From Muribaculaceae bacterium (lineage in GTDB: Bacteria > Bacteroidota > Bacteroidia > Bacteroidales > Muribaculaceae), in assembly GCA_017555085.1 (NCBI GenBank), contig JAFZHD010000037.1:1-37718 (forward strand): a stretch of 37,718 bases of DNA. Direction: 5' to 3'. Shown piece after piece: positions 1-37,718 of this stretch. The position numbers and the translations under genes were made by a program. Under the pieces are notes generated by a model, which was not told where the DNA came from, searched no databases, and saw only the letters and a list, made by a program, of their open reading frames with translations. Position 1 is the first letter of the stretch. Each line of letters opens with the position of its first letter.

Positions 1-225
1 TCTTTGAATACCATATTTTATTATGGATTTTGAGCTACAGAAAAAGCAGATTTTTTATTCATAACTTTTGAAATACCCAAAATTAATCATTATCAGCGAC
101 TTATAAAGGTTTTACCAACTAAAATGACCATTAAGCCGAAAAGTTGCATATTGTGGCTCAATACGGCTCAGCGTTGCCAATGTCGGTTAGTCTATCCAAC
201 GGCCCGATTTATCAAGCATGAGATG

Positions 226-256
226 TAAAAAAGGCCCGCTGTTGTAGCGAGCCTTT
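226..256 (-). terminator. Rho-independent terminator of gdhA
   Basis: Arms 231-240 and 246-255 form a 10-bp stem with one G-U pair on the minus-strand RNA and a 5-nt loop. A run of U residues follows (the A tract at 227-232 on the plus strand). It lies 22 bases past the gdhA stop. The sequence from 1 to 225 is AT-rich and I recognise nothing in it. Confidence 0.85.
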
Positions 257-277
257 CGTTGTATGTGTAGGAGTCGA

Positions 278-1615
278 TTATACGATACCTTGTGCCATCA
301 TGGCTTTTGCAACCTTCATGAAGCCTGCAACATTAGCGCCTTTAACATAGTTGATAAAGCCGTCTTCTTCTTTACCATAGATTTCACATTGTTTGTGAAT
401 TTCGGCCATGATTTCTTGAAGTTTGGCGTCAACTTCGGCAGCGTTCCATGAGAGTTTTTGTGAGTTTTGAGCCATTTCAAGACCAGAAACTGATACACCA
501 CCTGCGTTTGCTGCTTTACCGGGAGCGTAAAGAATTTTGGCAGCGAGGAATTCTTTGATGGCTTCGGGTGTTGAGGGCATGTTTGCACCTTCTGATACAG
601 CGAAACAGCCGTTTGCGAGAAGTGCGCGAGCATCGTCGCCGTCAAGTTCGTTTTGAGTCGCCGAGGGCATAGCGATGTCACATTGAACATGTGTCCAAGG
701 ACGTTCGCCGTCAAAGTATTGACAGTCATATTCTTCGGCAAACTCGCGAATGCGACCGCGGTAGATGTTTTTGAGTGTGAAGATATATTCGAGTTGCTCT
801 TCGGTCAAACCTTCGGGAACATAGATTGAACCGTTAGAGTCGCTCATTGATACAACTTTTGCACCGAGGCTGAGGAGCTTTTTAGCAGTGTATGTTGCCA
901 CATTACCCGAACCAGAGATTGCCACTTTCTTGCCTTTGATGTCAATGCCTTTTGTTGCAAGCATGTTGAGCAAGAAGTAAACATTGCCATAACCTGTTGC
1001 TTCGGGGCGAACGAGTGAACCGCCAAATTCGCGACCTTTACCGGTGAATGTGCCTGTAAACTCGTGAGTCATCTTTTTGTACATACCATACATGTAGCCA
1101 ACTTCGCGACCGCCAACGCCGATATCACCTGCGGGAACGTCGGTGTCGGGACCGATGTGGCGCCACAATTCGGTCATGAATGCTTGGCAGAATCTCATTA
1201 CTTCCATGTCGCTCTTGCCGCGGGGAGAGAAGTCAGAACCACCTTTACCACCACCCATTGCGAGGGTTGTAAGTGAGTTTTTGAAAGTCTGCTCAAACGC
1301 GAGGAATTTCAAGATCGATTGGTTAACAGAAGAGTGGAAGCGGATACCGCCTTTGTATGGGCCAATGGCGTTGTTGTGTTGAATGCGGTAGCCCATGTTG
1401 TTTTGAACATTACCTTTGTCGTCTACCCATGACACGCGGAATGAATAGATGCGGTCGGGAATACAAAGGCGTTCAATGAGATTATATCGTTCAAATTCGG
1501 GGTGCTCGTTGTAAACATCTTCAATAGTTGTCAATACTTCCTCCACGGCTTGAAGGTATTCGGGCTCGTTGGGGAATCTGCGTTTCAAATTGTCAAGAAC
1601 TTCTGTTGCTTTCAT
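278..1615 (-). CDS. gdhA: NADP-type glutamate dehydrogenase
   Basis: This cytosolic enzyme interconverts 2-oxoglutarate plus ammonia and glutamate, the main ammonia entry point in gut Bacteroidales. At 445 residues it is the normal length for the hexameric bacterial family. The substrate-binding segment GPYKGG (about 86-91), the catalytic-lysine segment MGGGKGGSDF (K124) and the catalytic-aspartate segment PAGDIGVGG (D164) are all present. The Rossmann coenzyme domain follows, with GSGNVA near 235-245. Gene and terminator form a single-gene unit. A TAACTTTG -7-like box sits at 1680-1687. Cofactor preference is inferred from overall resemblance to biosynthetic gdhA, not from a decisive residue. 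Confidence 0.96.
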   Translation of the reverse strand: MKATEVLDNLKRRFPNEPEYLQAVEEVLTTIEDVYNEHPEFERYNLIERLCIPDRIYSFRVSWVDDKGNVQNNMGYRIQHNNAIGPYKGGIRFHSSVNQSILKFLAFEQTFKNSLTTLAMGGGKGGSDFSPRGKSDMEVMRFCQAFMTELWRHIGPDTDVPAGDIGVGGREVGYMYGMYKKMTHEFTGTFTGKGREFGGSLVRPEATGYGNVYFLLNMLATKGIDIKGKKVAISGSGNVATYTAKKLLSLGAKVVSMSDSNGSIYVPEGLTEEQLEYIFTLKNIYRGRIREFAEEYDCQYFDGERPWTHVQCDIAMPSATQNELDGDDARALLANGCFAVSEGANMPSTPEAIKEFLAAKILYAPGKAANAGGVSVSGLEMAQNSQKLSWNAAEVDAKLQEIMAEIHKQCEIYGKEEDGFINYVKGANVAGFMKVAKAMMAQGIV

Positions 1616-1917
1616 AAGACAAATTCTATTTAATATATGTGTAAATTGTTTGTATTGTCAGTTTTCAATGATTATGTTGCAAAGTTATAATTAATTCCAA
1701 TATCTACCTAACATTTTTCAAGTTTTTTGATGAATAAATAATCTTTTTCTCTAAAAATGTTGATTTTTGTTGATAATTGTCGGTTTTTGTGGGTTTATCT
1801 TGCAAAATGTAATTATTGGTAACGGGTGTGAACAAAAAACGGTCGCCACGAGATTGTGACGACCTGTTTATTTGAAGGATTGTTTTTGAAGCGGAAAATG
1901 TGTCGGTTTGAAAAGTT
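1616..1917. other. Intergenic region, gdhA promoter side
   Basis: This 302-base stretch has no credible coding frame. It holds a minus-strand TAACTTTG motif at 1680-1687, the likely -7 box for gdhA with no clear -33 partner, and the terminator of the ndk-peptidase unit at 1834-1864. The remainder is AT-rich and unremarkable. Confidence 0.6.
1834..1864 (-). terminator. Terminator of the ndk-M23 peptidase unit
   Basis: Arms 1841-1849 and 1856-1864 form a 9-bp stem with one G-U pair on the minus-strand RNA. The U run corresponds to the A tract at 1834-1839. It lies about 54 bases past the peptidase stop. Confidence 0.8.
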
Positions 1918-2892
1918 TTAGCGCAAACGCAAAACTTGTCCGATTTGGAGTTTGCTTGTGGTTTTGATGCCGTTGAGGCGGCATATTTGTTTTACGCTCA
2001 CTCCGTTTTTAACTGCGATTTTGCTGAGACTGTCGCCTTTGCGCACACGATAGGTTGATGAGCCGCTTTTGCGTTCGGTGCGTTGAGCCTGTGCAAATTT
2101 CTCTTTGTTTTCCTCGCGATATTTCATCATGTATTGACGGTTGGCAGCATCTGAGTAGTCGCGAGCCTGTTTGTAGGTGTTGGGGTCAAATGTATAAATA
2201 TCAGAGTGAGTAGTCTGGTTGGGGAAGTCAAATATTGCCGAGGGGTTGATGGCAACGCCCATATAGCGAGTCTCAAAGTGGAGGTGTGAGCCGAAACTGC
2301 GGCCTGTGTTACCTGCCAATGCAATGGGATCGCCGGCTTTGACAATCTGATTTTCTTTTACGAGGAATTTTGACAAGTGACCATATACGGTTTCAAGACC
2401 GTTTTCGTGGCGAATGATTACATAGTAGCCATATCCGCGACGCTCAAAGTTAGTGAGGCGGATTTTGCCTGTAAATGCTGCACGAACAGTATCACCTGTG
2501 ATGGCTTTGATGTCAATGCCTTTGTGCATGCGGCGGAAACGACGGCGATAACCATAGTTTGATGTTACATAGCCGGGGTGGGGCATTGAGAATTCCGATA
2601 CATTGATGTTGGTGCGACCGGGCATTACATCACCAAAGGGGTTAACGCGACCGCTGTCCCAACCTTCGGTATAAATGTCGATTTCGGGCTCAATGTCTTC
2701 TTCAAGCAAGTTTTCAAGAAATTGCTCCGTATCTTCAACCTTGATTTGTTTGCCGATGTTCACTTGGCCAGCGATGAGGTCGCGGTGTTGTGCCGTGTGA
2801 GTCTCGGGCAATTTATAGTTTTGTGCCGATGCGATGCCCCAAGATGTGAGGAGCATGGCTGCGGCAACTGTTATTTTCTTGTATAATTGCAT
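1918..2892 (-). CDS. Secreted M23 metallopeptidase with C-terminal LysM domain
   Basis: This is a likely periplasmic or envelope peptidoglycan hydrolase (or inactive scaffold) of the lysostaphin/NlpD type. A signal peptide covers about residues 1-23 (ending ASAQ). The M23 zinc site looks complete: H123 and D127 in HKGID, H172 in YGHL, and H203/H205 in SHLHFE. A low-complexity linker rich in Arg, Glu and Lys (about 255-280) leads to one LysM motif (about 281-324, TYRVRKGDSLSKIA) that should bind peptidoglycan glycan. The start lies 24 bases from the end of ndk, so the two are probably co-transcribed. The intact metal ligands favour real endopeptidase activity, but the bond cleaved is unknown. 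Confidence 0.92.
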   Translation of the reverse strand: MQLYKKITVAAAMLLTSWGIASAQNYKLPETHTAQHRDLIAGQVNIGKQIKVEDTEQFLENLLEEDIEPEIDIYTEGWDSGRVNPFGDVMPGRTNINVSEFSMPHPGYVTSNYGYRRRFRRMHKGIDIKAITGDTVRAAFTGKIRLTNFERRGYGYYVIIRHENGLETVYGHLSKFLVKENQIVKAGDPIALAGNTGRSFGSHLHFETRYMGVAINPSAIFDFPNQTTHSDIYTFDPNTYKQARDYSDAANRQYMMKYREENKEKFAQAQRTERKSGSSTYRVRKGDSLSKIAVKNGVSVKQICRLNGIKTTSKLQIGQVLRLR

Positions 2893-2916
2893 AGGGTTAA
2901 TTTGCTTTTTAGAGTT

Positions 2917-3378
2917 TTACATTTCGTCGGGAGCGTAAATGAACTTGATGTCGGCGGGGCGGTAGAAGAAAATTTCTTCGGGTTTGAAGAAACGGTTGAT
3001 TTCCACCTCTGCACTTTCAATGCTGTCAGATGCATGCACGATATTTTCTTGTGAACTGAGGCTGAAATCGCCACGGATAGTTCCGGGAGCGGCTTTGCGA
3101 CCGTTAGTTGCACCTGTCATAGTGCGCACAACATCAACCGCATCTTTTCCTTTGAGACACATTACGATGACGGGTGTTGCCATCATTGAATCAAGAATCC
3201 AAGGGAAGAAAGGACGGTCAACGAGATGTGCATAATGCTCGCGCAAGATATCTTCGCCAAGAGTCATCATTTTCATACCGGCGATAAGCAAGCCTTTGCG
3301 TTGGAAACGACTAATAACCTCGCCCACGAGGCCGCGTTCGATAGCAGATGGTTTGATGATGACTAATGTTTGCTCCAT
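2917..3378 (-). CDS. ndk: Nucleoside diphosphate kinase
   Basis: This enzyme transfers the gamma phosphate between nucleoside triphosphates and diphosphates through a phosphohistidine. The 153-residue length and motifs fit the family: the N-terminal TLVIIKPSA strand, NGRKAAPGTIRGDF, and the active-site histidine H115 in NIVHASDS. It differs slightly from the commonest HGSDS form, but alanine at that place occurs in Bacteroidetes. It is the first gene of a probable two-gene unit with the M23 peptidase. A TAACTTTG box at 3423-3430 is the likely -7 element. Confidence 0.96.
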   Translation of the reverse strand: MEQTLVIIKPSAIERGLVGEVISRFQRKGLLIAGMKMMTLGEDILREHYAHLVDRPFFPWILDSMMATPVIVMCLKGKDAVDVVRTMTGATNGRKAAPGTIRGDFSLSSQENIVHASDSIESAEVEINRFFKPEEIFFYRPADIKFIYAPDEM

Positions 3379-3422
3379 AACTTTTTGAGGTTTGATTATT
3401 GGTTGCGATATTAACTAATTGT

Positions 3423-3430
3423 CAAAGTTA
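3423..3430 (-). promoter_or_regulatory. Probable -7 box for ndk
   Basis: The minus strand reads TAACTTTG, matching the Bacteroidetes TAnnTTTG -7 consensus, 45 bases upstream of the ndk start. A TTTC at 3451-3454 is 20 bases further up, an imperfect -33. Confidence 0.5.
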
Positions 3431-3569
3431 CGCTTTTTTTGACAATTAACGAAATATCAATAAGATAAATAATGCTAATTTAAGTTTTTGTAGATGTTTT
3501 AACGAAATATAAGTCATTGACAATCAGTGTGGTGTCTTTGAAATATGTTTTACAACATGTTTTGCGTTT

Positions 3570-5660
3570 TTAACTAATTTGACTCCAATCTATTTTCTTG
3601 TCAAACAGTAAAGTAAGTTGTTGGCGTAGAACGGCATTTTCGGCCGATGCGAGTTCGGGGTCGGCATCGAGAATGTCGTCGGCGTTGTTGCGCGCGAGTT
3701 GAATGATTTGTCCGTCGGTGGCAAGGTTGGCGATGTGCAAATCCATTGCGATGCCGCTCTGCATAGTGCCTTCAAGGTCGCCGGGACCGCGCATTTTCAA
3801 GTCTTCTTCGGCAATGACAAAGCCGTCGGTGGTGGAGGTCATGATTTCGAGTCGGTGGCGTGTCTCTGATGCGATTTGGTGTTTGGTCATGAGTATGCAG
3901 TAACTTTGTCCGCCGCCACGGCCCACTCGACCGCGAAGTTGGTGGAGTTGCGAAAGTCCAAATCGCTCGGCGTTTTCAATGAGCATTGTGGTGGCGTTGG
4001 GCACATTTACGCCTACTTCGATAACCGTTGTCGCAACAAGAATGTGTGCTTCGTGCGAAGCAAAAATCGACATTTGGTAGTCTTTTTCCGACGGTTTCAT
4101 CTTGCCGTGCACATAAGCCACTTTATACATGGGGAATGTTTCGCGAATGAGTTCGTAGCCTTCTTCAAGGCATCGCAAATCGAGTTTTTCATTCTCTTGA
4201 ATGAGCGGATAGACGATGTAAACTTGTCGGCCTTGTTGTAGTTCTCTGCCTATATGCTTATATACATCAAGTCGCTGATTATCATATCTCAACCATGTTT
4301 CGATGGGCTTGCGGCCGGGAGGCAATTCGTCAATAACCGATACACTCAAATCGCCATATAAAGTCATTGCCAATGTGCGTGGAATGGGGGTGGCCGTCAT
4401 TACGAGCACATGGGGTGCGATGCTGTTCTTTTTCCACAATCGTGCGCGTTGTGCAACGCCAAATCGGTGCTGCTCGTCAATGACAACAAATCCGAGGTTG
4501 CGAAATTGCACATTGTCCTCGATTACGGCATGTGTGCCGATGAGTATATGTAGCGAGCCATCTTCAAGTTGCGAGTGGATGGCATCGCGCTCTTTTTTGC
4601 GAGTTGAGCCGGTGAGCAGTTTCACATTGATGCCAATCGGCGCCACAAGTTTTGATATTGTTTCGTAGTGTTGTGTGGCAAGGATTTCAGTGGGGGCCAT
4701 TAGGCATGCTTGCGTGTCGTTGTCGAGCGCAATTAGCATGCACAAGAGTGCGACAAGTGTTTTGCCGCTGCCCACATCGCCTTGCAGCAGACGGTTCATT
4801 TGTTGGCCTGAGCCCATGTCGGCTCTGATTTCCTTTATCACGCGTTTTTGCGCTCCTGTGAGTTGGAACGGCAGGCATTGCGAATAGAAGGTGTTGAAAT
4901 AGTGGCCGATGCGGGAAAAACGAAAACCTGCGGTTGCTGATGCACGACGGCGCGAATAGCGCAAGATGTTGAGTTGGATGTAAAACAGCTCTTCAAATTT
5001 GAGTCGGAACTTGGCGCGTTGCAGTTGCTCGTTGTTCTTGGGGTTGTGTATGTTGACCAATGCTTCGCGAAGAGGCATCAGGTTTAGTCGTGTGATGAGC
5101 GATTGCGGCAATGTTTCGGCGATGTTGGGCGTTGCCGAGAGTATGCCTTGTATGTATGTGAACAAAGTGCGTGATGTTATGCCTTTGTTGCGCAGCGTTT
5201 CGGTGAGCGGATATATGCCGCGAAGGCCTTGCATTGCGGCAGCCGATGTGGTGGTGTCAATTTCGGGGTGCACTATGTTCCATCGCCCGTTGAATACGGT
5301 GGGTTTGCCAAACAGCACATATTCGTTGCCGATGTTGTAGGCCTCGCGAATTTGCTTGATGCGCTTGAACCATACGACCTCGATAGTGCCTGTGCCGTCG
5401 CTGAACAATGCAACCAAGCGCGATTTTGCTCCTTCGCCTTGGGTGTTGAAAGTCACGAAACGCCCTTTTAGTTGAATGGCCGGCATGTCGCCGTTGAGCG
5501 AACTGATGGTATAGACCGATGAACGGTCAACATAGTTGGTGGGGAAGTGGTAGAGCATGTCGTAATACGACTTTATATCGAGTTGCTTGTTGAGCAATTC
5601 GGCTCGTTTGGGGCCCACCCCTTTGAGATATTTTATGTCGGTATTGCGTAGTCGGTTCAC
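3570..5660 (-). CDS. recG: ATP-dependent DNA helicase RecG
   Basis: RecG is a double-stranded DNA translocase that regresses stalled replication forks and branch-migrates Holliday junctions. The 696-residue protein has the N-terminal wedge/OB region (DIKYLKGVGPKRAELL at about 8-23, OB fold about 60-140). Walker A follows as GDVGSGKT (about 294-301), then the DEQH box (about 395-398), TATPIPRTLAM, and helicase motif VI with QLRGRVGRGG. The start codon is GTG at 5660. It overlaps the ispD stop in a GTGA arrangement, so recG should be translated by coupling from ispD. Length and motifs are complete. Confidence 0.96.
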   Translation of the reverse strand: MNRLRNTDIKYLKGVGPKRAELLNKQLDIKSYYDMLYHFPTNYVDRSSVYTISSLNGDMPAIQLKGRFVTFNTQGEGAKSRLVALFSDGTGTIEVVWFKRIKQIREAYNIGNEYVLFGKPTVFNGRWNIVHPEIDTTTSAAAMQGLRGIYPLTETLRNKGITSRTLFTYIQGILSATPNIAETLPQSLITRLNLMPLREALVNIHNPKNNEQLQRAKFRLKFEELFYIQLNILRYSRRRASATAGFRFSRIGHYFNTFYSQCLPFQLTGAQKRVIKEIRADMGSGQQMNRLLQGDVGSGKTLVALLCMLIALDNDTQACLMAPTEILATQHYETISKLVAPIGINVKLLTGSTRKKERDAIHSQLEDGSLHILIGTHAVIEDNVQFRNLGFVVIDEQHRFGVAQRARLWKKNSIAPHVLVMTATPIPRTLAMTLYGDLSVSVIDELPPGRKPIETWLRYDNQRLDVYKHIGRELQQGRQVYIVYPLIQENEKLDLRCLEEGYELIRETFPMYKVAYVHGKMKPSEKDYQMSIFASHEAHILVATTVIEVGVNVPNATTMLIENAERFGLSQLHQLRGRVGRGGGQSYCILMTKHQIASETRHRLEIMTSTTDGFVIAEEDLKMRGPGDLEGTMQSGIAMDLHIANLATDGQIIQLARNNADDILDADPELASAENAVLRQQLTLLFDKKIDWSQIS

Positions 5661-6346
5661 TGTTGATTAAGATAGATTTTTGCGATTTCTATGTCGCTGG
5701 GGTGTGTTATCTTTATGTTTGACGGCGAGCCTTCAACGAGGACTATGTCGTCAAAATGTGCTGCTGTCATAACCGAAGCATCATCGGTGAAGTCGCTTTG
5801 ATACGGTAGTGAATAGGCTTCTAGCAGTTGCTGGCCGTTAAATGCTTGTGGGGTTTGAACGGCGCGGAACAATGCGCGGTCAACGGGGTGTGAGTTGCCG
5901 TTGTTTTCAATCATGCGGAGCGAGTCGGTAACTGCGATGGCGGGAATTGCACCCGAGTGTTGGCGGGCGGCATCGATAATGCGGCTTGCCATCATGGGGT
6001 CAACTATGGGGCGTGCGCCGTCATGTACGGTAATGATGGTCTCTGGCGTGACATCGCTTGCGACTGCGTCGAGTGCGTTTTTGACCGATTTCCAACGGCT
6101 GTCGCCACCGGTGACAATATCCGGAGATATGAAATTGAGGCTTTGGCACAGTTCGGCCCAATAGTCAACAAAATCGCCGCTTAACACCACTATGATGCGA
6201 GAGTGAGGCATGGCCTGTCTCATGTGTTCAATGGTGTGCATGAGAACGGGGCGGTCATTAAGCAGACAGAATTGTTTGGGCAACGACGCTCCGAAACGGC
6301 TACCGCTACCTGCTGCTACAATTATGTTGATGATTGGCTGTTCCAT
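5657..6346 (-). CDS. ispD: 2-C-methyl-D-erythritol 4-phosphate cytidylyltransferase
   Basis: This is the third enzyme of the MEP isoprenoid pathway; it makes CDP-methylerythritol from MEP and CTP. The nucleotide-binding loop AAGSGSRFG with following LPKQF is at the N-terminus, and VHDGARPIV is central. A longer frame begins at 6385. I chose the ATG at 6346 because it puts the family's VAAGSG strand close to the N-terminus, and because a -33/-7 promoter (6352-6383) lies inside the longer version. The resulting protein is 229 residues. ispD overlaps recG by 4 bases. ispH, a later pathway enzyme, is also encoded in this window. Confidence 0.93.
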   Translation of the reverse strand: MEQPIINIIVAAGSGSRFGASLPKQFCLLNDRPVLMHTIEHMRQAMPHSRIIVVLSGDFVDYWAELCQSLNFISPDIVTGGDSRWKSVKNALDAVASDVTPETIITVHDGARPIVDPMMASRIIDAARQHSGAIPAIAVTDSLRMIENNGNSHPVDRALFRAVQTPQAFNGQQLLEAYSLPYQSDFTDDASVMTAAHFDDIVLVEGSPSNIKITHPSDIEIAKIYLNQQ

Positions 6347-6351
6347 TATTG

Positions 6352-6383
6352 CAAAGTTACAAAAATAACTGCGATTAATCAAC
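6352..6383 (-). promoter_or_regulatory. Promoter of ispD-recG, nearly leaderless
   Basis: On the minus strand, GTTG (6380-6383) is followed after exactly 20 bases by TAACTTTG (6352-6359), close to the TTTG-N19-21-TAnnTTTG consensus. The ispD ATG begins only 5 bases after the -7 box, so the transcript would start at or very near the start codon. Confidence 0.65.
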
Positions 6384-6406
6384 ATTTGGCGGCAATATAT
6401 GTCGCA

Positions 6407-7048
6407 TTAATCGGTCAAAAGGCCGAGTGCGCGGCTGCGGCCCACCAAATCGCCGATGAGCGCATGGGGTATTGACGGGTTGACTTGCTCGTCAAGGACG
6501 GCGATTGAGGGCGTTTCGATGGTTGTGAATTGGCGCATAATTGAGAGCGCTTCGTATGCGCTGTCAAGATATGGCGAGTCGCTATGTGATTTGCCCACAG
6601 TGTTGTAGTAGTGATAAAGCATAGATGCCAAGTAGCGCGAAATGTGTCCGATGTGAATGCGTGCATCGTCGCTTTCGGGCGCTGATGCCGATAGGGTGTT
6701 GAGCAATGAAAAAGCGGCCGTGGTGTAGATTGACAACAGTGATTGGTCGATGTTATCGCTGTGGTTAGGATCGATTGATATTTGCAGGATAGCACCCACA
6801 GCGGTGGCGTATGCATCGTGAAAATTGCCCATGGCTGCAAGCGAACCGCAATGGCATGAGGCTGCTATGGCCATGACATCGACCTGTTGCAATGAGTCAA
6901 GGTGGTTGTTGATGCGTTGCGCCCACTGCTCATAGGCGCATGCAAGTGCCTCGCCCGATAACAACACAGCATCTTCGGTTTCATTGCGTTGCAGCAGCTC
7001 GTTTGCCTCGGCAACATCTGACAAAATTTTCTTCAATTTGGCATCCAT
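6407..7048 (-). CDS. Uncharacterised helical protein
   Basis: I do not recognise this 213-residue protein. It has no signal peptide and no membrane segment. It is almost all predicted helix, with paired-helix spacing and Ala/Tyr/Leu patterns that resemble degenerate TPR repeats (for example AHSxxALACAYEQWAQ-like and LSIYTTAAFSLLNTL segments), so a cytosolic scaffold or adaptor is a reasonable guess. It sits upstream of ispD-recG on the same strand with a 60-base gap that holds the ispD promoter. Its own ATG follows a TAAATTTG box at 7053-7060 by only 4 bases. It is likely a real gene with unknown function. Confidence 0.75.
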   Translation of the reverse strand: MDAKLKKILSDVAEANELLQRNETEDAVLLSGEALACAYEQWAQRINNHLDSLQQVDVMAIAASCHCGSLAAMGNFHDAYATAVGAILQISIDPNHSDNIDQSLLSIYTTAAFSLLNTLSASAPESDDARIHIGHISRYLASMLYHYYNTVGKSHSDSPYLDSAYEALSIMRQFTTIETPSIAVLDEQVNPSIPHALIGDLVGRSRALGLLTD

Positions 7049-7212
7049 AGTGCAAATTTAGCAAGAAAATGGGATATGTTATTGCTGATATATGCGAGAA
7101 ATTTGAACGATGGGGGTGATGAGTGTGGCAAAAGTCGTTTTGTCAAGCGGGCGGGTTTGCTGATGTGAAAGGCATTTTGTGGGCTATTTGCCATGAAAAA
7201 ACCGCCAAATTA

Positions 7213-7244
7213 TTTGCTTGGAGTTTTTGTTTGCATTAACTTTG
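7213..7244 (+). promoter_or_regulatory. Promoter of the pyrB-pyrI-glyA operon
   Basis: TTTG (7213-7216), 20 bases, then TAACTTTG (7237-7244) is an exact match to the Bacteroidetes vegetative promoter consensus. It is 38 bases upstream of the pyrB start. I see no pyrimidine attenuator hairpin between promoter and gene. Confidence 0.8.
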
Positions 7245-7282
7245 TAAAATAAAAATTCACTAATAAAAGACCATTTCAAGCG

Positions 7283-8203
7283 ATGAATAGCAATAGTCTT
7301 GTTTCAATCTCGGATATCTCTAAGGATGAGATACTTGGCTTGCTTGAGCAGGCTCGATATTTCGAGGAAAATCCCAATCATAAGATTCTTGATGGCAAAG
7401 TGGTGGCTACATTGTTTTTTGAGCCGTCAACACGCACTCGCCTCAGTTTTGAAACCGCAGTAAACCGTCTTGGCGGTCGTGTGATCGGTTTTTCTGATGC
7501 AAGCACCACAAGTTCGTCAAAAGGTGAGACTCTTAAAGATACTATCAAAATGGTGAGCAACTATGTTGACCTCATCATTATGCGTCACTATCTTGAAGGT
7601 GCGGCACGATATGCAAGCGAGGTGACTGACACTCCTGTAATCAATGCAGGCGACGGTGCCAATCAACACCCCACGCAGACAATGCTTGACCTTTACTCGA
7701 TTTACAAAACACAAGGCACGCTTGAAAATCTCACAATCACAATGGTGGGTGACCTCAAATATGGTCGCACAGTACACTCATTGCTCATGGCTATGCAGTA
7801 TTTCAACCCCACATTCCGATTTGTGGCTTGCAAAGAACTTGAAATGCCCGCCGAGTACAAAGATTTTTGTGACAAGAACGGCATCAAATATACCGAACAC
7901 ACCGACTTCTCGGCCGATGTGATTAACTCTTCAGACATTATTTATATGACTCGCGTGCAGCGTGAGCGTTTCACCGACATTATGGAGTATGAACGCGTTA
8001 AAAACCTCTACACACTCCACAATGCAATGCTCGACAATTCGCGCGACAACCTTCGCATCTTGCACCCGCTGCCCCGTGTCAACGAGATAGACTATGATGT
8101 AGATGATAATCCCAAGGCTTATTATTTCCAACAGGCCCAAAATGGTCTGTATGCGCGTCAGGCAATTATTTGCAAGGCATTAGGTATTGAAATTAACAAA
8201 TAA
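7283..8203 (+). CDS. pyrB: Aspartate carbamoyltransferase, catalytic chain
   Basis: This enzyme joins carbamoyl phosphate and L-aspartate to make N-carbamoyl-aspartate, the committed step of de novo pyrimidine synthesis. The carbamoyl-phosphate loop STRTR is at residues 49-53 within [22 protein letters not shown] is central, and [11 protein letters not shown] lies near residues 263-273. Its 306 residues match class B catalytic chains that need a regulatory partner. That partner, pyrI, starts 16 bases downstream. The order pyrB-pyrI-flavin reductase-glyA on one strand with gaps under 25 bases indicates one operon. Confidence 0.97.
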
Positions 8204-8219
8204 TAGACAGCAATAAACT

Positions 8220-8678
8220 ATGAGCAATAAGAAAGAACTCGCAGTGGCCGCGTTGCAAAACGGCACAGTTATCGACCACATTCCCTCGTCAATGTTGTTT
8301 AAGGCTGTCAAGTTGCTCGGCATCGCGCAGTTGCACTCGCATGTAACTATCGGCAATAATTTGAGCAGCAGCAAACTCGGCACAAAAGGCATTATCAAAG
8401 TTGCCGATGTGAATTTCCCCGAAGCAACTCTCAACCGCATCGCTTTGATTGCGCCCACAGCAAAGGTTAATGTGATTCGCGATTTTGAAGTAGTCGAAAA
8501 ACATGATGTTGTGTTGCCCGACACAATCATTGGCCTTGTTAAATGCAGCAATCCCAAGTGTATTACTAACAACGAGCCGATGAAAACCCGCTTTGAGGTA
8601 ATTGACCGTTCAGATGTGACAATCCGTTGCCACTACTGCGGACATTCGGTGAAAAGCAAAGATGCTGTAATCGAGTAA
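8220..8678 (+). CDS. pyrI: Aspartate carbamoyltransferase, regulatory chain
   Basis: This is the allosteric subunit of class B aspartate transcarbamoylase. It binds CTP/ATP in its N-terminal domain and contacts PyrB through a structural zinc. The four zinc cysteines are visible as C109-x4-C114 and C137-x2-C140. The N-terminal nucleotide domain (about 1-100) has the typical GTVIDHI and LGxxxxHSHVTIG-like segments. At 152 residues it is the usual length. It sits directly after pyrB, as expected for a 2:3 holoenzyme. Confidence 0.97.
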   Translation: MSNKKELAVAALQNGTVIDHIPSSMLFKAVKLLGIAQLHSHVTIGNNLSSSKLGTKGIIKVADVNFPEATLNRIALIAPTAKVNVIRDFEVVEKHDVVLPDTIIGLVKCSNPKCITNNEPMKTRFEVIDRSDVTIRCHYCGHSVKSKDAVIE

Positions 8679-8687
8679 TCGCGGTTG

Positions 8688-9263
8688 ATGAAACAGAGTT
8701 GGAAGCCCGGAACAATGATTTATCCGTTGCCTGCCGTGTTGGTGAGTTGCGGAAGTGTGCCCGAGCGTTATAACTTGATTACTGTTGCATGGACAGGAAC
8801 GGTGTGTACCAATCCTGCCATGTGTTACATATCTATTCGTCCCGAACGATATAGTTATGATATAATAAAAGAGGAGATGCAGTTCACGATAAATCTCACC
8901 ACCGAGGATATGGCCCGCGCTACCGATTGGTGTGGAGTGAAATCGGGACGCGACTTTGACAAGTGGAAAGAAACCGGCTTGACTCCTGTAGCTGGTCAGC
9001 AAGTGACTTGCCCCTATGTCGAAGAGGCTCCGTTGAGCATTGAGTGCAAGGTCAAGGAGATTATCCCGCTTGGTTCACATCACATGTTCCTTGCCGAGGT
9101 GGTTAATGTGCTTGCCGACGAACGCTATCTCGACCCCGAGAGCGGGGCGTTTGACTTGGGTAGCGCACGATTGCTCAATTATAGTCACGGCTTTTATTAC
9201 AAGCAAGGCGACAAGATAGGTCGTTTTGGTTGGACTGTACAAAAGAAGAAAAAGAAAAAATAA
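8688..9263 (+). CDS. Flavin reductase-like FMN-binding protein
   Basis: This is a flavoredoxin/flavin-reductase domain protein of 191 residues that probably binds FMN. It shows the family pattern PLPAVLVSCG, NLITVAWTGTVCTNPAMCYISIRP, FTINL and the DWCGVKSGRDFDKW region. The longer reading starts at a TTG (8685). I prefer the ATG at 8688, 9 bases after the pyrI stop. The protein ends in six lysines encoded by an almost pure A/G tract (9244-9260). It lies in the pyrB-glyA operon, but its electron partner and link to pyrimidine or folate metabolism are unknown. Confidence 0.88.
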   Translation: MKQSWKPGTMIYPLPAVLVSCGSVPERYNLITVAWTGTVCTNPAMCYISIRPERYSYDIIKEEMQFTINLTTEDMARATDWCGVKSGRDFDKWKETGLTPVAGQQVTCPYVEEAPLSIECKVKEIIPLGSHHMFLAEVVNVLADERYLDPESGAFDLGSARLLNYSHGFYYKQGDKIGRFGWTVQKKKKKK

Positions 9264-9282
9264 AATCATATAAACATTAATT

Positions 9283-10563
9283 ATGGAAAGAGACAACAAG
9301 ATTTTTGACATTATTGAGCGCGAACATCAGCGCCAACGTCATGGTATTGAACTCATCGCTTCTGAAAACTTTGTGAGCGAACAAGTAATGCAAGCAATGG
9401 GCTCATGCTTGACAAATAAGTATGCCGAAGGTTACCCTGGTCACCGTTACTATGGCGGTTGCCAAGTGGTTGACGAAGCCGAACAACTCGCAATCGACCG
9501 TTTGAAAGAGATTTTCGGCGCTTCTTATGCTAATGTTCAGCCCCACTCTGGTGCACAAGCCAACATGGCAGTTTTCATGGCATGTATGCAACCCGGCGAC
9601 AAATTCCTCGGCCTCAACCTTGCTCACGGTGGTCACTTGTCACACGGTAGCCCTGTAAACTTCTCTGGTTTGATGTTCCAAGCATTGGAATATAATGTTA
9701 AAGAAGATACAGGTTTGGTTGATTACGAACAAATGGAAGAAGTGGCTCGTCGCGAACGCCCCAAATTGATTATTGGTGGTGCAAGTGCTTATTCTCGCGA
9801 ATGGGACTATGCTCGCATGCGTCGTTTGGCCGATGAAATCGGTGCTATCTTCATGGTTGACATGGCACACCCCGCAGGTCTCATCGCTGCCGGTTTGCTC
9901 GACAACCCCGTTAAGCACGCTCACATCGTTACTTCAACTACTCACAAAACATTGCGTGGTCCTCGCGGTGGTATCATCTTGCTCGGCGAAGACTTTGAAA
10001 ATCCTTGGGGCAAAACAACTCCCAAAGGCGTGGTGCGCATGATGTCGTCATTGCTCGACTCAGCTGTATTCCCCGGCGTTCAAGGTGGTCCGCTCGAACA
10101 TGTAATCGCTGCTAAGGCTGTTGCGTTTGGTGAAGCATTGCAACCCTCTTACAAAGAATATCAAGCACAAGTTAAGAAGAACGCTGCTGTTATGGCACAA
10201 GCACTTGTTGACAAAGGCTATAAGATTATCTCTGGCGGTACCGACAACCACTGTATGCTCGTTGACCTCCGCACTAAGTTCCCTGAATTGACTGGTAAGG
10301 TTGCTGAAAAAGTTCTCGTTGAAGCCGACATTACTGCTAACAAGAATATGGTTCCCTTCGACAGCCGTTCACCCTTCCAAACATCAGGTATCCGTCTTGG
10401 TACTCCTGCTATCACTACTCGTGGCGCTAAGGAAGACCTCATGGGCGAAATCGTTGAAATGATTGACACTGTTCTCTCTAACCCCGAAGATGCTAAAATC
10501 ATCGCATCGGTTAAAGAAAAAGTTAACTCAATCATGGCCGAATATCCCATGTTTGCTTACTAA
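9283..10563 (+). CDS. glyA: Serine hydroxymethyltransferase
   Basis: This PLP enzyme interconverts serine plus tetrahydrofolate and glycine plus methylene-tetrahydrofolate, supplying one-carbon units. The 426-residue chain carries [11 protein letters not shown] near the N-terminus, [15 protein letters not shown] (about 45-59), and the PLP lysine K222 in [12 protein letters not shown]. It is the last gene of the pyrB operon, 19 bases after the flavin-reductase gene, and is followed by a strong terminator. Codon use is more C-rich and uniform than its neighbours, as expected for a highly expressed gene. Confidence 0.97.
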
Positions 10564-10590
10564 TCGACAATTCCGATTAAGCGCAATAAA

Positions 10591-10622
10591 TAAAGGCGAG
10601 TCTCGTTTGAGACTCGCCTTTA
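10591..10622. terminator. Bidirectional terminator between glyA and the GH13 gene
   Basis: A perfect 14-bp inverted repeat (10591-10604 and 10609-10622, loop GTTT) has A/T at its base. It lies between two converging genes, glyA (plus) and the GH13 gene (minus), and can serve both. Confidence 0.85.
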
Positions 10623-10642
10623 TTATTATAATAATGTGTAGA

Positions 10643-12664
10643 TTATTTTACTCGGGCAAGAATGAGAGCCGAGCAGGGGGCAACTTCGAGTTTGCCGCCA
10701 TTGGTTGTACCCATACCTTCGGCATTGAGTTTGCCGTCCTGTGCAATGATAGTCCATTCGCCTTCGGCAACATTGGCTTCGCGCGCTTCTTTCGAGCCGT
10801 TGAACACGAGTTTGATTTCTGTCCAAGCATCGCCGTTGGCATTGTCAACGATTGAGTAAGAGATGAGGTTTTCGCCTTCAACGCTGTCAAATACGATGTG
10901 TTTGGCAACTTGTTCGGTTGTAGTCATGCGGAATGCGGGGTGAGCCTTGCGTAATGCAATAAGTTGACGGTAGTATTCAAATTGTTCGGCATTCTTTTGT
11001 TTCAAAGTCCAGTCAATCGCATTGATTGAGTCGGGCGATTTGTATGAGTTGTGAACACCTTTCTTGTCGCGGAAAATTTCTTCGCCGGCAAACATGAAGG
11101 GAGTGCCTTGTGAAGTGAACACGATAGTTTGTGCCAAGCGAGCAGCGCGCATCATGTCGGCTTCGTTAGCATCGGTCATTGACTTGTGGAGTTTGTCGGT
11201 GAGAGTCAAGTCGTCGTGACACGATACATAGTTGATGATTTGAGTGGGAGCGGCAGCGTAGGCAAATTTTGAGTTGTTACCCTTGCTGTAATCAACTTGG
11301 GGGTGTGCAGTAGATGCAACGATACCGATTTTTACAGTTTCTTCGTTGCCGGGCTTGCCGGTTGCAAAACCGCAGTCGGCTGCATTGCTATAATGGCCCT
11401 TGATAGCATCGCGAATGTCGTCGCTGAACACAGCCACTTGGGGCATTTTTGATACATTTTCTTTCAACGCGCGGCGTTCAACAGGGAGGGGAGAATCGCC
11501 TGCTGTCCAACCTTCGCCATATACAAAGATGCTGGGATTGATTTTTTTCAATTCGGCAGAAACCTCGTTCATGGTTTCAGTGTCGTGAATAGCCATGAGG
11601 TCAAAACGGAAACCGTCGATGTGGTATTCTTGCGCCCAATACTTAACCGAGTTAACGATGTAGTTGCGCATTTGTTGGCGTTCTGATGCCGTTTCGTTAC
11701 CGCAGCCCGATGCATCGCTGTAACTGCCGTCTTCGCGGTGGCGATAGTAGTAGCCCGGAGCAGTTAACGAGAAGTTTGAATCGTCGTTGTTGGCAGTGTG
11801 GTTATACACAACATCCATGATAACACCGATACCGGCATCGTGCAAAGCCTTAACCATTTGCTTCATTTCAACAACGCGGGCAACAGGGTTGGCAGGATTT
11901 GTTGAGTAAGAACCTTCGGGAGTGTTGTAATTATAAGGGTCATAACCCCAGTTGTATTGGTTAGAAGCGAGTTGAGTTTCGTCAACGCTGTTGTAGTCAT
12001 AAGAGGGGAGAATGTGAATGTGGGTAATGCCCAATTCTTTGAGGTGGTCGATACCTGTTTTGTCGCCGAGAACAGAGCGAGTGCCTTGCTCGGTGAGCGC
12101 TAGGAATTTACCCTTGTTTTCGATGCCAGATGATGCGTGAACCGAGAAGTCGCGGTGGTGCATTTCATAAATGATAACATCGTTGATATTGTTTACCACG
12201 GGACCACGGTCTTCGCTCCAACCTTCGGGATTGGTTTTAGCAAAGTCGATGATAGCGGCACGACGGCCGTTTGTGCCGGCTGCTTTGGCCCACACACCGG
12301 GAGTCTCGTCAAGCCATTTGCCATTGTGGTTGATGCGGAAAGTGTAGAACATTCCGTAGAGTTGGCCGGGAGCCGATGCCACCCAAGTGCCATTTTCGTC
12401 GCGAGTCATTTCGAGAGAGTCGGTAGCAACCGAGTTGCTGTCGGTGTTGTAGAGATACACGCGAGCCGCTTCGGCTTGGGGCGACCAAAGGCGGAAATGA
12501 GTGCCGTTGTCATTAACTGTTAATTCGAGGTCTTCGCCGTTGTAGGCAGGGAGTGAAGCGTATTGTGATTCCATACTTGTAGTGGTACATGCTGTCTGAA
12601 CTCCACAAAGCAATGCTCCGGTCAACAATGAGCCCGAGCAAAAGTTTTTGAAATTAATTTTCAT
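10643..12664 (-). CDS. Type I pullulanase-like GH13 glycoside hydrolase, exported
   Basis: This is an alpha-glucan debranching enzyme, expected to cut alpha-1,6 links in pullulan or limit dextrins. It has an N-terminal hydrophobic export segment with Cys26 as a possible but atypical lipid-attachment site (VQTAC). An E-set/CBM48-like domain spans about 48-140, followed by the GH13 barrel. The type I pullulanase signature YNWGYDP is at 237-243. The four GH13 regions are DVVYNH (284-289), GFRFDLMAIH with nucleophile D355, YGEGW with acid/base E384, and CHDD with D484. A C-terminal beta domain ends the 673-residue chain. It lies 38 bases after a small T9SS-tagged gene and near a sugar permease, suggesting a small starch/maltodextrin locus. 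Confidence 0.92.
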   Translation of the reverse strand: MKINFKNFCSGSLLTGALLCGVQTACTTTSMESQYASLPAYNGEDLELTVNDNGTHFRLWSPQAEAARVYLYNTDSNSVATDSLEMTRDENGTWVASAPGQLYGMFYTFRINHNGKWLDETPGVWAKAAGTNGRRAAIIDFAKTNPEGWSEDRGPVVNNINDVIIYEMHHRDFSVHASSGIENKGKFLALTEQGTRSVLGDKTGIDHLKELGITHIHILPSYDYNSVDETQLASNQYNWGYDPYNYNTPEGSYSTNPANPVARVVEMKQMVKALHDAGIGVIMDVVYNHTANNDDSNFSLTAPGYYYRHREDGSYSDASGCGNETASERQQMRNYIVNSVKYWAQEYHIDGFRFDLMAIHDTETMNEVSAELKKINPSIFVYGEGWTAGDSPLPVERRALKENVSKMPQVAVFSDDIRDAIKGHYSNAADCGFATGKPGNEETVKIGIVASTAHPQVDYSKGNNSKFAYAAAPTQIINYVSCHDDLTLTDKLHKSMTDANEADMMRAARLAQTIVFTSQGTPFMFAGEEIFRDKKGVHNSYKSPDSINAIDWTLKQKNAEQFEYYRQLIALRKAHPAFRMTTTEQVAKHIVFDSVEGENLISYSIVDNANGDAWTEIKLVFNGSKEAREANVAEGEWTIIAQDGKLNAEGMGTTNGGKLEVAPCSALILARVK

Positions 12665-12702
12665 TATCTAAAAATTAAAGGGATATTAAATTGGTATTAT
12701 AT

Positions 12703-13026
12703 TTATCTGACAACTACCTGTTTTGCCCATTTTTCACATCTCACAATGTAATAACCTTTGGGGAGAGTGATGGTGGTTGATGTATGGGGCAAAACCTTAA
12801 TCGACTTGATTAATTGGCCTGTGATTGAATATACGCCAAATTGGTAGGCCTTGTCATCGCTGACGCTAAACACTACACCGTTGGAAGTTGATTTAACCAT
12901 AGGCGATTCGACAACGAGTTCTGCTGTGTCTTCTGGAGCATTAGCTTCGCTTTTTGACACGGGATTAGCGTGCATAGCCGTTGCGATGCACATAGTCAAA
13001 AGCAAAGTTAGTAGCAGTTTTTTCAT
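12703..13026 (-). CDS. Tiny secreted protein made mostly of a T9SS sorting domain
   Basis: The protein has 107 residues with a signal peptide at about 1-20 (cleavage near AMHA-NP). A short acidic stretch follows (about 21-42), then a fold matching the type A T9SS C-terminal domain: FGVYSITGQLIKSI, TITLPKGYYIV and a terminal KQVVVR. There is almost no passenger left between signal peptide and sorting domain. It lies just upstream of the GH13 gene on the same strand, so the two may be co-transcribed. Possible roles are a small surface-exposed factor or the remnant of a larger T9SS cargo. No function can be assigned. Confidence 0.8.
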   Translation of the reverse strand: MKKLLLTLLLTMCIATAMHANPVSKSEANAPEDTAELVVESPMVKSTSNGVVFSVSDDKAYQFGVYSITGQLIKSIKVLPHTSTTITLPKGYYIVRCEKWAKQVVVR

Positions 13027-13045
13027 GTCTCGTGTCTCTTTCCCA

Positions 13046-13077
13046 CAAAATTAAGGCATTTCAGCGAAATATCCAAT
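13046..13077 (-). promoter_or_regulatory. Promoter of the small T9SS-tagged gene and GH13 gene
   Basis: On the minus strand, ATTG (13074-13077), 20 bases, then TAATTTTG (13046-13053) fits the -33/-7 consensus with one mismatch. It is 20 bases upstream of the start codon at 13026. Confidence 0.65.
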
Positions 13078-13173
13078 TTTGAACAAATTTATTTGTGAGA
13101 AATTATCAAACAATAAGTATGTTTGGCCGAAATTGCATTGATTTAAACGAAAAATAAAAATGTTACTACTTGT

Positions 13174-13206
13174 ATTGCATTTAATCGTTTGAATTTATTA
13201 TTTTTG
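13174..13206 (+). promoter_or_regulatory. Promoter of the BACON-like protein gene
   Basis: ATTG (13174-13177), 21 bases, then TATTTTTG (13199-13206), 26 bases before the start codon. Confidence 0.6.
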
Positions 13207-13231
13207 TGAAATACAAATTAAATATAATATT

Positions 13232-14377
13232 ATGAAAAGAATTACTGTTTCTATTTTGGCAATGTTGGTAATGGCTGTTGTTTATTCGCAGTCGATTGCT
13301 TATACGTTTTATTTTGATAAAGTTTGGAATGAGGAACGTAAAGATTCGGAAAGCAAGCCCGGTACGGGAAAAATAACAGTGTATGATAATTTAGATGTGG
13401 TTTTTGAAGGCCAATCGGCTTATTACGGAAATTTTCGCCACACTTTTAGCGTCATGTCTGGTTCAAACTTCTTTGATAGTATGTTGAAGTTAAAGTCTTC
13501 TTCGGGTGATGATTGTCAGGAAATTTTATTTGGCAGTAAAGGGATGTTGGCAATTTACACCGATAAGCGATATTCACAAGATGCTCCGAGTTATAACCTC
13601 TCATCAAGCGATAGGAGTAGAAACGCCTCGGTTATGGAATCAATGATGTCAGCGTTTAAGAACCGAAAAGGTATATTCTCAACATTTCGCAGCGAAGCTG
13701 ATTTGGAGTTGCCGTTGAAGATAGAAGGTTATTCTTCTAATTATCGTGTTACTTCGAGGGCGGGCGGAGATGAAATCGCCTATTCTGTTAGGACCAAAAC
13801 AGGCAAAATGATTGATGAAACGGTGTTTGAGGATTTTGATGTATCGTCGGATGCTTATTGGGCTGATGTCAGTTTTCACACTGAAGCCGCATTTTTGCTT
13901 AAAACTGAACCAAATACCACCGGAAGCACGCGAACTGCGACAATAACAGTCACACCCCATAAAAGCGATATTAAAACATATATGACCGTAACACAACCAT
14001 CAATGGTTGCAAAGGTTAATAGAGTGTGGGTAGAACACAACAAATTCAAAGGTCTTATGAAAGGCATGAAGATACATGTTGAATTTGAGACTTTTAATGT
14101 CAGAGGTATTCAAGGCAATTGTAATGCTTACTTTTCTTTTTCTAATGGGAACAAACTATTAGATTATAATGGCAATTATAGGGCTGTAGATGGACAGGTG
14201 TGTTGTCCTGGCTATTTCACATCGGGATATGATAATACCATATATACCGACTTTGAATTGTTTATGCCCTATAGCGAATTACATATCAGCGGTAGTGCCG
14301 ATTGTTATTTTATTATAGAAGTGCAAGTAGCAGGTCAAAGTGCAGCAAGCGAAAAAATATCGTTTAGTTTTTATTAA
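13232..14377 (+). CDS. Secreted protein with a BACON-like domain
   Basis: The protein has 381 residues with a signal peptide (about 1-20, ending VVYSQS). Residues 175-256 resemble a BACON beta-sandwich: an aromatic AYWADVSF segment, then GSTRTATITVTP and a closing TVTQPS, the typical last strand of this family. BACON domains occur in Bacteroidetes surface proteins and are linked to mucin or carbohydrate binding. The N-terminal 170 residues and C-terminal 120 residues are beta-rich but I do not recognise them. No T9SS tag or lipobox is evident, so the location is periplasmic or unknown. It is monocistronic with its own promoter. A link to the flanking glucan genes is only positional. Confidence 0.72.
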   Translation: MKRITVSILAMLVMAVVYSQSIAYTFYFDKVWNEERKDSESKPGTGKITVYDNLDVVFEGQSAYYGNFRHTFSVMSGSNFFDSMLKLKSSSGDDCQEILFGSKGMLAIYTDKRYSQDAPSYNLSSSDRSRNASVMESMMSAFKNRKGIFSTFRSEADLELPLKIEGYSSNYRVTSRAGGDEIAYSVRTKTGKMIDETVFEDFDVSSDAYWADVSFHTEAAFLLKTEPNTTGSTRTATITVTPHKSDIKTYMTVTQPSMVAKVNRVWVEHNKFKGLMKGMKIHVEFETFNVRGIQGNCNAYFSFSNGNKLLDYNGNYRAVDGQVCCPGYFTSGYDNTIYTDFELFMPYSELHISGSADCYFIIEVQVAGQSAASEKISFSFY

Positions 14378-14456
14378 ACCAAATGTAGGCTTGTCTGTTA
14401 TAATGACAGCCTATTAATAATATAGTAGCCATTTAGGACTATGGCTATAAAACAAT

Positions 14457-14482
14457 AACTGCCCCCGATGCCGAGGGCAGTT
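14457..14482 (-). terminator. Terminator of the sugar permease gene
   Basis: An 11-bp stem (14457-14467 and 14472-14482, loop ATGC), with one G-U pair only when read as minus-strand RNA, lies 27 bases past the permease stop. Two further small hairpins (about 14385-14410 and 14426-14447) fall in the same intergenic gap and may end the converging plus-strand gene. Confidence 0.7.
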
Positions 14483-14509
14483 GTTTGTAAGTATAGTTAA
14501 AGTGTATGA

Positions 14510-15847
14510 TTATTTCTTTTCGGCAGATGTTTCTTTGATGAAGAGCACGGCAACTGCGCCAAGGAGGAGCAATGCACCGGCGAGAACGAGCATGTTCACT
14601 TGTGAGCCGCCAACGAGGCTGAGCAAGAGGCCGCCGACTGATGCCGCAACGATTTGAGGCAAGCAGATTGTGCCGTTAAACAAGCCGAGGTATGTGCCCA
14701 TGTTCTTGCCCGAAATAGAGTTGGTCAAGATAGTGAAGGGCAATGCCAACATTGCAGCCCAAGCACAACCTATGAGCAAGTATGAGACAAACAACATGTA
14801 TTGGTCGGTAATGAACATTGTAGATATAAAGCCGATACCACCGAGCACAAGGCTGATGATGTAGGCGACTTTGTTGTTTTTCAACAAAGGAATTACCATT
14901 GCCCAAAGAACAGAGCCTACGGCTTGAATTGCGAACAATACACCCACCCAGTTACCTGCTTCTTGGTAAGCGGCCGATGCTGTATCGGTAGTGTTCCACA
15001 CAGTGTCGGCGATAGCGCCGTTGGTATATGTCCACATGTACATGAATGCACACCAGCAGAAGAATTGAACGAGGCCCACAGTCCAGAACACTTTGGGGGC
15101 TTTAACCAAGAGAGTGAGCATAGACTCTTTTTTCTCTTGTTTTTCTTCTTTTTGGTCGGCAGCAAAGCCGTGGAATGCAGCATATTCTTGGGGAGGCATT
15201 TCTTTAACCTTCCAGAATGTGTAAACAACGCAGAGAATCAAGATTGCAGCGCCTACATAGAAAGCGTATGTAACTGAATCGGGTACTTGGCCTTCGGGGG
15301 CGATGTTCTGAATACCGAGCCATGTGAAGATGATGGGAGCGAGATAGCCCACGAGGCTACCAGCGTTGCATAGGAAACTTTGAATTGAGTAGGCGAGACC
15401 TTTTTGTTTCTCGTTAACCATGTCTCCAACGAGCATTTTGAAAGGTTGCATTGCCATGTTGATTGATGTGTCAAGGAACATAAGGGCAATGAAGCCAAAT
15501 ATCATTGCGCCGCTCACTGCCAAACCGAAACTGCCGGCATTGGGCAACAAGCACATTACGATAACCGCGATTGCAGCACCGAGAATGAGGTAAGGCAAAC
15601 GACGGCCAAAACGGTTCCATGTCTTATCGCTCATTGAGCCGATGATGGGTTGCACGATGATACCCATAAGGGGAGGCAAAATCCAGAAATAACTCAAATT
15701 GTGAGGGTCGGCACCCAATGTGGCAAAGATGCGAGAGATGTTAGCACTTTGGAGAGCATAGGCGATTTGCACGCCAAAGAAACCGAAACTCAGGTTCCAC
15801 AACTTCCAAAAACTGAGGTCTCGTTTAGTTGATTGAGATTGATGCAT
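14510..15847 (-). CDS. MFS/GPH-type sugar permease (SLC45/maltose-sucrose transporter-like)
   Basis: This is an inner-membrane symporter of 445 residues with about 12 hydrophobic segments. The N-terminus reads FWKLWNLSFGFFGVQIAYALQ, and the loop after helix 2 reads GSMSDKTWNRFGRRLPY. Both are typical of the glycoside-pentoside-hexuronide/SLC45 branch that carries maltose, sucrose or other disaccharides. A charged, lysine-rich cytoplasmic loop is central. The probable substrate is maltose or short maltodextrin, inferred from the nearby pullulanase-like GH13 on the same strand. The two are separated by other genes and need not share a transcript. Confidence 0.88.
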   Translation of the reverse strand: MHQSQSTKRDLSFWKLWNLSFGFFGVQIAYALQSANISRIFATLGADPHNLSYFWILPPLMGIIVQPIIGSMSDKTWNRFGRRLPYLILGAAIAVIVMCLLPNAGSFGLAVSGAMIFGFIALMFLDTSINMAMQPFKMLVGDMVNEKQKGLAYSIQSFLCNAGSLVGYLAPIIFTWLGIQNIAPEGQVPDSVTYAFYVGAAILILCVVYTFWKVKEMPPQEYAAFHGFAADQKEEKQEKKESMLTLLVKAPKVFWTVGLVQFFCWCAFMYMWTYTNGAIADTVWNTTDTASAAYQEAGNWVGVLFAIQAVGSVLWAMVIPLLKNNKVAYIISLVLGGIGFISTMFITDQYMLFVSYLLIGCAWAAMLALPFTILTNSISGKNMGTYLGLFNGTICLPQIVAASVGGLLLSLVGGSQVNMLVLAGALLLLGAVAVLFIKETSAEKK

Positions 15848-15886
15848 TATGATTTACGCTTTAATTGTTATTATACTGTTAAGTTG

Positions 15887-15894
15887 CAAAGTTA
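15887..15894 (-). promoter_or_regulatory. Probable -7 box for the sugar permease
   Basis: The minus strand reads TAACTTTG, 39 bases upstream of the start. No good -33 partner is visible, so an activator may be needed. Confidence 0.45.
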
Positions 15895-16018
15895 CAAAAC
15901 ACTTTTGATTTTATGATGAAAATTCATGTAAAAACAAGTAAAAGGAGGGAAAGCTGTATTTTAAATCAAAAATTTGTGGACCTATTGTGGTAATGTAAAT
16001 GTTAAATAAAGTAAAAAT

Positions 16019-16048
16019 GGGGGGGTAATTATTTATACTATAATTTTG
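16019..16048 (+). promoter_or_regulatory. Promoter with G7 tract upstream of the T9SS cargo/DGR-target operon
   Basis: A clear -7 box TAATTTTG lies at 16041-16048. A run of seven G residues at 16019-16025 covers the edge of the expected -33 position and the start of the spacer. No TTTG sits at the normal distance. A homopolymer here could change length and alter promoter strength. Confidence 0.5.
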
Positions 16049-16082
16049 TAGTTTAAAAAATAAATGATAAAATGTTAAAGTT

Positions 16083-16583
16083 ATGCGCAAATTATTTACT
16101 CTTATCGCATTTTTGATGGCATTGTCGGTTGCTGCAGATACCCCCAAGTATCTCACAATCAAAGCCGGAAGTCAATCAAAATCCTATCCAATCAGCAACA
16201 TTCGCAAGATTACATTTGGAAAACAGACAGCTGACGCAGTTGAGGTACACCCTAAAAGTTCAAAAGTTGATACATACTCATATTCGATTTTTGAAAAAGG
16301 AGTTTTTGAAGTAACACCTTCAGAGTCGGGTGTTGAATCGGTGAGTATTGTCAATTCTGATATCACTATTTTGTATAAATCAGATGCAAATCAAGTGGAA
16401 ATATCATCATCACAAGAACTTGTTGCCGTACAAATTTATTCAATAAATGGTCGGTTGATGACCAATATTACGCCAATGTTTAACGAAACATTCGTTTCGC
16501 TTGCCGAGTATGCAGCAGGTGTGTATGTTGTAAAGGCTATGACATCATCTTCTTCGCAAATTCAAAAAGTAGTAAAACGCTAA
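16083..16583 (+). CDS. Small T9SS cargo protein, partner of the DGR-target protein
   Basis: The protein has 166 residues with a signal peptide (about 1-18, ending VAAD). Residues 22-46 (YLTIKAGS..KSYPISNIRKITF) form a short motif common at the N-terminus of Bacteroidetes secreted proteins. The C-terminal half (about 88-166) is a type A T9SS sorting domain with VAVQIYSINGRLM, AAGVYVVKA and a final VVKR. It should cross the outer membrane through the SprA pore encoded in this same window. The next gene starts 12 bases later and its mature N-terminus carries the same motif, so the two were probably built from a shared module and act together. Function is unknown. Confidence 0.82.
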   Translation: MRKLFTLIAFLMALSVAADTPKYLTIKAGSQSKSYPISNIRKITFGKQTADAVEVHPKSSKVDTYSYSIFEKGVFEVTPSESGVESVSIVNSDITILYKSDANQVEISSSQELVAVQIYSINGRLMTNITPMFNETFVSLAEYAAGVYVVKAMTSSSSQIQKVVKR

Positions 16584-16595
16584 CCATATCAGAAA

Positions 16596-18662
16596 ATGAA
16601 AACAATAAAACACATAATCATATCTGTCCTTACACTTGCCATGTCTTTGCCGGTCGTGGCCCAAGAACAGTATTTGCATATATACAAAGGCGGTAGCAGA
16701 GAAAAATCTTATGTTTTATCCTCAATAGATAGTATGCTGATAGATGAAACCGCTAATGGCAGTTTCATGGACTTGTACAACAAAAGCAACAGGCATCGTG
16801 TGGGTAACCTTGCCGACATCAGCGAATTTAAAGTTGGCGGTGCTGTATTGCCAAGTGGCATATACATGGGAGTCTTGGGATTCAATTCTCAACTTTATAG
16901 CAAAGAAATCGGTTCGTTGTCGTCTTCAACAAAATCGGCATACACCTCATTTGTAAACAATTTGACTTCAAGCAACGGCACATTGTTATATTACGGAGTG
17001 GAAAATGCTCTTGATGCACTTAAAAATGCCGAGGTGCCCGAAGATTTGATAAATGTGACATTGGTAACATTTACCGACGGTCTTGACCAAGGCTCGTTCA
17101 TGATGCAGTCAAAATATTATGACACCGATTCATATTTGACGGCATTAAATAACCGTATCAAAAGTGAGAAAGTGCAAAATATCCCCATTAATGCCTATTC
17201 CATTGGCTTGCGAGGAAATGATGTGAGCGATGTTGCGCAGTTTCAGAAAAACTTGCAATATCTTGCGAGCAAGAACAATAACGCAGTAGAAGCTAGTAAC
17301 ATATCTGAAGTGAATGCGAAATTCCAAGAGATTGCAAATCAAGTATATAACGAAAGTTTTACAAGTACAGTCGGTTTGACAATACCCGGTCAGAGCAACG
17401 GGACCAAAATACGTTTCACATTTGATAATGTAAGCAACGCTGCAAACTCGACAATGTATATTGAAGGTACATTCCGATTAAGCGACCGAGCGTTGACCGA
17501 TGTTACCTACCATGGTTTGTCTTGCAGTAGCGGAGCCACTATAATAGGTCAGCAAGATGGCATATTTGTAACATTTAAGTTTGAGGGAGTGAAGAGCTTG
17601 ACATCGCTTTCAATATCTTCAAGTAATATAGACCAATGGAGTTATGTGGCATCATCGGGCAAATGGCAGATAAATTCGGAATTTACTCCGGAAAATAATA
17701 CGACTATGGAAGTTAGTCGAAAAAGTGCGTTGATAATGCTGGTTTTGGACTGCAGTAGTTCGTTGGGAAGCCAATTTAGCACGGCAAAATCAAATGCGAA
17801 TAGCTTTATTTCAACTCTTGCCGGTTATGGCAATGATGAAAAATTTAGCGCAATTGATATTATGACTTATGATAATATCGATATCTTCACCACACTTGAA
17901 AAAGACGAGATGGTGTTTGTCAAAGGCGGCTCATTTTTGATGGGCGCGCAATCGGCAGATGCAAGCGCACCAAATTATGATTCGGAAGCATGGAACGATG
18001 AATCGCCCGTGCATTCTGTAACCTTGAGCGACTATTATATCGGTAAATATGAGGTGACACAACAGTTGTGGGAATATGTTATGAAATATTCAGGGAAAGC
18101 GGCCGACGGCACTTCAATGAGTGCTTATGCAAGTGATGTTTGGTTGGGCACAAATCCCTCGTCAAGTTATGGCGTAGGCAACTATTATCCGGCGTATTAT
18201 GTGAGTTGGGAGGATATAGTAAATATCTTTATTCCACGCTTGAATAAGATAACAGGCAAGACCTTCCGTTTACCTACCGAGGCCGAGTGGGAATATGCCG
18301 CACGCGGAGGTAATAAAAGCAAAGGATATAAATACTCAGGCAGTAATACTATTGATGATGTTGCGTGGTATTCAAGCAATTCATCATCTTCGACCCACCA
18401 AGTAGGCACCAAGGCACCCAATGAATTGGGTATTTATGACATGAGCGGAAATGTATGGGAATGGTGCAGTGACTGGTATAATAGCAGTTACTACACATCA
18501 AGTGCAACTTCCAATCCCACCGGACCTACAAGTGGCTCTAGCCGTGTGGGCCGTGGCGGTAGCTGGGACTTCTACGCTGGCGGCAGTCGTGTTACGCTCC
18601 GCTACTACTTCCCTGGCGTCCGCAACAACGGCATTGGTTTCCGTTTAGTTTGCCTTAAATAG
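16596..18662 (+). CDS. Secreted VWA plus FGE-like/C-type-lectin protein, probable DGR variable protein
   Basis: The protein has 688 residues with a signal peptide at about 1-23 (VVAQ). Residues 25-50 share a motif with the preceding gene. Residues 85-250 look like a VWA domain with metal-site T129 and D161 but no DxSxS. A beta-rich segment follows (about 255-370), then an intact DCSSS (385-389) opening a second, short VWA-like piece. Residues 437-688 have the FGE/SUMF1 fold (FVKGGSFLMG, YEVTQQLWEYV, FRLPTEAEWEYAARGG, YDMSGNVWEW). The cysteine pair of sulfatase-activating enzymes is absent, so enzymatic FGE activity is unlikely. The last ~40 residues have the layout of a DGR variable region, suggesting ligand binding through a hypervariable C-type-lectin face. 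There is no T9SS tag at its own C-terminus. Confidence 0.9.
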   Translation: MKTIKHIIISVLTLAMSLPVVAQEQYLHIYKGGSREKSYVLSSIDSMLIDETANGSFMDLYNKSNRHRVGNLADISEFKVGGAVLPSGIYMGVLGFNSQLYSKEIGSLSSSTKSAYTSFVNNLTSSNGTLLYYGVENALDALKNAEVPEDLINVTLVTFTDGLDQGSFMMQSKYYDTDSYLTALNNRIKSEKVQNIPINAYSIGLRGNDVSDVAQFQKNLQYLASKNNNAVEASNISEVNAKFQEIANQVYNESFTSTVGLTIPGQSNGTKIRFTFDNVSNAANSTMYIEGTFRLSDRALTDVTYHGLSCSSGATIIGQQDGIFVTFKFEGVKSLTSLSISSSNIDQWSYVASSGKWQINSEFTPENNTTMEVSRKSALIMLVLDCSSSLGSQFSTAKSNANSFISTLAGYGNDEKFSAIDIMTYDNIDIFTTLEKDEMVFVKGGSFLMGAQSADASAPNYDSEAWNDESPVHSVTLSDYYIGKYEVTQQLWEYVMKYSGKAADGTSMSAYASDVWLGTNPSSSYGVGNYYPAYYVSWEDIVNIFIPRLNKITGKTFRLPTEAEWEYAARGGNKSKGYKYSGSNTIDDVAWYSSNSSSSTHQVGTKAPNELGIYDMSGNVWEWCSDWYNSSYYTSSATSNPTGPTSGSSRVGRGGSWDFYAGGSRVTLRYYFPGVRNNGIGFRLVCLK
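18540..18659 (+). other. Probable DGR variable region (VR)
   Basis: This segment encodes residues 649-688. Fixed scaffold residues (R650, R653, GGSW 654-657, A661, SRVT 664-667, R669, P673, R676, IGFR 680-683) use mixed third bases. The 15 interspersed codons 652, 658-660, 662, 663, 668, 670-672, 674, 675 and 677-679 are GGC, GAC, TTC, TAC, GGC, GGC, CTC, TAC, TAC, TTC, GGC, GTC, AAC, AAC, GGC. All end in C, as expected if the template has AAC (or RRC) there and only its adenines were mutated. Composition shifts to GC-rich compared with the AT-rich gene body. The non-mutated tail after 18633 would be the homing (IMH) end. Confidence 0.85.
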
Positions 18663-18695
18663 GGCATTCACTTTATTCCTAAGCTAAAAAATATG

Positions 18696-18729
18696 CACAC
18701 CCTCATATCGAATGTGATATGAGGGTGTG
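18696..18729. terminator. Perfect inverted repeat after the DGR-target gene (terminator and/or homing hairpin)
   Basis: A perfect 14-bp stem (18696-18709 and 18716-18729) with a 6-base loop lies 33 bases past the stop codon. The plus-strand T tract is weak, while the other side has an A6 run (18686-18691 region). It may end the operon. Its place just downstream of the VR also resembles the hairpin/cruciform that aids mutagenic homing in the Bordetella phage DGR. Confidence 0.7.
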
Positions 18730-18779
18730 TTGCGTTAATTGCAGAATATTTGTTTCAAAAGGATAGCGCGTTAGCAAGT

Positions 18780-18844
18780 CCTCCTCTGCTTTTTGCAACG
18801 CAAAAAATAGGGGAGGTGGGGCGAAGCCTCGGAGGGGTTGAGAT
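18780..18844. repeat. Probable interspersed intergenic repeat with long hairpin
   Basis: Bases 18780-18814 can fold into a hairpin of about 16 pairs, with G-T pairs and one mismatch, around a TTTTTGC/GCAAAAA core and CTCC/GGGAG ends. A GAAGCCTCGGAGGGG-type block follows. The sequence is GC-skewed and unlike its AT-rich surroundings. I recall similar blocks between genes in gut Bacteroidetes, but only one copy is visible here. Confidence 0.45.
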
Positions 18845-18929
18845 AAAAAGCTGTAACTACGATATTCGATATTTACCCCCTCAGAACTCTCGGACTCGTT
18901 TTTTGTCTTGTTGCAAATTGCAAAGTATA

Positions 18930-18961
18930 ATTGATTTTGTGGACTATATTTATTAACTTTG
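18930..18961 (+). promoter_or_regulatory. Promoter of the methyltransferase-radA operon
   Basis: ATTG (18930-18933), 20 bases, then TAACTTTG (18954-18961), 36 bases before the start codon at 18998. Confidence 0.65.
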
Positions 18962-18997
18962 CTCATAAATAAGTCAGTTGAGAAAGAGTAATCTTTC

Positions 18998-19783
18998 ATG
19001 ACGATAAGAAATATGACTGAACTCACAAATAAACTACGCAAAATGGTCGCATCGCTTGGCACAGCCAAGGGACGCAAGGAACACGGTTGCTTTGTGGCCG
19101 AGGGCACAAAGTGTGTCGTTGACACATGGCCTTTTTTCAGTTGCCGATACTTGTTTGCAACTGCCGAATGGATTGAGCAGAATGCCGCATCGCTCAATGG
19201 CGCACAGCCCATTGAGGCAAAGCGTGCCGATATTCAGCAAATGTCGCAACTCACAACACCGTCAAGTGTGATTGCCGTTTATGAGATACCGCAGTCGGTG
19301 CTTGACGAGGCTGTTGTCAACGAGCAGTTGGTTATCGCTCTCGACCGAGTGCAAGACCCCGGCAACTTGGGCACAATAATGCGTGTGGCCGATTGGTTTG
19401 GCATCTCTCACATAGTGTGCAGCCGCGACACGGTTGATGTGTATAACCCCAAGGTGGTGCAGGCGACAATGGGCGCAATATCGCGTGTAAAAGTGCATTA
19501 TGTCGATTTGCCCGACTTTATAGCCCGCCATCGCGATGTGCCTGTCTATGGCACTTTGCTTGACGGGGATAATATCTATGAAACACCGTTGCAAAATCAA
19601 GGTCTTGTCGTTATGGGCAATGAGGGACAAGGATTGAGCGACGAGGTTAAGGCCATGGTGAGCCACCGATTGCTCATACCGTCATATCCCCCTGAGCGAC
19701 CGACATCAGAGTCGTTGAATGTGGGAATGGCAACGGCAATAACCATTGCCGAGTTTCGCCGTCAGGCTGGTTTGAAAAAATAG
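18998..19783 (+). CDS. TrmH/SpoU-family RNA 2'-O-methyltransferase
   Basis: This SAM-dependent methyltransferase has 261 residues and probably acts on a ribose in rRNA or tRNA. The N-terminal substrate-binding part (about 10-90) contains CFVAEGTKCV. The C-terminal SPOUT knot carries motif 1 DPGNLGTIMRVADWFGI, motif 2 VVMGNEGQGLSDEV and motif 3 IPSYPPERPTSESLNVGMATAI. A second ATG at 19013 could be the true start. I kept the first because the promoter lies well upstream of both. The target nucleotide cannot be told from the sequence. radA begins 10 bases later, so they share a transcript. Confidence 0.9.
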   Translation: MTIRNMTELTNKLRKMVASLGTAKGRKEHGCFVAEGTKCVVDTWPFFSCRYLFATAEWIEQNAASLNGAQPIEAKRADIQQMSQLTTPSSVIAVYEIPQSVLDEAVVNEQLVIALDRVQDPGNLGTIMRVADWFGISHIVCSRDTVDVYNPKVVQATMGAISRVKVHYVDLPDFIARHRDVPVYGTLLDGDNIYETPLQNQGLVVMGNEGQGLSDEVKAMVSHRLLIPSYPPERPTSESLNVGMATAITIAEFRRQAGLKK

Positions 19784-19793
19784 CAAAAAATAT

Positions 19794-21155
19794 ATGGCAA
19801 AGACAAAAACAATGTGGTATTGCACCTCTTGCGGTGCCGATTCGCCAAAGTGGGAAGGCCGTTGCCCCTCATGTGGACAATGGGGAACAATGGTCGAGGA
19901 AAAGGTGAGTGCCAAGCCCAATCGTGGCTCTAACACCACTCGCTCAACCAAGAGCGTGCCGCAAAAAGTGTCGGAAATACAGGCAATGAACGAGCCGCGC
20001 ATTCACATGCCGAGCGAGGAACTAAACCGTGTGCTTGGTGGTGGGCTTGTTGCAGGGTCGTTGGTGCTGATTGGCGGTGAGCCGGGCATCGGCAAATCTA
20101 CGCTCGTTTTGCAAAACATACTTTCGATAAAGTCAAAAACCATATTATATGTGTCGGGCGAGGAGAGTGCTACGCAACTCAAAATGCGCGCCGACCGCAT
20201 AGGCCGTCAGAGCGATAATTGTTACATCGTGTGTGAAACCTCGCTTGAAAATATATTTGAACACATTGAGGCCATAGAGCCGCAGTTGCTCATCGTCGAT
20301 TCGATTCAAACCATTGCCACCGATGCCATAGAGTCGGCGGCAGGTAGTGTGAGTCAGGTGCGCGAGTGCTCGGCACAGTTGCTCAAATATGCCAAGGAAA
20401 GCGGAGTGCCGGTGTTGCTCATCGGTCACATTAATAAAGAAGGCAGCATTGCCGGACCAAAAGTGCTTGAACACATCGTTGATGCAGTGTTGCAGTTTGA
20501 AGGCGACCGACAATATATGTATCGCATATTACGCTCGATAAAAAACCGATTTGGCAGCACATCAGAGCTGGGCATTTACGAAATGTGCCAGCGAGGATTG
20601 CGCGAAGTGTCAAATCCGTCAGAGATGTTGTTGTCGCATAGCGAAGAAGAGTTGTCGGGAGTGGCAATCGGCGTTACCCTCGAAGGCATTCGCCCGTTTT
20701 TGATTGAAGCACAAGCATTGGTCAGCACAGCGGCATACGGCACGCCACAGCGCTCGGTGACAGGCTTTGACTCAAAGCGCATGAACATGTTGCTCGCAGT
20801 GCTCGAAAAACGCGTCGGCTTCAAATTGGCGCAAAAAGATGTATTTCTTAACATCGCCGGAGGGTTGAAAGTCAACGACCCGGCACTTGATTTGGCGGTA
20901 ATATGTGCCATACTCTCGTCAAATGTCGATATGGCCATTCCTCACGGAGTGTGTATGTCGGGCGAAGTGGGACTATCGGGCGAGATACGCCCCATTACCC
21001 GCATAGAGCAACGCATCATGGAGGCCGAAAAATTGGGTATGGAAACAATTATTATTCCACGCAACAACCTCAAAGGCGTTGACCTCTCACGCTTCAAAAT
21101 CAAAGTGGTGGAAGTAGCCAAAGTTGAAGAAGCCTTCCGCCAACTATTTGCGTGA
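19794..21155 (+). CDS. radA: DNA repair ATPase RadA (Sms)
   Basis: RadA is a RecA-related hexameric helicase that extends D-loops and processes recombination intermediates. The N-terminal zinc finger has C10, C13, C24 and C27. Walker A is GGEPGIGKST (about 94-103), the RadA-specific KNRFGS motif is present before LGIYEM, and the C-terminal third is the Lon-protease-like domain. The length of 453 residues is standard. It is second in a two-gene unit with the SpoU methyltransferase and ends at a bidirectional terminator shared with sprA. Confidence 0.96.
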   Translation: MAKTKTMWYCTSCGADSPKWEGRCPSCGQWGTMVEEKVSAKPNRGSNTTRSTKSVPQKVSEIQAMNEPRIHMPSEELNRVLGGGLVAGSLVLIGGEPGIGKSTLVLQNILSIKSKTILYVSGEESATQLKMRADRIGRQSDNCYIVCETSLENIFEHIEAIEPQLLIVDSIQTIATDAIESAAGSVSQVRECSAQLLKYAKESGVPVLLIGHINKEGSIAGPKVLEHIVDAVLQFEGDRQYMYRILRSIKNRFGSTSELGIYEMCQRGLREVSNPSEMLLSHSEEELSGVAIGVTLEGIRPFLIEAQALVSTAAYGTPQRSVTGFDSKRMNMLLAVLEKRVGFKLAQKDVFLNIAGGLKVNDPALDLAVICAILSSNVDMAIPHGVCMSGEVGLSGEIRPITRIEQRIMEAEKLGMETIIIPRNNLKGVDLSRFKIKVVEVAKVEEAFRQLFA

Positions 21156-21173
21156 TATAGCATACTATAAAAC

Positions 21174-21203
21174 AAAAAGCCGATGGAAGTCCATCGGCTT
21201 TTT
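21174..21203. terminator. Bidirectional terminator between radA and sprA
   Basis: A perfect 13-bp stem (21174-21186 and 21191-21203) with AAAAA at one base and TTTTT at the other and a 4-base loop. It is placed to end both radA (plus) and sprA (minus). Confidence 0.9.
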
Positions 21204-21224
21204 CTGTATTGTCAAATTGTTTCG

Positions 21225-24200
21225 TTATCTTGCGAGGTTGAGGTTGAATGTGATACCGTAACTGCTGTTGCTTGTGGGGTATGAACTTGTAGATACGAGT
21301 GGGGTGTTGACTTGGTGGTCAAAGAATGCTGCGATAGTCATTCGTTTGCTCATCACATAACTTGCGGTCATGTTTATAGTGATGCCGCGTGTACCCGATG
21401 TGGCTTGTGCATAGTTGTCTTCAATGCGGCGAATCAATGCCTGACTTTCTTGATATGAGAAGTCGGCGTTAATGGTAAGGTCGTTGCTGATGCCTTGCGA
21501 TTTTTTGAGTTTGAGCACCGAGTTGAAGCCCACAATCTTGTATCCTGCACCGATAGTGAGGCCCTTTGTGGCCGCTTCAACGAGTTGGCCTGCGCCTGAA
21601 TTGAGAGTGAGGGTGCGGCTGTCGCGATATTCGGCATTGAAGTTAAGTTCGTTTTTGAGCGTGAAGTTTACACCGATAAGGGGCGCAAATTTCTCGGTAA
21701 TAGCCACCGATGAAATGTTGTAGGGCGATGACGGCACGGGTTGTCCGGTGAGTTCATCGAGAGTGAAACCGAAGTCGCCGTCGGCCGATATCCAGTTGAG
21801 GAACGATGAATATGAACCAACAGAATAGGTACATTGGTAGGCGTGTTTCAACGAGAATGTTTTGAAAATCTTTTTCATTTTTCCCAAGTTTACAAGACCG
21901 TCATAGGTTACGCGCCAGTTGGGAAGCACATGGGCAAACGAGGGGAACGGGTCAAGATAGATTGATGATGCATCTTGGCCTGTATATGCAGCGATAAATG
22001 CGGGGATAAGCACATCACTGCTTGCTGTGTTGATGCCGCCGACTTCGGGGTCGTAGGGCGCACCTGCAAGGTGGTGGCCTGCCATAAAGCCGTTGTCGGG
22101 ATATCTTGTGCCTCGATATTGTGAGTTGAGGCGGCTTGCAACAACCGGAATGTTGTTGAGGAATGTGTTAAACGCAGTGCTGTTATAACCATTGTCGGCA
22201 CTGCTGCTGCGCAATGCTGTAGCGATGGCAACATGGGTTTTTGTATAACTACCGCTGCGGCTGATGGGCGAGTTGTCATACATAAACTGAATTTGGTTAG
22301 TGCGGTTATCGGTGCGGTTTGATGTTACCTGAATCTTGAAGCCTTTGAAAGGCTCAATATTAAGTTCGACATTGAGTTCGTTGGTCTTTGACCAAATTGC
22401 TGGCGAGGTCTGCGTGTCGTCGCAAATGAGCCAACCGCGTTCTTTGGCACGGTCAATATATGACTCGTCGGTAAAGCCGAAAGCGAAATCAAGACCGGGC
22501 GACATTGGGCCATAGCCTGTTGTTTGGCCAAATGCGTCACCGATTTGAGGCATGAACAATGGCAAAGACATGTTTTGGGTGTTGCGCCAACGCACTGAGC
22601 CGTTGCGAATCAACATCGCAAATCGGGCAGTGTAGTCACCCATTTCTTTCCATATATTCTTGTCTTCGGTGAGGTCTTCGGTAATTATGAATTTGATGTT
22701 TTGGTCGCCGCGAGTGAGCACGGTAATGGTGTTTGCGTCGACGGTTTTGGTCTTGACTGCAAACGGTTTGCCATCGGTGGTTTTGGCTACTACTTTCACC
22801 TTCTTGTTGCGCAGATTGTGCTTGATAGTGATAGTGGTGTCGGGCATGAGTTTGTAGGTGCGCTCATATTTCTTGGCTTTCTGTTTCTTGTTTGGAGTGC
22901 CACGCTTGGCACTTGCAAATTTCTTGTTCACCTCTTTAAGATAGGGCACTTTGTTGTAAAGTGTTTCAAGGTTGAGGCGTCCGTCGATGTTCCATGATGA
23001 TTGGTTCTTGATAGTGTTGCCAAGGTCAACCCCTTCGATTAACGCACCTTTTTCCCAATTATAAGTGGCGTTGTAACTTGCCGATGCGGTCAAGAAGTCA
23101 AGGAACGGTATTTTGTTGAACGGTGCTTTGTATGATGCCACGAACGACTGATTGTAAGACCATGGCGTACCAAAGTTGGTGATGCTGTTCATCACAGTGT
23201 CTTTCCATAACTTGTATTGGTCGGGGAACAGTTGCTTGTTGACTGCGCCCATAGGCTCTTCAATGCGTGCCGATGTATTGGTGTTGAGCGACAAGTTAAG
23301 GCTCTTTGTGAGATTCCATGTGAGTGAGAACTGACGGTCCCATGAAAAGTTTTTGCTAACCGATACGGGCAATTGGAACATTACATCTATCTCGCTGCGT
23401 GTCTGTTGCTCATAGTAGTAGCGCGACATTGTGGTGAGGAATGTAATAGAGTTTGGCAGATAATTAAGTTCCCATTCTTTGAAGAACTTGGCGTTTTTGT
23501 TGTTGCTCTTTATCCAGCCAAACGGTTTCAAGCCTTTGACATAGGGAGAGTAGGCATATTGGAAACTACCACGGTAATCGTTAGTGTTTTCATACTCGGT
23601 GGTGGGGTCCATGTTTTGCTGCTTGTTAAACGAGAAGTTCAATGAGAAGTTTGCAGGGTCCCAAGGCATGGGATTTTTGCTCTGAACATCAAATTTGAGT
23701 CCCGATATGCTGAAATTTTGCACGGTTGAGCGTTCAACGGCATAGTTGCTGATTGAGTCGCGCTCGTGTTTGTCGGTGGCATCGTCGAGGGCATCTTTCA
23801 ACAATACATCTTGGTCGAGAGGATTGTATTTGGGCGATGTTTTCTCTTTTGTAACCGAATAATATACGGGTGCTTTGAGTTTAGCTTTCTCAGGGAGGAA
23901 GCGGCCCAAGTCGGCTTGAACGGCAAAGTTATAGCGTTCATAATCGTCGAGACGACGGTCGTTGAGCGATTGGTCAACGCCACCAAATCCGGCAGTCTCA
24001 ATGTGTGAGCCGAAGTTGAGTGTGGCGATATCCGACATTGAGAGTGTGGCATTGGCTTTGGCGGCCCAACCGCCGCTGTTGTCAAAGTCGGTTACTTTCA
24101 ATTCGTTAATCCAAACAGTACCGTCTTTGACTGTGTTTGAATTGTTGCGTACACCAATCAAGATTACACGAATGTCGCTGAGGCTCGGATTACCTAGCAC

Positions 24201-27200
24201 GGCCATGCGATTTTGTTCGTTGTCGGGGTCGCGGCTTGTGTATAATGTGGCAAAGCCAACCGACGAGTCGGCCATGCGTTTTGCTGCATTGCGTTCTTCT
24301 TTGAGCGCAACGAGTTTTTGCAATTCGAGGTTGAGGAAGTTGCTCTCGGGCCACACAATGTAACGGTCTGATTCAAGATATGTGTTATATTTGCCCGGAG
24401 GGGTAAGGGTCAAAGGAATTTCATATTCATAGTAGTTGTTCTTGACATCAGAACCCAAACGAATGAATATCGACAATTCACCTGAGCGAAGGTTTGTAAC
24501 ATCGTCAATAAGGTCTTCGGCGTGGACCCACATTTGCATGCGTTTGTAGTTGCGCAAGTCGAGCGTTGTGTTGCGATAAACACCGCGGGCATCGCCGGCT
24601 TGTAGGCCAACGAGTTTCATCATCATTGATTGCTCGTTGAGTTGGGTGATTTGTGATTGGCCGGGGTCTACGATTCGTGATACGCCGGGAGGCAATACAT
24701 AGTTAACCGGCTCGCGGGCGGCATTTTCTTCAATGTTGACTACCGACACATCGAGTTGGCCTTCGGCGGGAGCTTCACCGCGGTTATTGAGATTGAAATC
24801 ATAGGTGCGCCATTCGCCACGCACAAGTTCTAGTGTGGCAAAACGCAAGTGAGTAACTTGCTTAAATCCGGTCATATACATGCGCGCAAAGCGAATGGTC
24901 GAGAAGTCGTTGATAGAGCCGACAACCTTTTCATATTCGGCCAAAGGAATTTTGAACTGATACCATTCAACCTCGGTTTTTTGTCCGTCGCGAGTGGGTA
25001 CAATCGAAACCTGTTTGTCGGTAATGAAGTTTTGGCCAACGACAAGGTCCTCAGGACGAATAGAGATGCGATATTGGAAATAACGCTCATATTCGTTGAG
25101 AGTGTTGTCTTGGTTGATATCTTCAACATCAGGAACGCTACGGGCCGATTGATAAAGAGGCTCGTCTGTGTCATCGGGCGAGAGCGAGTTGCCTTCAACA
25201 CCGTTATAGTGTTTGTAGCGTTCGAGAATTGAGAGGCGTTGCTCGTCAAAGTCATATCCGCGGAAGAAGTGGTATTTGTCGCCCGCAGGGTCATTGAATG
25301 GCGAGAATTGGTCGTTTTGCATTCTTTCAATAGCCGAGGGAGAGAGTTTGGCGCGCAAATTATCAAGATAGTTGCGATATGAGCCAAATGTGTACTCGTC
25401 GTCGTTGCTCAATCCGTCCAAGCCGACATCTTGAATGCGGCGCGAACCGGTTGAGTTGTCAAATGCGTATGTAAGCGAGTTTTGTCGTGAAACACGGCCC
25501 CAAACAGTGGTGTCCATATATTGGTTGTTACCGTCAATGGGAAGGCCGTTTTCATAAGACTTCAAACCGTCTTTGAGGATGTCTTCGCTCATTTCGCCAA
25601 AGTTGATGTAAAGGTCTCCACCTTCGTGGTTGGGCACATTTTCATCAAGGAACGGGTTCATGAGCCAGAATTGAACATACTCGATGTTTGACTGCTCAAA
25701 GTTGGTGTTATCCATTTTGCGCATGATACCGCCCCAACGGCGCTCGGGATACAAAAGGTTGCCCTCTTCGTCGATATCGGTTGCATCAAGGTTATAAGGA
25801 CCGCGCTCGGTGGGGTAGAATGACAAGTTAAGCGTTTGAATAGTAGATGACTCGCCATAGTTGAGTTCACGGCCAGGGAAAATTTCTTGTGATGTTACCT
25901 CGCGAACATAGGGGTTTGACAGCTGTTCAAGGTCGCTCTTGATGTAACCGGGTGCGAGGCTTGAATTTTTCTGCGTAAACATGCGGTCGATATAATACCA
26001 TGCAAGCAATGCGCGGTTTTTGCCATATGCCACATCGTTGGTCAATGATGCCTCGGGGAAGCGTGGGTGTGAGCCGTTTTCGTAGGGAGTTGGAGCAAGG
26101 AACCATGAATAGGGTGAGCGCAAGTCAATGCCTGTCTGTGTCGATTCAAAGTCGTCGACATACGAACTGCCTTGGTTTGAGCCCGAACGCTGCTGATTGG
26201 GCACAAGTTGGGCAAACTCGGCCGTGATATTTACCGATGATGGTGCTGTGGCGTTAACTGTGGGGATGTAGTTCAGCAAGTTTGTGAGCCACATAAAATT
26301 GGTCTTATAACCCATGTTAAGACCCCACATTGAGTTGTTGATAACCTCGTCGCCAATGTTAACCTTTTCGGTCAGCGCCTTTTCAGAGAAGTGCATGATG
26401 GTTGCACCGATGTTGAAGTCTTTGTTGAACTGATAGTTAAGGTCAAGACCGAGCAAAGTTTTGCGTTGGGTGCTAAACATTGACTGGTTTTCGAGCGATA
26501 CGCTGATGTTTTGACCCGAGTCAATGATGCTTTGGTTTGTGATGGTTACAATACCCATTGCATAATCGACGGTATAGTCGCTGTTTTCGGTCAAGACAAC
26601 GCCACCAGCAGTCACGACTACCGAGCCTCGTGGCACATTCATTGCATTGAGGCGGATTTGCGAGCCTGATGATGCTTGATATTCCCCTTCGAGAATGAAT
26701 TTGTTTTTGTCGGCAAACTGACGCGCTATGACGAGGGTTGAGTCATAAAGTTCTTGGTAAACATATTGTTTGGCCAACTCGGGGTTGTTGATTTTCTTGG
26801 CAAGATGTTCACCGAACGGTTCAACAACGGGGAAGATGATTTTGCCGTTTGATGACAACACGGTATATCCTTCGATGTAGTCAAAGAATCCGTCGGGGTT
26901 TGACTGCTCGTTTGAGTCGATGCGGTCAAGGTTCATTACTTGGAGCAATGACTGATTATTAAGACCGGGGACGGGCAGATAATTAATGGCCGTACCTGTG
27001 GTGTCGCTCAGATATTTAATGTTGAGCTTGAACTTGTTTTTCTGAATTTGGTATGCGCCGAGAGAGTACACGTTCTTCATCATCAAGTCCCACATAGGCA
27101 ACTTGGGTGCAACGGTTGTGCTCTTCAACATCTTTACATAGAGCGAATTGTCTGTTGTGGTGATGTCGCTTGAAAATTCGCCGACTTGGTACACTTGACC

Positions 27201-28670
27201 GCGGTAGGTATATTCATAGGCAACACCCAACACCTCGTCGGCATTGAGTGCGGTCTTGATTGAAATGTAACCGAGAGTTTCGTTAAGTGTATATTCCGAC
27301 GCTGACAACAATCGTGCGCTTTCAACCTTTTCATAGTCTTTACCACCCTCAATGCCATAGGCAGCAAGAGGAGCAAGAGCCTGTGTCACGGTGTTGATGT
27401 TTCGCGCTGTGGGAAATTCGTTTTTAATGATGTCTAGCAAGTCGTTTGATGCGTTAGCAGGGTTGCTCAATGCGTCGTTAGTGGTCCAAAACGGACTTGC
27501 AAGAACGCGGCTTTCAGCCATGTCCATGAATGCAACGATGTTGCGTGACTCGTTATAATTGCCGCTTTTGTTTGTGACCCACACTTCGATGCGTGTGATG
27601 TTAACGCCCGAAGACACATAGGGGAGTTTAGAGGCAAATTGGTCGTAGTTATCGCGGAAGAAATGACCGAGGAAATAGTGGCGGTTTTGGTCATACTCGT
27701 CACTATTGATGGTGAAGTCGGTGGTTTGAACACCGCCTTTGGTGTTAACTGTTTTTGATTCAGAATTTTGTTGTGAAACAAGGGCCGTTGCGGTGAGTTT
27801 GCCAAATTGTAGTTGGGTTTTCACACCAAACAATGCCGTGCTACCCCTGATGAGTGATGACCCTGTAGTCATGCTCACATTACCGGCTTCAATGTTTTTG
27901 ATAATGTCGTCTTCTTTGCCTTCAAATTGCAGTTTGAGGTTTTTAGAATCAAAATCAAAAGTCGCGTCGGTGTTATATGTCATGTTAAATTTCAACTTGT
28001 CGCCGACCGATGCACCGATAGTGGCTTGAATTTTTTGGTCGAAGTCAAAATAGGTTTTGCGACGAGAGTTGAGCGGAAGGGCGGGGTTGTCGGTTTTGTT
28101 TGACTTTACGCCCATTGAAATTTGTACTGAACCCTGTGTTTTGAGTTGCACACCTCCGGGGCCGAATACTTTTTCCAAAGGTCCGAGAGCAAAGTTAATG
28201 TCAAAGATGTTGAAAGGCTCTTTTGACTTTGCTTCAAACAACTCGGCATTGCGCTCACGGTAGTATTCTTGCATTGATTGTCTCATTTGCCAATCGTTGT
28301 ATTGGCTTGCCGAGAGCATAAAGGGTGTGGCAATGTCGGTGTCGCCCAATCGGGTGCGAATTACATAACAGCCCGTAGCGATGTCATATTCGGCTGATGT
28401 AGTGATGTTTGATGGCGTTTTGAGGTCCATCGGTCCGCCTTCCGACATCAAGTCGGTATAGTTGTCGGGGACAGTCGGCTTGACATCATATTTCATATCC
28501 ACCTCGTTGCTGTTAGAGGGCGGAGGAGTGGTGTTTGATGGCGCAGGGGGAGGAAGTTCCGACTTATAATACTGAGCATGGGCTATGGCAGTAGAAATCA
28601 GAAGTAACATGATGCTACTCCCGATGATTATTGCAAGTTTATTTCTCAGTTTCTTATAAGTTTTCTTCAT
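21225..28670 (-). CDS. sprA: Type IX secretion outer-membrane translocon SprA (Sov)
   Basis: This is the giant pore of the type IX secretion system, a very large outer-membrane beta-barrel through which folded cargo with C-terminal sorting domains leaves the periplasm. The protein has 2481 residues, within the usual 2300-2500 range. It has a signal peptide (about 1-33, ending AHAQ) followed by a Pro-rich segment. The N-terminal SprA region (NIFDINFALGPLEKVFGPGG, then TQGSVQISMGVKSNKTDNP) and long amphipathic-strand repeats typical of SprA follow, and the chain ends on an aromatic/hydrophobic strand (YGITFNLNLAR). It is downstream of ruvA by 56 bases on the same strand, probably one transcript. 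At least two T9SS-tagged cargo genes lie in this window. Confidence 0.97.
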   Translation of the reverse strand: MKKTYKKLRNKLAIIIGSSIMLLLISTAIAHAQYYKSELPPPAPSNTTPPPSNSNEVDMKYDVKPTVPDNYTDLMSEGGPMDLKTPSNITTSAEYDIATGCYVIRTRLGDTDIATPFMLSASQYNDWQMRQSMQEYYRERNAELFEAKSKEPFNIFDINFALGPLEKVFGPGGVQLKTQGSVQISMGVKSNKTDNPALPLNSRRKTYFDFDQKIQATIGASVGDKLKFNMTYNTDATFDFDSKNLKLQFEGKEDDIIKNIEAGNVSMTTGSSLIRGSTALFGVKTQLQFGKLTATALVSQQNSESKTVNTKGGVQTTDFTINSDEYDQNRHYFLGHFFRDNYDQFASKLPYVSSGVNITRIEVWVTNKSGNYNESRNIVAFMDMAESRVLASPFWTTNDALSNPANASNDLLDIIKNEFPTARNINTVTQALAPLAAYGIEGGKDYEKVESARLLSASEYTLNETLGYISIKTALNADEVLGVAYEYTYRGQVYQVGEFSSDITTTDNSLYVKMLKSTTVAPKLPMWDLMMKNVYSLGAYQIQKNKFKLNIKYLSDTTGTAINYLPVPGLNNQSLLQVMNLDRIDSNEQSNPDGFFDYIEGYTVLSSNGKIIFPVVEPFGEHLAKKINNPELAKQYVYQELYDSTLVIARQFADKNKFILEGEYQASSGSQIRLNAMNVPRGSVVVTAGGVVLTENSDYTVDYAMGIVTITNQSIIDSGQNISVSLENQSMFSTQRKTLLGLDLNYQFNKDFNIGATIMHFSEKALTEKVNIGDEVINNSMWGLNMGYKTNFMWLTNLLNYIPTVNATAPSSVNITAEFAQLVPNQQRSGSNQGSSYVDDFESTQTGIDLRSPYSWFLAPTPYENGSHPRFPEASLTNDVAYGKNRALLAWYYIDRMFTQKNSSLAPGYIKSDLEQLSNPYVREVTSQEIFPGRELNYGESSTIQTLNLSFYPTERGPYNLDATDIDEEGNLLYPERRWGGIMRKMDNTNFEQSNIEYVQFWLMNPFLDENVPNHEGGDLYINFGEMSEDILKDGLKSYENGLPIDGNNQYMDTTVWGRVSRQNSLTYAFDNSTGSRRIQDVGLDGLSNDDEYTFGSYRNYLDNLRAKLSPSAIERMQNDQFSPFNDPAGDKYHFFRGYDFDEQRLSILERYKHYNGVEGNSLSPDDTDEPLYQSARSVPDVEDINQDNTLNEYERYFQYRISIRPEDLVVGQNFITDKQVSIVPTRDGQKTEVEWYQFKIPLAEYEKVVGSINDFSTIRFARMYMTGFKQVTHLRFATLELVRGEWRTYDFNLNNRGEAPAEGQLDVSVVNIEENAAREPVNYVLPPGVSRIVDPGQSQITQLNEQSMMMKLVGLQAGDARGVYRNTTLDLRNYKRMQMWVHAEDLIDDVTNLRSGELSIFIRLGSDVKNNYYEYEIPLTLTPPGKYNTYLESDRYIVWPESNFLNLELQKLVALKEERNAAKRMADSSVGFATLYTSRDPDNEQNRMAVLGNPSLSDIRVILIGVRNNSNTVKDGTVWINELKVTDFDNSGGWAAKANATLSMSDIATLNFGSHIETAGFGGVDQSLNDRRLDDYERYNFAVQADLGRFLPEKAKLKAPVYYSVTKEKTSPKYNPLDQDVLLKDALDDATDKHERDSISNYAVERSTVQNFSISGLKFDVQSKNPMPWDPANFSLNFSFNKQQNMDPTTEYENTNDYRGSFQYAYSPYVKGLKPFGWIKSNNKNAKFFKEWELNYLPNSITFLTTMSRYYYEQQTRSEIDVMFQLPVSVSKNFSWDRQFSLTWNLTKSLNLSLNTNTSARIEEPMGAVNKQLFPDQYKLWKDTVMNSITNFGTPWSYNQSFVASYKAPFNKIPFLDFLTASASYNATYNWEKGALIEGVDLGNTIKNQSSWNIDGRLNLETLYNKVPYLKEVNKKFASAKRGTPNKKQKAKKYERTYKLMPDTTITIKHNLRNKKVKVVAKTTDGKPFAVKTKTVDANTITVLTRGDQNIKFIITEDLTEDKNIWKEMGDYTARFAMLIRNGSVRWRNTQNMSLPLFMPQIGDAFGQTTGYGPMSPGLDFAFGFTDESYIDRAKERGWLICDDTQTSPAIWSKTNELNVELNIEPFKGFKIQVTSNRTDNRTNQIQFMYDNSPISRSGSYTKTHVAIATALRSSSADNGYNSTAFNTFLNNIPVVASRLNSQYRGTRYPDNGFMAGHHLAGAPYDPEVGGINTASSDVLIPAFIAAYTGQDASSIYLDPFPSFAHVLPNWRVTYDGLVNLGKMKKIFKTFSLKHAYQCTYSVGSYSSFLNWISADGDFGFTLDELTGQPVPSSPYNISSVAITEKFAPLIGVNFTLKNELNFNAEYRDSRTLTLNSGAGQLVEAATKGLTIGAGYKIVGFNSVLKLKKSQGISNDLTINADFSYQESQALIRRIEDNYAQATSGTRGITINMTASYVMSKRMTIAAFFDHQVNTPLVSTSSYPTSNSSYGITFNLNLAR

Positions 28671-28726
28671 TTATAGGCTTTTACGCGCCGACTTGGTTTG
28701 TTGCTGATTGGTTGCTCTTGATTGGT

Positions 28727-29308
28727 TTACATCATAGAAAGTGCCTTTTTGATAGCATTTTCAACTTTAAGTGTCGGGTCGGCATCAAAGAGCTTTTTGA
28801 GCACTTTGTGTACCTGTTGACGGGGGAAACCGAGCATTACCATCGCTGCCAATGCCTCGTCAAAGACATCAGAAACAACAGTCGGTTGTTCTATTAACGC
28901 ATCACCTAGGGGTTTTATTTTATCTTTAAGGTCAACAATTATGCGTTGAGCCGTTTTTGTGCCGATACCTTTGACATTTTTGAGTTTGGCAACATCGCCT
29001 GTCGCGATAACCAATTCAAGTTCGGGGGCGGCAATTGACGACAAAATCATTCGGGCTGTATTTGCTCCTACGCCCGACACGCCGATTAAAAGTCGGAACA
29101 ATGAGCGCTCTTGTTCATCGATAAATCCGTAAAGTACATGAGCATCCTCGCGAATGGCTTCGTGCACCAATAACTTTGCATTGCGTTGGCCTTCAAGGCG
29201 TGTGAATGCAGGTAGAGATATGTTGAGAAGGTAGCCGACACCCGAGCAGTCAATGACAGCATAAGTGGGGGTTAACTCGGCAAGTTCACCTTTGATATAT
29301 TCAATCAT
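28727..29308 (-). CDS. ruvA: Holliday junction branch-migration protein RuvA
   Basis: RuvA binds four-way junctions and loads RuvB. The start at 29308 (MIEYIKGELAEL) matches the family N-terminus; a longer frame from 29368 adds 20 unconvincing residues. The 193-residue protein has the OB-fold domain I (1-65), helix-hairpin-helix domain II (RLLIGVSGVGANTARMIL and LKNVKGIGTKTAQRIIVDLKDK) and the C-terminal domain III that contacts RuvB. A TAACTTTG box at 29333-29340 is the probable -7 element. sprA follows directly, an arrangement I recall from other Bacteroidetes. Confidence 0.96.
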   Translation of the reverse strand: MIEYIKGELAELTPTYAVIDCSGVGYLLNISLPAFTRLEGQRNAKLLVHEAIREDAHVLYGFIDEQERSLFRLLIGVSGVGANTARMILSSIAAPELELVIATGDVAKLKNVKGIGTKTAQRIIVDLKDKIKPLGDALIEQPTVVSDVFDEALAAMVMLGFPRQQVHKVLKKLFDADPTLKVENAIKKALSMM

Positions 29309-29332
29309 TGTTTTTCTATTATTAATAATGTA

Positions 29333-29340
29333 CAAAGTTA
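29333..29340 (-). promoter_or_regulatory. Probable -7 box for ruvA-sprA
   Basis: The minus strand reads TAACTTTG, 24 bases before the ruvA start. No convincing -33 is seen at 19-21 bases. Confidence 0.45.
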
Positions 29341-29471
29341 CGAAAATACATTCAAAATCGGGAGTCAAAAGCGCAGAATATTAAAAATAGGGGAGAATTG
29401 TTGTGTATGAGGGATGATTTGATTAGATTTGTGTGATGATTAGATTAAGTTTGTGTAACAATAAATATTTT

Positions 29472-29657
29472 ATGAAAAAGAAATTAACAAAATCAGCCAC
29501 CGACAAGAAGTTGGCAGGCGTATGTGGCGGTCTCGGCGAATACTTTGACATTGACCCCGTGATTTTCAGAGCGATATTTGTGATTGCAGTAATTTGCGCC
29601 GGCTGTGGCATTATCGCATATCTGATTTTGGCTCTTATGATGGGCCAAGCGAGATAA
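29472..29657 (+). CDS. PspC-domain small membrane protein
   Basis: The protein has 61 residues, nearly all PspC domain. KLAGVCGGLGEYFDIDPVIFRAIFV is the classic amphipathic start, followed by one long hydrophobic helix (about 36-57). PspC proteins sit in the inner membrane and relate to envelope stress. Free-standing copies like this are common in Bacteroidetes and have no defined role. I chose the ATG at 29472 over 29433 because the family begins with a short basic segment. A terminator follows, so it is monocistronic. Confidence 0.9.
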   Translation: MKKKLTKSATDKKLAGVCGGLGEYFDIDPVIFRAIFVIAVICAGCGIIAYLILALMMGQAR

Positions 29658-29689
29658 CACGCTAACGTTATAGAGAAAACATTGTTTAC

Positions 29690-29725
29690 ATAGAGTCAGG
29701 CATTTTTGCCCGGCTCTATTTTTTT
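29690..29725 (+). terminator. Terminator of the pspC gene
   Basis: A 13-bp stem (29690-29702 and 29707-29719), with one mismatch and one G-U pair, is followed by six further T residues. Confidence 0.85.
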
Positions 29726-29898
29726 GCCTATCGCAAATAAAATCACGTATAAATCAGAATTGTTAAAAATCAGATTAAACCATTGTTAAAACATAGAGTC
29801 TAAAAGGTATATTGTTCAAAAAGACCTAAATCGTACCCTAAATGCTATTTGGCGTGAAAAAAATGTGTCGGAAAATTTTATATTTCACATTTAATTGT

Positions 29899-29906
29899 TA
29901 ATTTTG
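29899..29906 (+). promoter_or_regulatory. Probable -7 box for the histidine kinase-regulator operon
   Basis: TAATTTTG matches TAnnTTTG. The expected -33 position has only TTTT, so the promoter may need an activator. The resulting leader would be about 120 bases. Confidence 0.4.
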
Positions 29907-30032
29907 ACGCGAAATGTTAAAACGTAATTAGGGCAAGAGTGAAAAATGTGAACAATTAACCTAATAGTTTGTTAATATTTTGAACTTAACCGGTTAACAA
30001 CGAGCCGGTTTCATAAAAATAAAAAGATAAAA

Positions 30033-31541
30033 ATGAAAAAATCAACAATTTGGTTTCTGACGCTGATAATGGCTATCACATTCATGGGCCTTCTGTATGT
30101 GCAAATCACATATATGAAGAACATGGTGAAGATGCGTGATGACCAATTTGTAGAGAATGTTCAACGCAGTCTATATGGCGTTTCAACATTGTTGGCACAA
30201 GATGAAGCCAAGTATTTTCTTGATGAAGATGCTGCCCGCATAGAGTCTTCGCAGTTGTCGCAGTCGTTGGGCGGTATCAGATACTCAATCACTACTCCGT
30301 CGGGTGTAGAGGCCGATTTGACAATCAAGGGCGACCTCAACACAATCAGTGGCTTGAATCAGGAACGCGGAGATTTGAACGACCACTATAAGTCGATGCA
30401 CGAATCGCTTAAAGGACAATATCTTTATCAAAAAGGTTTGCTCAATGAGGTTATTCTCGAAATTTTGAGCCGTTCAAGCAACCGCCCCATTCAGGAGCGC
30501 GCCGACTCGTCGGTGGTTAACGAATATATCCGTCGCGAATTGGATAACAACGGTTTGAGTTTGCCATATGAGTACGCAGTTGTGAGCCGCAACGGTGCTG
30601 TGATATACAAATCGGCTGGCTATGTGATTGGCGGAAAGGCCGATGATGAATCGTTTGTACAGACTCTGTTCCCTGGCGACCCCGTTAACCGATTAAACTA
30701 TTTGAGAGTGCAATTCCCCACCAAGGAAGATTACATTATCTCATCGGTGCGATTTATGATACCGTCGTTTTTGTTTACATTTATCCTTTTGGTGATTTTC
30801 CTTTATACCATTATTGTCGCATTCCGACAAAAGAAACTCACCGAAATGAAAAACGATTTTATCAACAACATGACTCATGAGTTTAAAACACCTATTTCGT
30901 GTATTTCGCTTGCCGGTCAAATGCTTAATGATGACTCGGTGAGAAAGTCACCAAGCATGATGCAACACATCTCAAATGTAATCAATGATGAGACAAAACG
31001 ATTGAGATTTCAGGTTGAAAAGGTATTGCAAATGTCGATGTTTGAACGCCAAAAAGCGGCATTGCGCCTTACCGAAGTTGATGCAAATGCAGCAATTGAT
31101 AATATCATTAATACCTTCAAACTCAAAGTCGAAAAATATGGTGGCCGTTTGACCGCACAACTTGATGCCGAAGACGCTATTGTTAATGTCGATGAAATGC
31201 ATTTCACTAATGTGATATTTAATTTGCTTGACAATGCCGTTAAATATCGCCGCGAAGATGACCCATTGCAGTTGACTGCCTCAACCGAACAGATTTCGGG
31301 CAACCGCTTGCAAATCACCATCAGCGACAACGGTATAGGCATCAAAAAAGATGATTTGAAAAAGATATTTGAAAAATTTTATCGCGTATCAACAGGCAAC
31401 CGCCACGATGTAAAAGGTTTTGGGCTCGGACTCGCTTATGTCAAAAAAATGGTGACAGAGTTTGGCGGTGAAATCAGAGCCGAAAGTGAATATAATGTTG
31501 GAACAAAATTTATAATCATATTACCATTAATCAAAAACTAA
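30033..31541 (+). CDS. rprX: Sensor histidine kinase, RprX-like
   Basis: This is an inner-membrane sensor kinase of 502 residues. TM1 is at about 5-27, a periplasmic sensing region of about 210 residues follows, and TM2 is at about 242-265. The DHp box contains H282 in MTHEFKTPIS, then N box NLLDNAVKY, G1 DNGIGIKKDD and G2 GFGLGLAYVKKM. The partner regulator starts 6 bases downstream, which settles the pairing. It resembles the RprX/RprY pair described in Bacteroides fragilis and Porphyromonas. The gene name is assigned by resemblance and the signal is unknown. Confidence 0.9.
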   Translation: MKKSTIWFLTLIMAITFMGLLYVQITYMKNMVKMRDDQFVENVQRSLYGVSTLLAQDEAKYFLDEDAARIESSQLSQSLGGIRYSITTPSGVEADLTIKGDLNTISGLNQERGDLNDHYKSMHESLKGQYLYQKGLLNEVILEILSRSSNRPIQERADSSVVNEYIRRELDNNGLSLPYEYAVVSRNGAVIYKSAGYVIGGKADDESFVQTLFPGDPVNRLNYLRVQFPTKEDYIISSVRFMIPSFLFTFILLVIFLYTIIVAFRQKKLTEMKNDFINNMTHEFKTPISCISLAGQMLNDDSVRKSPSMMQHISNVINDETKRLRFQVEKVLQMSMFERQKAALRLTEVDANAAIDNIINTFKLKVEKYGGRLTAQLDAEDAIVNVDEMHFTNVIFNLLDNAVKYRREDDPLQLTASTEQISGNRLQITISDNGIGIKKDDLKKIFEKFYRVSTGNRHDVKGFGLGLAYVKKMVTEFGGEIRAESEYNVGTKFIIILPLIKN

Positions 31542-31547
31542 ACTATT

Positions 31548-32249
31548 ATGGACGAAAAATTGCGTATTCTATTGTGTGAAGACGACGAGAATCTCGGCAT
31601 GTTGTTGAGAGAGTATCTTCAAGCCAAAGGCTACAACGCTGACCTTTTTGCAGACGGCGAGGCAGGATACAAAGCATTTTTGAAAGGCAAATACGACCTT
31701 TGTGTGCTCGATGTGATGATGCCCAAAAAAGACGGTTTCACTCTCGCTCAGGAAATTCGCACTGTAAATAGCGATGTTCCCGTCATTTTCCTTACAGCAA
31801 AATCGTTGAAGGAAGATATCCTTGAAGGTTTCAAAATCGGTGCTGACGACTATATCACTAAACCCTTCTCAATGGAAGAACTCGTGTTCCGCATTGAGGC
31901 CATTCTCCGCCGCGTGAAAGGTAAGAAAGGTAAAGAAGTTACAATGTACAAAATCGGTAACTTTACTTTCGACACTCAGAAACAAGTGCTCATGATTGAA
32001 GACAAAGTTACAAAGTTGACTACAAAAGAATCAGAATTGCTTAGCCTTCTCTGCGCTCATGTCAATGAAATCCTTGAACGCAACTTTGCACTCAAAACCA
32101 TTTGGATTGACGACAATTACTTCAATGCTCGTAGTATGGATGTTTACATCACAAAATTGCGCAAGCACCTCAAAGATGACCCCCAAATCGAAATCATCAA
32201 CATTCACGGCAAGGGTTACAAACTCATCGCCCCCGATGTAGAAAAATAA
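31548..32249 (+). CDS. rprY: OmpR-family response regulator, RprY-like
   Basis: The protein has 233 residues. The receiver domain (1-120) has the acidic pair in CEDDE, phospho-acceptor D55 in VLDVMMPKKDGF and the switch lysine in TKPFSMEEL. The C-terminal winged-helix DNA-binding domain (about 130-230) ends with MDVYITKLRKHLKDDP and IHGKGYKLI, typical of OmpR/PhoB. It is co-transcribed with the kinase. The palindrome and TGTTAAAA repeats upstream of the kinase are candidate self-regulatory sites, but this is inference. Confidence 0.93.
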   Translation: MDEKLRILLCEDDENLGMLLREYLQAKGYNADLFADGEAGYKAFLKGKYDLCVLDVMMPKKDGFTLAQEIRTVNSDVPVIFLTAKSLKEDILEGFKIGADDYITKPFSMEELVFRIEAILRRVKGKKGKEVTMYKIGNFTFDTQKQVLMIEDKVTKLTTKESELLSLLCAHVNEILERNFALKTIWIDDNYFNARSMDVYITKLRKHLKDDPQIEIINIHGKGYKLIAPDVEK

Positions 32250-32270
32250 CATTCGGTTAATCTGACCTAC

Positions 32271-32309
32271 AAAAAACACCGGTTCGCAATCAGCGGACCG
32301 GTGTTTTTT
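32271..32309. terminator. Bidirectional terminator after rprY
   Basis: AAAAAACACCGGTTCGC pairs with GCGGACCGGTGTTTTTT across a 5-base loop with one G-U pair. It lies between rprY (plus) and the converging lipoprotein gene (minus). Confidence 0.9.
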
Positions 32310-32323
32310 ATGTTATTCCTTTC

Positions 32324-32635
32324 TTAATCTTCGACGATTGAGATTGAGTCAGTGTCAAAGATTATGCTTGCGAGTTCTTGGTTGTTGGTCTGAATGAATG
32401 TTGTGAACGATTCGATATAGGCAGCGGCTGCTTGGTGGTTGCCTTCTTGGCGCAGTTGGTGTTCGATTGCGCGTATCTCTAACAATCGCAATACAAGTTG
32501 TCGGCCTGTAATCTCGTTGTCAAGAATTTCGCAGGCGTGTTGTTGGCCGAGGCTTTGTGCCGCTTCAACCTTTTTGTTATCTGAACATGAGCATAGTGCA
32601 GCCACTGCAACTATGAGGGTTAAGAGTTTTTTCAT
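32324..32635 (-). CDS. Small putative lipoprotein, function unknown
   Basis: The protein has 103 residues. It starts at MKKLLTLIVAVAALCSCS with a lipobox LCSC, so Cys17 is probably lipidated. The mature part is helical, with Gln/Ala-rich helices and an acidic C-terminus (DTDSISIVED). I do not recognise a family. The start at 32635 overlaps the exonuclease stop by 4 bases (ATGA), so it is translationally coupled as the last gene of the porQ-cmk-ispH operon. A longer frame to 32662 adds only nine residues before the signal peptide and is unlikely. Confidence 0.82.
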   Translation of the reverse strand: MKKLLTLIVAVAALCSCSDNKKVEAAQSLGQQHACEILDNEITGRQLVLRLLEIRAIEHQLRQEGNHQAAAAYIESFTTFIQTNNQELASIIFDTDSISIVED

Positions 32636-33132
32636 AAAAGTGTCATTGCTATTTTGGCACAAGCTTCGGCATCGGCAAGTGCGTTATGGTGGTTGTTAAA
32701 TTCGATGCCGAAAAATTGGCATAAATAGGGGAGCGAGTATGACGAAATCAGTGTCTTGGGAATTGTTGCTTGGGCTTTTTGTAGTGTGCAGTAAAACGGA
32801 TATTCGGGATATTCCATGTCATAGATATTGAATGTGGCACGAATGCAACGCTCGTCAAATGATTTGTTGTGTGCCACTAATGGTAGCCCTTCAATAAAAT
32901 CGCTTAACTCGTCCCAAATCTCGCAAAAGCACGGCTGATTGTCAGTGTCGCTACGGCTTATTCCGTGAATGTCATTAGTGAAACGGCGCACATACCAATT
33001 TGGCGTAGGTCTGACAAGGCGATAGAAACTGTCAACAATCACACCGTTAATCACTTTTACCGCTCCTATTGAGCAGATGCTTGTGGGTTGATAATTGGCA
33101 GTCTCGACATCTATTGCAACAAAATTATCCAT
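32632..33132 (-). CDS. DEDDh 3'-5' exonuclease, DnaQ-like
   Basis: The protein has 166 residues and is a stand-alone proofreading-type exonuclease domain. D8 and E10 in AIDVETANY form Exo I, the aspartate of HNKSFDERC forms Exo II, and H149/D154 in HNALADAEA form Exo III, so all catalytic residues are present. It is shorter than the Pol III epsilon subunit and lacks a polymerase-binding tail, so it may act in general DNA or RNA trimming rather than in the replisome. The start overlaps the ispH stop by 8 bases and the stop overlaps the lipoprotein start by 4. Confidence 0.9.
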   Translation of the reverse strand: MDNFVAIDVETANYQPTSICSIGAVKVINGVIVDSFYRLVRPTPNWYVRRFTNDIHGISRSDTDNQPCFCEIWDELSDFIEGLPLVAHNKSFDERCIRATFNIYDMEYPEYPFYCTLQKAQATIPKTLISSYSLPYLCQFFGIEFNNHHNALADAEACAKIAMTLL

Positions 33133-34000
33133 TGCTTAAAATTGATTCGATGTGTTCTTTCACTTTTTCCATAAGCCAACGAGGTGTAGAGGTCGCTCCG
33201 CAAATTCCGATGCTGTTGATATCTTGCAGCCATTCGGGATTAAGTTCGTCGGCGTTTGAAATGAGGTGAGTGAGAGGGTTTACGGCTCGGCATTGTTCAT
33301 AAAGAATCTTGCCGTTGCTGCTTTTCTTGCCGCTCACAAAGAGAATGAGTTGATGTGAAGAGGCAAATTTTTGTAATCGGCTCACACGACCTGATACTTG
33401 ACGGCAAATAGTGTCGTAGTATTCAAATGTTGTTGTCGGGTTTTTGCGGCGGTTGATTTCGGCCACAATTTCGGCAAACCCTTCTGGCGATTTGGTCGTT
33501 TGTGAATATAATGCGATGTTGTTGTCAAAATCGATTTTCTGCAAGTCGTCAATGTTCTCAACCACAATGGCTTTGCCTTGCGTTTGTCCCACAAGTCCGT
33601 TAACTTCGGCATGGCCTATTTTGCCATAAATAACGATTTGGGTGTTATCGTTAAGTGAGTCGTAGGTGCGTTTGATGCGGCGTTGCAGTTGCAGCACCAC
33701 AGGGCAGGTGGCATCGATGATTTCGATGTTGTTGCGATTGGCAAGTTCGTATGTTGCAGGAGGCTCTCCATGTGCGCGCAACAACACTTTGACATTGTTG
33801 AGACGACTCATATCGTTATGCGTAATGGTGATTAACCCCTTGTTGCACAAGCGGTCAACCTCATCGCTGTTGTGAACGATATCGCCCAGACAATAGAGTC
33901 GTCCGGTGTTGTCAAGTTCTTCTTCGGCTTTTGTAATGGCTGTTACCACTCCAAAGCAGAACCCAGAGTCGTTGTCAATTTCGATTTTGACTTGTGACAT
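33125..34000 (-). CDS. ispH: 4-hydroxy-3-methylbut-2-enyl diphosphate reductase
   Basis: This is the last enzyme of the MEP pathway; it reduces HMBPP to IPP and DMAPP with a [4Fe-4S] cluster. The three cluster cysteines are C15 (GFCFGVV), C99 (DATCPVV) and C267 (GICGATSTPRWL). HGEPPATY and the CRQVSGR segment are also typical. I place the start at the ATG at 34000 (MSQVKIEID), which leaves a 4-base gap from cmk. A TTG at 34012 could give four more residues. The length of 291 is normal. It sits between cmk and the exonuclease in one operon. Confidence 0.95.
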   Translation of the reverse strand: MSQVKIEIDNDSGFCFGVVTAITKAEEELDNTGRLYCLGDIVHNSDEVDRLCNKGLITITHNDMSRLNNVKVLLRAHGEPPATYELANRNNIEIIDATCPVVLQLQRRIKRTYDSLNDNTQIVIYGKIGHAEVNGLVGQTQGKAIVVENIDDLQKIDFDNNIALYSQTTKSPEGFAEIVAEINRRKNPTTTFEYYDTICRQVSGRVSRLQKFASSHQLILFVSGKKSSNGKILYEQCRAVNPLTHLISNADELNPEWLQDINSIGICGATSTPRWLMEKVKEHIESILSNG

Positions 34001-34004
34001 CGGC

Positions 34005-34709
34005 CTATGCAAGTTTGTTGATGATAGAGTTATATAAATTGTATAACCACTCGTTTTGCTCCTCGATAGTCATGTTTGAGTTGTCCAAATCAACAGCATC
34101 ATCGGCGCGTCGCAATGGGCTTTCGGCGCGATTTTCGTCAATATAGTCGCGACCTACAACATTTTCAAGCACAGCCTCATAGGTTGTTTCTACGCCTTTT
34201 TCGGTAAGTTCGATATAGCGGCGGCGAGCGCGGGTTTCGGCCGATGCGTTGACAAACACTTTCATCTCAGCGTCGGGAAAAACTGTTGTGCCGATATCAC
34301 GGCCGTCCATAACAATCTCTTTACTTTCGCCCATTTTTTGTTGCATGGCAACCAATGCGTGGCGAACAGCTGGAATGGCGGCTACGGGCGAAACATTTGA
34401 AGATACGCCTAATTGGCGAATTTCGTCTTCGACATCTTCGCCATTGAGCAATGTGCGCTGATTGAAGTTGTCAACATTAAAGTCGATGTTGATTTGGGGT
34501 AAAGCGGCAACGAGAGCGGGTTCGTCAACTTTTCCGTCGGCAAGAATCATGCCGTTGCGCATTGCATATAATGTGACGGCGCGGTACATAGCGCCTGAAT
34601 CGATGTATCGGTAGCCGATTCTGCGAGCCAAAACTTTGGCCATGCTACTTTTGCCCGACGATGAATAACCATCAATAGCAATTATGATTGAAGGAAGTTG
34701 AGGTGTCAT
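34005..34709 (-). CDS. cmk: Cytidylate kinase
   Basis: The enzyme phosphorylates CMP and dCMP using ATP. The 234-residue protein has Walker A GYSSSGKSSMAK near the N-terminus, RYIDSGAMYRAVTLYA for nucleotide binding, MDGRDIGTTVFPDAEMKVFV, and the LID-region arginines in ETRARRRYIEL. It overlaps porQ by one base (TAATG) and is followed by ispH after 4 bases, so translation is coupled across the operon. Confidence 0.96.
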   Translation of the reverse strand: MTPQLPSIIIAIDGYSSSGKSSMAKVLARRIGYRYIDSGAMYRAVTLYAMRNGMILADGKVDEPALVAALPQINIDFNVDNFNQRTLLNGEDVEDEIRQLGVSSNVSPVAAIPAVRHALVAMQQKMGESKEIVMDGRDIGTTVFPDAEMKVFVNASAETRARRRYIELTEKGVETTYEAVLENVVGRDYIDENRAESPLRRADDAVDLDNSNMTIEEQNEWLYNLYNSIINKLA

Positions 34710-35734
34710 TATTGTATAAACTCGTTAATATTTGCAGTTAAGTTAAACATGAAAGTCAAGCCGCCCACATGGTGCTGCGACAATGCAACGCCAAAACCCA
34801 TTTTGCTTGTGTTGAGCCCTGCGCCAACCGAAAATCCCGAAAGAAAATTGCGTGAATAGGTTTTCATATCGGTGCGAGTCTTGTAGTTGTAACCAATGCC
34901 GATGTGGAAGCGTTCGGAGGGAACAAAATCGGCGGCAAAAATAAGGTGTCGGAACAAGTTGGTCGAGAACGATTCTTTGAGTTTGGGCGCTTCGTTTGAT
35001 GTTCCGTCGCCAGTTTCATAGTAGGGGAGGCTCCATTTTGTCAGATTCCATGCCGTAACCGAGAAACGGATAGGTAGCGAGCCGAATGATTGAGTCCAAC
35101 CGAGTCGCACATCAATAGGAAGTCTGTCGTAACTCTCGTCAAAACGCTTGACCTGACCGCCAAGGTTTGCAACTACGGCCGATAGTGATAGGTCATTATC
35201 GGGGTTATAGTAGTTAACACCCAAGTCTGTGGCCAATGCCAATGCCGAATACTGCTCATAGGCACTATACACGGCTTTGATGTTGATACCGCCACGCAAG
35301 CAGTCGGTAATGTCGTGAGAGTATGTGGCATTGAAGGCAATATCGTGGGCCGAGAATGTGCCGGTAATAGTGCCGTCGGAATCGGCGCTTTGCATTTTGC
35401 CGTAGCCGAAATAGCGAATGCCTATCGCCCACGCACCGTGCTCATGGGCTTGCGATGCAAATTTCGCGCCTGCAAAATTTGACTCGCCCATGTAGTACAT
35501 ATAGTTTAAGCCTAATTGCTTATCCATTTCTGGACCAAGCAACGCCGGGTTTTGGTCGGTGATGTTGATGTCGTCGGCAACAGTCGAGATATTGACGCCA
35601 CCCAAACCATAAACATGGGTAGATGTGGTGACATCAAGAAAATTATAGGCCGTAGAGCCGTCAGCAGCCCATGCACCCATGCTTGCTGTTGCAATAGCCA
35701 ACGAAAAAATATGTTTTTTGATACTATTCATCAT
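34709..35734 (-). CDS. porQ: Type IX secretion system protein PorQ
   Basis: PorQ is an outer-membrane beta-barrel of the T9SS attachment complex (PorU-PorV-PorQ-PorZ) and anchors PorZ at the cell surface. The 341-residue protein has a signal peptide (about 1-24, MGAWAA-DG) and the family opening YNFLDVTTSTHVYGLGGVNIS. DINITDQNPALLGPEM follows, then regular alternating strands (GAWAIGIRYFGYG, FNATYSHDI) through to a C-terminal FMFNLTANI strand. It heads a tight operon with cmk and ispH. Together with sprA and the tagged cargo genes, it shows that the organism has a working T9SS. Confidence 0.93.
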   Translation of the reverse strand: MMNSIKKHIFSLAIATASMGAWAADGSTAYNFLDVTTSTHVYGLGGVNISTVADDINITDQNPALLGPEMDKQLGLNYMYYMGESNFAGAKFASQAHEHGAWAIGIRYFGYGKMQSADSDGTITGTFSAHDIAFNATYSHDITDCLRGGINIKAVYSAYEQYSALALATDLGVNYYNPDNDLSLSAVVANLGGQVKRFDESYDRLPIDVRLGWTQSFGSLPIRFSVTAWNLTKWSLPYYETGDGTSNEAPKLKESFSTNLFRHLIFAADFVPSERFHIGIGYNYKTRTDMKTYSRNFLSGFSVGAGLNTSKMGFGVALSQHHVGGLTFMFNLTANINEFIQ

Positions 35735-35871
35735 CTAAATATAGTTCACATTATTATAATAACGCAAACGATAGTGCTACTATTATATTTTTGATAGTTT
35801 TTTACGATTGAAGCAAAAACTGTAAACAAAGATAAAACAATAATAATCATTCTCAAAATCCAATAGCATTT

Positions 35872-35903
35872 TTTGCGTGATTGAAGTTTACATTTTATTT
35901 TTG
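35872..35903 (+). promoter_or_regulatory. Promoter of the TonB-domain protein gene
   Basis: TTTG (35872-35875), 20 bases, then TATTTTTG (35896-35903) is an exact consensus match, 24 bases upstream of the start codon. Confidence 0.8.
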
Positions 35904-35927
35904 TTGCTATAAATCAAATATCTGTAT

Positions 35928-36371
35928 ATGGTAACAAAATTGTGCAAATTGATGGTCGTAATGGCGATGCTAATGATGTCGGCAGTAATGTCGGCACAAA
36001 TGAAGCGTGTCATAGCCTATCAGTCAACACCGCGCAGTGTTACCCAATATGTAGAGGTGTATGAGTGTGACTATGTAGATGTGCAGCCACAGTTCCCCGG
36101 TGGGGAAGTCGCGTTGGTAGAATACATCAACCGTAGCCGTCGCTATCCGGCCGAGGCCTATTCAAGCAATATACAAGGCCGAGTATTGTGTAGTTTTGTG
36201 GTTAATGCCGACGGCACAATCAGCCATGTGTCAATCATTCGCGGCGTAGAGCCGAGTCTCAATCAGGAGGCAGTGCGCCTCATCAGCGAAATGCCCCGTT
36301 GGGAAGCTGGCAGAGTAGGCAACCACGCTGTCCCCGTGCATTACATCCTCCCCATCGTTTTCCGCCGATAA
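35928..36371 (+). CDS. Secreted single-domain TonB C-terminal protein
   Basis: The protein has 147 residues. A cleavable signal peptide (about 1-24, MMSAVMSAQ) replaces the membrane anchor of ordinary TonB. The TonB_C domain covers about 50-147: VQPQFPGGEVALVEYINRS (the Bacteroidetes PxFPGG start), then GRVLCSFVVNADGTISHVSIIRGV and MPRWEAGRVGNHAVPVHYILPIVF. There is no Pro-rich spanning region and no ExbB/ExbD contact helix, so it probably cannot transduce proton-motive force by itself. It may bind TonB boxes or peptidoglycan in the periplasm. It is monocistronic. Confidence 0.87.
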   Translation: MVTKLCKLMVVMAMLMMSAVMSAQMKRVIAYQSTPRSVTQYVEVYECDYVDVQPQFPGGEVALVEYINRSRRYPAEAYSSNIQGRVLCSFVVNADGTISHVSIIRGVEPSLNQEAVRLISEMPRWEAGRVGNHAVPVHYILPIVFRR

Positions 36372-36395
36372 GGTTAGTAAGTCATAATAAAAAAT

Positions 36396-36433
36396 CAAGC
36401 GAGGAGATTAGCAGACACTAATCTCCTCGCTTG
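36396..36433. terminator. Terminator shared by the TonB-domain gene and the sigma operon
   Basis: A perfect 16-bp stem (36396-36411 and 36418-36433) with a 6-base loop. Read on the minus strand it is followed by a U-rich run, so it is strongest for the minus-strand sigma/anti-sigma operon. It can also stop the plus-strand gene. Confidence 0.88.
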
Positions 36434-36453
36434 TGTAATAACGATATGCTTTG

Positions 36454-36777
36454 TTACAGATTTACTCGTTGGGTTATACTATGTATGAAGCCGATAAGTA
36501 GCATAATTGTCATAGCGGTTAAGGTGGCGAAGGTTGCCAAGTCATTTACGGTAATAAATGTGTTGTTAAGTACTGTTGAGATAGACGCTATCCAAAATGC
36601 AATTAATGCTATTGCAGCCAATGCAAAACCTGCATACTCGATTATCGCCGCCCGATTTTTTCGCTTGTCGGGCAGTCTGTTAAGCACCTTGCGAGTGAAC
36701 CAAGCATTGTGAGATGCTTGTGGCAGTTTGGCGTCAAAAGCCTCTCGCAGTTTTTTATCTATTGTTTTCTCGTCCAT
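36454..36777 (-). CDS. Putative membrane anti-sigma factor
   Basis: The protein has 107 residues. A charged helical N-terminus (about 1-45, with DKKLREAFDAKLPQ and WFTRKVLNRLP) precedes two membrane helices (about 46-67 and 80-100). It follows the ECF sigma gene by 12 bases. Short proteins of this layout next to ECF sigma genes are commonly anti-sigma regulators that hold sigma at the membrane, but no conserved zinc anti-sigma (HxxxCxxC) motif is present. The role is therefore inferred from position and topology. Confidence 0.72.
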   Translation of the reverse strand: MDEKTIDKKLREAFDAKLPQASHNAWFTRKVLNRLPDKRKNRAAIIEYAGFALAAIALIAFWIASISTVLNNTFITVNDLATFATLTAMTIMLLIGFIHSITQRVNL

Positions 36778-36789
36778 TTTTGTAGTCTG

Positions 36790-37320
36790 TTAATTGTCAA
36801 ACAATTTAGCCATTTTGATCCTCGCGCGAGACAGTAATGATTTTATAGTGCCTTGTGGCAATGAGGTGATTTGGGCTATTTTTGCAATCGGAAGGTCTTC
36901 AATGTAGAATAACAACACTACCGTTCGTTCTGATTCGTTTAGGGCAGTTAAGCATTGCTCAATATCAATTCGGGCATCGGTAGCTTCGATTTGCGCTGTT
37001 GAAATTTGATGCGAGGCAATTATTGATTCTTCGGCTTCTTCCCGGCATTGCCGCATATGAGTGTAAAACTCGTTGTAAGCAATGCGATATAGCCATGTCT
37101 TGAACTTAGATAGCCCTTTAAAACTTCTGATTGATAAATAGGCTTTAATGAAGGTCTCTTGCGCCAAGTCGTCGGCAAGGTCGCTATTGCCTAATGTCAG
37201 GTTTAATAGAAATCGTCGCAGCCCATGTTGATATTCTTCGACCAATCGCCCAAATGCGTTGCGGTCGTCGGTGGCAACACATCGGGCTATCAGTTTAAGT
37301 TCATCAAATCGGCTTAACAT
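36790..37320 (-). CDS. ECF-type RNA polymerase sigma factor
   Basis: The protein has 176 residues from the ATG at 37320 (MLSRFDELKLIARC); a frame from 37362 adds 14 unlikely residues. Region 2 spans about 10-85 (AFGRLVEEYQHGLRRFLL, DDLAQETFIKAYLSI, FKTWLYRIAYNEFYTHMR). Region 4 spans about 115-172 (LNESERTVVLLFYIEDLPIAKIAQITSLPQGTIKSLLSRAR). There is no C-terminal sensor extension. The start overlaps the upstream 85-residue frame by 17 bases. The original promoter seems to have been displaced by the IS element at 37586, so expression may be altered. Confidence 0.93.
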   Translation of the reverse strand: MLSRFDELKLIARCVATDDRNAFGRLVEEYQHGLRRFLLNLTLGNSDLADDLAQETFIKAYLSIRSFKGLSKFKTWLYRIAYNEFYTHMRQCREEAEESIIASHQISTAQIEATDARIDIEQCLTALNESERTVVLLFYIEDLPIAKIAQITSLPQGTIKSLLSRARIKMAKLFDN

Positions 37321-37585
37321 CGTTGTTGTCGTTAGTCTTATTTGAATGGTTATTTCGTTCAATGAAATATGTCGCTAATTTGGCTATGCCGACTAATAAA
37401 GGGATTATACACAATCCGGCTAACGCATAATTGTTGCAAAAAATGTTGAAAAGCATAACGCCGACACCACATGCTATCCACATAAAAGCCGATTCCAGAG
37501 GCGATTTGGCTCGTTTTTCGCTTTGTGTTGCTTCAATGTCTTCCAATAGTTTTTCTGGCAATTCAACTTTGTTTTCAATTATTGC
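37304..37585 (-). pseudogene. Small membrane protein gene, 5' end cut by an IS element
   Basis: From a TTG at 37561 an 85-residue frame can be read. The frame is open further upstream (AIIENKVEL before PEKLLED) up to the IS boundary at 37585 and into the IS to a stop at about 37619, with no ATG or GTG. The natural start has therefore probably been lost, or the gene starts at an unusual codon. The product has a charged N-terminus, two membrane helices (about 24-42 and 45-65 from the TTG) and a polar Asn-rich tail. It overlaps the sigma gene by 17 bases and is probably part of the sigma regulatory operon. I do not recognise the family. Confidence 0.6.
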
Positions 37586-37620
37586 TGTCCGATAAAACTT
37601 TTTTTTAGGGAATAAAAATT

Positions 37621-37655
37621 AGGACTGGTTCCATTTGTGGGAATCAGTCCTTTTT
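37621..37655. terminator. Hairpin terminator inside the IS left end
   Basis: A 12-bp stem (37621-37632 and 37640-37651), with one mismatch that is a G-U pair in RNA, is followed by TTTTT on the plus strand and flanked by an A/T run on the other side. It should block read-through both into and out of the IS. Confidence 0.7.
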
Positions 37656-37666
37656 GGTTACTTTTG
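37634..37666 (+). promoter_or_regulatory. Internal promoter of the transposase
   Basis: TTTG (37634-37637, in the loop of the terminator hairpin), 21 bases, then TACTTTTG (37659-37666). The start site would be near 37673, inside the terminal repeat and hairpin, 24 bases before the transposase ATG. Confidence 0.6.
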
Positions 37667-37689
37667 TTTTGCGACAAACAAGTTTAACC

Positions 37690-37718
37690 ATGGGTAAAAG
37701 TACACATTTTATCGGACA
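37690..37718 (+). CDS. IS4-family transposase, N-terminal fragment
   Basis: Only nine residues, MGKSTHFIG, are inside the window. I recall this start from Bacteroidales IS4-family transposases with an N-terminal DUF4372 domain, which commonly begin with a KSTHF-G-Q-like sequence. The terminal repeat just upstream supports the call. Catalytic residues are not in view. Confidence 0.6.

Follow-up and report, generated by a model that had tools for sequence, protein, structure and literature searches.

A probable orphan target of a diversity-generating retroelement in a Muribaculaceae genome

Diversity-generating retroelements (DGRs) rewrite their target genes by an established mechanism: a template is reverse transcribed with errors directed at adenines, after which the 3' end of the target is replaced (Guo et al., PMC3240598). 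Not every target sits beside its machinery. Isolates of Treponema denticola keep leftover target genes while the reverse transcriptase (RT) and the template are absent (PMC4891356), and cyanobacterial DGRs have remote variable proteins, identified through their resemblance to a template that the same genome carries (PMC7517822). Roux et al. 2021 state (PMC8144416) that their approach would not detect DGRs whose variable repeat (VR) is not adjacent to the RT. A full-text search joining DGR and Muribaculaceae returned a single review, with each term mentioned once. The window analyzed here is a stretch of 37,718 nucleotides from a Muribaculaceae bacterium (GenBank assembly GCA_017555085.1, contig JAFZHD010000037.1, forward strand), and it carries a gene that very likely ends in a DGR variable repeat.

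The target gene (16596..18662, +) is an ORF of 688 aa with a C-terminal FGE-sulfatase (C-type-lectin-type) domain. The Pfam model PF03781 spans residues 436-685 (E=4e-50), and the closest solved structure by sequence is 2y3c, a T. denticola variable protein, with an alignment that covers residues 552-686 and includes the VR (E=7e-35). An FGE-type fold is supported by these two sequence matches. The N-terminus suggests a signal peptide by eye; vWA accessions are precomputed for the N-terminal part of several homologs, and the target protein itself has no Pfam match to a vWA domain. Its partner gene (16083..16583, +; 166 aa), 12 bases upstream, carries a T9SS type A sorting domain that scores 34.8 bits against TIGR04183 (cut-off 23) and 26.7 against the Pfam sorting-domain model, just below the cut-off of 27. 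A partner homolog lies directly upstream of the target homolog in 6 of 10 other loci, and three of the remaining four are cut by a contig end and begin within the target gene. The nearest relatives with a name are three MAGs of Muribaculaceae, recovered from buffalo and cattle guts. The prediction for the target is an exported protein that binds a ligand and is produced along with the T9SS-tagged partner. The window also holds an ORF of 2481 aa (21225-28670, -), which resembles the T9SS protein SprA and as such would fit the tag on the partner gene.

Between the target gene and a SpoU methylase gene lies a gap (18663..18997), the expected place of the accessory gene, RT and template if a cassette were present in cis. 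Comparison of positions 18501-19100 with the accessory and RT proteins of G001, a relative described below, gave no accessory match and only chance RT matches (best E=0.22). The gap contains a perfect 14-bp inverted repeat with a 6-base loop (18696..18729), 33 bases past the stop codon, which may be a terminator or a homing hairpin. Stems of at least 12 within 200 bases of the VR were found in 3 of 15 VR genes (the window gene, L198 and L038) versus 8 of 300 random stretches of the window. In BPP-1-type elements the stems measure 7-10 bp and the loops are 4-base GRNA sequences (PMC3240598). The 14-bp stem is present here, and nothing comparable was seen near the VRs of the intact cassettes in G074 and G409; the hairpin was not drawn on as evidence.

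The initial annotation had placed a hypervariable, C-ending codon pattern at 18540-18659, and these positions are indeed the final 40 sense codons of the ORF 16596-18662(+). It counted 15 C-ending codons between scaffold residues (GGSW, A, SRVT, R, P, R, IGFR); with that scaffold there are 14, all of which end in C (14/14). The VR, which extends upstream past this scaffold by two variable codons (AGC at 18540 and GGC at 18549), is delimited here as 18540..18644 (+), with variable codons at 18540, 18549, 18567-18575, 18579-18587, 18597, 18603-18611, 18615-18620 and 18624-18632 among the scaffold codons.

The codon bias was measured at variable positions defined independently of the window, namely those at which the intact template of G074, a genome of another genus, encodes Asn. 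Of the 15 window codons at these positions, 14 end in C; the remaining one is TCT, at 18537. The corresponding values are 22% for the 645 codons elsewhere in the gene and 8/22 for the VR scaffold codons. This excess has a binomial p of 8e-9, or about 2e-9 when conditioned on the amino acids, and the 15 most C-rich 40-codon stretches of the gene all start within codons 635-649. The template guessed in the initial annotation (GGSW-NNN-A...N..R-NNN-P.N-R-NNN-IGFR) comes close to the intact templates of the relatives, which translate as RGGSWNNNAQNCRVSNRNNNNPENRNNNLGFR in G074 and as RGGNWNNNA*NCRVSNRNNNNPDNRNNNIGFR in G001. Compared with the G074 template, which is diverged rather than cognate, the window VR differs at 23/33 A positions and 21/81 non-A positions, and 15 of those 21 non-A differences fall on third bases.

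Variation among homologs follows the same positions. Among the matches listed (the best 120 of 1243 homologs of the target protein), the C-termini combine a constant scaffold with variable slots. The four nearest homologs in this set are 89-91% identical to the target overall, with 410-414 of 427-430 N-terminal residues identical (96% over residues 1-430) and 186-194 of 214-217 in the part of the FGE domain that precedes the VR. Within the VR they share 15-18 of 19 scaffold positions with the target versus 0-3 of 17 variable positions. Two of the nearest, P0002 (968 aa) and P0003 (947 aa), have a tandem pair of FGE domains, and each domain has a VR of its own. Several VRs in one protein are not new, since 31 of 271 multi-VR DGRs already have several VRs in one ORF (PMC6642488).

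A sister lineage provides a denser sample of 70 proteins (MKTVKL), after exclusion of P0090, P0102 and P0113 for odd length. All 15 alignment columns with more than 2 bits of entropy fall in the VR, and the maximum before the VR is 1.31 bits. Pairwise identity has a median of 98.9% outside the VR versus 13% at the variable columns. NNC and NNT codons cannot encode M, W, Q, K or E, and these five residues make up 3 of 1042 residues at the variable columns versus 16.5% outside. The 70 sequences are mostly metagenomic, and assembly chimeras are possible among them; the residue bias stands nonetheless, because chimeras would not create it. Exchange of half-VRs between sister variants had been suspected by eye, and no pair passed the test (0 pairs).

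The nucleotide changes were also compared by codon position, between species. Against the ortholog in G004, a genome of the same genus, substitutions at codon positions 1/2/3 number 13/10/3 in the 17 variable codons, 3/2/2 in the 19 VR scaffold codons and 35/22/138 in the 647 codons outside the VR. The shift between the variable codons and the rest has a Fisher p of 7e-9, and four more distant orthologs show it in weaker form (p from 3e-6 to 4e-3). With the NNC codons and the hypervariability of the homologs, this shift bears out the proposed VR as very likely.

Intact cassettes were found in three relatives, G001, G074 and G409, and in the latter two they surround the target's own type of gene. 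In each cassette the VR gene comes first, followed by the accessory gene, the RT and the template. In G074 (another genus, 99% complete), the partner gene and a vWA/FGE-type gene are arranged as in the window and are followed by an accessory gene (Pfam HRDC), an RT and a template; its target homolog is 59% identical to the window protein over 684 aa, and all 16 mismatches between template and VR lie at adenines (16/16). The cassette of G409, the third in cis, likewise has 13/13 mismatches at adenines. In G001 (same genus, 84% complete), the end of a VR gene at the contig edge precedes the accessory gene, RT and template, with 24/24 mismatches at adenines. A second VR on another G001 contig differs from the same template at 22 positions, 20 of them adenines, and therefore distant targets occur in the genus.

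The [IVL]GxxxSQ motif marks DGR RTs. It reads IGNLTSQ in both G001 and G074 and IGSLTSQ in Brt of phage BPP-1, to which the G001 RT is 32% identical over 288 aa. Matches to RVT_1 occur in 6 of 11 same-genus genomes; among these frames, only the one from G001 could be aligned with Brt along most of its length. For the G074 accessory protein, matches occur in 14 of 15 genomes; the gene is whole only in G001, G074 and G409, broken in G004, and present as a partial copy at the edge of a contig in G008. Two further features of the intact elements were recorded. The G001 template (L032 9080-9215, -) contains an in-frame TAG; at this codon its two VRs carry TTG and CTG, and a copy made without mutation would yield a truncated protein. 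The intact G074 cassette (L166 398-2522, 8857-13013) lies about 6 kb beyond a SpoU-RadA gene pair, the same pair that flanks the window gene, but on its opposite side and in reverse orientation; this proximity may be a coincidence or point to a shared hot spot.

The own genome (2.34 Mb, 53 contigs, 99.86% complete) was searched for corresponding machinery. The template copy and DGR-type RT anticipated by the initial annotation were not found in this assembly. It has two RVT_1 matches, neither with [IVL]GxxxSQ, and the G001 DGR RT as query gave no match at 1e-5. That query matches 80 of 397 family genomes at the same threshold; by their identity and length, many of these hits appear to be RTs of other types. 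One VR probe gave 8 matches, namely the VR itself and 7 at E 1.58 or worse, and a further VR probe gave 4, the VR itself plus 3 others at E 3.6. With the template of G001 as probe, 15 matches were obtained and no template copy; the best, 25 bases on G000:C23 (E=1.4e-4), was rejected as a low-complexity stretch within a gene that we read as translation initiation factor IF-2. As a positive control, the same search in G001 recovered its known template at E=3.6e-29. A stand-alone HRDC-type accessory gene was not found in the own genome either, the only similarity being a 32%-identical stretch in a 727-aa frame, presumably RecQ-like.

Several candidates in the own genome were examined and rejected. 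The RT of L001 (C51:100711-101139, 577-aa frame) lacks [IVL]GxxxSQ and resembles Drt4/Drt3b far below the cut-offs; it is possibly a new defence RT. The RT fragment of L002 (70 aa), also without [IVL]GxxxSQ, adjoins a Cas13b gene. That locus (C17:77022-80159) encodes the final 412 aa of a type VI-B Cas13b (NF038190, 187.7 bits, cut-off 150); the RT fragment carries YADD and QGAVLSP, and CRISPR-like repeats follow by eye. The genome's second FGE gene (C29) was dismissed as a second target, its slots holding E, Q, M and W codons. A phage or plasmid origin gained no support from the viral contigs, the phage records or the plasmid search. Viral contigs contain three relatives at 34-41% and no match (0) to the template-like pattern, and none of 15 phage-record matches spans 80% of the target protein. 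The plasmid search with the G001 RT returned 4583 records, all below 60% identity, of which 117 cover 80% of the RT and some are annotated with Avd; no gut Bacteroidales occur among the 10 matches listed of these 4583.

Traces of a cassette persist in near relatives. The ortholog in G004 (72% complete), 87% identical to the target protein, runs past its VR into the start of the accessory gene, which continues in another frame. No RT follows this broken accessory gene, the last 900 bases of the contig being another gene, and RVT_1 gave no match in the 72%-complete genome. The homolog P0005 runs into the same accessory sequence. In G011, a shorter VR-bearing FGE gene occupies the same place, in the order MFS, partner, FGE, SpoU, RadA, and no cassette was found beside it on the 15 kb examined. 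G008 contains two vWA/FGE-type VR genes (L198 and L200), and its contig L253 (G008:C17) begins inside an accessory-gene remnant. No DGR RT was found in the genomes behind L036 and L038 of the sister lineage (0/2), a weak negative, their completeness being unstated; the VR of L038 is that of P0030, one of the 70 sister proteins.

The wider family contains this type of protein in several states. The N-terminal region of the target matches 62 of 397 family genomes, and 42 loci of these matches, including those of G004 and G074, were examined, with C-termini sorted by eye. Eight have VR-like FGE ends, 19 have conserved FGE C-termini, and 15 have other ends or are cut by a contig end. All 19 conserved loci belong to genus g17, which also holds two of the eight VR-like ones (G270 and G172). 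The conserved g17 genes thus show the target-type protein without diversification. An RT is present in 2 of the 42 loci and accessory sequence in 3.

Taken together, the evidence favors an orphan target, a reading to which we assign a probability of about 0.72: past writing of the gene end by an HRDC-type DGR is very likely, and the RT, accessory gene and template, which were not found, have probably been lost. Variable NNC/NNT codons stand in a fixed scaffold, the slots are hypervariable among homologs, the homologs in G074 and G409 are targets of intact DGRs at the same type of gene, and neither RT nor template is detectable in the 53 contigs. Because both were looked for and not found, the gene is classed as an orphan target rather than a complete DGR. 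By analogy with the intact relatives, an AAC-rich template RNA would have been reverse transcribed with errors at adenines, and the cDNA would then have replaced the 3' end of the target gene, turning AAC into NNC in the variable codons while the scaffold codons were kept. The window copy would thus once have been rewritten, and since no machinery was found in its own genome, it is most likely now frozen in its present residues.

The alternatives differ in which part of this account they dispute. That no retroelement was ever involved, with ordinary fast evolution under selection on a ligand-binding face of the FGE fold, is highly improbable. Such a view would accommodate the missing RT and template, as well as the 19 g17 loci, where the same kind of protein has a conserved C-terminus and from which it follows that this gene family can do without a DGR. 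Selection nevertheless leaves unexplained that nearly every variable codon ends in C and that M, W, Q, K and E are almost absent, and the templates of relatives have AAC at the same positions. The initial annotation had named two observations that would speak against a VR, a genome lacking both template and DGR RT and changes spread evenly over codon positions. The own genome did yield neither component, whereas changes among relatives favor positions 1 and 2 of the variable codons.

The remaining alternatives concern the fate of the cassette. The VR may still be live, rewritten in trans by a DGR that the assembly missed, either in a gap, which an assembly in 53 contigs could hide, or in an element carried by part of the population. 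We regard this as unlikely, although the second G001 VR shows that distant targets occur in the genus and the 70 sister proteins are strongly diversified on a near-constant backbone. Yet a genome from that sister lineage (L038) gave no DGR RT, and in the 99.86%-complete own genome RVT_1, the DGR RT, two VR probes, the template probe and the accessory protein gave nothing that fits; nor do viral contigs hold a related template pattern. Somewhat less probable again is that target and partner were acquired alone with the VR already diversified, in a lineage that never had the cassette, an alternative named for T. denticola by Nimkulrat et al. (PMC4891356). The partner-target pair does occur in different neighborhoods, and no cassette remnant lies downstream of the window gene, so loss at this locus is not directly seen and the gene could have arrived alone. 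The VR-bearing FGE gene of G011, likewise next to SpoU-RadA and with no cassette, also counts against the orphan reading. Against this, the accessory-gene start directly after the VR in both the G004 ortholog and P0005 implies that the near lineage held at least part of the cassette.

A broader and doubtful reading is that partner and target form a durable chromosomal receptor module, whose resident binding faces would be re-randomized in trans by wandering DGR cassettes, each lineage keeping one frozen variant between visits. On this view it is the target gene, rather than the retroelement, that would persist as the stable unit. The gene family in any case offers a testable series, with the cassette intact (G074, G409), broken (G004) or not found (window). 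The 70 natural variants of a single protein, with their median identity of 98.9% outside the VR, are a resource for asking what such proteins bind. Here, a codon pattern read by eye exposed probable writing by a retroelement that a survey anchored on RTs would miss.

The locus shares features with each of the described systems. Brt of the Bordetella phage BPP-1 DGR (Brt, TR and VR1 in mtd) is a homolog of the RTs in the relatives' cassettes, which share its [IVL]GxxxSQ motif; BPP-1 diversifies a phage tail-fibre target and has Avd as accessory protein, whereas the target here is a host gene and the relatives carry an HRDC-type accessory gene. As in the cyanobacterial remote variable proteins (PMC7517822), a C-type-lectin-type target lies away from an RT and has its VR near the 3' end of the gene, although the own genome here has no detected template. 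The closest parallel is the T. denticola DGR with TvpA (2y3c), which likewise combines an FGE-domain target, an HRDC accessory gene (here found in relatives) and targets without RT and template. It belongs to another phylum, and the window gene differs from it in its vWA-like N-terminal part and its T9SS-tagged partner gene. Orphan DGR targets are thus already known from T. denticola (PMC4891356), and the window gene adds a probable further member.
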